Positions 1 through 45,559 of a stretch of DNA of 45,559 nt are shown one piece after another (within the stretch, counting starts at the first letter, position 1; each line of letters opens with the position of its first letter). This DNA is from a virus: IMG/VR virus record IMGVR_UViG_3300021180_000019, positions 1-45,559 of that record. One strand, written 5' to 3'. Under the pieces are notes generated by a model that saw nothing but the letters and a program-made list of their open reading frames with translations, searched no databases and was not told where the DNA came from. A program made the translations under genes and the position numbers.

Positions 1-1800
1 CCTGCCGCGGCTGTTCGGATCAGGGAGAGTTTTCGCTTTCTTTTTCTGAGTCTGATCCACTACGGTCATAAACGTCAACGCTTCTTTTTCAGCGCCCCAC
101 GGTGTCATCACTGTGCGGATCTCTGGATACGGATAGCAGAGAGCACGATTGCTCGGAAGCAGCATCCACAGGAACGAGCCGGCCTTGCGAAACTTCACTC
201 GGCGGCCAGCGGGGCCAACTTCAAAAACCCCGTTCGATTCCATTGCATCAAGGGCCGCGCGCTCCAGAGCATACCAGTAATTGACTGTCTTTCTGTTTGC
301 CTCACGCCAGTTGGTTTTGATTTCTTCGGCTTCGTCGTCTCGAACCTTAACGTTGTAGTTTTTCGACATCATCTGGAACGCGCCGACAGATCCGCCGTAC
401 CCTAAACTGAGTATCGATACCTTACCTACAAGTCGTTGAAACCAGTTCACCTCTTCCATGGGCACGTGATAGATGCTGGATGCCGCATGTTCGTAGATTT
501 TGCCGTGAGTCCGAAAGACTTCGAGCACATTGTCCTGCCCTGCGAGCCACGGGAGCGCACGCGCTTCCACCTGAGAGAAATCGCAGGCGACCAGTTCATT
601 TCCTTCACCTGCAACCAGCATCCCTCGAATGCAGTCGGAAACGGCAGCCATGCTCGGCCCGTAGAACAGATCGAACATCTCTTTGTCGTCGAGCATCGAG
701 AACATGGTGTCCACGTCATCCTGCGTGGTGCCCAGGCGGGGACGAGGAAGATTCTGACTCTGGAACCCACGGCCAGCCCAACGGCCAGTAGACGCAGCGT
801 GGAACTGATGTAGGTTGCGCATGCGGCCGTCAGTAGACGCTTTCTCCCGCATGGTGACCAGCTTCGCCGTACTGCTCTTGGCAGCCTCCTGACGGAGTTC
901 AAGAGCGCGGCGCACTGCGGGAGGAAGCGGCGGAATCTTCGATGTCAATATGAACACCGAGTCGCTCTCTTCAGAACTAAGCTCCTCTTCTTTAATTCCT
1001 GCTAACGCATCGATCACATCCGCCTTGGCCAGGCCGTCCATCTGAACGCCTTGCGCAGCGATCCACTTGCCGAGCACCTGCACTTCGTTGCAGGATCCGA
1101 CCACACCATCGGTCACACGAAGCATCTCGGCGTTGAGCCGCTTCTGTTCGGACTGGATGATCGCGATCGCTTTATCGGCACTGGCGAGGTCGCACATCAC
1201 GCCGCGGTTGTTGATCTTGTAGTCGAGTTCCCACAGGGCGCATTCGGACGGGGACAATTCCATCAACCGCTCGAGACAGGAAAGTTCCGTCCTCACGTCC
1301 TGCCGGTTGTACTCATAAACCCGCATGAATTTGTCGAGGCTCTCGACGTCGCGGCGCCACATCGTGCCGTCTTTCTTGGGCTTGGACAGTTGCAGCATGA
1401 TCCTATGGCCCTCGGCGTCCTTGCGCTGGTCTACACCGAGCGCCGGCGCAGCATCCTCCAGAGCGCCCGGCAGGGCCATCGCGTAGGCCCGCACCATGGA
1501 ACAGCGGACCTGAGAGATAGGGAGAGGAAGCCAATTGTATTTTGGAACGCAGCAGAGATTCCAGATCGCCAGTTCAAAGGCGGCGTTCCAAGCGGTGACA
1601 ATGCCGCCGGATTCGATGTGAACAAATAGGTCTTTTGGAAAAGGCTCACCCTCGACCCAGGTCTTAATGTGCTCTGGATCGGGGCCGTAGGACATGCAAT
1701 GCACGCCTGTGGACTCGTCGGTCGCGTAGTTGTGCAAGCCTGATTTTTTCAGGTCTATTCGAGAAAAACTCTCAAAGTCCAAGCCCCACGATTGCGTCAT
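1..1800 (-). CDS. polA: Family A DNA polymerase with 3'-5' exonuclease domain (partial)
   Basis: Replicative DNA polymerase of the phage; the first 600 codons are present and the C-terminus lies beyond the window. The N-terminus carries a DnaQ-like proofreading domain: Exo I D8-F-E10, Exo II near N72-A-A-F-E, Exo III Y163-x3-D167. Polymerase motif A is CDFSQVEAR with D407. Motif B follows the R-x3-K-x7-YG rule (R456, K460, Y468, G469). Motif C is not in the window. The residue matching E. coli Phe762 (K460+4) is Leu464, a state reported for many viral PolA enzymes and linked in the literature to slower or temperate replication. The start is fixed by an ATGA overlap with the methyltransferase stop. 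The protein goes with DUF2800, DUF2815 and SNF2 genes upstream, a common phage set. Family assignment is secure from motifs. Confidence 0.96.
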   Translation of the reverse strand, partial: MTQSWGLDFESFSRIDLKKSGLHNYATDESTGVHCMSYGPDPEHIKTWVEGEPFPKDLFVHIESGGIVTAWNAAFELAIWNLCCVPKYNWLPLPISQVRCSMVRAYAMALPGALEDAAPALGVDQRKDAEGHRIMLQLSKPKKDGTMWRRDVESLDKFMRVYEYNRQDVRTELSCLERLMELSPSECALWELDYKINNRGVMCDLASADKAIAIIQSEQKRLNAEMLRVTDGVVGSCNEVQVLGKWIAAQGVQMDGLAKADVIDALAGIKEEELSSEESDSVFILTSKIPPLPPAVRRALELRQEAAKSSTAKLVTMREKASTDGRMRNLHQFHAASTGRWAGRGFQSQNLPRPRLGTTQDDVDTMFSMLDDKEMFDLFYGPSMAAVSDCIRGMLVAGEGNELVACDFSQVEARALPWLAGQDNVLEVFRTHGKIYEHAASSIYHVPMEEVNWFQRLVGKVSILSLGYGGSVGAFQMMSKNYNVKVRDDEAEEIKTNWREANRKTVNYWYALERAALDAMESNGVFEVGPAGRRVKFRKAGSFLWMLLPSNRALCYPYPEIRTVMTPWGAEKEALTFMTVVDQTQKKKAKTLPDPNSRGR

Positions 1801-2267
1801 TTTGGCTCCAAAATGAAAGCCGCGATGTGTCTGCCTGTGCCTTTTCCAGCACTTCCATCTTCAATAGAATGCCAACGTACGTCCCCGAGATTGCGAACTT
1901 TCGTTCCGATAGCTGACAAAATCATGAGTACCCATTTGTCAACTGAATAGACCAACACAACTCTTTTTCCTTTTTGTTGTTCTTCGATAGCTTTTCGAAC
2001 CCAAGCTGTCGGTCCTTTTTTCTTACCTTGATGAACAATCGATCCAAATGGAGGATTGACGTAACTCGACTGACCCCATTCGCAGGTCAATCCATCAAAA
2101 CCGTCAGGCAACGGAAACGGACATGGATCGAAATCAAAATGGAATTCCGCATCAAGCGCTGCGTAAAGATCGGGGGGAGTAAGCCAGTAATGCTTGCCGT
2201 CGTCACCGTTGCCTTGATGGAATTTGTTGTCGGCAGGAGCAAGCTGAGATTGGTGGGTCGTGCTCAT
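1797..2267 (-). CDS. Phage DNA N-6-adenine methyltransferase (Dam-like)
   Basis: Probably transfers a methyl group from S-adenosylmethionine to adenine N6 in phage DNA, either to mimic host methylation or to escape restriction. The 156-residue length fits the phage Dam-like family. The catalytic NPPF motif is present (S-Y-V-N-P-P-F-G near residues 68-75), with an upstream D-F-D-P-C-P segment after a W-x-T-P-P start typical of the family. A GAGGG ribosome site precedes the ATG. The stop overlaps the polymerase start by 4 bases, so the two are coupled. An intrinsic terminator lies just upstream, between this gene and the DUF2815 gene. The recognition site cannot be told from sequence. Confidence 0.9.
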   Translation of the reverse strand: MSTTHQSQLAPADNKFHQGNGDDGKHYWLTPPDLYAALDAEFHFDFDPCPFPLPDGFDGLTCEWGQSSYVNPPFGSIVHQGKKKGPTAWVRKAIEEQQKGKRVVLVYSVDKWVLMILSAIGTKVRNLGDVRWHSIEDGSAGKGTGRHIAAFILEPK

Positions 2268-2294
2268 TTAGCCCTCAAAAATCATGCAGACTGC

Positions 2295-2323
2295 AAAAAA
2301 GTGGGGAGGCTGTACACCTCCCC
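2295..2323 (-). terminator. Intrinsic terminator between DUF2815 gene and dam-polA
   Basis: On the minus strand a perfect 7-bp stem (GGGGAGG / CCTCCCC) with a 7-base loop is followed within two bases by six T residues. It follows the DUF2815 stop and precedes the methyltransferase start by about 30 bases. It should attenuate transcription into the methyltransferase and polymerase unless read-through or antitermination occurs. No clear separate promoter is visible for those two genes. Confidence 0.8.
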
Positions 2324-2339
2324 TAACCCCAACTACAAC

Positions 2340-2915
2340 TCATCCAAAGATCGACGTTGCAGTCTTCCCGTTCGATGCCCCGGCGGGCACGTCGACGGGC
2401 TCGAAGGCCTTGGATGCGGGAATGCGGCCGTTGCCCAGGGGATCGTCGTCGCGCAGCTTCTGCACATTCTGCAGGCCGAAGCTGACGCCCTTGTTGCCGG
2501 CGGTGTCGTAAGCGAAGGCACGCACCTGGCAGCGGTACCATGCGCCGGAGTACACATCCGCGTCGTCGATGATATCTTGCAGCTTGTTGTCGACGATACC
2601 GGGGCGACGATCCTCGTTTGCGGAGAAGGACATAATCACCCAGTCGTCCCCGATGCCGACGATGGGAGCTTCGAGCTCTTCGTTGATGCGGAACGGAGAG
2701 CGCAGGGTCTTGGGGATTTTGTCGCCCCATTTTTCTGTGGCGGCGGCGTGCGCTTCCTTCTTGAGCGCGCTCAGATCCGCCTTGGGCGGGAACGCGGCGC
2801 GGATTGAGAACTTCGGCTTGCTGGTAGAACCATCCGCATTTTTCATTGCGGTGGCGCGGAAGACGCTGATGAATGCAGCGCGGAACTCAGGCGTGATCAG
2901 GTTATCTGCTGGCAT
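2340..2915 (-). CDS. DUF2815 family protein, probable ssDNA-binding replication protein
   Basis: A 191-residue protein matching the DUF2815 pattern: an acidic mixed alpha/beta body, repeated Y-x-G-x-W-Y-R segment and a conserved region ending near D-D-P-L-G. DUF2815 proteins accompany DUF2800 nucleases and family A polymerases in phages and are thought to bind single-stranded DNA; that role is family inference. The start was set at 2915 rather than further upstream because an AAAGGAG ribosome site sits 8 bases ahead and the protein begins M-P-A-D-N. The C-terminus ends T-S-I-F-G, which resembles the D-I-F tails of three proteins at 9.7-10.9 kb. Confidence 0.88.
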   Translation of the reverse strand: MPADNLITPEFRAAFISVFRATAMKNADGSTSKPKFSIRAAFPPKADLSALKKEAHAAATEKWGDKIPKTLRSPFRINEELEAPIVGIGDDWVIMSFSANEDRRPGIVDNKLQDIIDDADVYSGAWYRCQVRAFAYDTAGNKGVSFGLQNVQKLRDDDPLGNGRIPASKAFEPVDVPAGASNGKTATSIFG

Positions 2916-2985
2916 TGGTGGTGCTCCTTTTTGTCGGTTGAGAGTTGTGGTTGTCGGTTGGCTTAGGAGCGCGGTGCTCAGGGCC

Positions 2986-3165
2986 TTACGAATTGAAAAG
3001 CTGAGGAAGTATCTCGTCTTTCGCCTCACGTAGTGCTTGACAGGCGTCAGTGAAATACTCGTCGTACTTCGGGTTACTCAGATCCCTCTTCCCAATCTCG
3101 ACGATGCCTTCTAAAGCTCGTAAAATATGCATCTGAGTCTCCGGCGTTAATTCAAACAGTTTCAT
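2986..3165 (-). CDS. Small conserved-looking hypothetical protein (59 aa)
   Basis: A 59-codon frame starting M-K-L-F-E-L-T-P-E and ending Q-L-F-N-S. It is acidic and predicted mostly helical, with no recognised motif. Its ATG overlaps the DUF2800 stop by four bases (ATGA), the same coupling used throughout this operon, which is the main reason to call it real. It sits between a nuclease and an ssDNA-binding protein, so a role as a small recombination accessory is possible but unsupported. Confidence 0.75.
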   Translation of the reverse strand: MKLFELTPETQMHILRALEGIVEIGKRDLSNPKYDEYFTDACQALREAKDEILPQLFNS

Positions 3166-4388
3166 TCCAGTATCCCCGCTAAAGTTGTCTCGGCAAACGC
3201 TGCCTTCGCATCGATCCTCACCGGATCGCGCTTGTCTGAAACATGCACCAAAGTGTGGCCGCTGGATTTCTTTTCGACAAACGGCTCAAGCACAGCGGCG
3301 CGTTCTTTGGCGTTCTTGCCGGGAGCGAGTTTCTCAGCATCACCGATACCGATCAGTGTGGGTTGCTCCCAAATTTCGAACGGACTGCAACCCAAGGCCT
3401 TCACCAGTTGAGGCGAGATGTCGGCTCGTGAAGTATCCTCTTTCCACTTGCGGATGGCCTGTTTGTCCACCAGCTTGTAGTCAGGAATCTCGATGCCCTT
3501 TTCAGCCTCGCCATAAGCAAACTCGCGAGTATTTTTGATCCACGCTTCGAGGATCGGCATGAAGTCGAGAGCGCGAGCGAGAGCGAGCGGATCGTATGCT
3601 GGCTTAGCTAGAGCTTTGTCAGGAGACAGGATTGTAGGCTCAGCAAACACCTGCTTGGCCAGAGCCTGAGCCCGGTTTTTGATCGCGGGGCATTTGGGAG
3701 ATGCAGCGCACCACCGGCATCCTTTTTCAGAAGGTTTGAGAAAGTTGTCTTCCCAACCCTTCGAGCCTTTAGCTGTCTCAGCCAATTCGGCTCTACCAAC
3801 TGCGTCCAATACATCCGCGTGCAGGTCCAGAAGATCCGCAACGTCAAAATCCACACTGCGAATGAATCCGTCCGGATGATCGTACCTGGGCTGCACGATA
3901 CCAATGTTGATCGTCCGCGCCGGCAGTTTCATTGTGAGCAGCGTCGCCAGGGCGTAAATGCGGAGCTGGATGTTGCGCTCCACATTAACGACCACGCCGG
4001 CGCCGTACTTCAGATCGCGCACGTAGAGAGTGTGCGAATCCGGGTGCCAGGTGATGAAGTCCGCAGTGCCGTAGACGTCCGTGTTGACTGCAACCTGCTT
4101 TTCCACGTATACCTTCGGACCTTTGACGCGGATGCACTCATCGACGTAGATCTTGACGTGCTTATGGATCTCGACTTCCTCACCGGGGGTTGGACTTGGA
4201 GTCGCACCGTGTTGCGCGAAGTGAAGCAGCAGCCATTTCTGTGCGTAGGCATGGGCTCTGGTGCCTTCGTCAGCGTATTCGGATTCGGACTCGGGCATGC
4301 CTTCAGAGAGCACAATCGAACCGGGGCAGGTCATCCAGCGGTCTGCCCCCGACGGAGGTAGTTTGGAATGGAGAGATGGGCTACCCAT
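3162..4388 (-). CDS. DUF2800 family PD-(D/E)XK nuclease with probable Fe-S cluster (Cas4/RecB-like)
   Basis: Predicted exonuclease acting in phage recombination or end processing. The catalytic PD-(D/E)XK core is visible: E41-G-T near the N-terminus, D110 in Y-G-T-A-D and D125-L-K127 in R-D-L-K-Y-G. Cysteines C21 and C224-x2-C227-x5-C233 reproduce the spacing of the 4Fe-4S cluster in Cas4 and AddB-type nucleases. The length of 408 residues is usual for DUF2800. It overlaps the neighbouring genes on both sides (ATGA downstream, 8 bases upstream). Its start lies in the recurrent AATGGGTAG junction. The nuclease call is by motif; iron binding is inference. Confidence 0.9.
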   Translation of the reverse strand: MGSPSLHSKLPPSGADRWMTCPGSIVLSEGMPESESEYADEGTRAHAYAQKWLLLHFAQHGATPSPTPGEEVEIHKHVKIYVDECIRVKGPKVYVEKQVAVNTDVYGTADFITWHPDSHTLYVRDLKYGAGVVVNVERNIQLRIYALATLLTMKLPARTINIGIVQPRYDHPDGFIRSVDFDVADLLDLHADVLDAVGRAELAETAKGSKGWEDNFLKPSEKGCRWCAASPKCPAIKNRAQALAKQVFAEPTILSPDKALAKPAYDPLALARALDFMPILEAWIKNTREFAYGEAEKGIEIPDYKLVDKQAIRKWKEDTSRADISPQLVKALGCSPFEIWEQPTLIGIGDAEKLAPGKNAKERAAVLEPFVEKKSSGHTLVHVSDKRDPVRIDAKAAFAETTLAGILE

Positions 4389-4740
4389 TGGACTTTCCTT
4401 CCGCTTTGGCGAGTGCTTCCATCGCCATAGTAGTAAATTCAGCGATCAGCAAAGGGTTGCACGAATCGGCATCGACGAAAGTTTTTAGCGCCGCATACAT
4501 TTCTGGCGCCGCTGCGATAAGATTGGCATTTGCATCCTTTATATCAGCGTCATCCGTCCGCTTCCATTTATGAGATCCGCCTGAGTAAAGCCCATCACGG
4601 ATCTCCGTTGTACCGCACTCAGCGATGATCAATTCAGAATCATCGTCGTAGTAAGGTTGGTCCTTGAAAACTTCTGGTCCGCGGCCTGTATTGGTTCCGT
4701 CAACGCGAATACTCCATGGCCCTGGTGTAAAATTAGCCAT
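4381..4740 (-). CDS. Phage hypothetical protein, TPGPW/ANANLIAAAPEMYAAL type (intact copy)
   Basis: A 119-residue protein with two hallmarks common in phage genomes: T-P-G-P-W near the N-terminus and A-N-A-N-L-I-A-A-A-P-E-M-Y-A-A-L around residues 72-87. Function is unknown in all relatives I know. The next gene upstream (4758-4997) is a paralogue, and the ends of both genes are alike at the DNA level. The start overlaps the ancestral stop of that paralogue (ATGGCTAA), and its own stop overlaps the DUF2800 start (ATGGGTAG). Confidence 0.88.
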   Translation of the reverse strand: MANFTPGPWSIRVDGTNTGRGPEVFKDQPYYDDDSELIIAECGTTEIRDGLYSGGSHKWKRTDDADIKDANANLIAAAPEMYAALKTFVDADSCNPLLIAEFTTMAMEALAKAEGKSNG

Positions 4741-4810
4741 TGAAAACCGCCTTTCCTTCAGCTTTGGCGAGAGCGCCTACCGCCCAAGCTGCGACGATCT
4801 CTGATTTTGG
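4733..4810 (-). pseudogene. Remnant 3' end of the TPGPW paralogue in the shifted frame
   Basis: Reading the frame offset from the gene at 4758-4997, the codons give S-E-I-V-A-A-W-A-V-G-A-L-A-K-A-E-G-K and a TAA that overlaps the next ATG exactly (ATGGCTAA). The match to the sister end (M-A-M-E-A-L-A-K-A-E-G-K) shows this was once coding. The missing stretch between the two frames is about ten codons compared with the sister. Confidence 0.6.
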
Positions 4811-4997
4811 TTAGCGCCGCATACATCTCAGGTGATGCCGCGATGAGGTTGGCGTTGGCTTTAGAAACGGTATATCCGTCAACACCATCATCGGTGTGCT
4901 CCGCCTCGTGCTTTTGCGCTTCGACTACATGAAATGTGCCGCGCTCGCCACGGAGAAGAACAGTCCACGGTCCTTGAGTGTGCTCGCTGCTACCCAT
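4758..4997 (-). CDS. TPGPW-type hypothetical protein, paralogue with frameshifted C-terminus
   Basis: A 79-residue paralogue of the gene at 4381-4740, sharing T-Q-G-P-W and A-N-A-N-L-I-A-A-S-P-E-M-Y-A-A-L. The start at 4997 was chosen because ATGGGTAG overlaps the upstream stop, as at the sister junction. After M-Y-A-A-L-T the frame turns into a basic non-homologous tail and stops at 4758. In the next frame (about 4810 to 4733) the sequence reads A-L-A-K-A-E-G-K, matching the sister C-terminus A-L-A-K-A-E-G-K. Thus an out-of-frame deletion seems to have truncated this copy. It may still make a stable N-terminal domain. Confidence 0.7.
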   Translation of the reverse strand: MGSSEHTQGPWTVLLRGERGTFHVVEAQKHEAEHTDDGVDGYTVSKANANLIAASPEMYAALTKIRDRRSLGGRRSRQS

Positions 4998-5520
4998 TGA
5001 GCGTAGCTGCAAGCTGGCTCAGCTTGTCGGACTCCAGAGCGAGAGCCTCGGTGACGCGGTTGCATCCAAAAGCGCGCAGTTTCTCGATCGCGTCTTCCAT
5101 GCTGTGACGCGCGATGTAACCGTTCAGCAGGGCGCGTAGCTGATCCGCGTCGATCTTGGTTGCGCCGTTGATGGGTTGGGCAGCTTCGGCTTTACGAGCA
5201 GTCTCAGCGGCAGCCTTCCGTGCAGCTTCGGCGGCGGCGAGTTGATCACCGACTGTGGGAGGTGCTGCGGCCTTGGCCGCCTCGTCTGCAGCGATCTGTT
5301 CCTTGGTGCGGCGAGTGCGCTTTGTTGTGGCTTCGGTGGTAGGCTCGACAAGGACGGGACCAGCAGTTTGCTCGACGCTTGCCTTGAGTTGTTCGTGGAA
5401 CGTGGTGGGGGCTGGCGCGAGACTGGGCTGGGAAGGCTGACCGTAGAGAGTGGACAGGAATACAAGGAGGGCTTGTGCCTCACTTGGGTTCATAGAAGCA
5501 GTGTCAAATTGGATGTTCAT
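4990..5520 (-). CDS. Hypothetical protein with Ala-rich linker and helical C-terminal domain
   Basis: A 176-residue protein with three parts: an N-terminal segment with F-L-x-T-L-x3-P-S-Q, a long Ala/Lys/Glu-rich linker with K-R-T-R-R-T-K, and a C-terminal helical domain ending A-F-G-C-N-R-V-T-E-A-L. That C-terminal pattern is common in small phage proteins encoded beside recombination genes, where it is uncharacterised. It is the first gene after a promoter at about 5.58 kb, with an AAGG ribosome site. The N-terminal pattern recurs in the frame at 36699-37130. Confidence 0.8.
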   Translation of the reverse strand: MNIQFDTASMNPSEAQALLVFLSTLYGQPSQPSLAPAPTTFHEQLKASVEQTAGPVLVEPTTEATTKRTRRTKEQIAADEAAKAAAPPTVGDQLAAAEAARKAAAETARKAEAAQPINGATKIDADQLRALLNGYIARHSMEDAIEKLRAFGCNRVTEALALESDKLSQLAATLNG

Positions 5521-5571
5521 TTTTGGGTTGCCTTTCAGTGGCTAAGTGTTGCGGGTTGAAATTGTGAAATA

Positions 5572-5600
5572 ACTGTACGTCACTATCTGGAGTTTGTCGA
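5572..5600 (-). promoter_or_regulatory. Promoter, TCGACA-N17-TACAGT
   Basis: Minus-strand hexamers TCGACA and TACAGT with a 17-base spacer, about 50 bases before the ATG at 5520. The -10 belongs to the TANNGT group that recurs in this window and is followed by TAT, as at 9.7 and 15.7 kb. Confidence 0.6.
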
Positions 5601-5625
5601 GAGGAAAAATTGGAAAAATTTCAAG

Positions 5626-6990
5626 TCATAATATCTTCGCCAATTCGCGCATTTTTTTCGTCAAGACATCCTGAACGTGTTCGTCGACACTCCCGTACAA
5701 ACTGAAGATTCGAGCGCGGACAGGATTCCGCTGACCGATGCGACAGAGACGCATGACAGCTTGGGCATTCAAACTTGGAACCCAATCTTGTTCGCAGAAT
5801 ATTGCCTCGTCACAGACGTTCTGCAGCCCATCAACACCGGTTCCCATAGCAGCTATGTTACCGAGTATGAGTCTCACAGTTGGATCAGATTGGAACCGAT
5901 CGATGTTGGGCTGGCGCTTCTCTGCAAGAGTATCGCCGGTGATGGTAAGAGGGTTAAATAATTTCAATTTTTCAGTCAGCCATTTGATACCGATTTTGTG
6001 AATACCGAAGACGACGAGCTTGGATATTTGGTTGGTAGTAAGATCTTCTACTATGGCGTCAACAATCGCGGGGAGTTTTGCCATCAGAGTGTAGCGACGG
6101 AGAGTGGTCAAACTGCTGGCCATAGATTCAAGAGTGGCAAGCTGAGAGTTGTCGTCGCCGCTGAGCGCTTCCTGAAGTTGAGCGTCAGCTTGCGTCATCT
6201 GTGGAAGCATCGCTAGAAACTCAGGCGCCATCGCTGCGTCGGATCGCGGAACCGTGATAGTCTCGAACATCGGCTCTTTGAGATCAGGCTGGACCTCTGC
6301 TTTTGAACGACGAAGCATGAAGGGCTCTAAGATTTTATGAAGTTCTTCGACATGTTTATGTTTAGAAAATCTGAAACCGTGCTCACTATCAAATCCTTCG
6401 CAGAAAAAATACAACCAGTCCTGATAAGGCATATCGGTGAGCCCAGCCGATCTAACATGGGTCCAGAGTTCTCCCGCATGGTTCAATGCCGGCGTTCCAG
6501 TCAATCTCCAAGTGCGGGTGGCCTTTGTGATGAGCCCAGCGTACCGCTTGCCAGAGCCATAAATAGCGCGGGTTCGATAACCGCTGGTGTTTTTAGAAAC
6601 CACATACCTGGATTTTAGTGCGTGAGCTTCGTCAATTATCAGAACGTCCCACTGGACCGACATGAGCAAACCGAGATGCTTGACCACAGCGTCGTAAAAG
6701 ATAATCACGACTCCGAAAGTTCGCGGAGTATCGCCGGGCATACAAATCTGAAGGGGCCGATCCATCGGACTGAACCGCTCGAACTCCCTGGCCCATTGGA
6801 CGCGCGTGCTCGCAGGACATACCACGAGTATGTTTGTGGCACCCACAAGATCAACACCTCGGATCGCGGTCCCCGTCTTGCCCACGCCTGGCACGTCAGC
6901 TAAAAGAGCCTGGATGCAAATCTTCAGCCATTCTGCGCCATCGATTTGATAATCGAACGGAGTTATAAGGGGCGCACGGTAAAGACTCAC
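5626..6990 (-). CDS. SNF2-family DEAH helicase/translocase
   Basis: ATP-driven dsDNA translocase or remodeller of the short phage SNF2 type (454 residues). Motif I is A-D-V-P-G-V-G-K-T (31-39), motif II D-E-A-H (120-123), motif III L-T-G-T-P (163-167), motif V G-T-G-V-D-G and motif VI Q-A-V-M-R-L-C-R-I-G-Q near the C-terminus. Both RecA-like lobes are complete. The start is GTG at 6990, preceded by GAGGA and overlapping the small upstream frame as GTGA. Phage SNF2 proteins of this kind sit with family A polymerases and probably aid replication or recombination; the exact role is unknown. Confidence 0.95.
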   Translation of the reverse strand: MSLYRAPLITPFDYQIDGAEWLKICIQALLADVPGVGKTGTAIRGVDLVGATNILVVCPASTRVQWAREFERFSPMDRPLQICMPGDTPRTFGVVIIFYDAVVKHLGLLMSVQWDVLIIDEAHALKSRYVVSKNTSGYRTRAIYGSGKRYAGLITKATRTWRLTGTPALNHAGELWTHVRSAGLTDMPYQDWLYFFCEGFDSEHGFRFSKHKHVEELHKILEPFMLRRSKAEVQPDLKEPMFETITVPRSDAAMAPEFLAMLPQMTQADAQLQEALSGDDNSQLATLESMASSLTTLRRYTLMAKLPAIVDAIVEDLTTNQISKLVVFGIHKIGIKWLTEKLKLFNPLTITGDTLAEKRQPNIDRFQSDPTVRLILGNIAAMGTGVDGLQNVCDEAIFCEQDWVPSLNAQAVMRLCRIGQRNPVRARIFSLYGSVDEHVQDVLTKKMRELAKIL

Positions 6991-7199
6991 TTGATAATCC
7001 TCGTAAAAGGACTACGAACCATGGCCAAGGCTTCGCGATGCGTACAGCCAGCGGATCTACACATTGCGTATTTGAGAGTACGCTGCCAAGTACGACAAGC
7101 GAACAGGAGACTACGACCTGAAAGCGAAGGCGTCGCCCACAGGCCGTTGTGACTGACAACGCTGTAACGAGAAAAAGGAGTGCCGCGTGTCCAGGTCAT
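6987..7199 (-). CDS. Hypothetical protein (70 aa) bridging two coupled genes
   Basis: A basic 70-residue frame with four cysteines. It is supported mainly by position: its ATG overlaps the upstream stop (ATGA) and its stop overlaps the helicase GTG (GTGA), so without it the operon would have an odd 200-base hole. The N-terminal R-G-T-P-x-S and later C-R-T-W faintly recall the R-G-H...C-R-x-C zinc pattern of small phage HNH-like proteins, but cysteine spacing is not kept. No function is assigned. Confidence 0.55.
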   Translation of the reverse strand: MTWTRGTPFSRYSVVSHNGLWATPSLSGRSLLFACRTWQRTLKYAMCRSAGCTHREALAMVRSPFTRIIK

Positions 7200-7480
7200 C
7201 GATTGTCAGCACCTTCCTGATAAAAATCAACGTACATAGACGCGCCGTCGAGCCAGCGGATCGTTCCGTTTTGCTGATAGGCACGTTTAACCTTCATCCG
7301 TGAACTGTACGGCGCATACTCCAGCACTCGGTACAAAGCGTCATAACCGGAAGTGGTGTAACGGATGAGCGTGCCGACCGGATACGCATAACGAACTGCG
7401 GCAACAAAATCTTCCTCAGCTTTTTTCAAGCGCAGACGAGATCGTTCCAGCGTTCGCAATCTCAATTCAGCTTTCTTCAT
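7196..7480 (-). CDS. Hypothetical protein (94 aa)
   Basis: Begins with a basic, probably coiled-coil helix (K-K-A-E-L-R-L-R-T-L-E-R-S-R-L-R), followed by a compact region rich in Tyr and Val that looks like a small beta domain (Y-P-V-G-T-L-I-R-Y). No family recognised. It overlaps both neighbours by four bases, inside the recombination operon between the RuvC-like gene and the SNF2 helicase. Confidence 0.82.
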   Translation of the reverse strand: MKKAELRLRTLERSRLRLKKAEEDFVAAVRYAYPVGTLIRYTTSGYDALYRVLEYAPYSSRMKVKRAYQQNGTIRWLDGASMYVDFYQEGADNR

Positions 7481-7647
7481 TGCCGTACTATCTCCGTGAC
7501 TTTGTGTTCGTCTTTATCTGCTAAGGTATAAGCGTAATCCTCAGCCCAGTCTTTTGCTAGAATGTTTGCGGAGTCGGAGAATTTCACCATCTCCTGTTTC
7601 CAATCTCCGGTCACTGGATCACGGTATTCAATCAAGAACTTGGCCAT
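7477..7647 (-). CDS. Small acidic hypothetical protein (56 aa)
   Basis: A 56-codon frame starting M-A-K-F-L-I-E-Y-R-D-P and ending E-I-V-R-Q. The ATG is preceded by a GGGGTGGTG purine stretch, and the stop overlaps the next start (ATGA). It begins two bases after the RuvC-like stop. Predicted one strand pair plus helix; no recognised domain. Spacing and ribosome site argue that it is translated. Confidence 0.75.
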   Translation of the reverse strand: MAKFLIEYRDPVTGDWKQEMVKFSDSANILAKDWAEDYAYTLADKDEHKVTEIVRQ

Positions 7648-7648
7648 G

Positions 7649-8137
7649 TCACCACCCCTTACTGTTCACGTACTGACGGGCTAGCAGCGCAGCTTCAGCT
7701 CGCCCATCATCTTTCACTCTTTTGAACTCAGCCGCATTCGACGGCCACAACTTACTCGCCAGCTCCCGAGCCCGCGTCTTGTTGGCGTCCTGTGTCTCAC
7801 CAGCTAACTTTCTCAGGCCCATCGCGCCCTTCCAAACATTCGGGCTGACCAGTTCCATCGGAACCCCCATGGCACCCAGCACCCCATGCACCACGCCGGC
7901 GCTGCGACCGAAATTGAATGCTCCGGCCTGCCGGGGCATGCTGCTTACGTTCTCGACCGCGGCGACGATAGAGCCTTGCATCTTGCACATCTCGACGATG
8001 CCGGCCAGCTTCGCAGGGTCGACACGACCATCGGTCACAGGCATATCGAAAAGGCTGATCTGCCTGTCGGAGATCCGCAACAGGCAGAGAGCGCCGGAGA
8101 GCCCTGGGTCCACACCGAGAACGTAATCAGGTTTCAC
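7649..8137 (-). CDS. RuvC-like Holliday junction resolvase
   Basis: Predicted structure-specific endonuclease of the RNase H fold that resolves four-way junctions formed in phage recombination and before packaging. Acidic residues are placed as in RuvC: D10 in G-V-D-P-G, E62 in V-E-N-V, and D143-D144 with E148 in K-D-D-G-R-A-E-A-A. The length (162) is normal. It lies one gene cluster upstream of SNF2 and the DUF2800 nuclease, consistent with a recombination-dependent replication module. ATGA overlap with the upstream gene sets the start. Confidence 0.92.
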   Translation of the reverse strand: MKPDYVLGVDPGLSGALCLLRISDRQISLFDMPVTDGRVDPAKLAGIVEMCKMQGSIVAAVENVSSMPRQAGAFNFGRSAGVVHGVLGAMGVPMELVSPNVWKGAMGLRKLAGETQDANKTRARELASKLWPSNAAEFKRVKDDGRAEAALLARQYVNSKGW

Positions 8138-8463
8138 TGTGGTGCTTCAACTTTCTCAATGACTGGTAGATATTCCGTCAATCTCCCCCATCCGTGGCTT
8201 GCGCCGCCAGAGCGTCGAACGGTGTTGTAATCCTCGATCGAAATGTTTTCCAAAACATCTTTGGAATATACGCGACGGTAATGGTCGGCGGCTCCTTCGC
8301 CGAGACCTGTTGCCCAGCGCATACCCTCTTCAAACGACCACGGCGTGTACTGACGAGCCATGTGCTCCAGCCAATCGGGACGATCTAAACGCGCGATCAT
8401 ACGGTACTTATTTGAGACCGCTCTGTAACCGCTTGCTGCCAAACGCTCGCCTTCAGTCATCAT
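8134..8463 (-). CDS. Hypothetical protein (109 aa)
   Basis: Soluble, mixed-charge protein with several Trp and Tyr (W-S-F-E-E-G-M-R-W-A-T-G) and a Gly-rich stretch. Two adjacent ATG codons occur; the first overlaps the stop of the HTH gene (ATGA). Its stop overlaps the resolvase start. No family recognised. Confidence 0.82.
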   Translation of the reverse strand: MMTEGERLAASGYRAVSNKYRMIARLDRPDWLEHMARQYTPWSFEEGMRWATGLGEGAADHYRRVYSKDVLENISIEDYNTVRRSGGASHGWGRLTEYLPVIEKVEAPQ

Positions 8464-8663
8464 TTGCCACCCTTCCGAACCCAGCGCAACTCGAACCCAA
8501 GCCCAACCGCGACCTTTGCGCTGATCGCCTGATTCCCTGATCTCATCGCTCTCAGGTGCGCCGACTCAACACCTAGTTCCCGCGCTGTGCGCTCGCCGTT
8601 GCCATGGCCGGCCATGCGCCGGTCCAGGGCTTCGAGAACTTCATCGTCGTTGACAGGGCGCAT
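8460..8663 (-). CDS. Small HTH DNA-binding protein (67 aa)
   Basis: Contains a Cro/XRE-like helix-turn-helix: T-A-R-E-L-G-V-E-S-A-H-L-R-A-M-R-S-G-N around residues 26-44, then I-S-A-K-V-A-V-G-L-G-F, a pattern shared with small phage regulators. Probably binds operator DNA, but the target is unknown. It is inside the operon rather than at its head, so it may be an early regulator or a replication accessory. Confidence 0.8.
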   Translation of the reverse strand: MRPVNDDEVLEALDRRMAGHGNGERTARELGVESAHLRAMRSGNQAISAKVAVGLGFELRWVRKGGK

Positions 8664-8666
8664 CAG

Positions 8667-8846
8667 TTATGCTCGCCGGTTCCAATGCGACAATGCTTTG
8701 GGCTGCTCCTTCGTTGAGTTAAACGTACACCCGCATTGCAGATCATCACACTTGACCCAAAAGAGACGATCGCTCGAGTGCAGGAAGGCTGGACCGCCGC
8801 AGAGCGGACACGGCCTGATTTCTGTTTCTTCTAAATCGATTTTCAT
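8667..8846 (-). CDS. Lar-like zinc-ribbon protein (restriction alleviation family type)
   Basis: A 59-residue protein with the layout of the Lar restriction-alleviation family: C-P-L-C-G-G near the N-terminus, V-K-C-D-D-L-x-C-G, and the closing W-N-R-R. Lar of Rac prophage modulates host type I restriction; most phage relatives are untested, so a counter-defence role is only suggested. The cysteines should bind one zinc ion. It lies three bases upstream of the HTH gene. Confidence 0.8.
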   Translation of the reverse strand: MKIDLEETEIRPCPLCGGPAFLHSSDRLFWVKCDDLQCGCTFNSTKEQPKALSHWNRRA

Positions 8847-8882
8847 TTCAGATCTCCGTGACGAAAATATCAGGTTCGAGAT

Positions 8883-9083
8883 TTACAGTCTGCTCTCAGG
8901 GTTCGGCACGGCCGAAGGTGGTTGAATCCCTCCTATCCGGGGCATCAGACCGAGAATACGAGCGGCGCTGCGGCGGTCGTGGCGAGCAATCCATGCGGTA
9001 GTGATCCAAAATCCGGTAAAGAGCCCTACGAGGCTGCCAGCGAAGAATGAAAGCCAAAGGATGGTGTCCACAGAAGTGCTCAC
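8883..9083 (-). CDS. Small membrane protein (66 aa), one transmembrane segment
   Basis: One clear membrane helix near residues 8-31 (I-L-W-L-S-F-F-A-G-S-L-V-G-L-F-T-G-F) followed by a basic cytoplasm-like segment with R-H-D-R-R. The ATG overlaps the stop of the upstream membrane gene. First downstream member of a group of four small membrane proteins; function unknown. Confidence 0.8.
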   Translation of the reverse strand: MSTSVDTILWLSFFAGSLVGLFTGFWITTAWIARHDRRSAARILGLMPRIGGIQPPSAVPNPESRL

Positions 9084-9436
9084 AGCGACTTACCCCCGAT
9101 CCACTGGCAAAGGCCCATGAATCCCCAAAGGATAAGACCAGCTCCGGCGAGCGAAACCGCAGTCAGAAGGCCCAGAGTCAGCACATCCTTCCAGTGCAGG
9201 CGTGTCTCTGTCAGCAGCGTGGCGTGAATGTACGGTTTGGGCAGCTCGATTAGCTGCGGTTTGAACGGATCGAGAGGCTGTGACCGCGGTTGAGGCTGTG
9301 ACTGCGCGTCCGAGAGCATGGCCAAGGTCTTACCATCGTCCGCAGTCCAGGTGATATCGTGCCGGCAAATAGGCTGAGGCTCACCGATGCGATTACGATC
9401 GGCCCATCGGAAAGTGATCCTGGCGGTTGTGGTCAT
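9080..9436 (-). CDS. Membrane-anchored hypothetical protein (118 aa)
   Basis: A soluble Pro/Gln-rich N-terminal part with a W-T-A-D-D-G segment and a C-terminal transmembrane helix around residues 90-112 (L-T-A-V-S-L-A-G-A-G-L-I-L-W-G-F). An upstream TTG in frame was rejected; the ATG at 9436 has a GAAAGG site ahead. Tail anchoring suggests it displays its N-terminal part on one membrane face. Confidence 0.75.
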   Translation of the reverse strand: MTTTARITFRWADRNRIGEPQPICRHDITWTADDGKTLAMLSDAQSQPQPRSQPLDPFKPQLIELPKPYIHATLLTETRLHWKDVLTLGLLTAVSLAGAGLILWGFMGLCQWIGGKSL

Positions 9437-9440
9437 CAGC

Positions 9441-9563
9441 TCAGTACCTTTCAATCCGTCTCAACAGGCTGTCGATTTCGGTTTTCCAGGCGTGCGCAGC
9501 CGACAAAACAATTACACCAACAATAACGGGTACAACGATTGCGAGCAGCACCAGCACCAGCAT
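9441..9563 (-). CDS. Micro membrane protein (40 aa)
   Basis: Forty codons: a long hydrophobic helix from residue 2 to about 23 (L-V-L-V-L-L-A-I-V-V-P-V-I-V-G), then a charged amphipathic end (E-I-D-S-L-L-R-R-I-E-R-Y). AAGGAAAGG lies upstream. It sits 4 bases before the next membrane gene. Size and topology recall small holin-like or membrane-targeting phage peptides, but nothing is specific. Confidence 0.65.
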   Translation of the reverse strand: MLVLVLLAIVVPVIVGVIVLSAAHAWKTEIDSLLRRIERY

Positions 9564-9589
9564 CAGGCAAATCCTTTCCTTGAACAAAA

Positions 9590-9688
9590 TCACCGCTGTT
9601 TCGTCTTTCCCTTGAGCGATATCCAGGCCATGCCGATCGCGAAGAGCACGAACAGCGCCTGCACCGCATTCCAGATATCGAATTTCAT
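9590..9688 (-). CDS. Micro membrane protein (32 aa), probably leaderless
   Basis: Thirty-two codons reading M-K-F-D-I-W-N-A-V-Q, a hydrophobic helix L-F-V-L-F-A-I-G-M-A-W-I, then basic K-G-K-T-K-Q-R. The -10 element of a strong-looking promoter ends 8 bases before the ATG and there is no Shine-Dalgarno sequence, so translation should start at the 5' end of the message. Confidence 0.6.
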   Translation of the reverse strand: MKFDIWNAVQALFVLFAIGMAWISLKGKTKQR

Positions 9689-9695
9689 AGTGATA

Positions 9696-9724
9696 ACCTT
9701 ATAACAGAATCGGTGTGTTGTCAA
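9696..9724 (-). promoter_or_regulatory. Promoter, TTGACA-N17-TAAGGT
   Basis: Consensus -35 TTGACA, 17-base spacer and TAAGGT followed by TAT on the minus strand. It closely resembles the plus-strand promoter at 18.9 kb over the -35, the start of the spacer (ACAC) and the CTGTTATA before GTTA. It should drive the membrane-protein and resolvase genes leftward. Confidence 0.75.
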
Positions 9725-9734
9725 TAGTAAAGTT

Positions 9735-10064
9735 TCAAGAAAAGATGTCGGTCGTGTTGGTAGGAGGATACACCTTGCCGGCGCCGGTGTAGGAGTCTTG
9801 TTTCTTCGGAGTTGGGGGTTTGGGGGGAAGCTTGCCTGTAACAGTCACTTTCAGCCAGGGGCCTTCTTCATCGATTCGGACGACAAAGCCTGCATTCTTC
9901 GCCGCAGTGTGGATTATCTTCGGGCGGAATTTCGCTTTGGGGGTACGGAAGACACCGCCGACTCCCATAATCCTAAAATTGGATTTGAAAAACGCGGCAG
10001 GCCGATTACCGCCCCTGATGGGATCGACGCGATCATCATCCCAATCCGTGTTCCGTCTCGCCAT
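9735..10064 (-). CDS. Hypothetical protein, first of three DIF-tailed paralogues (109 aa)
   Basis: Basic N-terminus, a small alpha/beta core (T-A-A-K-N-A-G-F-V-V-R-I ... L-K-V-T-V-T-G), a Pro/Lys linker, and the C-terminus T-T-D-I-F-S. The core resembles the phage domain that reads G-E-S...A-A-x-x-G-x-x-x-x-x-R...R-V-W-R in the third paralogue. GAGAGGA precedes the ATG. Function unknown; the shared tail suggests a peptide that docks on a partner, as SSB tails do. Confidence 0.8.
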   Translation of the reverse strand: MARRNTDWDDDRVDPIRGGNRPAAFFKSNFRIMGVGGVFRTPKAKFRPKIIHTAAKNAGFVVRIDEEGPWLKVTVTGKLPPKPPTPKKQDSYTGAGKVYPPTNTTDIFS

Positions 10065-10075
10065 GGCGTCCTCTC

Positions 10076-10513
10076 TTAACTGAAAATGTCCGGTGTGTTG
10101 TCTGGCACCTTGTTGCCGGGATGTGGCACCTTGGCGCGTTGTTTCGGTCGTGGCTTCTCTGTTGGGCTTGGCGGGTAATGCCGGGTCTTGAAGTACCAGA
10201 CGTGTCCGGGGACGATCTCAGACATCACACGCTCCCTCTGCGGGCCGAGAGATGTAACCCGGACCGTATCGAGTGCCGGGTGCTCTTCGATCTTTATCCT
10301 GACCCTCGCGTTATCGGCCGCGCCTTGTATCCTGTTCCGGTCTGCTTTCACTGTCATGCGAACCAGGAGGTCCTGTCCCTTCGCCATCCCAACGAACGTC
10401 TTCAGCAGGTTCGCCCGACTGTTCTTGAAGCGCACGACGTGGGTGTACGGCCGGGAGTACGGAACGACCACTAGGGGTCGGCGGAGCGCGGTCTTAAATT
10501 TGGCTTTGGTCAC
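10076..10513 (-). CDS. Hypothetical protein, second DIF-tailed paralogue (145 aa)
   Basis: Core segment G-M-A-K-G-Q-D-L-L-V-R-M-T followed by A-A-D-N-A-R-V-R-I-K-I and T-V-R-V-T-S, then a Pro/Lys-rich linker and the C-terminus T-P-D-I-F-S, nearly identical to the end of the neighbouring protein. The N-terminus is basic. Overlaps the upstream gene by ATGA. Probably arose by tandem duplication; no function known. Confidence 0.8.
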   Translation of the reverse strand: MTKAKFKTALRRPLVVVPYSRPYTHVVRFKNSRANLLKTFVGMAKGQDLLVRMTVKADRNRIQGAADNARVRIKIEEHPALDTVRVTSLGPQRERVMSEIVPGHVWYFKTRHYPPSPTEKPRPKQRAKVPHPGNKVPDNTPDIFS

Positions 10514-10872
10514 TTCAGAGGCTCCCCGAAGATGTCGAGACCATCGTTGAAGATGGTTTTCGACGTGGCTGGTTTGGACTCTCTGGCTACCGCGGCTTTG
10601 ATCGCAGCTACTCGAGGATCGTCTTCAGCAGCAGAACGGCGTGAACGCTGTGCGATGGGCTCCGGGCCGTCAACCCGCCACACGCGAAGAGTGCCCTGGT
10701 CTGTGGCTCGGATCGTGATTTTCACGTTGGCCAAGCGGGCGGATGCGTACGCACCGGGTCTTTTATCCTGAGGGATCTCAACGCTTTCCCCCCTGCGCAT
10801 GCCGCGCAAAACGTTCGTAAAGCCCCGCAGTCTCGCATCTGGGATAGGAATGTCTCTTTGAACCTCGTACAT
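10510..10872 (-). CDS. Hypothetical protein, third DIF-tailed paralogue (120 aa)
   Basis: The clearest member of the trio: I-P-I-P-D-A-R, then M-R-R-G-E-S-V-E-I-P, A-S-A-R-L-A-N-V-K-I-T-I-R and L-R-V-W-R-V, a pattern common in small phage proteins (DUF7303-like by eye). The C-terminus ends G-L-D-I-F-G-E-P-L-K, so the DIF motif is extended. First gene downstream of the 640-base AT-rich gap; GAGGTGA lies before the ATG. Confidence 0.82.
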   Translation of the reverse strand: MYEVQRDIPIPDARLRGFTNVLRGMRRGESVEIPQDKRPGAYASARLANVKITIRATDQGTLRVWRVDGPEPIAQRSRRSAAEDDPRVAAIKAAVARESKPATSKTIFNDGLDIFGEPLK

Positions 10873-11512
10873 CTGTCACCTCGTTTGTAAATATCATACA
10901 CGCCTTGCTGCGATTTGAGTGTGTTTGTCGGCGAGAAAGTCAAATATTTTTCGTCCAAGTGTAGGTAAACGGCGCAGAGGCATCGACTGTATGTAGTGTT
11001 TTTTACGTAATAAAACGGTCTTATGCAGGTCTATTTAATGCTTTAAGGACACTTGCTTGCAGTCTTATCTAAGCTTGGATACCGTACACTTACGAACTCG
11101 ATTATGTATAACATTGACTTAAACTCGTTCGCTTTTATGTCGCATGTATGTCGCGAAAACCAGCGTCTGCTAAGTCAGACCTAGAAGCCGGAAGCGCGCA
11201 TAGGCGAAATAAAGATAATGTAATCAAGCACATTCCAAGTAAATGCGAACTGACGTACCTGGGCCAGATTGTACACGTAAATTCTCACGGATATTAAAGA
11301 ACATAAACATACAAAACGACAAAAAATCCTCTTATTATTTTAATTGAATTGAATCTTCTCTTAGAATAAGTAAAGAGTATAGTAAAGGCTTTGTTTTCAA
11401 CGCTGATTTTTTCTACGTGAAGCTTGCACTTTCCAAGCAACGGCTGGGACTAAGGTTTCGGCTCCTGCCGCTGGCCCTCAATTTCGCCTCTGTCTATTGA
11501 TTCTAAAGGCGC
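10873..11512. other. AT-rich non-coding gap, probable control region
   Basis: No frame with a ribosome site or coupling is seen. The right half (about 11280-11400) is strongly AT-rich against the surrounding sequence. Small features include a tandem ATGTCGC repeat near 11138-11155, and a weak minus-strand promoter candidate TTTATT-N17-TACAGT (10986-11014) that could serve the genes from 10872 leftward. It could be a promoter hub, replication origin or attachment region; none of these can be decided from sequence. Confidence 0.55.
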
Positions 11513-11599
11513 TTACCCTAGAGCTACGGCCAGCACCGCCAGGATCAGTGCGAGGAGAAGCCAGCCGAGGGCTCGGAGGAGATGGGATGTGTGGGTCAT
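11513..11599 (-). CDS. Micro membrane peptide (28 aa)
   Basis: Twenty-eight codons: M-T-H-T-S-H-L-L-R-A-L-G-W followed by an unbroken hydrophobic stretch (L-L-L-A-L-I-L-A-V-L-A-V-A-L-G). Its ATG overlaps the stop of the zinc-ribbon gene (ATGA), which makes a coincidence less likely. Last gene of the operon. Function unknown. Confidence 0.55.
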   Translation of the reverse strand: MTHTSHLLRALGWLLLALILAVLAVALG

Positions 11600-11760
11600 G
11601 AGGTCTTTTTCTTCTCGGAGAGGACGCACGAGAGGACGAGTGTCTGGCTGCCGCAGACGGGGCATAGGGTTTGATTTGTTACCACTGAGCAACCGGGCTC
11701 CGCGCAAAGGTTGGCGAGCATCAGGGGAATGATTGCGATCGTGTCCAGGGGTGGGGTCAT
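11596..11760 (-). CDS. Small zinc-ribbon protein (54 aa)
   Basis: Fifty-four codons with C-A-E-P-G-C and C-P-V-C-G-S pairs, enough for one zinc site, ending E-K-K-K-T-S. It overlaps its neighbours at both ends by four bases. Many phage zinc-ribbon micro-proteins look like this; the role is unknown. Confidence 0.65.
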   Translation of the reverse strand: MTPPLDTIAIIPLMLANLCAEPGCSVVTNQTLCPVCGSQTLVLSCVLSEKKKTS

Positions 11761-12110
11761 TGGGTGGCCTTCTCTTCAGCGAATGAGTCCAGGAAAGCGA
11801 ACATTGCAGGGTGGATTTTTCGTGCCTGCGCTTCGGTGATTCGACGGTAGTTTTTGGACAGCACATCACGAGAAACCATTGTCCCCGCGATAGGCGAGTT
11901 AGGTTCACTCAACACCGCCGCGGCGCATTCCATAACCCAAACCGATGGGCCGGGTTTGCCAGGGCATCCGTTGGGCCAAGTCATTTGCGCTTGGCCGTAG
12001 GGTCTGCCTGTCTCAGGATCGATGTCCAGCGCTAGCACGTTACCGGTTCCTTGGCGTTTCCGTTTCTTGTAACTGGAGTCGAATTCTTCATAAAACCTGT
12101 AGCCTTTCAC
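11757..12110 (-). CDS. Hypothetical protein (117 aa)
   Basis: The start was placed at GTG 12110 because GGAGGT lies six bases ahead and GTGA overlaps the recombinase stop; a longer ATG start would run into the recombinase. Sequence begins with an aromatic, basic segment (G-Y-R-F-Y-E-E-F) and has a Gly/Pro-rich middle (N-G-C-P-G-K-P-G-P) and a helical end. No family recognised. Co-translated with the recombinase, so it may be an accessory. Confidence 0.78.
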   Translation of the reverse strand: MKGYRFYEEFDSSYKKRKRQGTGNVLALDIDPETGRPYGQAQMTWPNGCPGKPGPSVWVMECAAAVLSEPNSPIAGTMVSRDVLSKNYRRITEAQARKIHPAMFAFLDSFAEEKATQ

Positions 12111-12682
12111 GCTGCTACCTCCGCTTTCTGTTGGTTTTTGAGCCACGAGTACACTGTCTGCCGGCTGACGCCTACGGCGCGCGCCATCTCTGCCACGCCT
12201 TTGCCTTCGGCCGTCAGTTTGGTAAGTTGCTCCAGTTTGCCGTTGCTTGAGCGGATGGCCGGCGCGCGCCCATGGTACTTCCCGGCCTTTTTAGCCAGCG
12301 CCACGCCTTCCCGCTGGCGCTCGAGGATCATGGAGCGCTCGAAACTGGCCACGGCGCCCATAATCGACAGCATGAGGGTTGCCATTGGCGAATCTTCGCC
12401 GGTAAAAGTCAGGCCTTCTTTGACGAATTCGACTTTGACTTTGCGATTCGTCAAATCCGCGACGATCCGGAGCAGGTCTCCCAGATTGCGGGCCAGGCGG
12501 TCCATCGAATGAACGACCAGCGTGTCACCCTCCCGAGCCCATTCGAGGGCGGCTTGCAGTTGGGGGCGATTAGTGTCCTTGCCGCTGGCATGGTCTTCGA
12601 ATATCTTGTCGACGGGGATGCCGTCGAGCTGGCGCGTGGTGTTTTGGTCGACGGTTGAGACTCTGAGGTATCCTAGGCGCAT
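12107..12682 (-). CDS. Small serine recombinase, resolvase/invertase type
   Basis: Site-specific recombinase of 191 residues. The catalytic serine is S9 in Y-L-R-V-S-T; D61-R62-L-A-R65 supplies the conserved arginines; the E-helix has A-S-F-E-R-S-M-I-L-E-R-Q and G-K-Y-H-G-R follows. The C-terminal helix-turn-helix is V-A-E-M-A-R-A-V-G-V-S-R-Q-T-V-Y. Size places it with Tn3 resolvases and Gin/Hin invertases, not with large serine integrases. It could resolve multimers of a plasmid-like prophage or invert a segment. The start at 12682 follows GAGGTG; a longer in-frame extension is not supported. Confidence 0.93.
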   Translation of the reverse strand: MRLGYLRVSTVDQNTTRQLDGIPVDKIFEDHASGKDTNRPQLQAALEWAREGDTLVVHSMDRLARNLGDLLRIVADLTNRKVKVEFVKEGLTFTGEDSPMATLMLSIMGAVASFERSMILERQREGVALAKKAGKYHGRAPAIRSSNGKLEQLTKLTAEGKGVAEMARAVGVSRQTVYSWLKNQQKAEVAA

Positions 12683-12900
12683 GGTTGCACCTCTATGTTG
12701 AAATGTGTTCCTTCGATTCCGTAGTAGTCGCGAATTTGTTCTTCTGATTCTCTTGGCTGGCCGTTTTCCTTCGGAGTTCTCAGCCAAGCGATGCATCTTG
12801 AGCAAATCCCATAGCCTGTATCTCTGTTCCACCACTGTCGACCGCGCGTAGCTTCCCCGCAGCAGCAACATTCCAAATTGCGAATAGGGTTATTAGTCAT
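12673..12900 (-). CDS. Cysteine-rich zinc-binding protein (75 aa)
   Basis: Starts with a four-cysteine run in L-E-C-C-C-C-G and has C-S-R-C further on, suiting a zinc ribbon. The rest is acidic (E-S-E-E-Q-I-R-D-Y-Y). GGAGAATCGA precedes the ATG. The stop overlaps the recombinase start by ten bases. Function unknown. Confidence 0.8.
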   Translation of the reverse strand: MTNNPIRNLECCCCGEATRGRQWWNRDTGYGICSRCIAWLRTPKENGQPRESEEQIRDYYGIEGTHFNIEVQPCA

Positions 12901-12981
12901 TCGATTCTCCTAAGGTTTGTGTCGACGTTGCGTAGTCGACCCTCGGGACCATCCGAGACGCGCTGCCCGCGTGAGGCACGC

Positions 12982-13857
12982 TTAGGCAGAGAGCAACTGT
13001 TCCCGAATCCGCTCGATTGACTTCCACGGCACTACATGGCAACCAGCATGCACTGTGCCGTTCGCCTCTATCCGGTCAATCTGGTAGTGTCCAAGGTGGC
13101 AGGTATGGCCGTTTCGCTGCCAGGGTTCGCCTTTGGCGCGCACGGCTTCTACCAGCACTAACCCCCGCCGCGCATGGTCGACCGGGAAGCGAGCGCCGCG
13201 CGAAGTCTCAACTTCGCCATCCTTGACGCGTAAGAGAGTATCGATTCCGTAAGGCAGGTGCGCGTATTCGCCACGCAACCACGCTGCGATTGCGTCCGCG
13301 TATTCCTGTTCTTGCTTTGCTTTGGCCAGTTTGGTTTCTTTGGCTTTTTTGGCCGAGTCTTTTGCCGCTGCAGCCTTGACCGTCGCCAAGTCAGTCCGCA
13401 AATTGTTAACTTTGAATCTCAGTCCGTAGAACTTACAGAATGCCAGTGCTTCCGTGTGTAGTTCGCTTGCTTGTCGAAGATCCCAATCAGCGCGTTTTCG
13501 AGCGCGTGCGGCCTTGACTTCGTGTTCGGCAATTCGGCGATTGTATTCCTCAACGTCAGTTTTACCCGCTTGCCAGTGATTTGTAAAATCGACATGGAAC
13601 GTCAGAACGTCATCAGGAATGGCCATTTTAACTGTGCTGATGTGGCCGGCTGTAGTGGAGCTGTAACCGCACGTGGTGATGACTACAGCCTTTTCTCCTC
13701 GCTTATTCATGACGTGTTGCGCAATAGGGAAGTGGTGACCGTAGCTGTAAATCGTCCGTTGCTCGAAAAATAAATTACCTTGTGAATTGCGCGCGTCTGA
13801 TTGCGATTGATGCGTCCAAAGATGTGGAACTTCGGATGTGTCGACTACATGTCTCAT
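12982..13857 (-). CDS. Phage hypothetical protein with Lys/Ala coiled coil (291 aa)
   Basis: N-terminal region contains N-L-F-F-E-Q-R-T-I-Y-S-Y-G-H-H-F-P-I-A, a motif seen in uncharacterised proteins of many phages. The centre (about 150-205) is a long Ala/Lys/Glu helix, likely coiled coil. The C-terminus has H-A-G-C-H-V-V-P-W, also part of the family pattern. It is the first gene of the leftward operon from the divergent promoter pair; GAGGAG is ahead of the ATG. Role unknown. Confidence 0.88.
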   Translation of the reverse strand: MRHVVDTSEVPHLWTHQSQSDARNSQGNLFFEQRTIYSYGHHFPIAQHVMNKRGEKAVVITTCGYSSTTAGHISTVKMAIPDDVLTFHVDFTNHWQAGKTDVEEYNRRIAEHEVKAARARKRADWDLRQASELHTEALAFCKFYGLRFKVNNLRTDLATVKAAAAKDSAKKAKETKLAKAKQEQEYADAIAAWLRGEYAHLPYGIDTLLRVKDGEVETSRGARFPVDHARRGLVLVEAVRAKGEPWQRNGHTCHLGHYQIDRIEANGTVHAGCHVVPWKSIERIREQLLSA

Positions 13858-13905
13858 GCGATTCTCCTCTGCCGTTTGGTGGACGGCTGTTAGATTGTTG
13901 TGTTA

Positions 13906-13934
13906 ATCCTCTCACAATTCCATTTTCTTGTCAA
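13906..13934 (-). promoter_or_regulatory. Leftward promoter, TTGACA-N17-GAGGAT
   Basis: Perfect -35 TTGACA on the minus strand with a weak -10 (GAGGAT, then TAA). The segment from the -35 into the spacer (AAGARAATGGAA) is shared with the promoter at 15.75 kb. It faces the gene at 12982-13857 and is back-to-back with the rightward promoter. Confidence 0.55.
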
Positions 13935-13950
13935 TACTCTATTTTGACAA
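13928..13950. promoter_or_regulatory. Operator-like inverted repeat joining two -35 boxes
   Basis: Perfect 7-base arms TTGTCAA and TTGACAA separated by nine bases. The arms include the -35 boxes of the leftward and rightward promoters, so a dimeric protein bound here would block both. Which regulator binds is unknown. Confidence 0.5.
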
Positions 13951-13972
13951 AAATCCACTTTTCCGCTATCTT
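13944..13972 (+). promoter_or_regulatory. Rightward promoter, TTGACA-N17-TATCTT
   Basis: Consensus -35 and a -10 matching TATAAT at four of six bases, ideal 17-base spacer. The ATG of the gene at 13979 begins seven bases after the -10, so the start of transcription should coincide with the start codon. Confidence 0.7.
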
Positions 13973-13978
13973 TCCCAC

Positions 13979-14380
13979 ATGTCCGCATCCGCTCATCCGA
14001 CCCGCAAACCTGCCAGCGCTAAGGCCCAAGCGCGCATCGGTGTGCTGAAAGCTGCTAAGAATCCTCCCGTTGAACTGACCTGGGAGCAACAAAAGGTTGC
14101 TGACCAGTGGTATTGGAAGTTTTGCCAGCGCTGGGGCAATGACTTGCCCCAGTGGCGCGCGAACATTCTCAAAGGTGTCGCTCGGAGATTGGCCGTAAAG
14201 CCTGTGCCAGTTGGGTTTGGTCGGTCCCTGTTTAACCATCGGGGTGCGAACACTCTCGCTCGTCGATGCCGTGCACAAGGTGTACAGCATCCCCGTATCG
14301 TTGCAATGTGGCGCGGACGGGAATGGAAACAGGCAGGACGACCGAAGTTGCCTGCCTGCCAGCTTCCGGTTTTAGCTTAA
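13979..14380 (+). CDS. Hypothetical protein (133 aa), probably leaderless
   Basis: Basic, Trp-rich protein with W-E-Q-Q-K-V-A-D-Q-W-Y-W-K-F and a closing W-R-G-R-E-W-K-Q-A-G-R-P-K. An upstream in-frame ATG at 13928 was rejected because it lies within the promoter; the ATG at 13979 falls at the expected +1 of that promoter. There is no Shine-Dalgarno site. Expression from a promoter divergent to the left operon recalls a regulator such as lambda cI from PRM, but no helix-turn-helix is evident. It meets the convergent gene at 14372 with a nine-base overlap. Confidence 0.6.
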   Translation: MSASAHPTRKPASAKAQARIGVLKAAKNPPVELTWEQQKVADQWYWKFCQRWGNDLPQWRANILKGVARRLAVKPVPVGFGRSLFNHRGANTLARRCRAQGVQHPRIVAMWRGREWKQAGRPKLPACQLPVLA

Positions 14381-14809
14381 TTCTTCCAAGGCTAATTCTG
14401 CCTCTACAACTCTGCGGTAGTCGCGTGTTGCGTCATCGATGCAACCTAAGGACTGGACGACTTTGCCGTTTGGATCCTTCATTGTGCACCATTCGCACGT
14501 CGATGGTCCCCCATCTTTGTAGCACTCGCCATATTCTTTGTGGTGGTCCCCGACTGTCCAGTCATCTTCCCATTCAAACGTGTAGCCTAGCGCGCATGCA
14601 TCTCGCTCAGCTTTGGCGAGTAACCGGGCCATCCGTGCATACCCTTGCTGTTTGGTTTCCTTCGCGGGCTCGTAGCTGCAGGCGCCGTGTTTCAGAAAGA
14701 AGTTGTATGCGGCTTGTTTGGGAGTCTGTTGTTTTTTGCGTCGAATCGTGATCGATTGACGTTCAAAAGTCTCATTGCTTAGGTTTAGCGTCTGTTTATT
14801 GGTGGTCAT
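14372..14809 (-). CDS. Hypothetical protein (145 aa)
   Basis: Basic N-terminus (I-T-I-R-R-K-K-Q-Q-T-P), a central helix with A-R-M-A-R-L-L-A-K-A-E, then a D/E/H-rich and Cys-containing region (C-E-W-C-T-M). The ATG at 14809 is preferred over one three codons upstream because AAAGGTG is at proper distance. Likely transcribed from the promoter at 15.75 kb. No family recognised. Confidence 0.78.
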   Translation of the reverse strand: MTTNKQTLNLSNETFERQSITIRRKKQQTPKQAAYNFFLKHGACSYEPAKETKQQGYARMARLLAKAERDACALGYTFEWEDDWTVGDHHKEYGECYKDGGPSTCEWCTMKDPNGKVVQSLGCIDDATRDYRRVVEAELALEELS

Positions 14810-14936
14810 TTCTCGCACCTTTGTGCTGGCATCTCCGCCGGCCGGTTAAATCTGCGTTAACGAGTCCTATCGTTAAATCAAAATAGTGCGATGCGTTAGA
14901 GACCGTGACGCGCGCGTGCAATTGCGCTCGGGTCAA

Positions 14937-14953
14937 TGTTCCACGTGGAAACA
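14937..14953. promoter_or_regulatory. parS-like palindrome
   Basis: The core TTCCACGTGGAA is a perfect 12-base palindrome, and GTTCCACGTGGAAA (14938-14951) matches the known bacterial parS form GTTCCACGTGGAAC at 13 of 14 bases. It lies in a 160-base stretch with no well-supported gene. It may be a ParB binding site. No parA or parB is present in the window. Confidence 0.5.
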
Positions 14954-14970
14954 TTTTGCTTTTTGTTCGC

Positions 14971-15240
14971 TTAGTTTGCCCGCGGGCAGCCTTCAAGATG
15001 CTGCGAAGTCAGTCCGCATTGGGAGCATCGCATCTTGTCCATGTCCGCGCGTAGCTTGTCGAGTCCAGATTGCTCTTGGAACAATCCACGACCGTGCATG
15101 TACCCCGTTACAAATCGCATTGCTTCTTCTAGGCCAGCATTGAATCCGCGATTGTAGTCATCGGTCGGACGCAGTGTACGCACCGCGCCTAGTTCCGTCT
15201 TTAGTCCTTCGAGCATCGACTTTGTGCGGTTATCGATCAT
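14971..15240 (-). CDS. Hypothetical protein with C-terminal zinc ribbon (89 aa)
   Basis: Helical N-terminus (M-L-E-G-L-K-T-E-L) and a Gly-rich N-R-G-F-N-A-G-L-E-E-A segment, then C-S-Q-C-G with a later Cys (E-G-C-P-R) as a partial zinc site. GGAGGGG precedes the ATG. Function unknown. Confidence 0.8.
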   Translation of the reverse strand: MIDNRTKSMLEGLKTELGAVRTLRPTDDYNRGFNAGLEEAMRFVTGYMHGRGLFQEQSGLDKLRADMDKMRCSQCGLTSQHLEGCPRAN

Positions 15241-15371
15241 AATCCCCTCCGCTCTCCGACTTTCTCATCCTAGGCTTGAGACTAGGCAACGGTGCGTTAC
15301 GGGCCATGGCCCGGTCAGTATTTGACGGTCTAATGAGGAATGAGCGGGAGCAAACGCGCGCTGCCCGGTTT
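15241..15371. other. Intergenic stretch with two small palindromes
   Basis: No gene seen. Contains a 5-bp hairpin CCTAG/CTAGG (about 15271-15288) and the 12-base palindrome GGGCCATGGCCC (about 15301-15312). Neither has a T-run; they could mark transcript ends or binding sites. Confidence 0.35.
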
Positions 15372-15719
15372 TTACTTGAATGGAACGGGAATCTTCCCCA
15401 TTTCGTATGCTGCGTTCAGAACGATTTCTCTCGCCGTATGGACTGTGCTTGCCGTTTCGTCGCCCATGATCGAATCAGCGAAGTCTACCAGTGTGCCACG
15501 GAGAGACATATTCCAACGTTCAACCTTGAACGGAAGTTCATGCGCTTCGACAAATTGCGCCACGTCGCCCCACGTTTCAATCTTTCCGTTCCACACTTGC
15601 GCATCATGTTTGGTAGCGAAGGGTTTGGTGTTCAAAGGTTGATTGCAATGGTCCATAACCCAAAAGCCTTGGAACGATTCCCCGTTTGGGCTAACGAGAT
15701 GTGCGTATTTGATTTTCAT
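15372..15719 (-). CDS. Hypothetical protein (115 aa)
   Basis: Soluble protein with W-G-D-V-A-Q-F-V-E-A-H-E-L-P-F-K and a Met-rich central strand region. GAGGAG lies ahead of the ATG and a promoter with consensus -35 is 24 bases upstream. First gene of a short leftward operon (15719 to 14372). No family recognised. Confidence 0.82.
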   Translation of the reverse strand: MKIKYAHLVSPNGESFQGFWVMDHCNQPLNTKPFATKHDAQVWNGKIETWGDVAQFVEAHELPFKVERWNMSLRGTLVDFADSIMGDETASTVHTAREIVLNAAYEMGKIPVPFK

Positions 15720-15742
15720 GGGTTTGGCTCCTCACATTCATA

Positions 15743-15771
15743 ACCTTATTACACTTCCATTCTCTTGTCAA
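15743..15771 (-). promoter_or_regulatory. Promoter, TTGACA-N17-TAAGGT
   Basis: Consensus -35, 17-base spacer, TAAGGT then TAT, the same -10 as at 9.7 kb. The first 12 spacer-side bases match those of the promoter at 13.9 kb. Leader of about 17 bases with a good ribosome site. Confidence 0.75.
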
Positions 15772-16151
15772 TAGATTCTTTGAATTTATTTTGACTCACC
15801 CGTCTAACTAGGTCACACCCATTCCGCTAAGGGAAACACGTCTAAGACTTGACACATCCGCGTCCAACTAACGAGGGATTCCCCCATCTTGACAAGAGGT
15901 GGGAATCGTCTAGAGCCTAAGTTAACTTTCAAGGGTCGAATGGCCAGCTCCACGCGGATGTTCCTTTGAAAAGGTACCGGGAGGTGGTCCAATGCGGAAA
16001 GCCGAGCCCCCTCTCGCCGGCCGGATACGGGCCTCGCGCCTCCGTCTAAGAGCGTGAGTACCAGGATGTTCAGGGATAGGTTGCAAACTAACTCCACTAG
16101 ATAGGAGATAAAAATTCGATAGATTTTTCAGTTTGGGTTTAGTAGAATAAA
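15772..16151. other. Structured non-coding region upstream of HNH gene
   Basis: No credible gene; the open frame on the minus strand (15813-16097) has unnatural composition and no ribosome site. The stretch is full of possible stems: a perfect 10-base inverted repeat ACATCCGCGT (15854-15863) with ACGCGGATGT (15952-15961), enclosing GATTCCC (15877-15883) with GGGAATC (15901-15907) and, just after, CCTTT/AAAGG. The hexamer CGTCTA occurs four times (15801, 15839, 15907, 16043). This points to a folded RNA, possibly a leader or remnant of a mobile element, but it matches no RNA class I can name. Confidence 0.5.
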
Positions 16152-16214
16152 GGGGTCAGGGGGCTGGTACCCCCGGCAAGCCCAAATCGCTGTGAAGGAG
16201 CGACCTGTGACCCC
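16152..16214 (+). ncRNA. Structured RNA leader spanning the HNH start site, copy A
   Basis: Three-stem fold: P1 GGGGTCA (16152-16158) with TGACCCC (16208-16214); P2 five bp (16159-16163 with 16170-16174) with a six-base loop; conserved GGCAAGCC (16175-16182); P3 TCGCT/AGCGA with a seven-base loop holding the ribosome site. The GTG start (16207) lies at the P1 strand. Copy B at 33275 has the same layout with compensatory changes in P2 and P3. Probably controls translation of the endonuclease. Confidence 0.75.
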
Positions 16215-16905
16215 TCAGAATTCAGAATACATCGAAATGAGATTGAGGCACGGCGTTAAGTTTCTGGTCGATGCCGAAGTCTATCCCACGATTAGGAAGC
16301 TTTCGTTTTACGGGCGCTTGGCGGAAACAGGCTTGTGGTATGTGCTTGTCGGCGTGCCTTTCTCAGATGACGAAGGCTACAGGAAGCATAAATACACGCA
16401 ACTTGCGCGCTTGATTAAAGGCCTGGAGCCCGGTAATCCTCTTGAAGTGGATCACATCAACGGAAATCCGCTCGACAATCGCAGGATCAATCTTCGGGTT
16501 TGTCCCCACGCGAAGAACATGTTGAATCGGCGGATGCACAAGAACAACACGTCGGGGTTCAAAGGAGTAACGCAAGTCGGGCCGAACCGGTGGGCTGCGA
16601 ACATAGCGCTGGAGGGCCATTTCTATTACCTCGGAGTGTTCGATTCTCCAGAGAAGGCCCACCAGGCGTATTGTGAGGCTGCGGCGTGGTTGCACGGAGA
16701 GTTCGCTAACTTTGGAGAGGACCGATCAGGGGAATTCAGTTTGGCGGTGCGTCCTGCGGCGATACCGTTGACGTTGGCCACTACAGCACGCAAGCGTCGC
16801 ACGCAAAGAGTAAGGGGAGGCGTTCAGATTTGGGGATTATCTAAAGGCCCGCGTCCTGATGGTTGCAAACCAAAAGATTCCGATGTACTATTCTTTCTGA
16901 GTTAG
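16207..16905 (+). CDS. HNH endonuclease with AP2 DNA-binding domain
   Basis: Predicted free-standing homing-type endonuclease (232 residues). The HNH core is V-D-H-I-N-G-N-P-L-D-N-R (residues 81-92), followed by N-L-R-V and N-M-L-N-R-R. An AP2-like domain follows (about 115-165): N-T-S-G-F-K-G-V ... Y-Y-L-G-V-F-D-S-P-E-K-A-H-Q-A-Y. The basic C-terminal tail (K-R-R-T-Q-R-V-R) may bind DNA. An earlier in-frame GTG at 16192 lies in the ribosome-site loop of the leader RNA and was rejected; GTG 16207 has GAAGGAG at the right distance and matches the start used at 33328. Confidence 0.92.
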   Translation: MTPQNSEYIEMRLRHGVKFLVDAEVYPTIRKLSFYGRLAETGLWYVLVGVPFSDDEGYRKHKYTQLARLIKGLEPGNPLEVDHINGNPLDNRRINLRVCPHAKNMLNRRMHKNNTSGFKGVTQVGPNRWAANIALEGHFYYLGVFDSPEKAHQAYCEAAAWLHGEFANFGEDRSGEFSLAVRPAAIPLTLATTARKRRTQRVRGGVQIWGLSKGPRPDGCKPKDSDVLFFLS

Positions 16906-16917
16906 GAGCCTCTAGCT

Positions 16918-17073
16918 ATGGTTCGCCTCTTCCACAAACTCGTCTGCCTCATAAAAGGCCACAAGCCTATGAATCAGACCAAACTGCACAGAAAGCATTG
17001 CCGCGGAATGCACCGCGGGTACTGCCTTCGTTGCCATAAGGTGTTGTGGATGACTTACGAGGAGCCGCGATGA
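16918..17073 (+). CDS. DUF1660-like zinc micro-protein (51 aa)
   Basis: Fifty-one codons with the pattern C-L-I-K-G-H-K-P ... C-L-R-C-H-K, as in the small DUF1660 prophage proteins, so one zinc site is likely. GGAG is 10 bases ahead. A paralogue lies at 17174-17332. Function unknown. Confidence 0.72.
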   Translation: MVRLFHKLVCLIKGHKPMNQTKLHRKHCRGMHRGYCLRCHKVLWMTYEEPR

Positions 17074-17177
17074 TTCATCCCGAAGAATATTTGTGCCCCC
17101 TCTGCGGCCTCGTTCTTTCTTCCCTTTTCGGATTTCACAAGCACATCCGCGAGCAACACGAGGACCGAAAACCATGA
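17070..17177 (+). CDS. C2H2-type zinc-finger micro-protein (35 aa)
   Basis: Thirty-five codons containing C-P-L-C-G and F-H-K-H-I-R-E-Q-H, spaced as a C2H2 finger. ATGA overlaps at both ends with its neighbours strongly suggest translation. Short single-finger proteins of this kind occur in phages and archaeal viruses; the target is unknown. Confidence 0.7.
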   Translation: MIHPEEYLCPLCGLVLSSLFGFHKHIREQHEDRKP

Positions 17178-17332
17178 TCCGACCCTCCATTCTCGACCGC
17201 CTGCTCTGCCGTGTCTTCGGTCACACCAAGCCCACCTGGCATCCCCTGGTCATCGGGCTCTACGGTGGATCCATTCTGCAGACGGGAACATGCAAGCGTT
17301 GCTTCAGGCGGTTGGGAGAACGACGGATATGA
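17174..17332 (+). CDS. DUF1660-like zinc micro-protein, second copy (52 aa)
   Basis: Fifty-two codons: L-L-C-R-V-F-G-H-T-K-P near the start and C-K-R-C-F-R-R-L-G near the end, the same layout as the gene at 16918. ATGA overlaps at both ends. Diverged tandem copy. Confidence 0.72.
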   Translation: MIRPSILDRLLCRVFGHTKPTWHPLVIGLYGGSILQTGTCKRCFRRLGERRI

Positions 17333-17535
17333 AGATCCACGTCGAGCACCGCGGCCGCTGCATCCTGGTCATTGATTTCGACGATCTCACGGAGGAAGAG
17401 CAAACCTTGATCCTGAAAATCGGAAAGCGGCAGACCCTCAAGGCGCACAGCGCGGAGTGCAACGCGGAGTTTGTCGCTTATTGGGCAGTTGGAAGCGTGG
17501 ACGGTCTGTACCGCCGTAGAAAGGCCTCCCGATGA
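17329..17535 (+). CDS. Hypothetical protein (68 aa)
   Basis: Start set at M-K-I-H-V-E-H, where ATGA overlaps the upstream stop. Acidic D-F-D-D-L-T-E-E-E-Q helix; ends Y-R-R-R-K-A-S-R. The last 27 bases are nearly repeated at the end of the next gene (17886-17912). No function. Confidence 0.78.
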   Translation: MKIHVEHRGRCILVIDFDDLTEEEQTLILKIGKRQTLKAHSAECNAEFVAYWAVGSVDGLYRRRKASR

Positions 17536-17912
17536 GTAAGATTGTGGTTCCTGAAGGAATGCTGAAGGCGGTTTACGAGAAATGGTGCCATCTTAATCCA
17601 CACGCAGTTGCGGTTCCATCAGGCGAGCACAATGCTTTGTTGGTGGAGGCTCTCCGGTGGTTGAGTAACAATCGACAGGACATGTCGCCGGCGATCCTCA
17701 AGGCGATACGGAACGATGTCGGGTTTCTTACCGTCAATGAGACCAACATTTACGAGATCGTCAACGCAGCTTTGCATCGCATGTTCCTCGCGCCGGAACC
17801 GGACAATAGCGAGAAGTTAGATGATCTTCTCTACACTGACTGTATGATTACCGCTTCAGAGCACAACGATCAGATTCACGAAGCCTACCGTCGTGGAAAG
17901 GCCTCTCGATGA
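17532..17912 (+). CDS. Hypothetical protein (126 aa)
   Basis: Mostly helical by composition, with L-V-E-A-L-R-W-L-S-N-N-R-Q and an acidic D-D-L-L-Y-T-D segment; ends Y-R-R-G-K-A-S-R like the upstream protein. The ribosome site for the next gene (GAAAGG) lies inside this repeated end. Function unknown. Confidence 0.82.
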   Translation: MSKIVVPEGMLKAVYEKWCHLNPHAVAVPSGEHNALLVEALRWLSNNRQDMSPAILKAIRNDVGFLTVNETNIYEIVNAALHRMFLAPEPDNSEKLDDLLYTDCMITASEHNDQIHEAYRRGKASR

Positions 17913-18136
17913 AGCGCCGCGGCAATCCCAACTGGGGCCAGTCTGTCGACAACTACCCTCCGATGCCTGTTTCCCTCTCCGGCTGGGACCTTCTGCTGTA
18001 CAGCCTCAATCTGCGCGAGTCTGAGGCGCTCAAGAGTCCCAGGGTCAGGGAATATGTGGTCAATCACCATCGCAACCGGTTCGTTCCCGAGAAGGTCCTT
18101 GAGCACTTCGGTCTGGACGGAAGTTTCTTCGACTGA
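17909..18136 (+). CDS. Hypothetical protein (75 aa)
   Basis: Begins M-K-R-R-G-N-P-N-W-G, contains W-D-L-L-L-Y-S-L-N-L and E-K-V-L-E-H-F-G-L. ATGA-coupled to the upstream gene. No recognised domain. Confidence 0.8.
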   Translation: MKRRGNPNWGQSVDNYPPMPVSLSGWDLLLYSLNLRESEALKSPRVREYVVNHHRNRFVPEKVLEHFGLDGSFFD

Positions 18137-18153
18137 ACAATGAAAGGCAGGTG

Positions 18154-18243
18154 ATGCCCAATGCCAGCAGGATTCAAACCAAAGCTGAGCCCGCGCTCAC
18201 AGGCACCGTATTGAGCAGGCGGAATAAGTACGGTGTGCGCTGA
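18154..18243 (+). CDS. Possible micro-protein (29 aa)
   Basis: Twenty-nine codons, basic, ending S-R-R-N-K-Y-G-V-R, with an AAAGGCAGGTG purine stretch before the ATG. No overlap with neighbours and no motif, so only tentative. Confidence 0.35.
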   Translation: MPNASRIQTKAEPALTGTVLSRRNKYGVR

Positions 18244-18319
18244 GCGGTTTCTTCGATTGATCAAAAACGCTCACCCGTCTTTCACAAATTCAGTGTACGA
18301 TTCTCAGTGGAGTCCAAAC

Positions 18320-18847
18320 ATGGCTCACGACCGTTACCTTCTTGAACTGCTCGATACCTGCCTTAAGACGATCGAGCGCCAGACCAAACGTATCGAGCAG
18401 GCCGACCGCGAGGATCTCGACACCCTCCGCTTGATTCAGCACGAACTTCACGTCATCGCCCAGGAGCTTCAGTCTCCCCCGCCACCCTCAACCCTCGCAA
18501 CCAGCATTTCATTCCAGGAGACGTCCATGAATCCAACCCAGGCCGGTCAAACACAAGTTTTTACCGGAACTCTCTCGCCCGCCGGCTCCGTCCTCGCGTC
18601 GGATGCCAAAGCCACTATCACATCGAACGATCCAGCCGTCTCGCCGACCCTGGATTCGACCCAACTGATCGTCAGCGTCACCTATCCCACTGGATGGGTC
18701 GAAAGCACAACCACCCCGCTGGCTTTCTCATACGTGTCCGCCAGCATCAGTACCGGCCAGACGCTGAACGCAACCATCACCCCGAGCGCGCCGCCTCCGC
18801 CTCCTCCGGTCTTGGCAACAAGCATCGGATTTAGTCAAACGACATAG
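18320..18847 (+). CDS. Helical-plus-Ig-like repeat protein (175 aa), repeat cut short
   Basis: N-terminal coiled-coil helix (Y-L-L-E-L-L-D-T-C-L-K-T-I-E-R-Q), a Pro linker, then a Ser/Thr-rich beta domain of about 90 residues resembling bacterial Ig-like folds. The unit starts P-P-P-P-S-T-L-A-T-S-I-S-F. Near the end P-P-P-P-P-P-V-L-A-T-S-I-G-F starts a second unit but stops after nine more residues. Start at 18320 follows GTGGAG. Ends just before a strong terminator. Possibly a virion decoration or adhesion protein. Confidence 0.75.
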   Translation: MAHDRYLLELLDTCLKTIERQTKRIEQADREDLDTLRLIQHELHVIAQELQSPPPPSTLATSISFQETSMNPTQAGQTQVFTGTLSPAGSVLASDAKATITSNDPAVSPTLDSTQLIVSVTYPTGWVESTTTPLAFSYVSASISTGQTLNATITPSAPPPPPPVLATSIGFSQTT

Positions 18848-18878
18848 AAAGGAGACCGGGAAGCCAGAGCAGATGAGA

Positions 18879-18900
18879 CCCTCGCTCCGGCGGGGGTTTT
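18879..18900 (+). terminator. Intrinsic terminator
   Basis: Seven-bp stem CCCTCGC / GCGGGGG (one G-U pair), four-base loop and TTTT. It closes the operon 16207-18847, five bases before the next promoter. Confidence 0.8.
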
Positions 18901-18904
18901 GTCG

Positions 18905-18933
18905 TTGACAACACCTCAAAACTGTTATAGTGT
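18905..18933 (+). promoter_or_regulatory. Promoter, TTGACA-N17-TAGTGT
   Basis: Consensus -35, 17-base spacer and a TANNGT -10. It resembles the 9.7 kb promoter on the other strand. The ATG at 18940 begins seven bases after the -10, so the message is probably leaderless. Confidence 0.75.
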
Positions 18934-18939
18934 TAATCC

Positions 18940-19545
18940 ATGAACCGCGATCCCCTCCCCCCACTTCCGCCGCAAACCCTCTCCGTACACTCTCTGCTCG
19001 CCGCGCGCGACTTACTCTCCCCATCTGACTTCCGCTTGCGTCTGCGCAGGACTCTGCTCTCGAACCCCAGCCTGACGCTCAAACAGGTGGCTCAGGCCCT
19101 TGGCGTCACCCGGCAGTGCGTCGGTGCCATCGTCGGGAAACTCAACCGTCCCACCGGCAAGCCAGCGATCAAGCGGGAGCAGGCTCGATCCAAACTGGCC
19201 GAGCTGCGCATCAGGGTGGCCGCTGGCGAGTCCGCGGAGCACGCAGCGAAGGAATTAGGGATCAGCTTGGGTCAGGCGATGACACTCGGTTTTCGGGCTC
19301 GTGGAATCAAGCCAGCCCATGGTTCTGGCAACAGGGTAGTGTGCCGCTGTTGGCGTTGTCGACGTGCAAATGGAATCGCCATCCCGAGAGGCCCGAGGAT
19401 GAGACCGGAGCAGGTCACAACGGCTCTCGACCTTTTGGCATATACAGATCCGGATTCAGGAGAAGGCTTGAGCCAGAGACGAATCGGTGAGATGGTCGGT
19501 GCGGGGCAGGCCGCGATTTCGAAGATTGCGAGGAGCGCTCGATGA
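18940..19545 (+). CDS. Putative regulator with three HTH segments (201 aa)
   Basis: Three helix-turn-helix-like segments: L-T-L-K-Q-V-A-Q-A-L-G-V-T-R-Q-C-V (about 46-62), A-E-H-A-A-K-E-L-G-I-S (about 99-109) and S-Q-R-R-I-G-E-M-V-G-A-G-Q-A-A-I-S (about 179-195). Between them C-R-C-W-R-C may bind zinc. The Pro-rich N-terminus is flexible. Alone at a strong, seemingly leaderless promoter just after a terminator, it is the best candidate for a phage-encoded transcription regulator, possibly of the lysis-lysogeny choice. That role is inferred from position. Confidence 0.8.
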   Translation: MNRDPLPPLPPQTLSVHSLLAARDLLSPSDFRLRLRRTLLSNPSLTLKQVAQALGVTRQCVGAIVGKLNRPTGKPAIKREQARSKLAELRIRVAAGESAEHAAKELGISLGQAMTLGFRARGIKPAHGSGNRVVCRCWRCRRANGIAIPRGPRMRPEQVTTALDLLAYTDPDSGEGLSQRRIGEMVGAGQAAISKIARSAR

Positions 19546-19823
19546 GAGACGTATCAATCGAGGAAGTGTTCACCTGGCGCGATGAGTTCGGCGTCAAGGC
19601 GAAGGAAGCGTTTGGAGGTTGGCGCGTGGACGTGAGCCCGCAGACCTATAGCGATCTGAAGCAACGGTGCGACCGGTTGGACAGAGAAGCGGATCCGTTC
19701 TTTGAGCACATCCGCAGCCTGACGCCAGTGCCGCTGAATGGGATCACGGTTCACATGGTCAAGACAGGCGAGGTGCCGGACGGAGTGTTTCGCGCTTGTG
19801 GCTGTGGCAAAGAGGTCAGATAA
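19542..19823 (+). CDS. Hypothetical protein (93 aa)
   Basis: ATGA-coupled to the HTH regulator. Contains W-R-D-E-F-G-V and V-D-V-S-P-Q-T-Y, and ends in C-G-C-G-K-E-V-R. Its end overlaps by eight bases the end of the convergent membrane gene. No family recognised. Confidence 0.8.
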   Translation: MRDVSIEEVFTWRDEFGVKAKEAFGGWRVDVSPQTYSDLKQRCDRLDREADPFFEHIRSLTPVPLNGITVHMVKTGEVPDGVFRACGCGKEVR

Positions 19824-19959
19824 CGTGCAGCAGCAACAGTACCAGCAGGATCAATAGAATCGCGCCGATGCCGATCCCTGGCCCGCGATACGCCCCGTCG
19901 TTGTAGAAATGCCCGCCGAGTCCGAAGATCAGAATCAGTACGATCAGAATAATCAGCAT
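19816..19959 (-). CDS. DUF3309-like small membrane protein (47 aa)
   Basis: Two hydrophobic helices (I-I-L-I-V-L-I-L-I-F-G-L and I-L-L-I-L-L-V-L-L-L-L) joined by a Gly/Tyr turn, the layout of DUF3309 proteins. On the minus strand inside a plus-strand region. Start follows directly after the stop of the upstream membrane gene. Possibly a holin-like or superinfection protein, but unproven. Confidence 0.65.
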   Translation of the reverse strand: MLIILIVLILIFGLGGHFYNDGAYRGPGIGIGAILLILLVLLLLHVI

Positions 19960-20121
19960 CTAGCGCCCGATTCCGATGTGCAGTCCGCCGAGCAAGATTG
20001 AAAGTACCCAGAAGGCCAGACCGGCGGCGATCAGATTGCCGCGGTAAGGTGGAGCCGGGTTCCACCAGGCGGCGATGCAGAAGATCACGAACGCAAAAAC
20101 CAAAAGGATAGTTCCGAGCAT
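19960..20121 (-). CDS. Small membrane protein, two transmembrane segments (53 aa)
   Basis: M-L-G-T-I-L-L-V-F-A-F-V-I-F-C helix, a Pro/aromatic turn (W-N-P-A-P-P-Y), then a second helix with L-S-I-L-L-G-G-L. An upstream in-frame ATG was rejected; the chosen ATG follows GAGGTGCACCTC, itself a 12-base palindrome that holds the ribosome site. Forms a two-gene cassette with the DUF3309-like gene. Confidence 0.75.
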   Translation of the reverse strand: MLGTILLVFAFVIFCIAAWWNPAPPYRGNLIAAGLAFWVLSILLGGLHIGIGR

Positions 20122-20201
20122 GAGGTGCACCTCAGTCCCATTGGATGCGCACTTCACCAGACCACGCTGTTTCTTTTAGACCACTCCCTGAAACTTTCCT
20201 C

Positions 20202-20230
20202 TTGCATGGTTTGCAACTATCGCCTACACT
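20202..20230 (+). promoter_or_regulatory. Promoter, TTGCAT-N17-TACACT
   Basis: Five of six -35 bases fit less well (TTGCAT) but spacing is 17 and the -10 keeps TA at its start and T at its end. The gene at 20241 starts 11 bases downstream without a Shine-Dalgarno site. It should drive the long rightward operon. Confidence 0.6.
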
Positions 20231-20240
20231 GGCTCTCGTA

Positions 20241-20498
20241 ATGCCCGACAAGTCCCCCACTATCGACGAGCAGTTTGCATGGAACTCGGCTATTGAGGCG
20301 GCGATGAGAGAAGTCGTCATGCAGTCTTTAGCAATTCCTCCGCATGCCTATCCGGAAGATTATGCTCGGGCTTGCAGGGATTGTGCCCGGCGTTTGGCTT
20401 TATTGAAAGAGCCACATCCTACCCCGGAACAAGTAGCTGGAGTGATGATCGGGCTAATAGCTGGGGCGATGTTACCTGATTACCTGGAAAGAAAATGA
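20241..20498 (+). CDS. Hypothetical protein (85 aa), first gene of the rightward operon
   Basis: Starts M-P-D-K-S-P-T; the first 20 bases are repeated exactly in the next gene. Helical, with C-R-D-C-A-R-R and a hydrophobic end segment (G-V-M-I-G-L-I-A-G-A-M-L). An earlier in-frame ATG overlaps the promoter and was rejected. Short leader of about four bases implies leaderless-type initiation. Confidence 0.75.
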   Translation: MPDKSPTIDEQFAWNSAIEAAMREVVMQSLAIPPHAYPEDYARACRDCARRLALLKEPHPTPEQVAGVMIGLIAGAMLPDYLERK

Positions 20499-20845
20499 AA
20501 CCGATGCCCGACAAGTCCCCCACCACCGCAACCGAAAAGCGCCTGCTTTGGATGGTCCGTGATCTTGTGGCGCAGGGATGCACTGAGTACAAGAAGGGTG
20601 ATCCAATCTCCTGGGATGGTCCAATCCCCGTCTTCTCCCAGTTCGTCGGCAAGTACGCCGAGGCCATCGCGCTGTTTGCCGAGTACGGTCTGGTGACGGA
20701 TTTGACGGACAACGGCGGTCGCGTCGTCAGCGGGAAGCTGCTGTCGTTGATGAAGACAGCAGAGGTGCTGCAGACTGGGATTTTCGATCCACGGAAGGAA
20801 GAGGCGTTTCAGACTTCGCCTGGGATCGGAGATTATCTTGGCTGA
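20495..20845 (+). CDS. Hypothetical protein (116 aa)
   Basis: ATGA-coupled start M-K-P-M-P-D-K-S-P-T; an alternative start at 20504 would make the N-terminus identical to the upstream protein. Looks like a small winged-helix fold (D-L-V-A-Q-G-C...A-L-F-A-E-Y-G-L-V-T-D-L), though not clearly. Function unknown. Confidence 0.8.
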   Translation: MKPMPDKSPTTATEKRLLWMVRDLVAQGCTEYKKGDPISWDGPIPVFSQFVGKYAEAIALFAEYGLVTDLTDNGGRVVSGKLLSLMKTAEVLQTGIFDPRKEEAFQTSPGIGDYLG

Positions 20846-21200
20846 TATCATTCGTCTCGATCCCTGCCGCAGCCGCGTTTTCTCCTGGATTTCCTACGAC
20901 CCCGATGCCCCCGAAGTGAGGGACGAAGCTACAGGTCGTCTGCTTCAACCCCAAGGGCCTGCGATCACGGCGCGGTATCGAACTACAGGTATGGAAATGA
21001 CCGCATGGCCGATCACCGAGGACGAGGCGCGCAGGATCATGCAGCCCGGCCAAGAGTTCGATTACTCCTCCGGTCGTGCCTGGTCGCAGATCGTGATGCC
21101 GTACAAATCCAAGCGAATGGTCAAGAGCGGGCAGAGACAGGAAACCGTGAAGCAGCGGGAAGAGACCGAACAGCGCGCAGGGAGAAGGTGGCTGGCGTGA
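20838..21200 (+). CDS. Hypothetical protein (120 aa), TTG start
   Basis: TTG at 20838 with GGAG eight bases ahead, overlapping the upstream stop. Begins I-I-R-L-D-P-C-R-S-R-V-F-S-W-I-S-Y-D, a beta region, then a basic helical end (K-R-M-V-K-S-G-Q-R-Q-E-T). Stop overlaps the ATPase GTG. No family assigned. Confidence 0.78.
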   Translation: MADIIRLDPCRSRVFSWISYDPDAPEVRDEATGRLLQPQGPAITARYRTTGMEMTAWPITEDEARRIMQPGQEFDYSSGRAWSQIVMPYKSKRMVKSGQRQETVKQREETEQRAGRRWLA

Positions 21201-22912
21201 AATCGTCTCTCCAGATCAGCGTTACTCTATCACTGCCCTCCAATGCGGTAACTCAGACTTTCGCTTGCATCGGTCGCAAAGGTGCGGGTAAGACATATCT
21301 TGCGTCCATGCTGGCCGAGCAGATGCTCGATCTCGGTGCGCAGGTAGTCATCCTTGACCCCGTTGGAAATTGGTGGGGCCTGCGTGTAGATGCCGACGGA
21401 AAATCCAAGGGCAAGGATATTTTCATCGCCGGCGGCGAGCGCGGTGATGTGCCGGTTCTGCCTGAATCTGGTGCGCGGTTTGCGCGCCTGGTTGTCGAGC
21501 GCAATGTTTCGATGGTGCTTGACGTATCGGGATTTCGGCAGGAAGAGCGTAAGCGCTTCGCTGCTGATTTCGCTGAAGAGTTTTTTCATCTCAAGAAGAC
21601 CCAGCGTAGTGCTGTGCATTTGTTTGTCGAGGAAGCGCAGCTATTTGTCCCTCAACGGTGCGGTCCTGAAGAAGCGCGGATGCTTGGTGCATTCGAAAAC
21701 ATCATTCGCCTTGGACGGAACTATGGAGTGGGCGCGACTCTTATTTCCCAGAGACCTCAATCGGTCAATAAGGAAGTTCTTTCCCAGGTCGAGTGTCTTT
21801 GTGTCCTTCAGGTCAACGGATCACACGAGCGGAAGGCGCTTGAAGAATGGGTGCAGGAGGCCGGAGCGGATCGGAAACTGGTCGGTGAACTGCCGGGGCT
21901 ATCGCAGGGTCAGGGATATGTTTGGTCGCCATCGTGGCTCAGGGTGTTCGAACGGGTAAAGTTCGCAAAGAAAGTTACATTCGATGCTTCAGCGACTCCG
22001 GAAGTCGGCAAGGCAACTAAAGCAGCCCTTCTCACTGCTGTCGATGTGGAAGCTCTCAAGGCCGATCTCCAGTCGGTGATTGCCAGTGCGGAAAAAGACG
22101 ATCCGAAAGTTCTGCGTCGAAAGATTGCGGAATTGGAGCGTGCGGCAAATCAGGCAGTCCCTAAAGACTCAGAGGAAACGAAGCGACGGTTGGCAGAAGC
22201 TGAAGGTAACGCTCTCAAGCTCACACAGTCGTTGTCGGAGGCGCAGCTTCGGTGCATTACGCTTCAGGGTTACGTCTCCGCGGTTCAAAAGATTCAGGTG
22301 GCTGCGGAAGCGATGCAACCGCTAGAACCTGTCACAGGTACACGATCTGAATATCGAAGCCCTGTAGTTCCTCAGTTAAAGCCCCAGCGGGAATGGCCGA
22401 AACCGTTCAAACCTGTTGTGGCTTCATCGAATGGTCATCTTCGTGCCGGCGCCCGTCGCATGCTTGCCTGTCTGTGCCAGTGGCTTCCTGCTGGTCGCAC
22501 CGAATCTCAGGTTGCTGCGCAGGTTCAGATGAAGAAGACCGGAGGAACCTGGGCAGCGTACAAATCAGATCTTCGCAATGGTGGCTACATCGAAATCGGC
22601 AGCGACGGTCTCTGGTACGCTACTGATCACGGACGTGATTACCTTGGTGCGGATGTTCCTGACACCCCTACAACGACCGATGAAGTGATTGAGCTTTGGG
22701 GTCAGAAGCTTCGTCTCGGGGCACGGAATATGCTGGATGTGCTTGTACGGCACAAAGGTCGAGCAATTTCCAAGGACGATTTGGGCCAGGCTGTAAATAT
22801 GGAATCGAGCGGTGGAACGTTCTCAGCGTATCTTTCCGATTTGAAACAAGCTGGACTGATTGTTGTGGATCGAGACGGTGTGCGTGCAAACGCGGAGACA
22901 TTGATGCTATGA
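21197..22912 (+). CDS. HerA/FtsK-like DNA translocase ATPase with tandem winged-helix C-terminus
   Basis: Predicted DNA-pumping ATPase of 571 residues. Walker A is G26-R-K-G-A-G-K-T33, followed by L-D-P-V-G-N-W-W-G-L; Walker B is H-L-F-V-E-E-A-Q (E145, E146); I-S-Q-R-P-Q is the usual downstream HerA-family motif. A coiled coil spans about 275-375. Two winged-helix repeats close the protein, each with G-G-T-(W/F)-x-A-Y-x-S-D-L. GTG 21197 is chosen because GTGA overlaps the upstream stop. HerA proteins often work with NurA nuclease; none is seen nearby. Role in phage DNA handling is unknown. Confidence 0.9.
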   Translation: MKSSLQISVTLSLPSNAVTQTFACIGRKGAGKTYLASMLAEQMLDLGAQVVILDPVGNWWGLRVDADGKSKGKDIFIAGGERGDVPVLPESGARFARLVVERNVSMVLDVSGFRQEERKRFAADFAEEFFHLKKTQRSAVHLFVEEAQLFVPQRCGPEEARMLGAFENIIRLGRNYGVGATLISQRPQSVNKEVLSQVECLCVLQVNGSHERKALEEWVQEAGADRKLVGELPGLSQGQGYVWSPSWLRVFERVKFAKKVTFDASATPEVGKATKAALLTAVDVEALKADLQSVIASAEKDDPKVLRRKIAELERAANQAVPKDSEETKRRLAEAEGNALKLTQSLSEAQLRCITLQGYVSAVQKIQVAAEAMQPLEPVTGTRSEYRSPVVPQLKPQREWPKPFKPVVASSNGHLRAGARRMLACLCQWLPAGRTESQVAAQVQMKKTGGTWAAYKSDLRNGGYIEIGSDGLWYATDHGRDYLGADVPDTPTTTDEVIELWGQKLRLGARNMLDVLVRHKGRAISKDDLGQAVNMESSGGTFSAYLSDLKQAGLIVVDRDGVRANAETLML

Positions 22913-23085
22913 CCCAAGAAACTCTTCACGCGCCACACGGTCGCACGCTCACTCCCGCCGAGCGTCAGATCGTTCTTCGCCGGCTCAAGTACGGGCCTGT
23001 TCTTTCGCGCGTCGCCCTGGTCGAACACACGCGGCGCTTAGAGCAGGAAGTGGTTGCCGAGCGAGATAAGAAGGAGAATCAGTGA
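22909..23085 (+). CDS. Small hypothetical protein (58 aa)
   Basis: Fifty-eight codons, ATGA overlap with the ATPase stop and GTGA overlap downstream. Charged helix near the end (H-T-R-R-L-E-Q-E-V-V-A-E-R-D-K-K). A longer reading in this frame would lie inside the ATPase gene and is rejected. Confidence 0.8.
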   Translation: MTQETLHAPHGRTLTPAERQIVLRRLKYGPVLSRVALVEHTRRLEQEVVAERDKKENQ

Positions 23086-23423
23086 GCCCACGCCCCCGGC
23101 TTCCGAAAACGCAGTGGGCAGACGATTCGATCCGAGTCGAGGTCAAGGCTGCGGGACTTGTCGATGAGCCCGCTAATCAGGAAGTCTTCAACGCTTGCCT
23201 CAATGAGATGGGCGCTGTCCGCCTCCGGCTCATGCTAGGTTGCTACGGCCCAGGGACAGAGACCGCGCCGAAGCCAAAGTATCACTGGATTCTCGGGGAG
23301 TCTGCGACGATCTTGTGTCGCGATCTTGAAACTTGCGACTGGTTTCGCGAGCAGTTGCTCGCCTGGCTGAAGTCTCTTGATGGAATAAAACTAGAGCGTG
23401 TGGAAGATGAGGAAGTCAAGTGA
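23082..23423 (+). CDS. Hypothetical protein (113 aa)
   Basis: GTG start in a GTGA overlap. Contains a probable small alpha/beta domain (S-I-R-V-E-V-K-A-A-G-L-V) and C-R-D-L-E-T-C-D-W-F. Co-translated between the ATPase and the sugar-modification cassette. Not recognised. Confidence 0.82.
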   Translation: MSPRPRLPKTQWADDSIRVEVKAAGLVDEPANQEVFNACLNEMGAVRLRLMLGCYGPGTETAPKPKYHWILGESATILCRDLETCDWFREQLLAWLKSLDGIKLERVEDEEVK

Positions 23424-24430
23424 TCGCTTATATTCTTTTTGGCGCTGGTACGATCGGTCGCCTGATTGCACGGCAGTTGATTGCGAAGGGAATTCCGCCA
23501 GTCTGTTTTGCCGACAACGACCAGAGTAAGTGGGGAAAGGAAGTCGAGAGAATTCTTGTGCTCAGTCCCGAAGATGCGCTGCGAGAGTATCCCGAGGCGA
23601 AGTGGGTCGCTACAATCCACCGAACTCCTTTTCGTGGTGAGATTCTCGAACAGTTGGGAGCGATGGAAGTGGAGCAGGTTTCGCTCTACGAGTTTCTTCC
23701 TGCGCGGTGCGATCTGCCGCCCGATGACGCCGATGAGACTATCCGCGGCCTGCTGGTAGACGGAGAATCATTGGCCGAGTGGAAAGATCAATTAGCTTTC
23801 CGGCGCGGCTCTACGACCCACATTCAGCGGCCTCCCCGCGACATCGCCAACGTCTACTTTGAGAACTTCTTTACTCACGACGATAATGAAGTGTTCATCG
23901 ACTGCGGAGCAGCTACCGGAGACACTATTGATGAATTTCTTAATCGTTGGGATAAATTCAGAATCATAATCGGGTACGAGCCCGATAAGGCGAACTATGC
24001 CACCCTTGTCACTGCCGTTCACCGTTTCAACGACAGCCGTATCCTGCCTGTCTTTGGTGCTATCGGCGACCACCGTACTGAAATGTCCTTTATCGCAACC
24101 GGCGATCAAACCGCGCACCTTGGGGGTGATGGAGAGAAGGTTCCGGTATTTCCTCTTGACTCAGCGCTGGGAGGAATTATTCCAACTTTCCTCAAAATGG
24201 ACATCGAAGGCGCGGAACTGGAAGGCCTCTGGGGCGCACGCGAGACGATCAGGAAACACTCCCCGGTGCTCGCTATTTGTGCGTACCATCTTGGGAGCCA
24301 TCTTTGGGAAGTGCCATTGCTGATTCATGCACTCAACCCGACGTACAGGCTTTACTTGCGGCGGTATCTCGAAGCGACATGGGAATTAGTCTGGTATGCA
24401 GTTCCTCCTGACCGGGTGGTGTCTCGATGA
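23420..24430 (+). CDS. FkbM-family methyltransferase with N-terminal Rossmann-like domain
   Basis: SAM-dependent methyltransferase of the FkbM type, likely acting on a sugar hydroxyl. The SAM site is F-I-D161-C-G-A-A-T-G-D-T, and K-M-D-I-E-G-A-E near residue 256 is the FkbM signature. The first 90 residues form a second nucleotide-binding-like region with G8-A-G-T-I-G13 and A-D-N-D, as in NAD(P)- or nucleotide-sugar-binding folds. GTG start in GTGA overlap. It heads a run of four glycosyltransferase-like genes, so it probably caps a glycan made by them. Confidence 0.9.
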   Translation: MIAYILFGAGTIGRLIARQLIAKGIPPVCFADNDQSKWGKEVERILVLSPEDALREYPEAKWVATIHRTPFRGEILEQLGAMEVEQVSLYEFLPARCDLPPDDADETIRGLLVDGESLAEWKDQLAFRRGSTTHIQRPPRDIANVYFENFFTHDDNEVFIDCGAATGDTIDEFLNRWDKFRIIIGYEPDKANYATLVTAVHRFNDSRILPVFGAIGDHRTEMSFIATGDQTAHLGGDGEKVPVFPLDSALGGIIPTFLKMDIEGAELEGLWGARETIRKHSPVLAICAYHLGSHLWEVPLLIHALNPTYRLYLRRYLEATWELVWYAVPPDRVVSR

Positions 24431-25116
24431 ACGATCTTCTTGTCATCGCGGCAGCGAGTTCCGACTCCGGGGGTACTTTGCCTCAGTACCGCGCTCAGCT
24501 TGCCGCAGCGGGGATTCCTTTTCATGTTGTGCCTTTAACCGGACCTCCGGACGCCACGATTGCTGCGACTCTTTTTTATTTTCGCCGCTTGGCCGAACAG
24601 TTTTCTTCCTACAAGCGTTTGATTCTTACCGATGCTTTCGATGTGAGTTTTTTCGGGACCGCCGCAGATGTGCCCGATACATGCGCCAAGGTTCCTCTCG
24701 ATCATGTTCTCTGGGCCGCGGAAAAGAATTGCTTCACGGATCCGCACATGGCGACACCAATCCATGCGCGTCACCCCGAGCGTTCTCCGTGGCTTTATGC
24801 CAACGGCGGTATGCTGGCGGCAACACCGCAAGTCCTCTACGACTGGACTCTGGCGGTCGAGCGCCACCCTCTCTACGCCGATTTTTTCATTAATCAGGGT
24901 TTTTACAACATCCTGCTTGCCGCCGGCTGGGATCAGATGTGCGTGGATTGGAGAACCGATTTGTTTTTCTGTCTTCACAGCGGCTATTCGGAATTGGATT
25001 TCGAGCGTGGGAAGCCGGTGAACACAAAGTGGGGGACCAGGCCTCTGTTCGCTCACGCCAACGGCGCGTGGCCCACCGATGATATGTGGGCGAAGTACCA
25101 CAGGAGTCTTCAGTGA
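24427..25116 (+). CDS. Glycosyltransferase, procollagen galactosyltransferase/PLOD-like
   Basis: Predicted GT-A fold enzyme (229 residues). D69-A-F-D72 in L-I-L-T-D-A-F-D-V is the metal-binding DxD-like motif; P-W-L-Y-A-N-G-G-M-L and N-Q-G-F-Y follow in family order. Such enzymes transfer a sugar to protein or glycan. ATGA-coupled to the FkbM gene. Confidence 0.85.
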   Translation: MNDLLVIAAASSDSGGTLPQYRAQLAAAGIPFHVVPLTGPPDATIAATLFYFRRLAEQFSSYKRLILTDAFDVSFFGTAADVPDTCAKVPLDHVLWAAEKNCFTDPHMATPIHARHPERSPWLYANGGMLAATPQVLYDWTLAVERHPLYADFFINQGFYNILLAAGWDQMCVDWRTDLFFCLHSGYSELDFERGKPVNTKWGTRPLFAHANGAWPTDDMWAKYHRSLQ

Positions 25117-25901
25117 GTGAACAGGTTCGCATCTGCGCGGTATCAAAAAATGAGGGCCGATATCTTTGTGAGTGGATTTTTTTCCACCAGATTGTCGGTG
25201 TCGATCACATTACGATCTACGACAACGGTTCGACAGATGACACGTTGGAGGTTCTTCGTTCTTTTGTCGATTCCGGATTTGTCGATCTGATCGATTGGCC
25301 GATGCCGTCTCCAAGTCAGTCGGCTGCATATCAGCATTTTATCGAAGGGCATCGCGGGCCGTATTGGGTTGCTTTCATCGATATCGATGAGTTTCTTTTC
25401 TCACCGGTTTTTCCCACTATATCCGAGGCTCTATCTGCGATCCCCCATCGCAGCAGTGCGGTTGGGGTCAACTGGGCGTGTTTCGGCAATTCAGATCATC
25501 AGGCATATTCTCCTGAGCCTGTGACTGAGCGGTTCACTTGGCGTCTCGCTTCAACCAATCCGGTTAATACGCACATCAAGTCTTTGATCTGGATGGGCCA
25601 GGATGTGCATGTCGGTAACGATCCTCATTTCTTTGCGGTCGAGCACGGAACGTTTACCGAAAACGGAGATCCTATTCGTGGGCCTTTGTCCAACTCACAT
25701 TCTTCCAGTTTGCTCCGCCTGAACCACTACGTCACCAAATCGGACGAGGAGCTGGCTGGAAAGATTGCGCGGGGAAGGGCGGACCTGGCACAGTCGAGGC
25801 AGTTGTCGGAATTCGATGGCTATCATGCGCGGGAGGTGGATGACCGGGAGATTCAGCGGTTCCTGCCGGAATTGAAGAGGAGGCTCGAATGCTTCGTCTG
25901 A
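25113..25901 (+). CDS. Glycosyltransferase, GT92/GT2-type
   Basis: A 262-residue GT-A protein: I-C-A-V-S-K-N-E-G-R-Y-L-x-E-W at the N-terminus, I-Y-D-N-G-S-T-D-D-T, then F-I-D90-I-D92-E-F as the DxD motif, matching the DUF23/Glyco_tranf_2_4 group. GTG at 25113 overlaps the upstream stop. Sugar and acceptor unknown. Confidence 0.88.
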   Translation: MSEQVRICAVSKNEGRYLCEWIFFHQIVGVDHITIYDNGSTDDTLEVLRSFVDSGFVDLIDWPMPSPSQSAAYQHFIEGHRGPYWVAFIDIDEFLFSPVFPTISEALSAIPHRSSAVGVNWACFGNSDHQAYSPEPVTERFTWRLASTNPVNTHIKSLIWMGQDVHVGNDPHFFAVEHGTFTENGDPIRGPLSNSHSSSLLRLNHYVTKSDEELAGKIARGRADLAQSRQLSEFDGYHAREVDDREIQRFLPELKRRLECFV

Positions 25902-26497
25902 GTTTCGTCGTTTGCGCTTTTGAAAATCCTTCGGCTTTGCGAACTTGTCTTTCTTCTTTGCTCGATCAGACGATGCAGGATTTTGAAATCATCGTTGTCG
26001 ACAATTCGATCGGTAGTGCATGGATTGATTTGAATATTGATCTTTGCCGGATGTCGGATCGAATTCGTTACGAGTGGACGGCGGACAGGACGGACTTGGT
26101 TCCTTCTGATTGCCGGCATTCACGTTGTCTTTATACTGCGACTGAGATCGGGGCGGAACTAGCGATCGGAGATTTTTTATGTTTTCCTTCGCAGGACTCT
26201 TACTATGTTCCTGTCTTTGCCGAGAGAATGATCTCCGCTGCTGATCGTCACCATTGCGATCTTGTTTACTGTGGGCTGGTCCATGGGCTCCCGGATCGCC
26301 ATTACGTTCCGATCGAGCCTTCCTGCCGTGTGGGCCAGGCGGACAAAGGTTCATTCATTTTACGGCGGTCTCTATTCACTGGGTTTCCAGACAAGCGCCT
26401 CGACTACGAAAAGGCGGATGGGTTGCTGATTGAGCGTCTGGCGCGGGCCGGCGTGACACGGCGCAGGTTGAATGAATATTTGATGTTTCACAGTTGA
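25889..26497 (+). CDS. Glycosyltransferase family 2-like protein (202 aa)
   Basis: N-terminal L-S-F-V-V-C-A-F-E-N-P-S-A-L and I-I-V-V-D-N-S show a GT2 nucleotide-binding half; the DxD is less clear (F-P-S-Q-D-S-Y). At 202 residues it is shorter than typical GT2 enzymes but seems complete, with GAGGAGG ahead of its start. It overlaps the upstream gene by 13 bases. Confidence 0.82.
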   Translation: MLRLSFVVCAFENPSALRTCLSSLLDQTMQDFEIIVVDNSIGSAWIDLNIDLCRMSDRIRYEWTADRTDLVPSDCRHSRCLYTATEIGAELAIGDFLCFPSQDSYYVPVFAERMISAADRHHCDLVYCGLVHGLPDRHYVPIEPSCRVGQADKGSFILRRSLFTGFPDKRLDYEKADGLLIERLARAGVTRRRLNEYLMFHS

Positions 26498-26516
26498 TAG
26501 GAAAGGGAACAGTCGA

Positions 26517-27338
26517 ATGAGTCGCATTTTGATTGGGATTTTAACGGCGCATCATCCCTCCCGCTGGTGGTATCGTGTGGCTGCGCGGCAAAATTATCTT
26601 AAAGGTTCCGATCTGGATCATCTGTTTGTCTTCGGGCGGCCTCCGGTTCCCGATTGGCTGGTCGAGCAGCAGGAGGATGAATTTTGGGTGGATTGCGACG
26701 ATCGCAAAGAGTACATGGTCTACAAGAATCAGGCGCTGTTTCGTTACGCGCTCGATCACGGGTACACGCATGTGCTCAGGTGCTGCGACGATACGGTTGT
26801 TTTTCCTGACCGTATCGCCAACGCCGGTCTGGAGAGCTACGATGTAGCCGGTACAGTGCCCTGCAAATTTTCTCTTGGCGGCACGTTCAAGACATGGTTC
26901 CAGTATCTGAATTATTTTCACGGTGGAACGGGAATCTGGCTTTCGCGTAAAGCGATGGAGATGCTTGTAGCGGATGTATGGGACGAGCATCGTTTGGATT
27001 CATGGCCGGAGAAATTGGACCTGGGGTTCGGCTTGCAGATTAGTAAGCCGAAAAAATATTGGGACGACCACTGGATTTCGGAGGTGCTGCAAGGCAATTT
27101 GCCTTACGATCACCCCAATCGCAAGCAGCCAATGACTGCTTACGCTTTGAATGGATTGTCGGTGTTCGAGGATGAGATGCTGTTCGTCAATAGCGAGCCT
27201 ATGCGGGCTCTTACTCTTCACGATCCAGGCGTCCACAAGATCAATTCACGCGAGATGGACGAAGTGATGGAGCAGATCAAACAGCGTAACATCGCGATGG
27301 CTGAAGCTGTACGAGCACAGGAGGCACCCATTGCCTGA
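26517..27338 (+). CDS. Glycosyltransferase-like protein (273 aa), galactosyltransferase type
   Basis: Resembles phage proteins related to GT31-like beta-galactosyltransferases: R-V-A-A-R-Q-N-Y, F-V-F-G-R-P near the start, H-V-L-R-C-C-D-D-T as the metal site, H-G-G-T-G-I-W-L-S acceptor-side loop, and W-D-D-H-W. AAAGGGAA precedes the ATG. Last enzyme of the sugar cassette. The D-D motif is intact, so it is probably active. Confidence 0.82.
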   Translation: MSRILIGILTAHHPSRWWYRVAARQNYLKGSDLDHLFVFGRPPVPDWLVEQQEDEFWVDCDDRKEYMVYKNQALFRYALDHGYTHVLRCCDDTVVFPDRIANAGLESYDVAGTVPCKFSLGGTFKTWFQYLNYFHGGTGIWLSRKAMEMLVADVWDEHRLDSWPEKLDLGFGLQISKPKKYWDDHWISEVLQGNLPYDHPNRKQPMTAYALNGLSVFEDEMLFVNSEPMRALTLHDPGVHKINSREMDEVMEQIKQRNIAMAEAVRAQEAPIA

Positions 27339-27846
27339 TTTCAATCTTTTCCAAAGAGTCGAAAACTTCATCGAGCAAAGAAAGACATTTCGTCAAGCTG
27401 CTCTTGTCGCTCTGCGCAAACGAGAAGGACTTCCGTCCCCTGTCGATCAAGACGGCAACCCTCTCGAAACCCGTTTCGACGATCAGGGCAACGCGCACTA
27501 CTACAACGCATCCGGCGAGAAGCAGGAGCATGTTCTCTTCGCTGGTGCAGGCAAGGACGGCAAGCCTGGATCGTTCGCTGTCGGCACACGGAAGCAGGAG
27601 CCCAGAGAACTCGCAGATGCTCGGTGGCACTCAACTAACGATTTTGAGATACTCGATATCTCTGAAGACGGAAGAAAGCTCAGTGACGAGTTGAAGGATC
27701 TCGACCGCGATTCCAGCAATTTCGAACGATCCGAAAAAGTTTCTCACGGCGACGCCAGTGAGCAGGCGCCGGAGTTGCATCTGGCGAACACGAGTGACGA
27801 AGAGATCGACGAGACGTTGCAGAAGTTTTTGAAGCGGGGGTTGTGA
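27331..27846 (+). CDS. Hypothetical protein (171 aa), TTG start
   Basis: TTG at 27331 with GGAGG six bases ahead. Helical N-terminus (F-Q-R-V-E-N-F-I-E-Q-R), a Gly/Asn-rich centre and an acidic C-terminal half with several D-x-E runs. Not recognised; could be an assembly or small-terminase-like protein but there is no DNA-binding motif to support that. Confidence 0.8.
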   Translation: MPDFNLFQRVENFIEQRKTFRQAALVALRKREGLPSPVDQDGNPLETRFDDQGNAHYYNASGEKQEHVLFAGAGKDGKPGSFAVGTRKQEPRELADARWHSTNDFEILDISEDGRKLSDELKDLDRDSSNFERSEKVSHGDASEQAPELHLANTSDEEIDETLQKFLKRGL

Positions 27847-28067
27847 TGACTGACCTTTTCCTCTGTCCCGATTGTGAACTACCTGTAGCTGAAGAAGGTT
27901 CTCTTTGCGAAGCCTGCGATGTGTGGCGTGCGCAGAAGATGGCAGCGATGGATTCCGAATATGAGGATCGCCTGGCAAGGCAGGCCCGTCAGCGCATGAA
28001 GCCGAGCGAGAGATTCGCTGAAGACTTGTCGGATATGGTGAAGGCCGTGGAACGGAGCCGGAGATGA
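27843..28067 (+). CDS. Zinc-ribbon protein (74 aa)
   Basis: C-P-D-C-E near the N-terminus and C-E-A-C-D twelve residues later make one zinc site; the rest is a charged helix. GTG 27843 (GTGA overlap) or ATG 27846 may be the start. Function unknown. Confidence 0.8.
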   Translation: MMTDLFLCPDCELPVAEEGSLCEACDVWRAQKMAAMDSEYEDRLARQARQRMKPSERFAEDLSDMVKAVERSRR

Positions 28068-28249
28068 AAAAGCAACGAAAGCCTAAACGCCTCTGGATTC
28101 TCATGCACCACGGCTTTGACGGCTGGCTTCCGTCGATGGACTATTTTTGCGCGTGGCGAACCAAAAAAGCAGCGCTTGCGAAGATCAGGTCTATTGGAGA
28201 AAAGGGTAAGATCTACAAACCGTTTCTGTACATTTTGGAGCAGCAATGA
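28064..28249 (+). CDS. Small basic hypothetical protein (61 aa)
   Basis: Very basic N-terminus (K-K-Q-R-K-P-K-R), aromatic centre (W-L-P-S-M-D-Y-F-C-A-W), and K-A-A-L-A-K-I. ATGA overlaps at both ends. No family. Confidence 0.8.
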   Translation: MKKQRKPKRLWILMHHGFDGWLPSMDYFCAWRTKKAALAKIRSIGEKGKIYKPFLYILEQQ

Positions 28250-29058
28250 ACGATATCGAATCCGTAAAACCCGCCATATCCGTAACTATCGATGATGGCG
28301 ATTTCATTATCAATTCAACCGGTCCGCTTGGAAAGGCTATGTCTCAGGCTATCCTTCCTCTTGCCGCCGGTGCGCACAAAGTCGTCATCATCACAGACGG
28401 GGAAATGAAGGTGATGAAACGGAACCCGGCGACGGAGAACGGAGCGACGAACGGCAAAGTATCAATTCCTCCTCCGCGTCGTACTCCCGTGGACTTGGCC
28501 GCAACCCTTGCCGCGCCGGACGACGATGACGTGCAGGATTCCTTCATTTCGGATTTGGAATCCGGAAAAACAGGCGAGAAAGCCACAGGAGAACAACCGT
28601 CCCCCACTCCCGGCCCCAGCGATCCGGTCGCTATTCCAGCCAAGAAGCGTGTCCCCCGCATCTATCAGGATGCTGCCGCGCCCCCGGCGCCGGAGCTGGC
28701 CGAGGCTGAGATGGACCGTCTGCTGGCCGAGGCGCAGCAGGCCGAGCAGGCCGAGCAGGACGCAGCCAAGTTGGCCGAGGATCAGCGGTTCCAGCGCCAG
28801 CAGGCGGTGCAGGTCGGAGAAGAACCTGTCGAAGATGAAGTGCCAGATAAACCTCGTAAGCGCGGGCCACGTAATTTGGCCGTTACAGGGCAAGCTTGCG
28901 GGAATTGCGGAGGAACGGGGCATTCAGTAAGAGTCGACAGTACAGGGAGTACCATACCGGATGAGCAGGGACGCCCATTATCGGGAGTATGCCAGGTTTG
29001 TAGCGGTCAGGGTCGAGTGATGGCTTGGGGGCGAGGCAGGTCATCGAGAGTTCGTTGA
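28246..29058 (+). CDS. Hypothetical protein with DnaJ-type zinc motifs at C-terminus (270 aa)
   Basis: N-terminal beta region (A-I-S-V-T-I-D-D-G-D-F), a long Pro/Ala/Glu low-complexity linker (A-E-A-Q-Q-A-E-Q-A-E-Q), and two DnaJ-like zinc motifs near the end, C-G-N-C-G-G-T-G and C-Q-V-C-S-G-Q-G. The rest of DnaJ is absent, so this is not a chaperone. Last gene before a short gap with a possible promoter. Confidence 0.82.
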   Translation: MNDIESVKPAISVTIDDGDFIINSTGPLGKAMSQAILPLAAGAHKVVIITDGEMKVMKRNPATENGATNGKVSIPPPRRTPVDLAATLAAPDDDDVQDSFISDLESGKTGEKATGEQPSPTPGPSDPVAIPAKKRVPRIYQDAAAPPAPELAEAEMDRLLAEAQQAEQAEQDAAKLAEDQRFQRQQAVQVGEEPVEDEVPDKPRKRGPRNLAVTGQACGNCGGTGHSVRVDSTGSTIPDEQGRPLSGVCQVCSGQGRVMAWGRGRSSRVR

Positions 29059-29104
29059 AGGTTCGTTAATTGTAGTACAGTAGATTGCAAACCAAGGATA
29101 ACGA
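29059..29104 (+). promoter_or_regulatory. Possible weak promoter with TACAGT -10
   Basis: TACAGT at 29076-29081 matches the TANNGT -10 group of this phage; TTGAAG lies 15 bases upstream, a poor spacing. Could boost expression of the genes from 29105 on. Low support. Confidence 0.3.
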
Positions 29105-29707
29105 ATGGCCACACTGCCTGATTCCGCGCTTCCTCTTTGCAATAATCCGCAGCATCCTCCTTCTCTTCCGAGGCGCATGATCTATCTTCAGACCAAGGAT
29201 CACGCGCATGTGTTCGGCTGCCAGGCGTGCAAGGATGTCAATAAAAAACTCTCTGTCCGGGTGATGACCGACCAGTTCTACAAAAGGGAAGTCCGCAAGA
29301 CCCTTGCCGCATCGGGTCAGCTTCTCCGGGGGCCGATGCAGAAGCGCAAGCGCTCTCCTTTCGAACTCGGCCTGATGCAGGAGATGTCGCTCGATGCTGC
29401 GCGCGCCAACGCCCGCTCCCGCACGATCGACTGGGACTCCGAACATCGGCGCTCGAAGGACGGCAAATACGAACTGGTCGAGTACAAGGAACTCGGTGAG
29501 GGCGCACTGCGCATCCAGATGGCCATCAACGGCAAGCTTTGCCCTCAGATGGACGATCACGTAGCTTCACGAGAAGAGTTCAGGACCGAAGAGGACTACT
29601 GGTCGCGTGTGGCGCGCGGGAGCGAATTGATTCTGCATTTGTACGGCGATCCAAGAAATCCATTGACGCCGGAAGAGTCGGCTTTGAGAGAACAACAAAC
29701 GTACTGA
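29105..29707 (+). CDS. Hypothetical protein (200 aa)
   Basis: Cysteines at C-N-N-P-Q-H and F-G-C-Q-A-C may bind zinc near the N-terminus. The centre is basic (M-Q-K-R-K-R-S-P-F), and the C-terminal part is a soluble alpha/beta region. AAGGATAACGA precedes the ATG. Not recognised. Confidence 0.82.
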   Translation: MATLPDSALPLCNNPQHPPSLPRRMIYLQTKDHAHVFGCQACKDVNKKLSVRVMTDQFYKREVRKTLAASGQLLRGPMQKRKRSPFELGLMQEMSLDAARANARSRTIDWDSEHRRSKDGKYELVEYKELGEGALRIQMAINGKLCPQMDDHVASREEFRTEEDYWSRVARGSELILHLYGDPRNPLTPEESALREQQTY

Positions 29708-29718
29708 AGGAGAAAACT

Positions 29719-30309
29719 ATGTGGCCATTCAAAAACGAATCATCTGTAGCTTTAGCAAACAACGTTTCTGAGGTTGTTCAGGAAACCGCAGAAGTTATTC
29801 TGCCTAAAAAGTCGGCTCCATTTCCTTCAACGATTTCTTTGGAAAAACCAGAACTCTCATCTGACGAGATGGATGAGTACATGCAAGTTGTGAAATCGGT
29901 CGGCGTCGATTGTTGCGCCGCTGTTATCGAGGAGAAGTTGCGGCGTTGTCTTTGCGACGAAGGTATCAGCCGCTATGACACAGACCAAGTGATCAAATAT
30001 CTTGATGAACAACTCGGAAAAGACTGGGTTTGGAGGGGACTGCGGACGATCGACGCCGAACATCTCAAGCACTGGAGTATGGATGGTCAAACTCGGAATG
30101 TGAAATTTGATAGTCGTCCCTACACCGGTACGATCCCGCTTCCGGTTTTACTGACCATCGAAAAGGTCCAGAAAACTGTACCTGAGGTATTCTTTTACAT
30201 TTCAGCGCCTAAAGAGGATGAAGGAGATCCGTTTCTCCTTGTGACCTCACGGTACATCGGCTCGTACATTATCGAGCGTTGGAACGAGCCGAACTTTCGC
30301 GAACGTTGA
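29719..30309 (+). CDS. Hypothetical protein (196 aa)
   Basis: The ATG at 29719 has GGAG at the right distance; the longer frame upstream overlaps the previous gene and was dropped. Mixed alpha/beta protein with D-E-M-D-E-Y-M-Q and W-V-W-R-G-L-R-T-I-D. No family recognised. Confidence 0.8.
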   Translation: MWPFKNESSVALANNVSEVVQETAEVILPKKSAPFPSTISLEKPELSSDEMDEYMQVVKSVGVDCCAAVIEEKLRRCLCDEGISRYDTDQVIKYLDEQLGKDWVWRGLRTIDAEHLKHWSMDGQTRNVKFDSRPYTGTIPLPVLLTIEKVQKTVPEVFFYISAPKEDEGDPFLLVTSRYIGSYIIERWNEPNFRER

Positions 30310-30324
30310 GCAAAGGATTTAGAG

Positions 30325-30492
30325 ATGACTTACACCTACGCCATTCTCGAAGTGAGTCACGCTGCGTACACCGAGATTAAATCGAAACTGGAAAAGGCAG
30401 GATACTCCGATCAATTCCATGACGACCGTGACGGCGACGGGGTTGTCATCGACATGCACGGCATCGCCCTCAAGGACGAGGATCACAAATGA
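30325..30492 (+). CDS. Small conserved phage protein (55 aa)
   Basis: Fifty-five codons: Y-A-I-L-E-V-S-H-A-A-Y-T-E-I-K then an acidic H-D-D-R-D-G-D-G and V-I-D-M-H-G-I-A-L. The same pattern occurs in many unrelated phage genomes as an unnamed small protein. ATGA overlap with the next gene. Confidence 0.78.
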   Translation: MTYTYAILEVSHAAYTEIKSKLEKAGYSDQFHDDRDGDGVVIDMHGIALKDEDHK

Positions 30493-30758
30493 TGGAAGTC
30501 CAATATTGGTTGGCCGAGTTAGACCAATACGGGAATCCGAAATTGATCGATGGCGCGCACTCAAATGCAGAGGGTGCGAATCGTGCAGCATACTTGATCA
30601 GTGCCATGCGTCTTGGCGGGAATCGTTCGCGTAGATTTGCGGTGGCTCGGGTAGAACTTTCTGAATGTGTGCCGACAGCGGCAGGGGTTAACTTGGAAGC
30701 CGTGCGAACTATCAACATGATACAAGAACGTAATGCTGAAAGGAATCCGATCAAATGA
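30489..30758 (+). CDS. Hypothetical protein (89 aa)
   Basis: Two ATG codons lead (M-M-E-V-Q-Y-W); the first overlaps the upstream stop. Contains A-E-G-A-N-R-A-A-Y-L and ends in an Asn/Arg-rich helix. Function unknown. Confidence 0.8.
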   Translation: MMEVQYWLAELDQYGNPKLIDGAHSNAEGANRAAYLISAMRLGGNRSRRFAVARVELSECVPTAAGVNLEAVRTINMIQERNAERNPIK

Positions 30759-31330
30759 GCAAACTCGCAGCAGTCCGCACCGGTCAGGCCACCCAGGGCA
30801 TCGGCGCTGTTCCCAATGGAAATGCAGCAGAACGCGCCGCAGCAGCGCAGATTGCAGTGATGGAAGATGATGCGCATGCGTTTGATGCGCAGATGGCCGC
30901 TATTCCTGCTGCCATCAACCCCCGTTCTGCGCACTCTGCCGCAGCGGCGACCGTGACGGCCGCGTGGCTGTCGCTCTCGGCGACCGAGATGGAAGTCCGG
31001 AAGTACTTCCGTTCGGTTCCTGTTCCGAGTGGTCTGGAGGCTCTGGCGAAGATGCGCAAGCAATGCGATCTTGCTGCGGCTGAGTTACAGCAGCGTATGG
31101 ACGACAACAACACAGAGCGCTGTTCAGGCTGCGGAAAAACGCTCGAGGAAGTTCGCAAGACGCAATTCATCATGCAAGGGTCCGAAGTTGACCCGGAGAC
31201 CGGCGTGCCCATGCCGTATCGCTACTGTGGCGTGCAATGCGTGCGCGAGCGGAATCGCGAGAAGATGCTGCCGCCTGAGCTGCGTGATAAGAAGAGGTTC
31301 GACGGCGAAGAGATGGGGGATGTGAAGTGA
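30755..31330 (+). CDS. Hypothetical protein with zinc-binding C-terminal part (191 aa)
   Basis: Ala-rich helical N-terminal half, then C-S-G-C-G-K and C-G-V-Q-C, a likely zinc site, and a charged end. ATGA and GTGA overlaps with neighbours. Translated just ahead of the peptide deformylase; no functional link is known. Confidence 0.82.
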   Translation: MSKLAAVRTGQATQGIGAVPNGNAAERAAAAQIAVMEDDAHAFDAQMAAIPAAINPRSAHSAAAATVTAAWLSLSATEMEVRKYFRSVPVPSGLEALAKMRKQCDLAAAELQQRMDDNNTERCSGCGKTLEEVRKTQFIMQGSEVDPETGVPMPYRYCGVQCVRERNREKMLPPELRDKKRFDGEEMGDVK

Positions 31331-31821
31331 TTGTGGATTACCCCGATCCAATTCTCTTGCGAGAATGCGAGGAGATCGACCCCCTGTCTAAAATATGCAG
31401 GAAGATCGTCGAGTCGTTACGCGTAGACATGCACGCGTATCGTAGGAAAGGCATAGGGTTATCGGCTCCGCAGATTGGTTTATCTTTTCGGATTTTTGTT
31501 ATGGATAACAAATTTCTTGGTGTCAAAGGTTCAAGTGCATTTATCAATCCAAAGATTACGTGGGTCAGTCAAGAGACGGAATGGGAAGACGAAGGGTGTC
31601 TTAGTTTTCCTGCTGCATTTATCGTATCTGTTGCTCGTCCGGTGTCGATAGAAATATCTGCGTTCGATACAAGAGGACGGAGGTTTGAAGAGAAGATGTC
31701 TGGATTGGCTGCACGTTGTTTTCAGCACGAACAAGATCATTTAAACGGGATAAATTTATGGAATTACGCTTCGGATAAAAGGAAAGCGTTGTTCGCCAAA
31801 GATTTGGAGAAAACTGTATGA
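31327..31821 (+). CDS. def: Peptide deformylase
   Basis: Removes the formyl group from N-terminal methionine. All three family motifs are intact: G42-I-G-L-S-A-P-Q49, E89-G-C-L-S93 and Q-H134-E-Q-D-H138, giving the metal ligands Cys91, His134 and His138 and the catalytic Glu135. The length (164) is normal. GTG start in GTGA overlap. Phage deformylases are known from marine phages, where they may help host or phage photosystem and capsid protein turnover; here the target is unknown. Confidence 0.95.
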   Translation: MIVDYPDPILLRECEEIDPLSKICRKIVESLRVDMHAYRRKGIGLSAPQIGLSFRIFVMDNKFLGVKGSSAFINPKITWVSQETEWEDEGCLSFPAAFIVSVARPVSIEISAFDTRGRRFEEKMSGLAARCFQHEQDHLNGINLWNYASDKRKALFAKDLEKTV

Positions 31822-32132
31822 GTCAAAAATACGAAGACATTCTCAAGAACTCTGTCGAGAAGCTCTCCCTCGGTCCTAATGACATCCTCATTGTGAAGTC
31901 GCAGGAAGTGATGTCTACGTTTCTGGAGATGATACAACAAGGCATCGGTTTTTCGAAGTACGCCAACCCGATTTTGCTTGTCCCCGGCGGCTTGGAGAAG
32001 GCGACGCGGGAGGATCTGCTGGACGCGATCAGAATTCTGGATGAGAGGGCTGCGAATGAGGGGAAGCTGGAAGAAGCGGTTTCACGGATCATTACCGATC
32101 TGCATGCGCCTTTGATAAGGAAGGTCCAATGA
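31818..32132 (+). CDS. Hypothetical protein (104 aa)
   Basis: Mostly helical by composition, with V-S-R-I-I-T-D-L near the end and L-V-P-G-G-L-E-K-A-T. ATGA-coupled to the deformylase. Not recognised. Confidence 0.8.
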   Translation: MSQKYEDILKNSVEKLSLGPNDILIVKSQEVMSTFLEMIQQGIGFSKYANPILLVPGGLEKATREDLLDAIRILDERAANEGKLEEAVSRIITDLHAPLIRKVQ

Positions 32133-32326
32133 CACACAGTATTCTCAATCCGCGAGTCCCTTGCTGCGCGCTGATCTTTCTCGATCCCGCCCACCAGTCG
32201 AATACATATTGCCAGCGCGAGCTGGGCCATCCGGACGAGGCAGTGAAGGGCTTCCCCGGCGGGCACAACATTGTGGATGCGGTTCCCGTGGAGAAGAAAG
32301 GAAACAAAGATGTCGGAAACTTATAA
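32129..32326 (+). CDS. Small hypothetical protein (65 aa)
   Basis: Three cysteines and several histidines (P-C-C-A-L-I-F, Y-C-Q-R-E-L-G-H-P, G-G-H-N) could bind a metal. ATGA overlap upstream; its end overlaps the next gene by 17 bases. Confidence 0.75.
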   Translation: MTHSILNPRVPCCALIFLDPAHQSNTYCQRELGHPDEAVKGFPGGHNIVDAVPVEKKGNKDVGNL

Positions 32327-32615
32327 CACTAAAAGTGCACTTGCTGCGCAAGAGGCTTGTATGGCTGCCTCGCCTATGCCGCGCTACCAATCACATAAGA
32401 CTGTTTCGGCGCTCAAGATCAAGAAGGTACATCGTGATGAATGGGGAATTGGGCTCGTGTTTGACAATCCAGGGTTCATGCTTAGGGCCTTCACCAACGA
32501 TCAATTGAAGGGCAGGCCCGATCCGCAGGATGGCTGGTACATGGTTATTTACAAGGACGGATATATTTCGTTCTCCCCTGCTGCTGAGTTCGAGGAAGGA
32601 TACACGCAGATTTAG
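32310..32615 (+). CDS. Hypothetical protein (101 aa)
   Basis: Start at M-S-E-T-Y-N-T-K with AAAGGA seven bases ahead; the longer frame is out of phase with the gene upstream. Contains W-G-I-G-L-V-F-D-N-P-G-F and W-Y-M-V-I-Y-K-D-G, a beta-rich look. Function unknown. Confidence 0.8.
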   Translation: MSETYNTKSALAAQEACMAASPMPRYQSHKTVSALKIKKVHRDEWGIGLVFDNPGFMLRAFTNDQLKGRPDPQDGWYMVIYKDGYISFSPAAEFEEGYTQI

Positions 32616-32628
32616 CGTGGAAAATTGA

Positions 32629-32940
32629 ATGACCAAGCCTCTGAGTCCGATCCATCGTCCGCTGGATATCATCGACGCTAGTGATACAGGAGAGCCCTAC
32701 GTTCCTCCTTCTCCTCCGCCGATCCCCTCACGTATCGTCCGCCTCGCCCAGCTCGATTCCCATTCGCTCTCCGGGCGCCAGCACTCGCTCGGCCCCGGCG
32801 GTGCCTCGGCGATGTTCACGCAGGCGGTGCAGAGAGCGCTGGTCGAGGAGATGGCGTCTCAGTTGCGAGGTTTGGATACGGGTGAGAGCGAGATCGGCGA
32901 TTGGGCAGACGAGATCATCGATGCGTTTTGTGAGGAGTAA
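32629..32940 (+). CDS. Hypothetical protein (103 aa)
   Basis: Pro-rich N-terminus (P-P-S-P-P-P-I-P), then a helical end with A-V-Q-R-A-L-V-E-E-M and D-W-A-D-E-I-I-D-A-F. GGAAAATTGA precedes the ATG. Not recognised. Confidence 0.75.
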   Translation: MTKPLSPIHRPLDIIDASDTGEPYVPPSPPPIPSRIVRLAQLDSHSLSGRQHSLGPGGASAMFTQAVQRALVEEMASQLRGLDTGESEIGDWADEIIDAFCEE

Positions 32941-32943
32941 GAG

Positions 32944-33270
32944 ATGCCTCGTCTGTGCTCATCATGTCATCGTCTGAAGCACGCGCTCAATTGTCCGCGT
33001 CGTCGAGTAAACCGCCGAGTGCTAGAGCGCAAGGCGCTTAGGCAACAGCAGGACCAGCCTCCTCTCCCTCCGGTCTGCACTCCTGAAGATCAGCGTCGGA
33101 TACTGGAAGGCCATGTGTATCGAATTGACGGAGACGCGGCTGTGTTCATGGAAGATGTGATCATGGAAATGCACCTGGGAAGAAAGCTGGGTGCGAACGA
33201 GAGAGTCCGGCACAAGAACGGCGACTTTTTGGATAATCGTGATGCCAATCTGGAATTGATTACGGTATGA
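32944..33270 (+). CDS. HNH-like endonuclease (short, 108 aa)
   Basis: C-S-S-C at the N-terminus, a basic linker, then an HNH half-site: H-L-G-R-K-L-G-A-N-E-R-V-R-H-K-N-G-D-F-L, followed by N-R-D-A-N-L-E-L. This matches the common phage HNH pattern with H, N and N retained. It may be an HNH nuclease next to the terminase, as is usual in HK97-type packaging modules. Activity is not certain because the first catalytic His appears as R in V-R-H. Confidence 0.72.
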   Translation: MPRLCSSCHRLKHALNCPRRRVNRRVLERKALRQQQDQPPLPPVCTPEDQRRILEGHVYRIDGDAAVFMEDVIMEMHLGRKLGANERVRHKNGDFLDNRDANLELITV

Positions 33271-33274
33271 TAAT

Positions 33275-33335
33275 GGGGTCAGAGTGTGTGCTCACTCGGC
33301 AAGCCTAATCATTCTGGAGGAATGACCATGACCCC
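33275..33335 (+). ncRNA. Structured RNA leader spanning the HNH-AP2 start site, copy B
   Basis: Same fold as copy A: P1 GGGGTCA (33275-33281) with TGACCCC (33329-33335); P2 GAGTG/CACTC with a six-base loop; GGCAAGCC (33298-33305); P3 TCATT/AATGA with a seven-base loop that carries GGAGG. The ATG at 33328 abuts the P1 strand. Four base pairs differ from copy A and all remain paired. Confidence 0.75.
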
Positions 33336-34035
33336 AAAGAAATCATACCCGAAGATGGATCTGTCCGGCAAAAAGTTCGGGCTGTGGACTGTGTTGAGTT
33401 TTTACGGTACCTACTACGGAAAGGCTCCCACGTGGGTGTGTCGGTGCCGATGCGGTTGTAAGGGTATCTATCATGTGATGCAGTGCAAGTTGTTAAAGGG
33501 TCTATCAACATCGTGCGACGACTTGGATATCCGCAAGTGTTGGATCAAGAACGGCGTCGGTTATATTCCATTGACTAAAGGCAAAGTAACTACGGTTAAA
33601 CCTCGTCAGATAGTGAAGTTGCAGCGGTGGTCGTGGTATGCCGCTCTTTTGGATGATGGGTGGTATGCATATCGGCGTCAAGATGGAAAAGGCATATCTA
33701 TGGCTCGCCAGATTCTCGGCCTGGGGCCACCGGAAAAAGACAAGAGGGAAGCAGAGCACCGCGGCGGCAAGACTCTTGACAATTACAACATCCGCATAGC
33801 CGATCGTAGTCAAAACGAAGCTAACAAGGGAGTACGTCGAGACAGCGAAACCGGAGTTAAGGGAGTGCGCTATCAAAAGTACAAAGGTAAGTGGACCGGC
33901 AAATACGTGGCGCGGATAAGGTACTGGGGAACGGAAATACACTTGGGAGTGTGTGACACTTTGGAAGAGGGTAGCGCGATGTACATGGAAGCTGCGCGGA
34001 TTTTATTCGGAAAGTTTGCCCGAAGTAAGTGGTGA
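33328..34035 (+). CDS. HNH-AP2 homing endonuclease-like protein, HNH partly degenerate
   Basis: A 235-residue protein beginning with the zinc domain seen in phage HNH-AP2 proteins (D-L-S-G-K-K-F-G-L-W-T-V, C-R-C-R-C-G-C). The HNH core A-E-H-R-G-G-K-T-L-D-N-Y-N-I-R is shorter than the usual D-H-x-N-G-N and lacks the first Asn, so cleavage may be lost. N-E-A-N-K-G and an AP2 domain (T-G-V-K-G-V ... L-G-V-C-D-T-L-E-E) follow. ATG 33328 is preferred to ATG 33322 because GGAGG is seven bases ahead. It sits just before TerL. Confidence 0.85.
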   Translation: MTPKKSYPKMDLSGKKFGLWTVLSFYGTYYGKAPTWVCRCRCGCKGIYHVMQCKLLKGLSTSCDDLDIRKCWIKNGVGYIPLTKGKVTTVKPRQIVKLQRWSWYAALLDDGWYAYRRQDGKGISMARQILGLGPPEKDKREAEHRGGKTLDNYNIRIADRSQNEANKGVRRDSETGVKGVRYQKYKGKWTGKYVARIRYWGTEIHLGVCDTLEEGSAMYMEAARILFGKFARSKW

Positions 34036-34049
34036 TTTGGAGATGACAT

Positions 34050-35861
34050 TTGCCGTTAGATTTGAATCACGTAACTAGGTTCTTTTCTCGGCTCAATATT
34101 CGTGACCGTGATGCGGGCACTCTCATTCCTTTTACACTTCGTCAGCAGCAATTAGAAGTGATAGAGATGGCGAAGGAGCATCTTGCTCGTCGTCGTCGGC
34201 TCTTCATAATATTCAACAAAGCTCGTCGTGTAGGGCTATCAACACTTGCTACTGGTTTTGGGCAGGCTCACTGCATAGCTCATCCCGGTTCTTTGGCTCG
34301 TTGTATCGCGCAGAATGCTGAAGTAGCAGCGGCTAATTTTTCCATGGCGTGCACGTTTCGTGAGGATTGTCGTGAGTTGTATCCAGGTGCGCCAAAGCCA
34401 ACAAAGAAGACATTGATTTGGCCCCACTCCGACGGTCCTGATTCGCAATTCACTCACCATACGGCGGCGACGGTACACGGTCAACGTGGACTGACATCGA
34501 GTTTCTTGCACCTCACAGAAGCGGCCTTCTATCCCTACGAAGGGGCCTTCACTTCATTGCTAAACACGTTAAGTATGGACCCCAATAATGTGTGCATAAT
34601 TGAAAGTACTAGCAACGGAATGGAAGGCCCTGGAGAATCTTACTATCAGTATTGGGAGGCGGCAGTTGCTAAGGAGAACGAGTTCCTTCCTATATTCTTG
34701 CCGTGGTGGGATGACCCGGCATACATTCTTCCAGCCGAGTTAGCTGCCGATGCTCCTCGTGACGAATATGAAAAGTTTTTGATGACAGGAGTCAAACACT
34801 GGCGAACGGGGAAAAGAGTAGAACTTGGAAAGGATCGTATTGCGTGGTTTCGCGATACCTTATCGACCAAATGCGAGGGGATCATTGAGAAGTGGAGAGC
34901 GGAATATCCGGCTACTTCAGAGGAATCATTCATCGCCACCGGCAACCCTGCTTTCACTATTGAGGAGATTCAGTTCGCAGAAAATGCTGTCGTAAAAATT
35001 CCCCCGTTCCGTGGTCGGTGTGTTCTCTCAAACGACCTCAAGCACGGAGAGTTGCAAAAAGGAACGGACGGGCCGCTGGTTGTCTACGAGACGCCTCAAA
35101 AATCTCATCACTATTTTGCGGGCGTAGACTCCGCGCGCGGTGAAGAAAATACGATGGCCCCCGGCGATTACGCTGCCATTGTAGTGTGGAACGCAGAGAC
35201 CGGCGATCTGGCGGCGCGGTACATGTCGCGTGTGTCACCCGAAGAACTCGCGCCTGTTGCCGCAGCCCTTGGCTACTACTTCAATGGTGCGATGCTCAAC
35301 GTCGAACTTAACAACATTGGCTACGTTACCATGCGCGAGCTTCGTGATCGTCTGTACTACCCGAACCAATATATCTGGAAGGGTCGCGACGATCGTGTGG
35401 ATAGATCGAAGCAGGGCGTGGCTTACGGATTTGAAACTTCTGATCGTTATCGAAAAATGATGTTCTCGATGTTTCGTAATTCCCTCTATCGCAAAGAAGT
35501 AGTGCCTAAAGACCAGGTGTTCGTTTCACAGATGAAAAAAGCGAAGATGGAGATGGCCTGGCGATGGAACGTCGCTGTGGGCCACGACGACGTCTTGATG
35601 GCGGGCTTCCTCGGTTGGATCGCCAAAGAACAGAACCATCAGTTCGCGTGCCAACACAGGTCAAGCAAGAACACCATGATGACGAAAGAAGAACTCGAAA
35701 CTGCGGGATTTCAACCTGTACGCGGTCAGATGCCTACCTGGCTGCGCGATCCCTCCGTGACGGGCATGGGTACGTTGATTACAACCGGTAACGATCATCT
35801 CAAGAAGTTGGAAATCTACGCGAAGAAAAAGCAGCGGATGAACAGGTTGGAGTTCATATGA
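34050..35861 (+). CDS. Terminase large subunit (TerL)
   Basis: Packaging motor and headful nuclease, 603 residues. The ATPase half has a deviant Walker A K57-A-R-R-V-G-L-S-T65, Walker B L-H-L-T-E157-A-A-F and coupling motif E-S-T-S-N-G (185-190). The nuclease half shows D360 in F-A-G-V-D-S-A, E419 in L-N-V-E-L, and D513-D514 in G-H-D-D-V. E-E-S-F-I-A-T-G is the usual terminase segment. TTG start with GGAG seven bases ahead. No small subunit is recognised. Confidence 0.95.
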   Translation: MPLDLNHVTRFFSRLNIRDRDAGTLIPFTLRQQQLEVIEMAKEHLARRRRLFIIFNKARRVGLSTLATGFGQAHCIAHPGSLARCIAQNAEVAAANFSMACTFREDCRELYPGAPKPTKKTLIWPHSDGPDSQFTHHTAATVHGQRGLTSSFLHLTEAAFYPYEGAFTSLLNTLSMDPNNVCIIESTSNGMEGPGESYYQYWEAAVAKENEFLPIFLPWWDDPAYILPAELAADAPRDEYEKFLMTGVKHWRTGKRVELGKDRIAWFRDTLSTKCEGIIEKWRAEYPATSEESFIATGNPAFTIEEIQFAENAVVKIPPFRGRCVLSNDLKHGELQKGTDGPLVVYETPQKSHHYFAGVDSARGEENTMAPGDYAAIVVWNAETGDLAARYMSRVSPEELAPVAAALGYYFNGAMLNVELNNIGYVTMRELRDRLYYPNQYIWKGRDDRVDRSKQGVAYGFETSDRYRKMMFSMFRNSLYRKEVVPKDQVFVSQMKKAKMEMAWRWNVAVGHDDVLMAGFLGWIAKEQNHQFACQHRSSKNTMMTKEELETAGFQPVRGQMPTWLRDPSVTGMGTLITTGNDHLKKLEIYAKKKQRMNRLEFI

Positions 35862-36148
35862 GTGCGAAGATTTGTAGCTACGGCAACGGTATTTGGGTGT
35901 TCCATTGCCCTGGTTGCGGGTACAGTCACCCGTTTCACACTGACCCAGCGCGTCATCCGACTAATCAAAGCTGGCAGTGGAACGGCTCAGTTGACGCACC
36001 GACGATCACTCCATCTCTGTTGATATTCAAAGATGTTCCAAGTTCTCGTTGTCACTCTTTCATTACGGATGGTCGGATTCAATTCCTCGCCGATTGTTTT
36101 CATTCTTTGAAAGGGCAGACTGTCGAGATTCCGGATTGGGAGGATTGA
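35858..36148 (+). CDS. DUF6527-like protein (96 aa)
   Basis: C-P-G-C-G near residue 17, W-Q-W-N-G-S-V-D-A-P-T-I-T-P-S-L, C-H-S-F-I-T-D-G-R-I-Q-F and D-C-F-H-S-L-K-G-Q-T-V, matching the phage DUF6527 pattern with a likely zinc site. Commonly encoded near terminase genes. Function unknown. Confidence 0.85.
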   Translation: MSAKICSYGNGIWVFHCPGCGYSHPFHTDPARHPTNQSWQWNGSVDAPTITPSLLIFKDVPSSRCHSFITDGRIQFLADCFHSLKGQTVEIPDWED

Positions 36149-36453
36149 TGCCGAAGAGCAAAAGCACACGCATTCATCGTAAAGGCCCAGCGCCGACTCA
36201 CACTGATGAACAGTATTTAAACTTCGATCCCGGTGCTGGCGACGACTTCCCGGCGGAGGTCGAAGCGCGAAAAACGAAACTCGTCATCACGCGGAAGGAA
36301 CACACCTGTTTTGGCTGGAAGAAGGACATGCAGCACACGATTCCCGCCGGTACACGAGTCTTTCGCGAGTCAGGAAAATGTGAAGGTCACTTCGGCACAA
36401 ACTACATGTGCCTTCCTTGTGTAGATATTTGTCTTGAACCGGAATGGTGGTAG
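36148..36453 (+). CDS. Hypothetical protein (101 aa)
   Basis: Start at M-P-K-S-K-S-T-R, in a TGATG junction with the upstream stop. Basic, with H-T-C-F-G-W-K-K, C-E-G and C-L-P-C-V-D-I-C cysteines that could bind zinc. Not recognised. Confidence 0.78.
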   Translation: MPKSKSTRIHRKGPAPTHTDEQYLNFDPGAGDDFPAEVEARKTKLVITRKEHTCFGWKKDMQHTIPAGTRVFRESGKCEGHFGTNYMCLPCVDICLEPEWW

Positions 36454-36455
36454 CT

Positions 36456-36692
36456 ATGCGTAGACTCACTCGACAAGAAGCTGAAGCTTTGGTGGAGGGG
36501 ACCAAGGTCAGAGTTACATGGAGCGGTGGCAACGGCCCTCACTGGTACTTTATTCATATCGATAAGTGGGGTAATCGGCGAATTTGTTCCGATCGGTGTT
36601 CGGTTACCGGTGAGCCTTTGAGTATAGAATCTGTGGCGGCTGCAGGCATAGGGCTGGAGAAGCCTGCGACGATTTTGGAGGTCGAGGAGTGA
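36456..36692 (+). CDS. Hypothetical protein (78 aa)
   Basis: Begins M-R-R-L-T-R-Q-E-A-E-A-L; a start four codons earlier is possible. Contains V-R-V-T-W-S-G and W-Y-F-I-H-I-D-K-W-G-N, a small beta domain. Function unknown. Confidence 0.75.
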   Translation: MRRLTRQEAEALVEGTKVRVTWSGGNGPHWYFIHIDKWGNRRICSDRCSVTGEPLSIESVAAAGIGLEKPATILEVEE

Positions 36693-37810
36693 TTCAAGAT
36701 GATCGAACAGAACAACAACCAACTGATCCTGACCTTTCCGACGGAAGCCTCAGCGACGACCTTCGCAGCTTTCTTGGCAACGCTCCTTCAGAACCCAAGC
36801 CAACAGCCCCCCGCACCCGCCAGCTCCGATCCACCTTCCGAGCACCAGCGTTCAAATCACGTCCTTCTGACGGACGACCGGCTGGAGGCTCTCTCGAGCC
36901 AGCGGGCGCAGGGCCTGACAGCACACCAGCGCCTGCTGCGCGCGCAAAGCACTTTAAGGGATGGCGTACTGCCGTTCTCGAAGCCGGGCCAGCAGGCCCC
37001 GCAACCGACAAACCAGCCCAGTCCGCGGATGCGAGCCCAGCAGGAGGGCGGATTCGCGGACGGCGCCCCGGTCGTCCAAAGAAAGAGCAAGCTGAGGCCG
37101 GCGGCGTCGAAGTTGCCACCAGGCCAATAGAACATGCCATCCCCCTTGGAGTTCGCGTGACGATCACCGACCCGTCGCATCCATGGCACACGTTCGCGGG
37201 AGAGATCATCAGCAACCCGGAGAAGTTTGGTCTCGGATGGTTCGGGCAGCGGATCGTACTGGACGGCAACCATGGAGAGGCTTACGTAAGGCCGGAGCAG
37301 ACGGATTGGAAGCGGAAACCTGGTCGGCCTGCTGCGGTTAAAGCACCAGCCCTCCCCAAAGCCATCCAAAAGCTAGTTCCCAAGTCCGATACATCCGCAC
37401 CTCGCGTCATCGTCCCTACCGAGACCGAGCGCTCCGATGCCCGGCGCTTGTTCCGCGAGATCGGCGAGACGTTCAACAAGAACCGGAAGAAGTCGAAGAC
37501 AGCGGCCTACGCCGCCTTCCGTCACGACCTGATGGCGAATCTCGACACTCTGATCATGGGCGGCGCGATCGATCTGAAAGAAGCGACGACGATCATCACC
37601 AACCTTGAGCAATATACGAAAGAAACGGAAGCGGAATCGACGGAGACCCCGGCGACGATCCTGGGCCGCTGGCTGCGGATGGACGCGGCCGAGGTGGCTG
37701 GGTTGGAGGTGGGTGAGCCTGGTGAGTTAGTTGCGAACGAACCGGACGAGGCTGACGAAGAGGAAGAATCGACCGAAGCTGAGCCGGACGGCGAATCTGT
37801 TTTCTCTTAG
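36689..37810 (+). CDS. Hypothetical protein with AT-hook-like motifs (373 aa)
   Basis: A 373-residue frame from a GTG overlapping the upstream stop. The first 150 residues are disordered, Pro/Ala/Arg-rich, with R-G-R-R-P-G-R-P-K-K like an AT-hook; a second R-K-P-G-R-P follows later. The middle (about 150-210) is a folded beta domain (V-R-V-T-I-T-D-P-S-H-P-W). The end is helical then very acidic. The second half is certainly coding. The first 430 bases also carry another convincing frame (36699-37130). Confidence 0.78.
   Translation: MIQDDRTEQQPTDPDLSDGSLSDDLRSFLGNAPSEPKPTAPRTRQLRSTFRAPAFKSRPSDGRPAGGSLEPAGAGPDSTPAPAARAKHFKGWRTAVLEAGPAGPATDKPAQSADASPAGGRIRGRRPGRPKKEQAEAGGVEVATRPIEHAIPLGVRVTITDPSHPWHTFAGEIISNPEKFGLGWFGQRIVLDGNHGEAYVRPEQTDWKRKPGRPAAVKAPALPKAIQKLVPKSDTSAPRVIVPTETERSDARRLFREIGETFNKNRKKSKTAAYAAFRHDLMANLDTLIMGGAIDLKEATTIITNLEQYTKETEAESTETPATILGRWLRMDAAEVAGLEVGEPGELVANEPDEADEEEESTEAEPDGESVFS
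36699..37130 (+). CDS. Overlapping frame, hypothetical protein (143 aa)
   Basis: ATG 36699 with GAGGAG nine bases ahead. Its N-terminus L-I-L-T-F-P-T-E-A then F-L-A-T-L-L-x-N-P-S-Q resembles the protein at 4990-5520. Codon use looks natural in this frame too. It is nested out of phase inside the 373-residue frame, so it is either a true overprinted gene or the upper half of a frameshift pair. Confidence 0.5.
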   Translation: MIEQNNNQLILTFPTEASATTFAAFLATLLQNPSQQPPAPASSDPPSEHQRSNHVLLTDDRLEALSSQRAQGLTAHQRLLRAQSTLRDGVLPFSKPGQQAPQPTNQPSPRMRAQQEGGFADGAPVVQRKSKLRPAASKLPPGQ

Positions 37811-37876
37811 TGTTATGGCTTAAAACTCCACTCCCTACCCACACATAATATCCTTCCAACCAGCAGAGGGATACGC

Positions 37877-38074
37877 ATGTCTGAGACTGCCCGCGCAAAA
37901 TATCAGGACTCCGGAGCCCCGCCTGAGTTCCGCTCTTCCCTCCCCCAGAATCCGCGCAAGGAATACAATTCCGCTGAAGCTCGTCCTTCAGGGCGCTCCG
38001 GCGGTGGGTCAGTTTCGACGCCTCATCGCGTGTCAAGCTCCCGTAGAGGGAAGAGAAAGTCGGCGCGCGCATGA
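37877..38074 (+). CDS. Small protein with basic C-terminal tail (65 aa)
   Basis: GAGGG precedes the ATG. Disordered, with a closing S-S-R-R-G-K-R-K-S-A-R-A. First in a run of small proteins that end in Arg/Lys-rich tails. ATGA overlap with the next gene. Confidence 0.72.
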   Translation: MSETARAKYQDSGAPPEFRSSLPQNPRKEYNSAEARPSGRSGGGSVSTPHRVSSSRRGKRKSARA

Positions 38075-38379
38075 TGGACGATCCGGAAGTTACAATCGAG
38101 CCCGCCGATAACGGTTACATCGTCAAGCATTATCAGCGATCGACCAAGAAGGACGAGGGCGGTCGCACCATCCGCCGCGTCGCTTCGACCGCTGAAGAAG
38201 CGCTGGGCCACGCAGGCAAGGTGCTCAGCACCAGGGCCGGCAAAAAGAAATCGTCTCGGGATGGGCAAGCTCAAGAAGCGGGGGCGGAGGCTTCATCCCC
38301 CGCTGCCCATTCCTTCGGCGGCCATTCCCGTGGCTCGGCCAAGCGTCGCCGTCCTCGCGTCGGCGGAAGGAGAGCTTGA
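38071..38379 (+). CDS. Hypothetical protein with basic C-terminal tail (102 aa)
   Basis: N-terminal beta region (E-V-T-I-E-P-A-D-N-G-Y-I-V-K-H-Y) and helix, then a disordered tail ending K-R-R-R-P-R-V-G-G-R-R-A. Second of the basic-tail run. Confidence 0.75.
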   Translation: MMDDPEVTIEPADNGYIVKHYQRSTKKDEGGRTIRRVASTAEEALGHAGKVLSTRAGKKKSSRDGQAQEAGAEASSPAAHSFGGHSRGSAKRRRPRVGGRRA

Positions 38380-38382
38380 CCC

Positions 38383-38658
38383 ATGCCACAGGATAATCCC
38401 GCTGCGGACACTCTCCTGGCGATCCCTCGTATGCTGGGCCGGATAGGCAACCGCTACGATCCGCCTGCTCCTGCGCGGGTAGATCCTTCCTGGCACAATG
38501 ATATGGTTCAGCAGGCCAATCGATCGTTTCAGGCGAGACAGGACGCTGAACGGGCTGCTGCTGCTGCAGCAGCAGCGGCAGCGGCGCCTGTGGCTGCGCG
38601 ATCCGCGAAGCGGGTTCCGAAGCGCACTCCAGCGCGACCGGCGGCGAAGCGGAGGTAG
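38383..38658 (+). CDS. Hypothetical protein with poly-Ala and basic tail (91 aa)
   Basis: Starts M-P-Q-D-N-P-A-A, contains a run of more than ten Ala (about residues 61-70), and ends K-R-T-P-A-R-P-A-A-K-R-R. Its composition recalls histone H1 or protamine-like tails. Third of the run. Confidence 0.7.
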   Translation: MPQDNPAADTLLAIPRMLGRIGNRYDPPAPARVDPSWHNDMVQQANRSFQARQDAERAAAAAAAAAAAPVAARSAKRVPKRTPARPAAKRR

Positions 38659-38662
38659 AATC

Positions 38663-38848
38663 GTGCCATGGCGAGCTAGTGACGTTTCGAAGCACAACAA
38701 ATCTGTCAAGTCACCGAAGCGCAAGCGTCAGTGGCGGGATGTGGCCAACAGCATCCTCGAGCGGACAGGCTCGGATTCACGTGCAATTCGCGGCGCAAAC
38801 TCTGTGGTGAAGAAGTCTCAGGCCCGTCGTACCAGAAAGAGGGCGTAA
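38663..38848 (+). CDS. Phage MPW/VANSxLERTG-type basic protein (61 aa)
   Basis: GTG start; M-P-W-R-A-S-D then K-R-Q-W-R-D-V-A-N-S-I-L-E-R-T-G and A-I-R-G-A-N-S, a pattern common in small phage and bacterial proteins of unknown function near structural genes. Ends A-R-R-T-R-K-R-A. Fourth of the basic-tail run. Confidence 0.78.
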   Translation: MPWRASDVSKHNKSVKSPKRKRQWRDVANSILERTGSDSRAIRGANSVVKKSQARRTRKRA

Positions 38849-38850
38849 CC

Positions 38851-39189
38851 ATGATTTCTCGTTTCCGCAAAATCGTTGTTTTCTTCGTTGTAGTTTTGTT
38901 CTGCGCCTTGGCGGCGTGGGCTACGACTCCACGTTTGATCCAGGTCACTCTCGGCACAGGTGCGACGCAAATATCCGCCACGCCCACTTACTTTAACCAG
39001 ATGACCATTCAGAACAATGCCGCGCACAATATCCGATATGGGGACTCTACGGTCTCGTCCAGCAAAGGGATCCTTCTCACTCCCGGTGGCGCCGGCAGCA
39101 CAGGCACGGTCTCTGGGCAACAGGGGGACGCGAGTCAGTTTTACATCGTCGGAACGAGCGGCGACGTAATTGATGTGCTTGTGTGGTAA
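38851..39189 (+). CDS. Secreted-looking beta protein with signal peptide (112 aa)
   Basis: Begins with a textbook signal sequence: basic R-F-R-K, then V-V-F-F-V-V-V-L-F-C-A-L, and an A-W-A cleavage site near residue 24. The mature part is a Ser/Thr/Gly-rich beta domain with T-I-Q-N-N-A-A-H-N-I-R-Y-G-D-S, resembling phage decoration or fibre-associated proteins. A signal peptide is unusual in a head gene cluster. Start set by position after the upstream stop; AGAGGG lies ahead. Confidence 0.8.
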   Translation: MISRFRKIVVFFVVVLFCALAAWATTPRLIQVTLGTGATQISATPTYFNQMTIQNNAAHNIRYGDSTVSSSKGILLTPGGAGSTGTVSGQQGDASQFYIVGTSGDVIDVLVW

Positions 39190-39217
39190 AGGGATGCTAC
39201 GATAGGAGGCGAGTCCA

Positions 39218-39451
39218 ATGGCAACCAAACATAAGTTTGCGCGCGGCGAGTGGAATCCGGTGCATCCGTCCAAAAAAGGTGCGGAGACAGCCAAGGCCAA
39301 GCGTCGTGGAGTTTCTTTGCACCAGCAGGCGGAGAAGGATTCCCACAGCAGCGATCCGAAAGTTCGCGGCCGTGGCGTGTTTGCATTGAATGCTCAGGCA
39401 GGGAAGTTTCACCATCGTGCGACTAAACGACGCAGCCGGTCGCGTGCATAG
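39218..39451 (+). CDS. Small basic protein (77 aa)
   Basis: Basic throughout; ends A-T-K-R-R-S-R-S-R-A. GGAGGCGAGTCCA precedes the ATG. Fifth of the basic-tail run, just before the portal gene. Confidence 0.72.
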   Translation: MATKHKFARGEWNPVHPSKKGAETAKAKRRGVSLHQQAEKDSHSSDPKVRGRGVFALNAQAGKFHHRATKRRSRSRA

Positions 39452-39470
39452 AAAGAAGGGTCGAGATTAG

Positions 39471-41246
39471 ATGGCCAACGTATTCCTGATCTCGAATCCG
39501 TCGCGCAAGTCTGCGAAGCAAGAGTCGATGGACCCTCGCGCTCGGCACATAAATTCTTGGGTAGAAGCTTCTGACTCGGCCCGTAATAAATCGTTGGGTG
39601 AGAACTTCGCTAAGTCTGCAGAAGATCTTTACAATTTATCTGATGCGATGACGCCTGGTCCGGTCTACAGGCCCTCGTTGTCTATCCCGATGCTCCAGCG
39701 GATCATGCTTGAGGAAGCGAATCAAGTAAGCAACCTGTCTCCACGCATGTACGTGTTTCCTTCTGCTGGTTCCTCCGATCCGTCTTACCAAGGTGCGCAG
39801 CAAGCGGATTCTTCTTTTCCCTCATCGTCTGCGCGCGATCTGGCACGTGAGGTCTCTCTCCAAGCGCAGTGGCAGATCAGTAAAATGAATCTTCATCTCT
39901 TGATGGCCGGGCTGACTGCGCGGTACTGCGGAGCTGGTTGGATTGTCGCCGGGTTTGATCCGGACTTGAGTCGGGCGCGCGGCGGGATGTGGGCTCGGTC
40001 GGTCGATCCCCGGTTGATCTTCTTTGATCCAGGCACGGATTACACTTGGAATCCTAGCTACGCCGGCTGGGGAACCTGGATGAATCTCGAGGATGTCCGG
40101 CTGAAGTGGCCGGAGACATCGCGAGCCATTTCGCCGCGGCATACGAGTGGCGGGTTCCAGCCGTTCTCCGGCGATTCAGGCTATGGGATATCGCAGCCGC
40201 CGGGACCGATGAGCAGCATGCCTGGTACTCCCGGTCAGAATGCCAAAACTCAAAGTTCCGAATGGCGTGTCCTCGTTCGCCATTGCTTCTGCCGCGACTA
40301 CACGCGCGAGGCGGTTGAGAAGCCCGATGTGCCGACAACTTCTTTGATCGATCCGGAAGTCAGGCTCAAATATCCGAACGGCCGCTGGCTGGTCGAGTGT
40401 GAGGGCGTGATCCTTCAGGACGGCGACAATCCCTATCCGCCGCGTCGCGACATCACGGCGCCGAGGTTTCCGATCTTCCCGAACTATGTATTGCCTCCTC
40501 TTTTCGGCCCATGGGGAATCCCCGTCACGCGCATGACCGAGAACATGCAGCGGCTGGCGCAGCGATTCTACTCTCAAATTTTCGAGAACGGCCTGCGCAT
40601 GAACAACGCGCTATGGGTCATAGACGAGAATACCGGGATAGATATCGACGGTTTTGGAGGTCTGCCCGGTGAGGTGGTGACGATCAAACCAGGCAGCCGG
40701 CCACCTCAGCCGATCACTCCGTCAGCTATGCCCGCCAGTTCTCTTCAAGGGGCTGAAAAGCTTTTGGCTCTCCAAAATGACGTGCTTGGCTTCTCAGCGT
40801 CCAGACAGGGTGATCCTGGCGCGGGGAATGTGTCGACTGATCTGTTCGATTCCTCTGTTTTGCAGTCGTCGGGATTGTTGCAACTGGCTGGACGGTTTTT
40901 GTCGGAGACGGCAGAATCAGTCGGGACTTTCTTTTTCGACTGCATGTGTCGGTATCAAGACAAATCGACTCTTCCGTATCAAGGCGTAGATAATTTAACT
41001 TTGGCCGCGTGGGCGGGTCAAGTTGATCCGGCCACTTACGATTTAGCTCTGGATCAATCGAGCGTGCGTCCGTTGTCTGAAGCGGTTATTCGCAAATTAA
41101 CTCCGGATTTGATGGGGAAAGGGGTAATCGGAACTGAGCGGGGGCTTAGAGTTTTAGGTTATCCGGATGCGGACAACATTGCACATGATCAGCAAGAGCA
41201 AATGGCTTTGCAAGCTTTAGCAAAAGTGAAATCAGGGCGTAAATAA
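39471..41246 (+). CDS. Portal protein
   Basis: Probable portal: 591 residues, after TerL and before scaffold and capsid. Visible family traits are the N-terminal W-V-E-A-S-D region, V-D-P-R-L-I-F-F-D-P-G-T (typical of portal wing domains), a Pro-rich clip-like stretch and a helical C-terminal region. A dodecameric ring at the capsid vertex is expected. Assigned from length, order and these segments. Confidence 0.82.
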   Translation: MANVFLISNPSRKSAKQESMDPRARHINSWVEASDSARNKSLGENFAKSAEDLYNLSDAMTPGPVYRPSLSIPMLQRIMLEEANQVSNLSPRMYVFPSAGSSDPSYQGAQQADSSFPSSSARDLAREVSLQAQWQISKMNLHLLMAGLTARYCGAGWIVAGFDPDLSRARGGMWARSVDPRLIFFDPGTDYTWNPSYAGWGTWMNLEDVRLKWPETSRAISPRHTSGGFQPFSGDSGYGISQPPGPMSSMPGTPGQNAKTQSSEWRVLVRHCFCRDYTREAVEKPDVPTTSLIDPEVRLKYPNGRWLVECEGVILQDGDNPYPPRRDITAPRFPIFPNYVLPPLFGPWGIPVTRMTENMQRLAQRFYSQIFENGLRMNNALWVIDENTGIDIDGFGGLPGEVVTIKPGSRPPQPITPSAMPASSLQGAEKLLALQNDVLGFSASRQGDPGAGNVSTDLFDSSVLQSSGLLQLAGRFLSETAESVGTFFFDCMCRYQDKSTLPYQGVDNLTLAAWAGQVDPATYDLALDQSSVRPLSEAVIRKLTPDLMGKGVIGTERGLRVLGYPDADNIAHDQQEQMALQALAKVKSGRK

Positions 41247-41479
41247 TGAAAGAGATTGACGCCGCCAAACCTGCTCGCGTGCCTGCAATACCACAGTGCT
41301 CGTGGTCAGGCCACTGGCTGACGATAGTCGAATTTTCAAGGCTGATGGGTAGAAAGCCGCCGACTATTTACGAGTGGATTCGCGAGGGAACTCTAAGCGA
41401 GTTTGGAATAGCCACTTATGAATTTAGATTTGGAAGAAAACACTCGGCCAGGATTTTCGTGCGAAATCCATATCTCTGA
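41246..41479 (+). CDS. Small HTH protein (77 aa)
   Basis: T-I-V-E-F-S-R-L-M-G-R-K-P-P-T-I-Y-E-W-I-R-E-G (about 26-48) is a MerR/excisionase-like helix-turn-helix, followed by a wing-like strand pair. Start overlaps the portal stop (TAATG). Could be a small regulator or DNA-binding morphogenesis factor. Confidence 0.78.
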   Translation: MKEIDAAKPARVPAIPQCSWSGHWLTIVEFSRLMGRKPPTIYEWIREGTLSEFGIATYEFRFGRKHSARIFVRNPYL

Positions 41480-41517
41480 CCGAGTGCTTCACCATGCCAA
41501 GCCGCAATACAGTGTTT

Positions 41518-41802
41518 TTATTTGGTCAGTCCGAACACCTCACACACATTTTCAAGTCGCGTTAGGTAGCCGCGATTGCGTTTATCGGCTTGTTGCGCGA
41601 GTCTGAATTTATGCGCCGGGAAAACTTCAGCAAGATCCAAAATCCCCAATTGAACAAGTCTTAGCGTGTGAAGCCTGGCCGTTCTTTCGGCGATTTTGGC
41701 CGCTTCTGCTACTTCCCGGTTAGTTAGCCACGAAGTAGGAGCGGCAGTGAACACTCTGTAGAGTCGTGCTTCGTGGATGGATATTTCACCTTTTTCTGGC
41801 AT
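41518..41802 (-). CDS. Winged-helix DNA-binding protein (94 aa), minus strand
   Basis: Winged-helix pattern: L-T-N-R-E-V-A-E-A-A-K-I-A-E-R-T-A-R-L-H (about 26-45), then L-V-Q-L-G-I-L-D-L-A. It faces against the head genes and has its own promoter and a GGAG ribosome site. Probably a regulator, perhaps maintained in lysogeny. Confidence 0.82.
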   Translation of the reverse strand: MPEKGEISIHEARLYRVFTAAPTSWLTNREVAEAAKIAERTARLHTLRLVQLGILDLAEVFPAHKFRLAQQADKRNRGYLTRLENVCEVFGLTK

Positions 41803-41819
41803 GGTTTCTCCTTAGCCCT

Positions 41820-41849
41820 ACTATACCGCATCTTGCCAGTTTATGCCTA
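41820..41849 (-). promoter_or_regulatory. Promoter, TAGGCA-N18-TATAGT
   Basis: TATAGT is again of the TANNGT type; TAGGCA matches the -35 consensus at four positions, spacer 18. Gives a leader of about ten bases containing the ribosome site of the winged-helix gene. Confidence 0.6.
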
Positions 41850-41968
41850 ATAAAAATACGAGGTTTAGTGTTATGCCCCTTCTCCCCGTTCGCTTTCTTT
41901 TTCCACTATTCTTTCTCCAATCGCACCCACATCGGCTCAGGCCTCGTTCGTGCGGAAGGAGAAATATC

Positions 41969-42010
41969 ATGGCTCGTCGCAAGGCAAAGAAAGAGCATCG
42001 CCGGAAGTAG
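41969..42010 (+). CDS. Basic micro-peptide (13 aa)
   Basis: ATG with AAGGAG ten bases ahead, reading M-A-R-R-K-A-K-K-E-H-R-R-K and stop. Too short for certainty, but the strong ribosome site and the same basic style as neighbouring micro-genes support it. Confidence 0.45.
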   Translation: MARRKAKKEHRRK

Positions 42011-42068
42011 TTCTTCCGTCGTTTAGCCTCCGTCGTCGCATCAACTCCCGAAAGGAGCCTCAGTCCAG

Positions 42069-42194
42069 ATGGCCGGAACTCCCTCTAAATCAGATCCCCG
42101 CGTCGTCAAAGACTTTGGTCAACCCCGGAAGTTCCTGCGCGACATGCGTGCCAGGGCCGCTAAGAATTCCCGTAAGGGATCGAAGCGGACCTAG
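42069..42194 (+). CDS. Basic micro-protein (41 aa)
   Basis: AAAGGAG lies 15 bases ahead of the ATG. Reads M-A-G-T-P-S-K-S-D-P-R then ends N-S-R-K-G-S-K-R-T. Same Arg/Lys-rich close as the others. Confidence 0.55.
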   Translation: MAGTPSKSDPRVVKDFGQPRKFLRDMRARAAKNSRKGSKRT

Positions 42195-42245
42195 CTCATC
42201 CCGGAGACGGTGCATGCTGTCCTTCGCGCCCCGTCTTCTTAGCCA

Positions 42246-42264
42246 GCAACGGCAAAGCCGTTGC
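42246..42264 (+). other. Perfect hairpin before a micro-gene ribosome site
   Basis: Eight-bp stem GCAACGGC / GCCGTTGC with an AAA loop, no T-run, 13 bases before the AGGAGG of the next micro-gene. May control its translation or RNA stability. Confidence 0.4.
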
Positions 42265-42290
42265 AACCCGGAGCGAAGGAGGTACGCACG

Positions 42291-42347
42291 ATGGCTTCTC
42301 GTGGTGGTAGACGATCCAGGCGTCGGCGCGCCGCCGCTCGCAAGTAG
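42291..42347 (+). CDS. Arg-rich micro-peptide (18 aa)
   Basis: Very strong ribosome site AGGAGGT, then M-A-S-R-G-G-R-R-S-R-R-R-R-A-A-A-R-K and stop. Nine of 18 residues are Arg or Lys, like a miniature protamine. Confidence 0.5.
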   Translation: MASRGGRRSRRRRAAARK

Positions 42348-42511
42348 AGGAAGGAATAACATCTTTCCTCGTTCGGCGGCGAGATGGGATTTGGTGGGGG
42401 ACTAGACCCCATCTTCCCCGTCGAAAGCGTTCGATGCGCAAGACAGGAGGAAGGCCGGAGCCGGGGAAACCCGCTTCGGCTCGACTCCCAACTCAGACTT
42501 TGGAGCAGAAC
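42348..42511. other. Short stretch between micro-genes
   Basis: Contains a GGGG/CCCC hairpin near 42395-42410, an unused AGGAGGA purine run near 42445 and a 43-codon frame (42384-42515) that overlaps the next ATG but has no good ribosome site. An in-frame upstream ATG (42434) could extend the next micro-gene to 48 codons. Nothing is firm. Confidence 0.4.
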
Positions 42512-42580
42512 ATGAAAAGCTGCAAGATCATGAAGATGACCCGGAACGTGGATCGCAGGGTCGGCAAAAAGAGGAAGTAA
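42512..42580 (+). CDS. Basic micro-peptide (22 aa)
   Basis: GGAG six bases before the ATG. Reads M-K-S-C-K-I-M-K-M-T-R-N then ends R-R-V-G-K-K-R-K. Last of the basic micro-genes. Followed by a small CCGGA/TCCGG hairpin with a short T-rich run that might be a weak terminator. Confidence 0.5.
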   Translation: MKSCKIMKMTRNVDRRVGKKRK

Positions 42581-42636
42581 GCCGGAAAATCCGGACATTT
42601 TAGTACCACCAACCTCACCCCCTGAAGGAGCAGCAA

Positions 42637-42813
42637 ATGGCGAAGATCAAGGAAGCGATGGGTAACACGTTTGACGAAAAGGTGCTTAAGTCGCCTTTGA
42701 CGGTCGGAAGAACAGGCAACGAGCCCGGTCCCGACGTGAACAACAACCCGATCGCTCAGCCCAAGGATCCGCTGGGCCTGATTCCCGAGGGCGGATCGAA
42801 GCCGGGCTGGTAA
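42637..42813 (+). CDS. Small hypothetical protein (58 aa)
   Basis: AAGGAG seven bases ahead. Reads M-A-K-I-K-E-A-M-G-N and a Pro/Gly-rich end (P-E-G-G-S-K-P-G-W). Not basic-tailed, unlike its neighbours upstream. Function unknown. Confidence 0.72.
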   Translation: MAKIKEAMGNTFDEKVLKSPLTVGRTGNEPGPDVNNNPIAQPKDPLGLIPEGGSKPGW

Positions 42814-42845
42814 ACAGGTAAGCATCGAACGAGGATTTGATCTAA

Positions 42846-43331
42846 ATGGCAGCGGGGAATCCAGCCTTGGCGCAGATGATGGCGCGGCAACTGATCGGGA
42901 AACTCGCAGGAGGAGCGCCTAACGGCGGCCCTCCCGTAGGCCCCGGCGGTCCGATGCCTCCTCCGCCGGGGATGACGGGTCAGGGTGGTCCTCCCGGTCC
43001 GGGTGGATCCGCAGGCCCTCCATCAACCCCTGCCGGCCTTCAGCTCTCTCAGCAACTGGCCGAGCTTCAGGGCGCCGATCCCGACGCCATGATAAAGTCT
43101 CTGACTTCGATGAAGTCAATGGCCGTGCAGCAGTACACGCGCGCTGCCTTCACCATGCCCGGTGTCACGCGCAATCTCGCTCAGGTCGTCAAGTACCTCG
43201 ACAACTGTATCCAGGAAGCGGAGAAGGCAGCAGCTACCACGGCTGCGGCTGGTCCGATCGCCAACAATGCAGCCATTCCCAATCCCGCTGGCCAGAACGC
43301 ACCGGTCAACGGAATGGGATCACAACAATAG
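42846..43331 (+). CDS. Gly/Pro-rich protein of the head module (161 aa)
   Basis: N-terminal helix (A-Q-M-M-A-R-Q-L-I-G-K-L), a Gly/Pro-rich linker (about 22-65), then a helical region (M-I-K-S-L-T-S-M-K-S-M-A-V) and a low-complexity end. Sits just before the scaffold and may aid head assembly. No family certain. Confidence 0.78.
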   Translation: MAAGNPALAQMMARQLIGKLAGGAPNGGPPVGPGGPMPPPPGMTGQGGPPGPGGSAGPPSTPAGLQLSQQLAELQGADPDAMIKSLTSMKSMAVQQYTRAAFTMPGVTRNLAQVVKYLDNCIQEAEKAAATTAAAGPIANNAAIPNPAGQNAPVNGMGSQQ

Positions 43332-43343
43332 AAGGAGTCCCCC

Positions 43344-44315
43344 ATGGCATTGAAAGACATTCTTTTGAACGCGAAGTACCCGGATGACATGGTGCTGAAC
43401 CTGCCGGATGGGTCCACGGTCAACGTTGGCGAAATCCGCTCTCTTCCGGCTGCCGAGCGCCAGGCTCTGACGGCGCAGATCGAACAGCGCCAGAACACTC
43501 TCGGTCAGGCCGAGCTTGCATTCGCAGCCAAGTTTCAGGATGCGGTCAAAGCCGGCTGGATTGCGCAGGATGGCAGAATCGTTCCTCCTCAGACTGTGCA
43601 GACCGTCAAGCAGCCTACGACTGCTGAAATTCGTACTGCCGCCGCTACTGAATTCGGTGTGGACGAATCTGATCCGCTGCTCGGTCCTGTGGTCAAACTT
43701 GTGAAGCAGGAACTTGCGGCTCGCGACCAGAAGTATACCGAACTTCAGACTAAGATCGACGCGCTGCCGGCTCAATTCGATTCTCTCAAGACTACCTTCA
43801 CCGATTCGCTCGGCAAGGTGACCGGTGTGGTCAATACCTCGGTTGGCCGTTACCTGAACGACACGTATCAGCAGCAGTTTGCCGCTGCGATCAAGGATTT
43901 GCCCAAGGACGTCAAGGTCGATTACGAGGCTGCTTTCAAATACGCTTCCGAGCATGGGCTCAAGGACAAGGATGGATTCCTTCAGATCCCCGATGCGGTG
44001 GACCGGCTGACCTGGAATGATCGTAAAAAGGCCGAACTTGAAGCGGAGCGCGCTGCGCTGATTGCCAAGACCACGAAGGATCTCGAGGAGAAGAATCGCA
44101 TCTCTACCCTGACTCCTCCGTCGCGCAATCCGCTTACGCAGACGGCCAAGCCCAAGGAAGGTGAATTCGTTCCCTACAACGAGCGCACCGATTCCAAGGG
44201 GAACAAGGTTCGCGCCGTCAAGTCTTTCGAAGAAGCGATGTCGGAAGCGATGTCGGATGAAGATGTTCTGAAATCGGCGCTTTCGACGGCCAGTTTTGGT
44301 GGTGGAGTTCAGTAA
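43344..44315 (+). CDS. Probable capsid scaffolding protein (323 aa)
   Basis: Long helical, charged protein with coiled-coil region (about 110-175) and a basic/acidic C-terminus (M-S-E-A-M-S-D-E-D-V-L). Composition, length and place directly before the major capsid gene are those of phage scaffolding proteins, which shape the procapsid and leave before DNA packaging. No sequence motif proves it. Confidence 0.72.
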   Translation: MALKDILLNAKYPDDMVLNLPDGSTVNVGEIRSLPAAERQALTAQIEQRQNTLGQAELAFAAKFQDAVKAGWIAQDGRIVPPQTVQTVKQPTTAEIRTAAATEFGVDESDPLLGPVVKLVKQELAARDQKYTELQTKIDALPAQFDSLKTTFTDSLGKVTGVVNTSVGRYLNDTYQQQFAAAIKDLPKDVKVDYEAAFKYASEHGLKDKDGFLQIPDAVDRLTWNDRKKAELEAERAALIAKTTKDLEEKNRISTLTPPSRNPLTQTAKPKEGEFVPYNERTDSKGNKVRAVKSFEEAMSEAMSDEDVLKSALSTASFGGGVQ

Positions 44316-44330
44316 GCAAGTTTTGGTGGG

Positions 44331-44359
44331 GCTGAGAATAATGTCAGCTTCAGTTTTTT
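44331..44359 (+). terminator. Weak terminator or attenuator before the capsid gene
   Basis: Five-bp stem GCTGA/TCAGC with an eight-base loop, then five bases and six T residues. Marginal; it could reduce read-through so that the capsid message is made from processed RNA or a separate promoter. Confidence 0.35.
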
Positions 44360-44415
44360 AACCTTCAACCCGTCCGGCGATCCTCCCCCTTTCGCTTGGA
44401 CCAGGAGCAGCCATC

Positions 44416-45402
44416 ATGGCCAATAGCGTGGTTGGACTGGGACTAGCATCGCCGCCGGTGCAGCTTTCGAACACTGTCAACGCGATTTCCCAGAAATTTA
44501 TCGTCCCTGTCCTCGGCGACAACGTGTTCAAGCCTTCTCCCGTTTTCTGGGCTCTCACCCGAGAGGGCAAACGGTTTGGCGCCGGCGAACTGATCTTCCC
44601 GGAAATCTACCAGGAAGAGCTCCCCGGTGGCGCGTATTACGGCGACCAGTTGCTTGACACCTCGGTTGTCGATTCCGTGCAGCCGGCGAACCAGCAATGG
44701 AAGCCCTACCGCCAGCCTGTCGTGATTCCGATCACCGACATCATTCTGAACCGCGGCGGCTCGAACAACCTGGACATCATCCGGGCGAAATTCCAGACCG
44801 CATCCGGCAGCTTCCTGCAGAAGCTCTCGCGCGCCTTGTGGCACACCTCGCCGCAGAACACCTCGCTTGACGTGGACGATCTCAACTCGTGGGTCGTGTC
44901 GACCACGAATACGATCGCGGGCATTAATCGTGCGTCCTCGGCGAATGCCTGGTGGCTGGCCGCGACCGCTGTGGCCGGCGGTTCCGCTGCCTTGTCTTCG
45001 GCGACTGCTGAGCCCGGATACCAGTCCGTCACCTGGGGCTATGACGAGCCCGATCTGTTCGTAATGAACCGGACATCGTATGCGGCGTTCAAGAATCAGT
45101 TTGTCGCCAACATCCGATTTGGCCAGGGAATGCAGGATGACGAAGCCTTGCAGGTTGGCTTCCGCAATCACTTCCTGTTCAACAACGCGGTGACGGTTGC
45201 CGATTACTTCGCGACCGCGAATCAGGCCCTGCTGTTGAATTCGAAGTACATCTTCCCGGTCTTTCACGAGGCGGATTATTTCAACGTGGATCCGTTCCTG
45301 AAGCCGTCGAACCAGCGTGTTCTCGTGTCGTGCATGTATCTGACCTGGAATCTGAGCTGCATCTCGCCCAGGATGAACGTGCCCTTCACATCGATCACCT
45401 AA
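44416..45402 (+). CDS. Major capsid protein
   Basis: HK97-fold-type coat protein, 328 residues. Features include P-V-F-W-A-L-T-R-E-G-K-R-F-G-A-G-E-L-I-F-P near residues 41-61, a long central beta region and D-L-F-V-M-N-R-T-S-Y-A-A-F. Order (portal, scaffold, capsid) agrees. AGGAG precedes the ATG. Fold class is inferred from length, order and composition. Confidence 0.85.
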   Translation: MANSVVGLGLASPPVQLSNTVNAISQKFIVPVLGDNVFKPSPVFWALTREGKRFGAGELIFPEIYQEELPGGAYYGDQLLDTSVVDSVQPANQQWKPYRQPVVIPITDIILNRGGSNNLDIIRAKFQTASGSFLQKLSRALWHTSPQNTSLDVDDLNSWVVSTTNTIAGINRASSANAWWLAATAVAGGSAALSSATAEPGYQSVTWGYDEPDLFVMNRTSYAAFKNQFVANIRFGQGMQDDEALQVGFRNHFLFNNAVTVADYFATANQALLLNSKYIFPVFHEADYFNVDPFLKPSNQRVLVSCMYLTWNLSCISPRMNVPFTSIT

Positions 45403-45410
45403 CGAGCCAA

Positions 45411-45461
45411 GGGAGGAGAAGGCAGACTGGGCCTGTGACCCGGATTCAACCTTCTCCTTCC
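45411..45461 (+). other. Long hairpin downstream of the capsid gene
   Basis: Twelve-pair stem GGGAGGAGAAGG (45411-45422) with CCTTCTCCTTCC (45450-45461), one G-U, and a small GGG/CCC hairpin inside. No T-run. It may act as a barrier protecting the 3' end of the abundant capsid message or as a processing site. Confidence 0.5.
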
Positions 45462-45480
45462 AACCCCAAGGAGAACTTCC

Positions 45481-45559
45481 ATGGCGTTACCTTTTGCAAA
45501 TCCAGTTTCGCAATGCATGCCGGGGTTCGGCTCGCCTTCATTCTACGGGGCTGCTACTC
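45481..45559 (+). CDS. Start of a head-module gene (partial)
   Basis: AAGGAG seven bases before the ATG; 26 codons visible (M-A-L-P-F-A-N-P-V-S-Q-C-M-P) before the window ends. Probably another structural protein. No more can be said. Confidence 0.65.
   Translation, partial: MALPFANPVSQCMPGFGSPSFYGAAT

Follow-up and report, generated by a model that had tools for sequence, protein, structure and literature searches.

Several phage genes carry leaders that sequester their own ribosome site, among them I-TevI, I-TevII, I-TevIII, segB, e, soc and 49 of phage T4 and mobE of phage Aeh1 (PMC2988022, PMC3014915). The logic of the T4 type is that the start is hidden by folding in a long RNA, whereas RNA made from a nearby promoter is without the 5′ strand (PMC2988022, PMC3014915). 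The leader described here resembles those of T4 and Aeh1 in having RNA pairing over the Shine–Dalgarno sequence and/or the start codon of phage endonuclease genes, and in having a putative promoter element placed so that local transcripts should miss the 5′ strand. It differs in that the T4-like phages use gene-specific hairpins, whereas here one conserved multi-helix fold is found across unrelated genes and phage groups. The box is TATAAT-like and at a fixed spacing, in contrast to the T4 late sequence, TATAAATA. Repression has been measured in T4; in the leader of these environmental phages it is inferred.

Two other kinds of RNA invite comparison. HEARO (IscB omega RNA) is likewise a structured RNA directly 5′ of an HNH-type nuclease gene, but the present leader is 60 nt long, overlaps the start codon and has no Rfam match. 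HEARO differs in size from such a 60-nt leader, and was ruled out by the absence of both an Rfam match and an IscB-like RuvC-HNH protein. Translational riboswitches also place a folded 5′ leader over the ribosome site; unlike them, this one has no strictly conserved ligand-like core and precedes nuclease genes rather than those of a metabolic pathway. Small ribozymes and attC-like sites were weighed only against their consensus features and against Rfam. At gathering score, Rfam 15 had no hit in the window, and at the element itself none appeared up to an E value of 5 (five loci), in keeping with the preliminary description, which could not place the RNA in a named family. No description of the motif was found in the open literature; an earlier mention in the survey of 224 RNA motifs or in the paper on the mobE hairpin is not excluded. 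As an RNA family the leader appears to be new, and its function is a variant of the known structured start-site control of phage endonucleases.

Two copies of the leader in the window

The window, that is, the whole stretch of 45,559 nucleotides that was analysed, contains two copies of the leader (Table 1). Their positions and sequences, the P1 helix GGGGTCA/TGACCCC common to both, and the stems are exactly as first described. Both copies have a P2 of 5 bp with a 6-nt loop and a P3 of 5 bp with a 7-nt loop, and the four compensated pairs reported between them are present. The ribosome site had been placed in the P3 loop and, in the copies inspected, the Shine–Dalgarno sequence does lie in or at this loop. 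The start codon, however, does not abut P1 as had been thought but overlaps it, the TG of GTG (16207) or ATG (33328) opening the strand TGACCCC. A helix that includes the start codon and/or the Shine–Dalgarno sequence is thus present, with the TG in P1, and the helices covary. The segment GGCAAGCC between P2 and P3 had been called invariant, which holds between the two window copies and fails elsewhere. As a control for chance, the pattern read backwards had no match in the record. Taken singly, the copies fold only modestly better than shuffled sequences (z of −2.1 and −2.0), about 2 standard deviations, so that the case rests on comparison, where the evidence is overwhelming.

Table 1 Positions of the leader elements and neighbouring genes in the window
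Feature	Position	Strand	Description
Copy 1, box	16143–16148	+	TAGAAT, putative −10-type; 3 nt 5′ of P1
Copy 1, leader	16152–16214	+	~60-nt structured RNA over start of gene 16207–16905
Copy 1, P1	16152–16158 with 16208–16214		GGGGTCA/TGACCCC
Copy 1, P2	16159–16163 with 16170–16174		
Copy 1, mini-hairpin	16175–16182		GGCAAGCC
Copy 1, P3	16187–16191 with 16199–16203		
Copy 1, Shine–Dalgarno	16195–16200		AAGGAG; P3 loop and beginning of P3 3′ strand
Copy 1, HNH endonuclease gene	16207–16905	+	GTG start, 232 aa; HNH_3 E 1.1e-8; PHROG 99 HNH E 5e-38
Copy 2, box	33266–33271	+	TATGAT, putative −10-type; 3 nt 5′ of P1; holds stop codon of upstream ORF
Copy 2, leader	33275–33335	+	structured RNA over start of gene 33328–34035
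Copy 2, P1	33275–33281 with 33329–33335		
Copy 2, P2	33282–33286 with 33293–33297		
Copy 2, mini-hairpin	33298–33305		
Copy 2, P3	33309–33313 with 33321–33325		
Copy 2, Shine–Dalgarno	33316–33320		GGAGG; within P3 loop
Copy 2, HNH endonuclease gene	33328–34035	+	ATG start, 235 aa; PHROG 99 HNH E 4e-19
Terminase large subunit gene	34050–35861	+	PHROG 2 E 2e-19; directly 3′ of copy 2 HNH gene

Some other features of the window were recorded. On the 5′ side of copy 1, ~430 bases (15720–16150) without a convincing gene separate a leftward from a rightward gene block and are possibly a divergent control region. Directly upstream of copy 2 is a small HNH_3 ORF (32944–33270) that has no leader and whose stop lies inside the −10 box. 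A peptide deformylase (PHROG 2890) is encoded at 31327–31821. In addition to the terminase at 34050, there is a second large ATPase ORF (21005–22912), which PHROGs matches to phrog_2666, a family of terminase large subunits.

Relatives of the leader and covariation of its helices

The preliminary description had proposed a covariance-model search for further homologues with paired substitutions, and these were found: pattern searches and two covariance models together recovered more than 40 copies of the leader in environmental phages, in at least three divergent groups. Among the phages that carry it are some whose major head proteins are 24–30% identical or show no detectable relatedness. 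In IMG/VR the pattern P1 + GGCAAGCC + P1′ matched 12 stretches, nine of them over the starts of nuclease-like genes; the other three (L004, L007 and L012) are chance matches. The set was widened with the covariance models R1 and R2 and with relaxed patterns to a final alignment of 41 distinct copies. One copy (L251) was reached through its protein rather than an RNA pattern, and several others (second copy in L011, L280, L397, L389, L384) were found by model rather than pattern.

Background was estimated from ~200 loci fetched by chance patterns and scored with R1, and reaches 28.8 bits. Score alone therefore does not separate the weakest copies, and their context does. Two low-scoring loci in related phages, L389:11782–11842 (19.8 bits) and L384:15920–15982 (15.8 bits), both show the box and paired stems, and in each an ORF resembling a nuclease gene begins within P1. 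The 28.8-bit background locus was rejected, since it lacks a −10 box and its only frame, of 67 aa, opens with a non-consensus codon. Almost all matches from a loose pattern scan and from one scan of genome contigs were due to chance, as were, on inspection, the two weak matches in 297 Acidobacteriota genomes; a structural descriptor written by hand let through too much at low scores. By BLAST, the element had no convincing match among named phages. Six named phages (Bacillus 268TH002, Pseudomonas PfDIW6, Gordonia Faith5x5, Pseudanabaena Pam5, FelixO1 and Tunturi_2) have relatives of the HNH proteins that are without the leader and, since the same is true of ORF 32944–33270, the leader is not general to HNH genes.

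The covariation claimed for the folded RNA extends to all three helices, P1 to P3, including the start-overlapping P1. The 41-row alignment, itself fitted to the model, has 96.7% of its pair cells paired (77.9 in shuffles) and two-sided changes in 114 cells (30.8 in shuffles), and its score is 0.431, compared with 0.103 when shuffled and at most 0.112 in slid controls; none of 500 shuffles reached any of the three values. Some of the collecting patterns fixed parts of helices, GTCA/TGAC above all and in one case also GGTG/CACC; P2 (in the earlier sets) and P3 were not fixed throughout. Among 26 copies parsed by hand, all four Watson–Crick types occur at P2 pairs 3 and 4, and both P3 and P1 vary with compensation. 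A plain MAFFT alignment analysed with RNAalifold recovered the helices alike, in shortened form. The 3′ strand of P1 is coding, with codon 2 reading ACN in every copy, and the wobble base of this codon changes jointly with its P1 partner (GC, UA, CG). Such a paired silent change shows selection on the nucleic-acid structure rather than on the protein. We regard it as very nearly certain that this is a selected, structured, cis-acting leader.

The middle segment, GGCAAGCC in the window, reads GGACAAGCC, GGCCAAGACC, GGCAAAGCC, GGCTCACGCC, GGACGAATCC and others in the remaining copies. Its variants (GG-CAAG-CC, GGA-CGAA-TCC, GGC-TCAC-GCC, GGC-AAA-GCC) change as those of a mini-hairpin would, and in most minimum-energy folds it forms a small hairpin. 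On these predictions the fold is probably a four-way cloverleaf, in which P1 would close a junction of P2, a mini-hairpin of 2–3 bp and P3; the mini-hairpin is less certain than P1–P3. In one copy (L397:1501–1559, minus strand) P2 reads GGGGTTCGAGCCCC, resembling a tRNA T-arm, probably by coincidence.

The box before P1 and inferred control of the start

Of 44 copies, 40 have a TATAAT-like box (at least 5 of 6 positions) in the 14 nt that precede P1, compared with 7 of 264 control windows; the preliminary description does not mention this box. The spacing from box to P1 is exactly 3 nt in 31 of the 44, while the upstream sequences otherwise differ widely between groups. No −35 element was found above control. 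From its sequence and placing, and with no data on promoter activity, we infer that the box is a −10-type promoter element. In usual bacterial promoters the RNA starts ~7 nt downstream of the −10 element. If the box is such an element, the RNA would start ~7 nt past it, near nucleotide 4 of P1, although this start has not been mapped.

Pairing in P1 runs almost to the box. It exceeds shuffles at nucleotides 1–3, and nucleotides −1 and −2 beside the box are also paired in many copies, again above shuffles; at nucleotide −3 it is only suggestive (reached by 13 of 500 shuffles). In the test of the P1 region, pair 5 is formed in 36 of 37 copies (16.1 in shuffles) and pair 8 in 27 of 37 (13.8). Relatedness among the copies inflates these tests, but three pair types occur at each of these two pairs. 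An RNA started from the box would not contain nucleotides −2 to 3, so their pairing points to read-through RNA, the only RNA in which the full P1 should form.

We suggest the following mechanism, for which promoter, RNA start and translational repression are all inferred. The full fold, which takes up the TG of the start codon in P1 and has the Shine–Dalgarno sequence in or at the P3 loop, would block 30S initiation. Read-through RNA from upstream genes would keep the full P1 and be silent, whereas transcription driven from the box would start inside the 5′ strand of P1, so that P1 would be shorter and the start easier to reach. Synthesis of the nuclease would then require transcription from its own promoter, as for I-TevI, segB and gene e of T4 and mobE of Aeh1. 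By prediction, opening the ribosome site costs 14.3 kcal/mol when P1 is complete and 8.3 kcal/mol when it is truncated (means of 26 copies). Release would be only partial, as the truncated RNA still has four P1 pairs and P3. The upstream gene is co-directional in 32 of 43 copies (by a rough gene caller); against the mechanism, a co-directional gene is not clearly present immediately upstream in about a quarter of copies, including window copy 1, there is no −35 element to go with the box, and no matching sigma factor was identified. Translational control by the leader is the best inference and has not been shown experimentally; for the scheme of read-through off and local promoter on, we put the chances at about even.

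Of the other explanations, the one that survives best, while still unlikely, is that all transcripts have the complete fold, which is opened or locked by a small molecule or a factor acting in trans; the leader would then be a riboswitch, a temperature sensor or the operator of a protein from host or phage. A common trans signal is suggested by the presence of one leader before unrelated genes, and the complex junction with its conserved GG-CAAG-CC and the invariant GTCA/TGAC would suit it; however, the core of the junction is constant in neither sequence nor length and has almost disappeared in L280, there is no Rfam match, and the genes have no common metabolic theme. Translational coupling, in which ribosomes finishing the upstream gene melt P1 so that nuclease is made in proportion to upstream translation, is quite unlikely. 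The upstream ORF does stop 4–20 nt before P1 in several copies, and that of copy 2 in the −10 box itself, but coupling explains neither the box nor the copies without a close co-directional gene upstream.

That the RNA starts at nucleotide 1 of P1, its paired 5′ end stabilising the message and effects on the start codon being secondary, we consider very unlikely. Nucleotide 1 is almost always a paired G (39 of 41 are GC, the other two AU or UA), but the start would have to lie only ~4 nt past the −10 box, which is unusually close, pairing reaches upstream of nucleotide 1 in many copies, and the fold sits over the start and the Shine–Dalgarno sequence. More doubtful again is autoregulation, by which the encoded nuclease would bind its own leader RNA, or the same DNA site, and repress itself. 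I-TevI does repress its own promoter through an operator there (PMC2988022), but the present leader stands before genes of several kinds (HNH-AP2, a second type of HNH, DUF559 and one unrelated gene), and sequence-specific binding to DNA is disfavoured by helices whose bases change freely but stay paired. The weak folding of single copies might suggest inverted repeats that arose by chance, or common descent with no function as RNA, but these are already refuted by covariation and P1 pairing that beat shuffles in copies spanning phages with divergent or unrelated head proteins.

Genes behind the leader

Both window genes had been described as sharing HNH-AP2 domains. In 16207–16905 HNH_3 is clear and AP2 falls below the Pfam cut-off, while 33328–34035 matches PHROG HNH endonuclease families and has no Pfam match at 0.01. 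The further expectation of matches at the starts of HNH-AP2 genes was met as regards nuclease genes, but these include other HNH types and DUF559, and one gene is unidentified. Nearly all leader-borne genes encode HNH or DUF559 nucleases (on homing itself there are no data): HNH_3/AP2, another HNH type (PHROG 374) and DUF559 nucleases (L260, L305). Their proteins have 110–370 aa, and Pfam shows only HNH_3, AP2 or DUF559.

Within the window's phage group, whose major head proteins are 94–100% identical, and in its relatives, the slot before the terminase can be compared. A w2-type HNH gene lies directly before the terminase in the window, G001, G003, G004, G006, L006 and L251. In L375/G026, of the window's group, and in L311, whose terminase is 76% identical, the slot holds an unidentified leader-borne gene (L375:11841–12335 and L311:2144–2659). 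Its product, of 164–171 aa, contains the motif GQCHALA and matches nothing in Pfam, PHROGs or NCBIfam. The slot of L011 (terminase 55%) holds the other HNH type. The leader also occurs at other sites, and in L299, L301, L352 and L372 leader and gene are found just 3′ of the terminase. With three gene types in one slot, the leader stays while the gene changes.

In three of the phages with the leader 3′ of the terminase (L299 from 3250 onwards, L301 and L372), the HNH frame breaks into unrelated sequence after ~25 residues (89 aa in total); the relative in L352 is intact, with 170 aa. The three look like a decayed gene with its leader retained.

A possible reading, which we offer only tentatively, is that box, cloverleaf and start codon form a portable expression socket, a unit kept or spread by several phage groups while its cargo, mostly nucleases, is exchanged. 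The slot before the terminase would, equally tentatively, be an example, with three gene types under the same built-in silencing. One leader is found on genes that are unrelated, and this even within a single slot, which suggests that the regulation moves independently of the gene, in contrast to the gene-specific hairpins of T4.

For a phage, endonuclease genes are cargo that may do harm, and little is known of how they are silenced in uncultured phages. The leader would probably keep these risky genes silent in long read-through messages. As an RNA family it is recognisable and covaries, it can be searched for with a model, and it carries a precise prediction, that read-through RNA would be off and local-promoter RNA on; it may also serve as a marker that flags nuclease genes and cargo genes of unknown kind.

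Follow-up and report, generated by a model that had tools for sequence, protein, structure and literature searches.

Conserved polybasic micro-genes and a predicted ribosome-site-pairing RNA pseudoknot in the head module of uncultured tailed soil phages

The window, by which we mean the whole 45,559-nucleotide stretch of viral DNA analysed here, comes from an uncultured tailed soil phage family and carries a head module in which nine short frames encode products with Lys/Arg-rich tails (Table 1). The initial annotation had placed nine such frames in the head module, most with good ribosome sites, and had described the run as interrupted by a secreted-looking gene, the portal and two HTH genes. 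All nine are present in the window, and PHROG matches to the terminase, portal and capsid genes confirm the setting. The secreted-looking gene, the portal and one HTH gene stand as interruptions, the second HTH being only a weak minus-strand call, and the ribosome sites are mostly strong, with a weak one at 38071. Net charge per frame ranges from +7 to +15, one copy of all nine amounting to about +92. The products are of two kinds: near-pure polycations of 11-22 aa, and proteins of 41-102 aa in which a K/R tail follows a small core. K+R makes up 45-62% of the residues in the products of 13, 18 and 22 aa (net +7 to +9).

Table 1. Positions of genes and predicted RNA elements in and around the head module of the window
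Feature	Position	Strand	Description
Terminase gene	34050-35861		PHROG 2, E 2e-19
A1, 65 aa	37877-38074	+	core motif ARPSGRSGGG..STPHR, basic tail RRGKRKSARA
A2, 102 aa	38071-38379	+	N-terminal beta-beta-beta-alpha domain, variable linker, tail RRRRPRxGGRR
A3, 91 aa	38383-38658	+	tail KRTPARPAAKRR; 28 loci
A4, 61 aa	38663-38848	+	GTG start; three predicted helices, basic C-terminal end
Secreted-looking gene	38851-39189
A5, 77 aa	39218-39451	+	tail KRRSRSRA; 5 loci
Portal protein	39471-41246	+	PHROG 156, E 8e-9; C-terminus KVKSGRK
HTH gene	41246-41479		HTH_17, E 2e-5, slightly below its cut-off
Second 'HTH'	41518-41802	-	weak call
Probable SD-masking hairpin of M6	41912-41964	+	UUUCUCC 41912-41918 pairs GGAGAAA 41958-41964; inner helix CGCAC/GUGCG
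M6, 13 aa	41969-42010	+	MARRKAKKEHRRK
A7, 41 aa	42069-42194	+	core VVKDFGQPRKFLRDMRA, basic tail
Predicted RNA pseudoknot	42202-42279	+	stem 42203-42210/42231-42238; loop CCUUCGC 42221-42227 pairs GCGAAGG 42273-42279
M8, 18 aa	42291-42347	+	MASRGGRRSRRRRAAARK; SD AAGGAGGT
Further conserved RNA-like element, in the M8-M9 gap	42372-42447	+	23 distinct copies
M9, 22 aa	42512-42580	+	MKSCKIMKMTRNVDRRVGKKRK
S10, 58 aa	42637-42813	+	near-neutral, conserved head-module gene; LKSPLTVGR..NEPGPDV..NP
Major capsid (major head) protein	44416-45402	+	PHROG 9953, E 2e-23

Lack of conservation in relatives had been named as one finding that would refute the proposal. Among 73 IMG/VR relatives both the gene order, shared by up to 62 of the 73 loci, and the strong ribosome sites are kept, and the synteny of the basic genes extends to phages with as little as 39% portal identity and to distant ones reached with S10 as a marker gene. 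A1 was found by tblastn in 46 of these loci (pN/pS 0.36), and an A1-type GRSGKG gene with an RHRRRY-type tail lies 5' of the portal in the distant phages L079, L116, L129, L130 and L136. Alignment of the A2 family shows its tail to be kept though the linker varies in length; the AlphaFold2 model has a pLDDT of about 82-92 over residues 11-50 and a disordered tail. A4, for which a family alignment was also made, occurs in 48 loci (pN/pS 0.34, pLDDT 88) and A7 in 62 of the 73 (pN/pS 0.53), while M6 carries an AAGGA or AAGGAG Shine-Dalgarno (SD) in 60 of 62 relatives (pN/pS 0.42). M8 (pN/pS 0.36) is recognisable despite distant portals in L110, L113, L115, L122 and L128, M9 has a pN/pS of 0.41 (53 family members), and an 11-codon version of M6 (MARRKRHSKRK) is retained in phages at only 39% portal identity. 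A3 and A5 are patchy, some relatives being without some members, which is compatible with a bulk-charge role and likewise with accessory roles. In some relatives A5 is swapped for a DUF6582-like basic protein, whose scores against PF20223 in L009 and L054 (26.9 and 22.0 bits) do not reach the cut-off of 27.3; the A5 of the window has no match to this family. The Tunturi phages of Acidobacteriota, considered as kin through these replacements, were rejected on their different gene order.

Could such frames be spurious products of GC-rich DNA, or by-products of overlap with the ribosome site of the following gene? The tail codons of the tightly packed genes at 38071, 38383 and 38663 do in part form the next gene's SD (GGCGGAAGGAGA, for example, encodes GGRR, and the SD of the gene after A3 lies within the codons of the A3 tail). 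As a sole origin of the tails this overlap is ruled out because five of the nine contain no such SD, and it offers no explanation for the genes, the micro-genes among them, that are followed by gaps of 56-164 nt. Chance fares no better: the 8 kb upstream of the capsid gene holds six basic-tailed ORFs with an SD by strict definition, against a mean of 0.13 and a maximum of 2 in 100 order-2 Markov sequences, and both the excess and the clustering upstream of the capsid gene are shared by the window with ten long relatives. K/R enrichment of the micro-genes is specific to the coding frame (0.60 for the 13-aa family, whose other two frames reach 0.25 and 0.19), and pN/pS spans 0.34-0.53 across the measured basic families. 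Together with the conservation these results rule out spurious ORFs, leaving this reading hardly any credit, and comparative evidence of this kind identifies the basic frames as protein-coding and subject to purifying selection. Conserved small genes have reportedly been predicted in phages in large numbers (Fremin et al. in 2022); those of 11-20 codons described here are among the smallest with comparably clear comparative support.

Comparison of relatives further indicates that M8 is preceded by an RNA pseudoknot whose 7-nt loop pairs with the M8 SD, which the 3' arm (GCGAAGG, 42273-42279) overlaps. The stem shows compensatory changes at seven of seven pairs in each of two sequence sets, with covariation scores of 0.58 against 0.12 and 0.54 against 0.17 for shuffled sets (0/500 each). 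The 7-bp loop:SD complement is found in 48 of 48 instances, a figure largely imposed by the detector pattern; the mean helix is 7.33 against 4.47 when the arms are re-dealt and offsets re-optimised (0/2000). L115 and L122 carry a compensatory change from CCUUCGC:GCGAAGG to CUUUCGC:GCGAAAG, and since this is the only covarying position the stem is better supported than the pseudoknot helix. An upstream SD complement precedes 97% of M8 genes against 31% after shuffling, the controls S10, scaffold, portal and capsid lying near or below their shuffled values. Minimum-energy folding gave no significant z-score for the class II and short class I RNAs, so that the evidence for the RNA is comparative rather than thermodynamic. 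In a motif scan of 2.9 million viral contigs, 44 of the 45 matches lay directly 5' of a polybasic ORF of 15-20 aa.

Known RNA families were rejected as the identity of the pseudoknot, Rfam giving no match at the gathering threshold and only a chance match of E 4.7, as was a tmRNA or tRNA-like RNA around M8 (ARAGORN, 0 genes in the window). In the autoregulation of S15 and L20 and in the preQ1-II riboswitch, a pseudoknot or hairpin likewise includes the ribosome-binding site, and the S15 and L20 gene products are small basic RNA-binding proteins; the M8 element differs from these in sequence, in fold and in belonging to a phage head operon. We suggest a previously undescribed RNA structure that may regulate M8 translation, a candidate new family of cis-regulators tied to one gene class.

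A second sequence class with the same architecture as the M8 element occurs 5' of 11-13 aa genes. M6 is probably preceded by an SD-masking hairpin, with a z-score of -3.8, no more than two compensatory pairs in the consensus fold and an upstream SD complement of at least 6 nt in 75% of relatives against 46% after shuffling. The element between M8 and M9 has a consensus fold of -21.7 kcal/mol and two compensatory pairs, and is confined to the clade of the window. SD masking is not general in the module: it is moderate for M6, and neither the S10, scaffold, portal and capsid genes nor the majority of the larger basic genes showed it.

The usual DNA neutralisers in tailed phages are polyamines and Mg2+. 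What the comparative genomics suggests here is a protamine-like handling of packaged DNA for which tailed phages offer no known precedent, with DNA binding and presence in the virion as its predictions. Synthesised late, the cationic proteins would attach to the backbone charge of phage DNA (or of DNA and RNA) and accompany the DNA into the prohead or packaged head. There they would neutralise or condense it, much like the protamine-like core proteins of eukaryotic dsDNA viruses. The masking RNA would fix dose and timing, a weaker inference, either by opening once ribosomes complete the adjacent A7 gene, whose stop lies 8 nt 5' of the pseudoknot stem in the window, or through feedback, in which cationic peptide left free once the DNA is saturated would bind the mRNA that encodes it. 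We give this proposal an even chance of being right. Should the head contain these proteins, protamine-like neutralisation of the genome would operate in tailed phages, long thought reliant on polyamines and metal ions, with direct consequences for the capacity of the head, for ejection and for the pressure of packaging. A bolder version, which we consider doubtful, is that the lineage packages its genome with a dedicated, multi-gene set of protamine-like micro-proteins, several of 11-20 residues. In this version pseudoknots that mask the ribosome site would determine how much peptide is made, unbound peptide would act back on the mRNA encoding it, and larger genomes, housed in an almost identical capsid, would use more such genes. 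Cationic genes are fewer in relatives of about 55 kb than in those of about 75 kb; these are two clades of uncertified genome completeness, and the link between genome size and gene number is only suggestive.

Tiny basic proteins made with capsid genes have a phage precedent in the J protein of phiX174-type Microviridae; that is an ssDNA phage with one such gene and another capsid type, and the likeness is one of description. Among dsDNA viruses, baculovirus P6.9, adenovirus VII and X/mu and ascovirus P64 are, as here, very small or tail-borne R/K-rich proteins, and the basic domains of P64 indicate that short basic peptides suffice for DNA binding (PMC6163548). The present cluster differs from these core proteins in belonging to a tailed phage with terminase-driven packaging and in having several separate micro-genes where they have one; a sequence relation to them was not found.

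DNA binding and RNA binding are not separable from composition alone. The micro-proteins might instead act on late phage mRNA, the pseudoknot being one target, as arginine-rich RNA-binding regulators akin to autoregulating ribosomal proteins or lambda N-type ARM peptides. The close tie between a structured RNA and the polybasic micro-gene, loop letters (GCUG..GCGCC) nearly invariant beyond what pairing requires, and the weak fold similarity of the A2 core to ribosome-associated factor Y (E 0.07) all point that way. The basic proteins, however, number up to nine and have unrelated cores, more than a regulatory circuit needs, the genes sit among structural genes, and the exact-pattern scan placed no copy of the motif before other genes; we judge such regulators unlikely. 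It is somewhat less probable that the proteins are assembly cofactors or cargo whose tails carry them into the prohead or bind the scaffold, DNA neutralisation being incidental. Differing conserved cores with a similar kind of C-terminal tail would fit delivery, and T4 internal proteins IPI-III are small head proteins packaged with DNA, about 360 copies each, IPII and IPIII by way of a targeting sequence of some 10 aa; yet that tag is N-terminal and cleaved, the cores are well folded, and the accessible part of the source describes no polycationic C-terminal tail (PMC9958956). Searching the module identified no protease gene, and in the 11-22 aa products there is hardly any core, if any, that a tail could deliver.

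Less probable again is that the tiny frames serve as uORFs encoding leader peptides, ribosome slowing on polybasic codons tuning translation of the downstream head genes. They have 11-20 codons and very strong SDs, lie 5' of S10 and the scaffold and capsid genes, and are conserved more in composition than in exact sequence, as leaders might be; the 56-164 nt spacing and the selection at the protein level count against this, M8 is the gated gene and not the gate, and the larger K/R-tailed proteins would need a separate explanation.

The impression that this is not a standard module is upheld by searches with the larger basic genes, which gave weak matches only and no Pfam, PHROG or NCBIfam assignment; the 13 and 18 aa products are too short for such searches. 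Fold searches with A4 and A2 returned no significant match, and the literature, covered in part, describes no such cluster for tailed phages. No convincing homologue of the portal, S10, A1 (consensus), A2 or A7 was found in isolated phages, nor did an isolate or a virion proteome of this group turn up. Acidobacteriota of peat or tundra are the best guess at hosts. The M8 RNA motif is absent from 396 Acidobacteriota genomes; one distant prophage-like capsid there has a 21-aa polybasic frame nearby, too thin a case to count. The annotated head module of Myxococcus phage Mx9, to whose capsid that of the window has only 26% identity, holds no comparable run of basic genes, and a consensus A4 query gave a single marginal match, in MetMV (E 8e-3).

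All nine frames with Lys/Arg-rich tails that the initial annotation had placed in this head module were found in position in the window, a single IMG/VR virus record of 45,559 bases, with two refinements: the start of the 61-aa frame A4, a GTG with the Shine-Dalgarno (SD) sequence GGAGGT, and the limits of the 13-aa frame M6. Profile matches to terminase, portal and major head protein bear out the setting. Requiring a good SD, a length of 10-130 codons and five or more Lys/Arg among the last 12 residues, a strict scan returned six frames in the 8 kb preceding the capsid gene, against a mean of 0.13 and a maximum of two in 100 order-2 Markov control runs, with a like excess, mostly at the same position, in four relatives of ~75-78 kb and six of ~55-58 kb. 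The scan is conservative: it passes over A1, A2 and M9, and at the 13-aa gene of the window it selects a frame that is longer. The observation of nine frames is confirmed, and the interpretation offered with it is supported in part and extended.

Features of the window and their positions
Feature	Position	Strand
Peptide deformylase	31327-31821	
TTAGTGTTA copy	32324-32332	-
Outer frame, 373 aa	36689-37810	
Inner frame, 143 aa	36699-37130	
RPGRPKK	37064-37084	
KPGRPAA	37316-37336	
TTAGTGTTA copy	37807-37815	+
A1, 65 aa	37877-38074	
Tightly packed stretch	38071-38848	
A2, 102 aa	38071-38379	
A3, 91 aa	38383-38658	
A4, 61 aa (GTG start at 38663)	38663-38848	
A5, 77 aa	39218-39451	
TTAGTGTTA copy	41865-41873	+
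M6, 13 aa	41969-42010	
A7, 41 aa	42069-42194	
M8, 18 aa	42291-42347	
Element between M8 and M9	42372-42447	
M9, 22 aa	42512-42580	
S10, 58 aa, near-neutral	42637-42813	

Conservation, the check that had been proposed for these frames, was examined in 73 relatives from a portal search of IMG/VR (portal identity mostly 80-90%, a few 55-62%; a wider search reached 39%), and nearly all of those whose sequence covers the region have the small frames in the same order. The hardest case is M6, because its family is beyond any sequence search; when the stretch separating the HTH gene from the 41-aa gene was searched only for starts preceded by a good SD, 60 of 62 relatives proved to have a polybasic frame of 12-26 aa there, in every case behind AAGGA or AAGGAG at a distance of 5-9 nt, and in L065, one of the two exceptional loci, MRHSKKAAHRISKRK is still there with a weaker SD. 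Frame and charge of the basic genes survive indels between relatives. With S10 as probe, still more distant phages were reached, which carry a polybasic frame of 11-28 aa upstream of S10 (e.g. MARRKRHSKRK), in many a second of RGGRR type, and usually a further basic frame right after S10. The latter, directly 3' of S10, encodes a protein of 30-62 aa (e.g. ...APRRTKRW, ...GRRGGVRS; loci L065, L067, L078, L110, L113, L120, L122, L123, L128-L130, L133 and L135-L137), and genomes G008, G009 and G011 have another, of 26-37 aa, 1.4-2.1 kb past the capsid gene start. Basic genes recur again and again in this head module.

Pooled pN/pS is 0.34-0.53 for A1, A2, A4, M6, A7, M8 and M9, against 0.27 for S10, and net charge is narrowly bounded (M6 +6 to +10, M8 +8 to +9). 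The Lys+Arg share is 0.60 in the coding frame of M6 versus 0.25 and 0.19 in the other frames, and 0.50 versus 0.02 and 0.22 for M8, so that the basic content belongs to the coding frame; the contrast is reversed in S10 and small in A1 and A2, where only the tail is basic. A2 consists of a folded core of ~50 residues, a linker of varying length and a near-constant tail, RRRRPRxGGRR; its core gave only a weak fold match, to ribosome-associated factor Y, and the three helices predicted with high confidence for A4 matched none of the solved folds. In the tightly packed stretch the final codons of A2, A3 and A4 include the following gene's SD (GGAAGGAGA, GGAGGT and AAAGAGGG), an overlap that may favour Arg, Lys and Gly at the extreme end of these tails; as the cause of the tails in A5, M6, A7, M8 and M9 it is ruled out, the next SD lying beyond the stop codon. 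The basic frames are almost certainly real genes.

DNA alignment around M8 revealed strongly conserved blocks in the non-coding flanks. Upstream of M8, in all relatives examined, the most distant included, lies a hairpin with a closing stem of 7-8 bp and, at 9-10 nt from this stem, a segment that hardly varies, GCUGGCCUUCGCGCC; the SD of M8, GCGAAGGAGG, follows 17-92 nt beyond. The stem differs wholly between lineages and is still paired (GGAGACG/CGUCUCC, GGAGAGU/ACUCUCC, GGGAGUG/CACUCCC, ACCGCUG/CAGCGGU, GUCAGGGA/UCCCUGAC, CAUCUCAG/CUGAGAUG and others). In two alignments that spliced the hairpin to the SD segment, with rows split by stem offset, all seven stem pairs changed on both sides, covariation scored 0.58 and 0.54 (shuffled, 0.12 and 0.17), and it was lost when the partners were slid by 1-3 columns. 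Since arm offsets had been picked for maximal pairing, the optimisation was rerun with 3' sides re-dealt between lineages; the mean helix was 7.33 as observed, a value reached by none of 2000 re-dealt sets, whose average was 4.47. Covariation says little about the loop:SD helix, most of which is invariant, though loci L115 and L122 have CUUUCGC opposite GCGAAAG instead of CCUUCGC:GCGAAGG. With no motif definition used, the upstream sequence contains a stretch of 6 nt or more complementary to the SD in 97% of M8 genes versus 31% of shuffles, with little or no excess for S10, scaffold, portal, capsid and most larger basic genes. We regard this RNA element as very probably real; it would function like SD-sequestering pseudoknots, yet it falls outside every Rfam family, and neither ARAGORN nor Rfam recognised it.

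An exact-pattern scan for loop plus SD in 2.9 million viral contigs, blind to downstream sequence, matched 45 stretches, of which 44 directly precede a frame of 15-20 aa with at least 45% Lys/Arg/His, the remaining one being of chance type. The micro-gene behind the M8-type element is, in some lineages, of the other type (MARKHKRGGHRKHRGRK, MARRHKRGGRRHRRK). A second class (L079, L116, L125, L129, L130, L136, L203), with another stem and loop before a gene of 11-13 aa, in which CUUCUCUC pairs with GAGAGGAG (one G-U pair; a looser match in L116 and L130), appears, from inspection of few sequences, to be the same architecture rebuilt in other letters. In the window's own clade the SD of M6 is buried in an ordinary hairpin (UUUCUCC/GGAGAAA, z -3.8), with weaker comparative support. 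Between M8 and M9 that clade also keeps an element of 57-81 nt (UUCGGCGG...GGUGGGGGACUAG...CCGCCGAAAGCGUUCGAUGCGCAAGACAGG), which is predicted to fold into several hairpins and hardly varies at its 3' end. It shows two compensatory pairs only, and Rfam gave no match.

At the level of sequence, then, the head module is shown to hold strongly basic real genes, at least one under an apparently SD-masking RNA. The products would bind DNA through charge and act in the head; such a DNA-neutralising role, which the initial annotation had raised, we put forward tentatively. A folded domain is not needed for short basic peptides to bind DNA (PMC6163548), and T4 packs ~360 copies of each internal protein (PMC9958956). 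One copy of each of the nine carries ~+92, and a 76 kb genome has ~152,000 phosphates; by our own arithmetic, with copy number assumed, a considerable part of that charge would be balanced if each protein were present in some hundreds to a thousand copies. The ~75-78 kb clade has roughly twice the cationic genes of the ~55-58 kb clade (whose capsid protein shares 74-77% identity with that of the window), on contigs classed as linear and without completeness estimate, which fits a charge-balancing role, from two clades only. SD masking might set either the amount of product or its timing. The M8 stem follows the stop codon of the 41-aa gene by 8 nt and could be opened by ribosomes terminating there. 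Alternatively, free peptide could bind the masking RNA, but such autoregulation seems unlikely. If DNA neutralisation is right, the basic proteins would act as protamine-like viral core proteins do; they are not filed among them, because homology is absent and membership is defined by biochemical features.

Isolated phages include no close relative: a search of 50,697 phage records gave no match to portal, S10, A1 (consensus), A2 or A7, and the capsid protein shares 26% identity with that of Myxococcus phage Mx9. A host in Acidobacteriota is suggested by a single MAG contig, L076, the sole host clue, which carries A1, A2, A4 and the portal. Another acidobacterial genome contig, L213, has a distant prophage-like capsid gene (E 5e-25) and, ~0.9 kb from it on the same strand, a 21-aa frame with an SD, MAQASTRARRTRPRTRKQRHR, which may be chance.

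Ahead of A1, two frames with starts 10 nt apart overlap by ~430 nt, both open in the relatives listed; pN/pS in the overlap is 0.59 for the inner and 1.18 for the outer frame, and the pair represents either conserved overlapping genes or a programmed frameshift before the outer frame's conserved C-terminal part. The 373-aa frame, without a Pfam match, has two AT-hook-like motifs, a DNA-binding feature beside the basic cluster, of which RPGRPKK falls in the overlap, where translation of this frame is uncertain. TTAGTGTTA occurs three times against 0.07 expected, two copies standing just ahead of the two basic-gene blocks, and TTAGTGTTRT recurs ahead of M6 in relatives; a late promoter element is possible. 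The window also encodes a peptide deformylase (PHROG 2890, E 2e-30).
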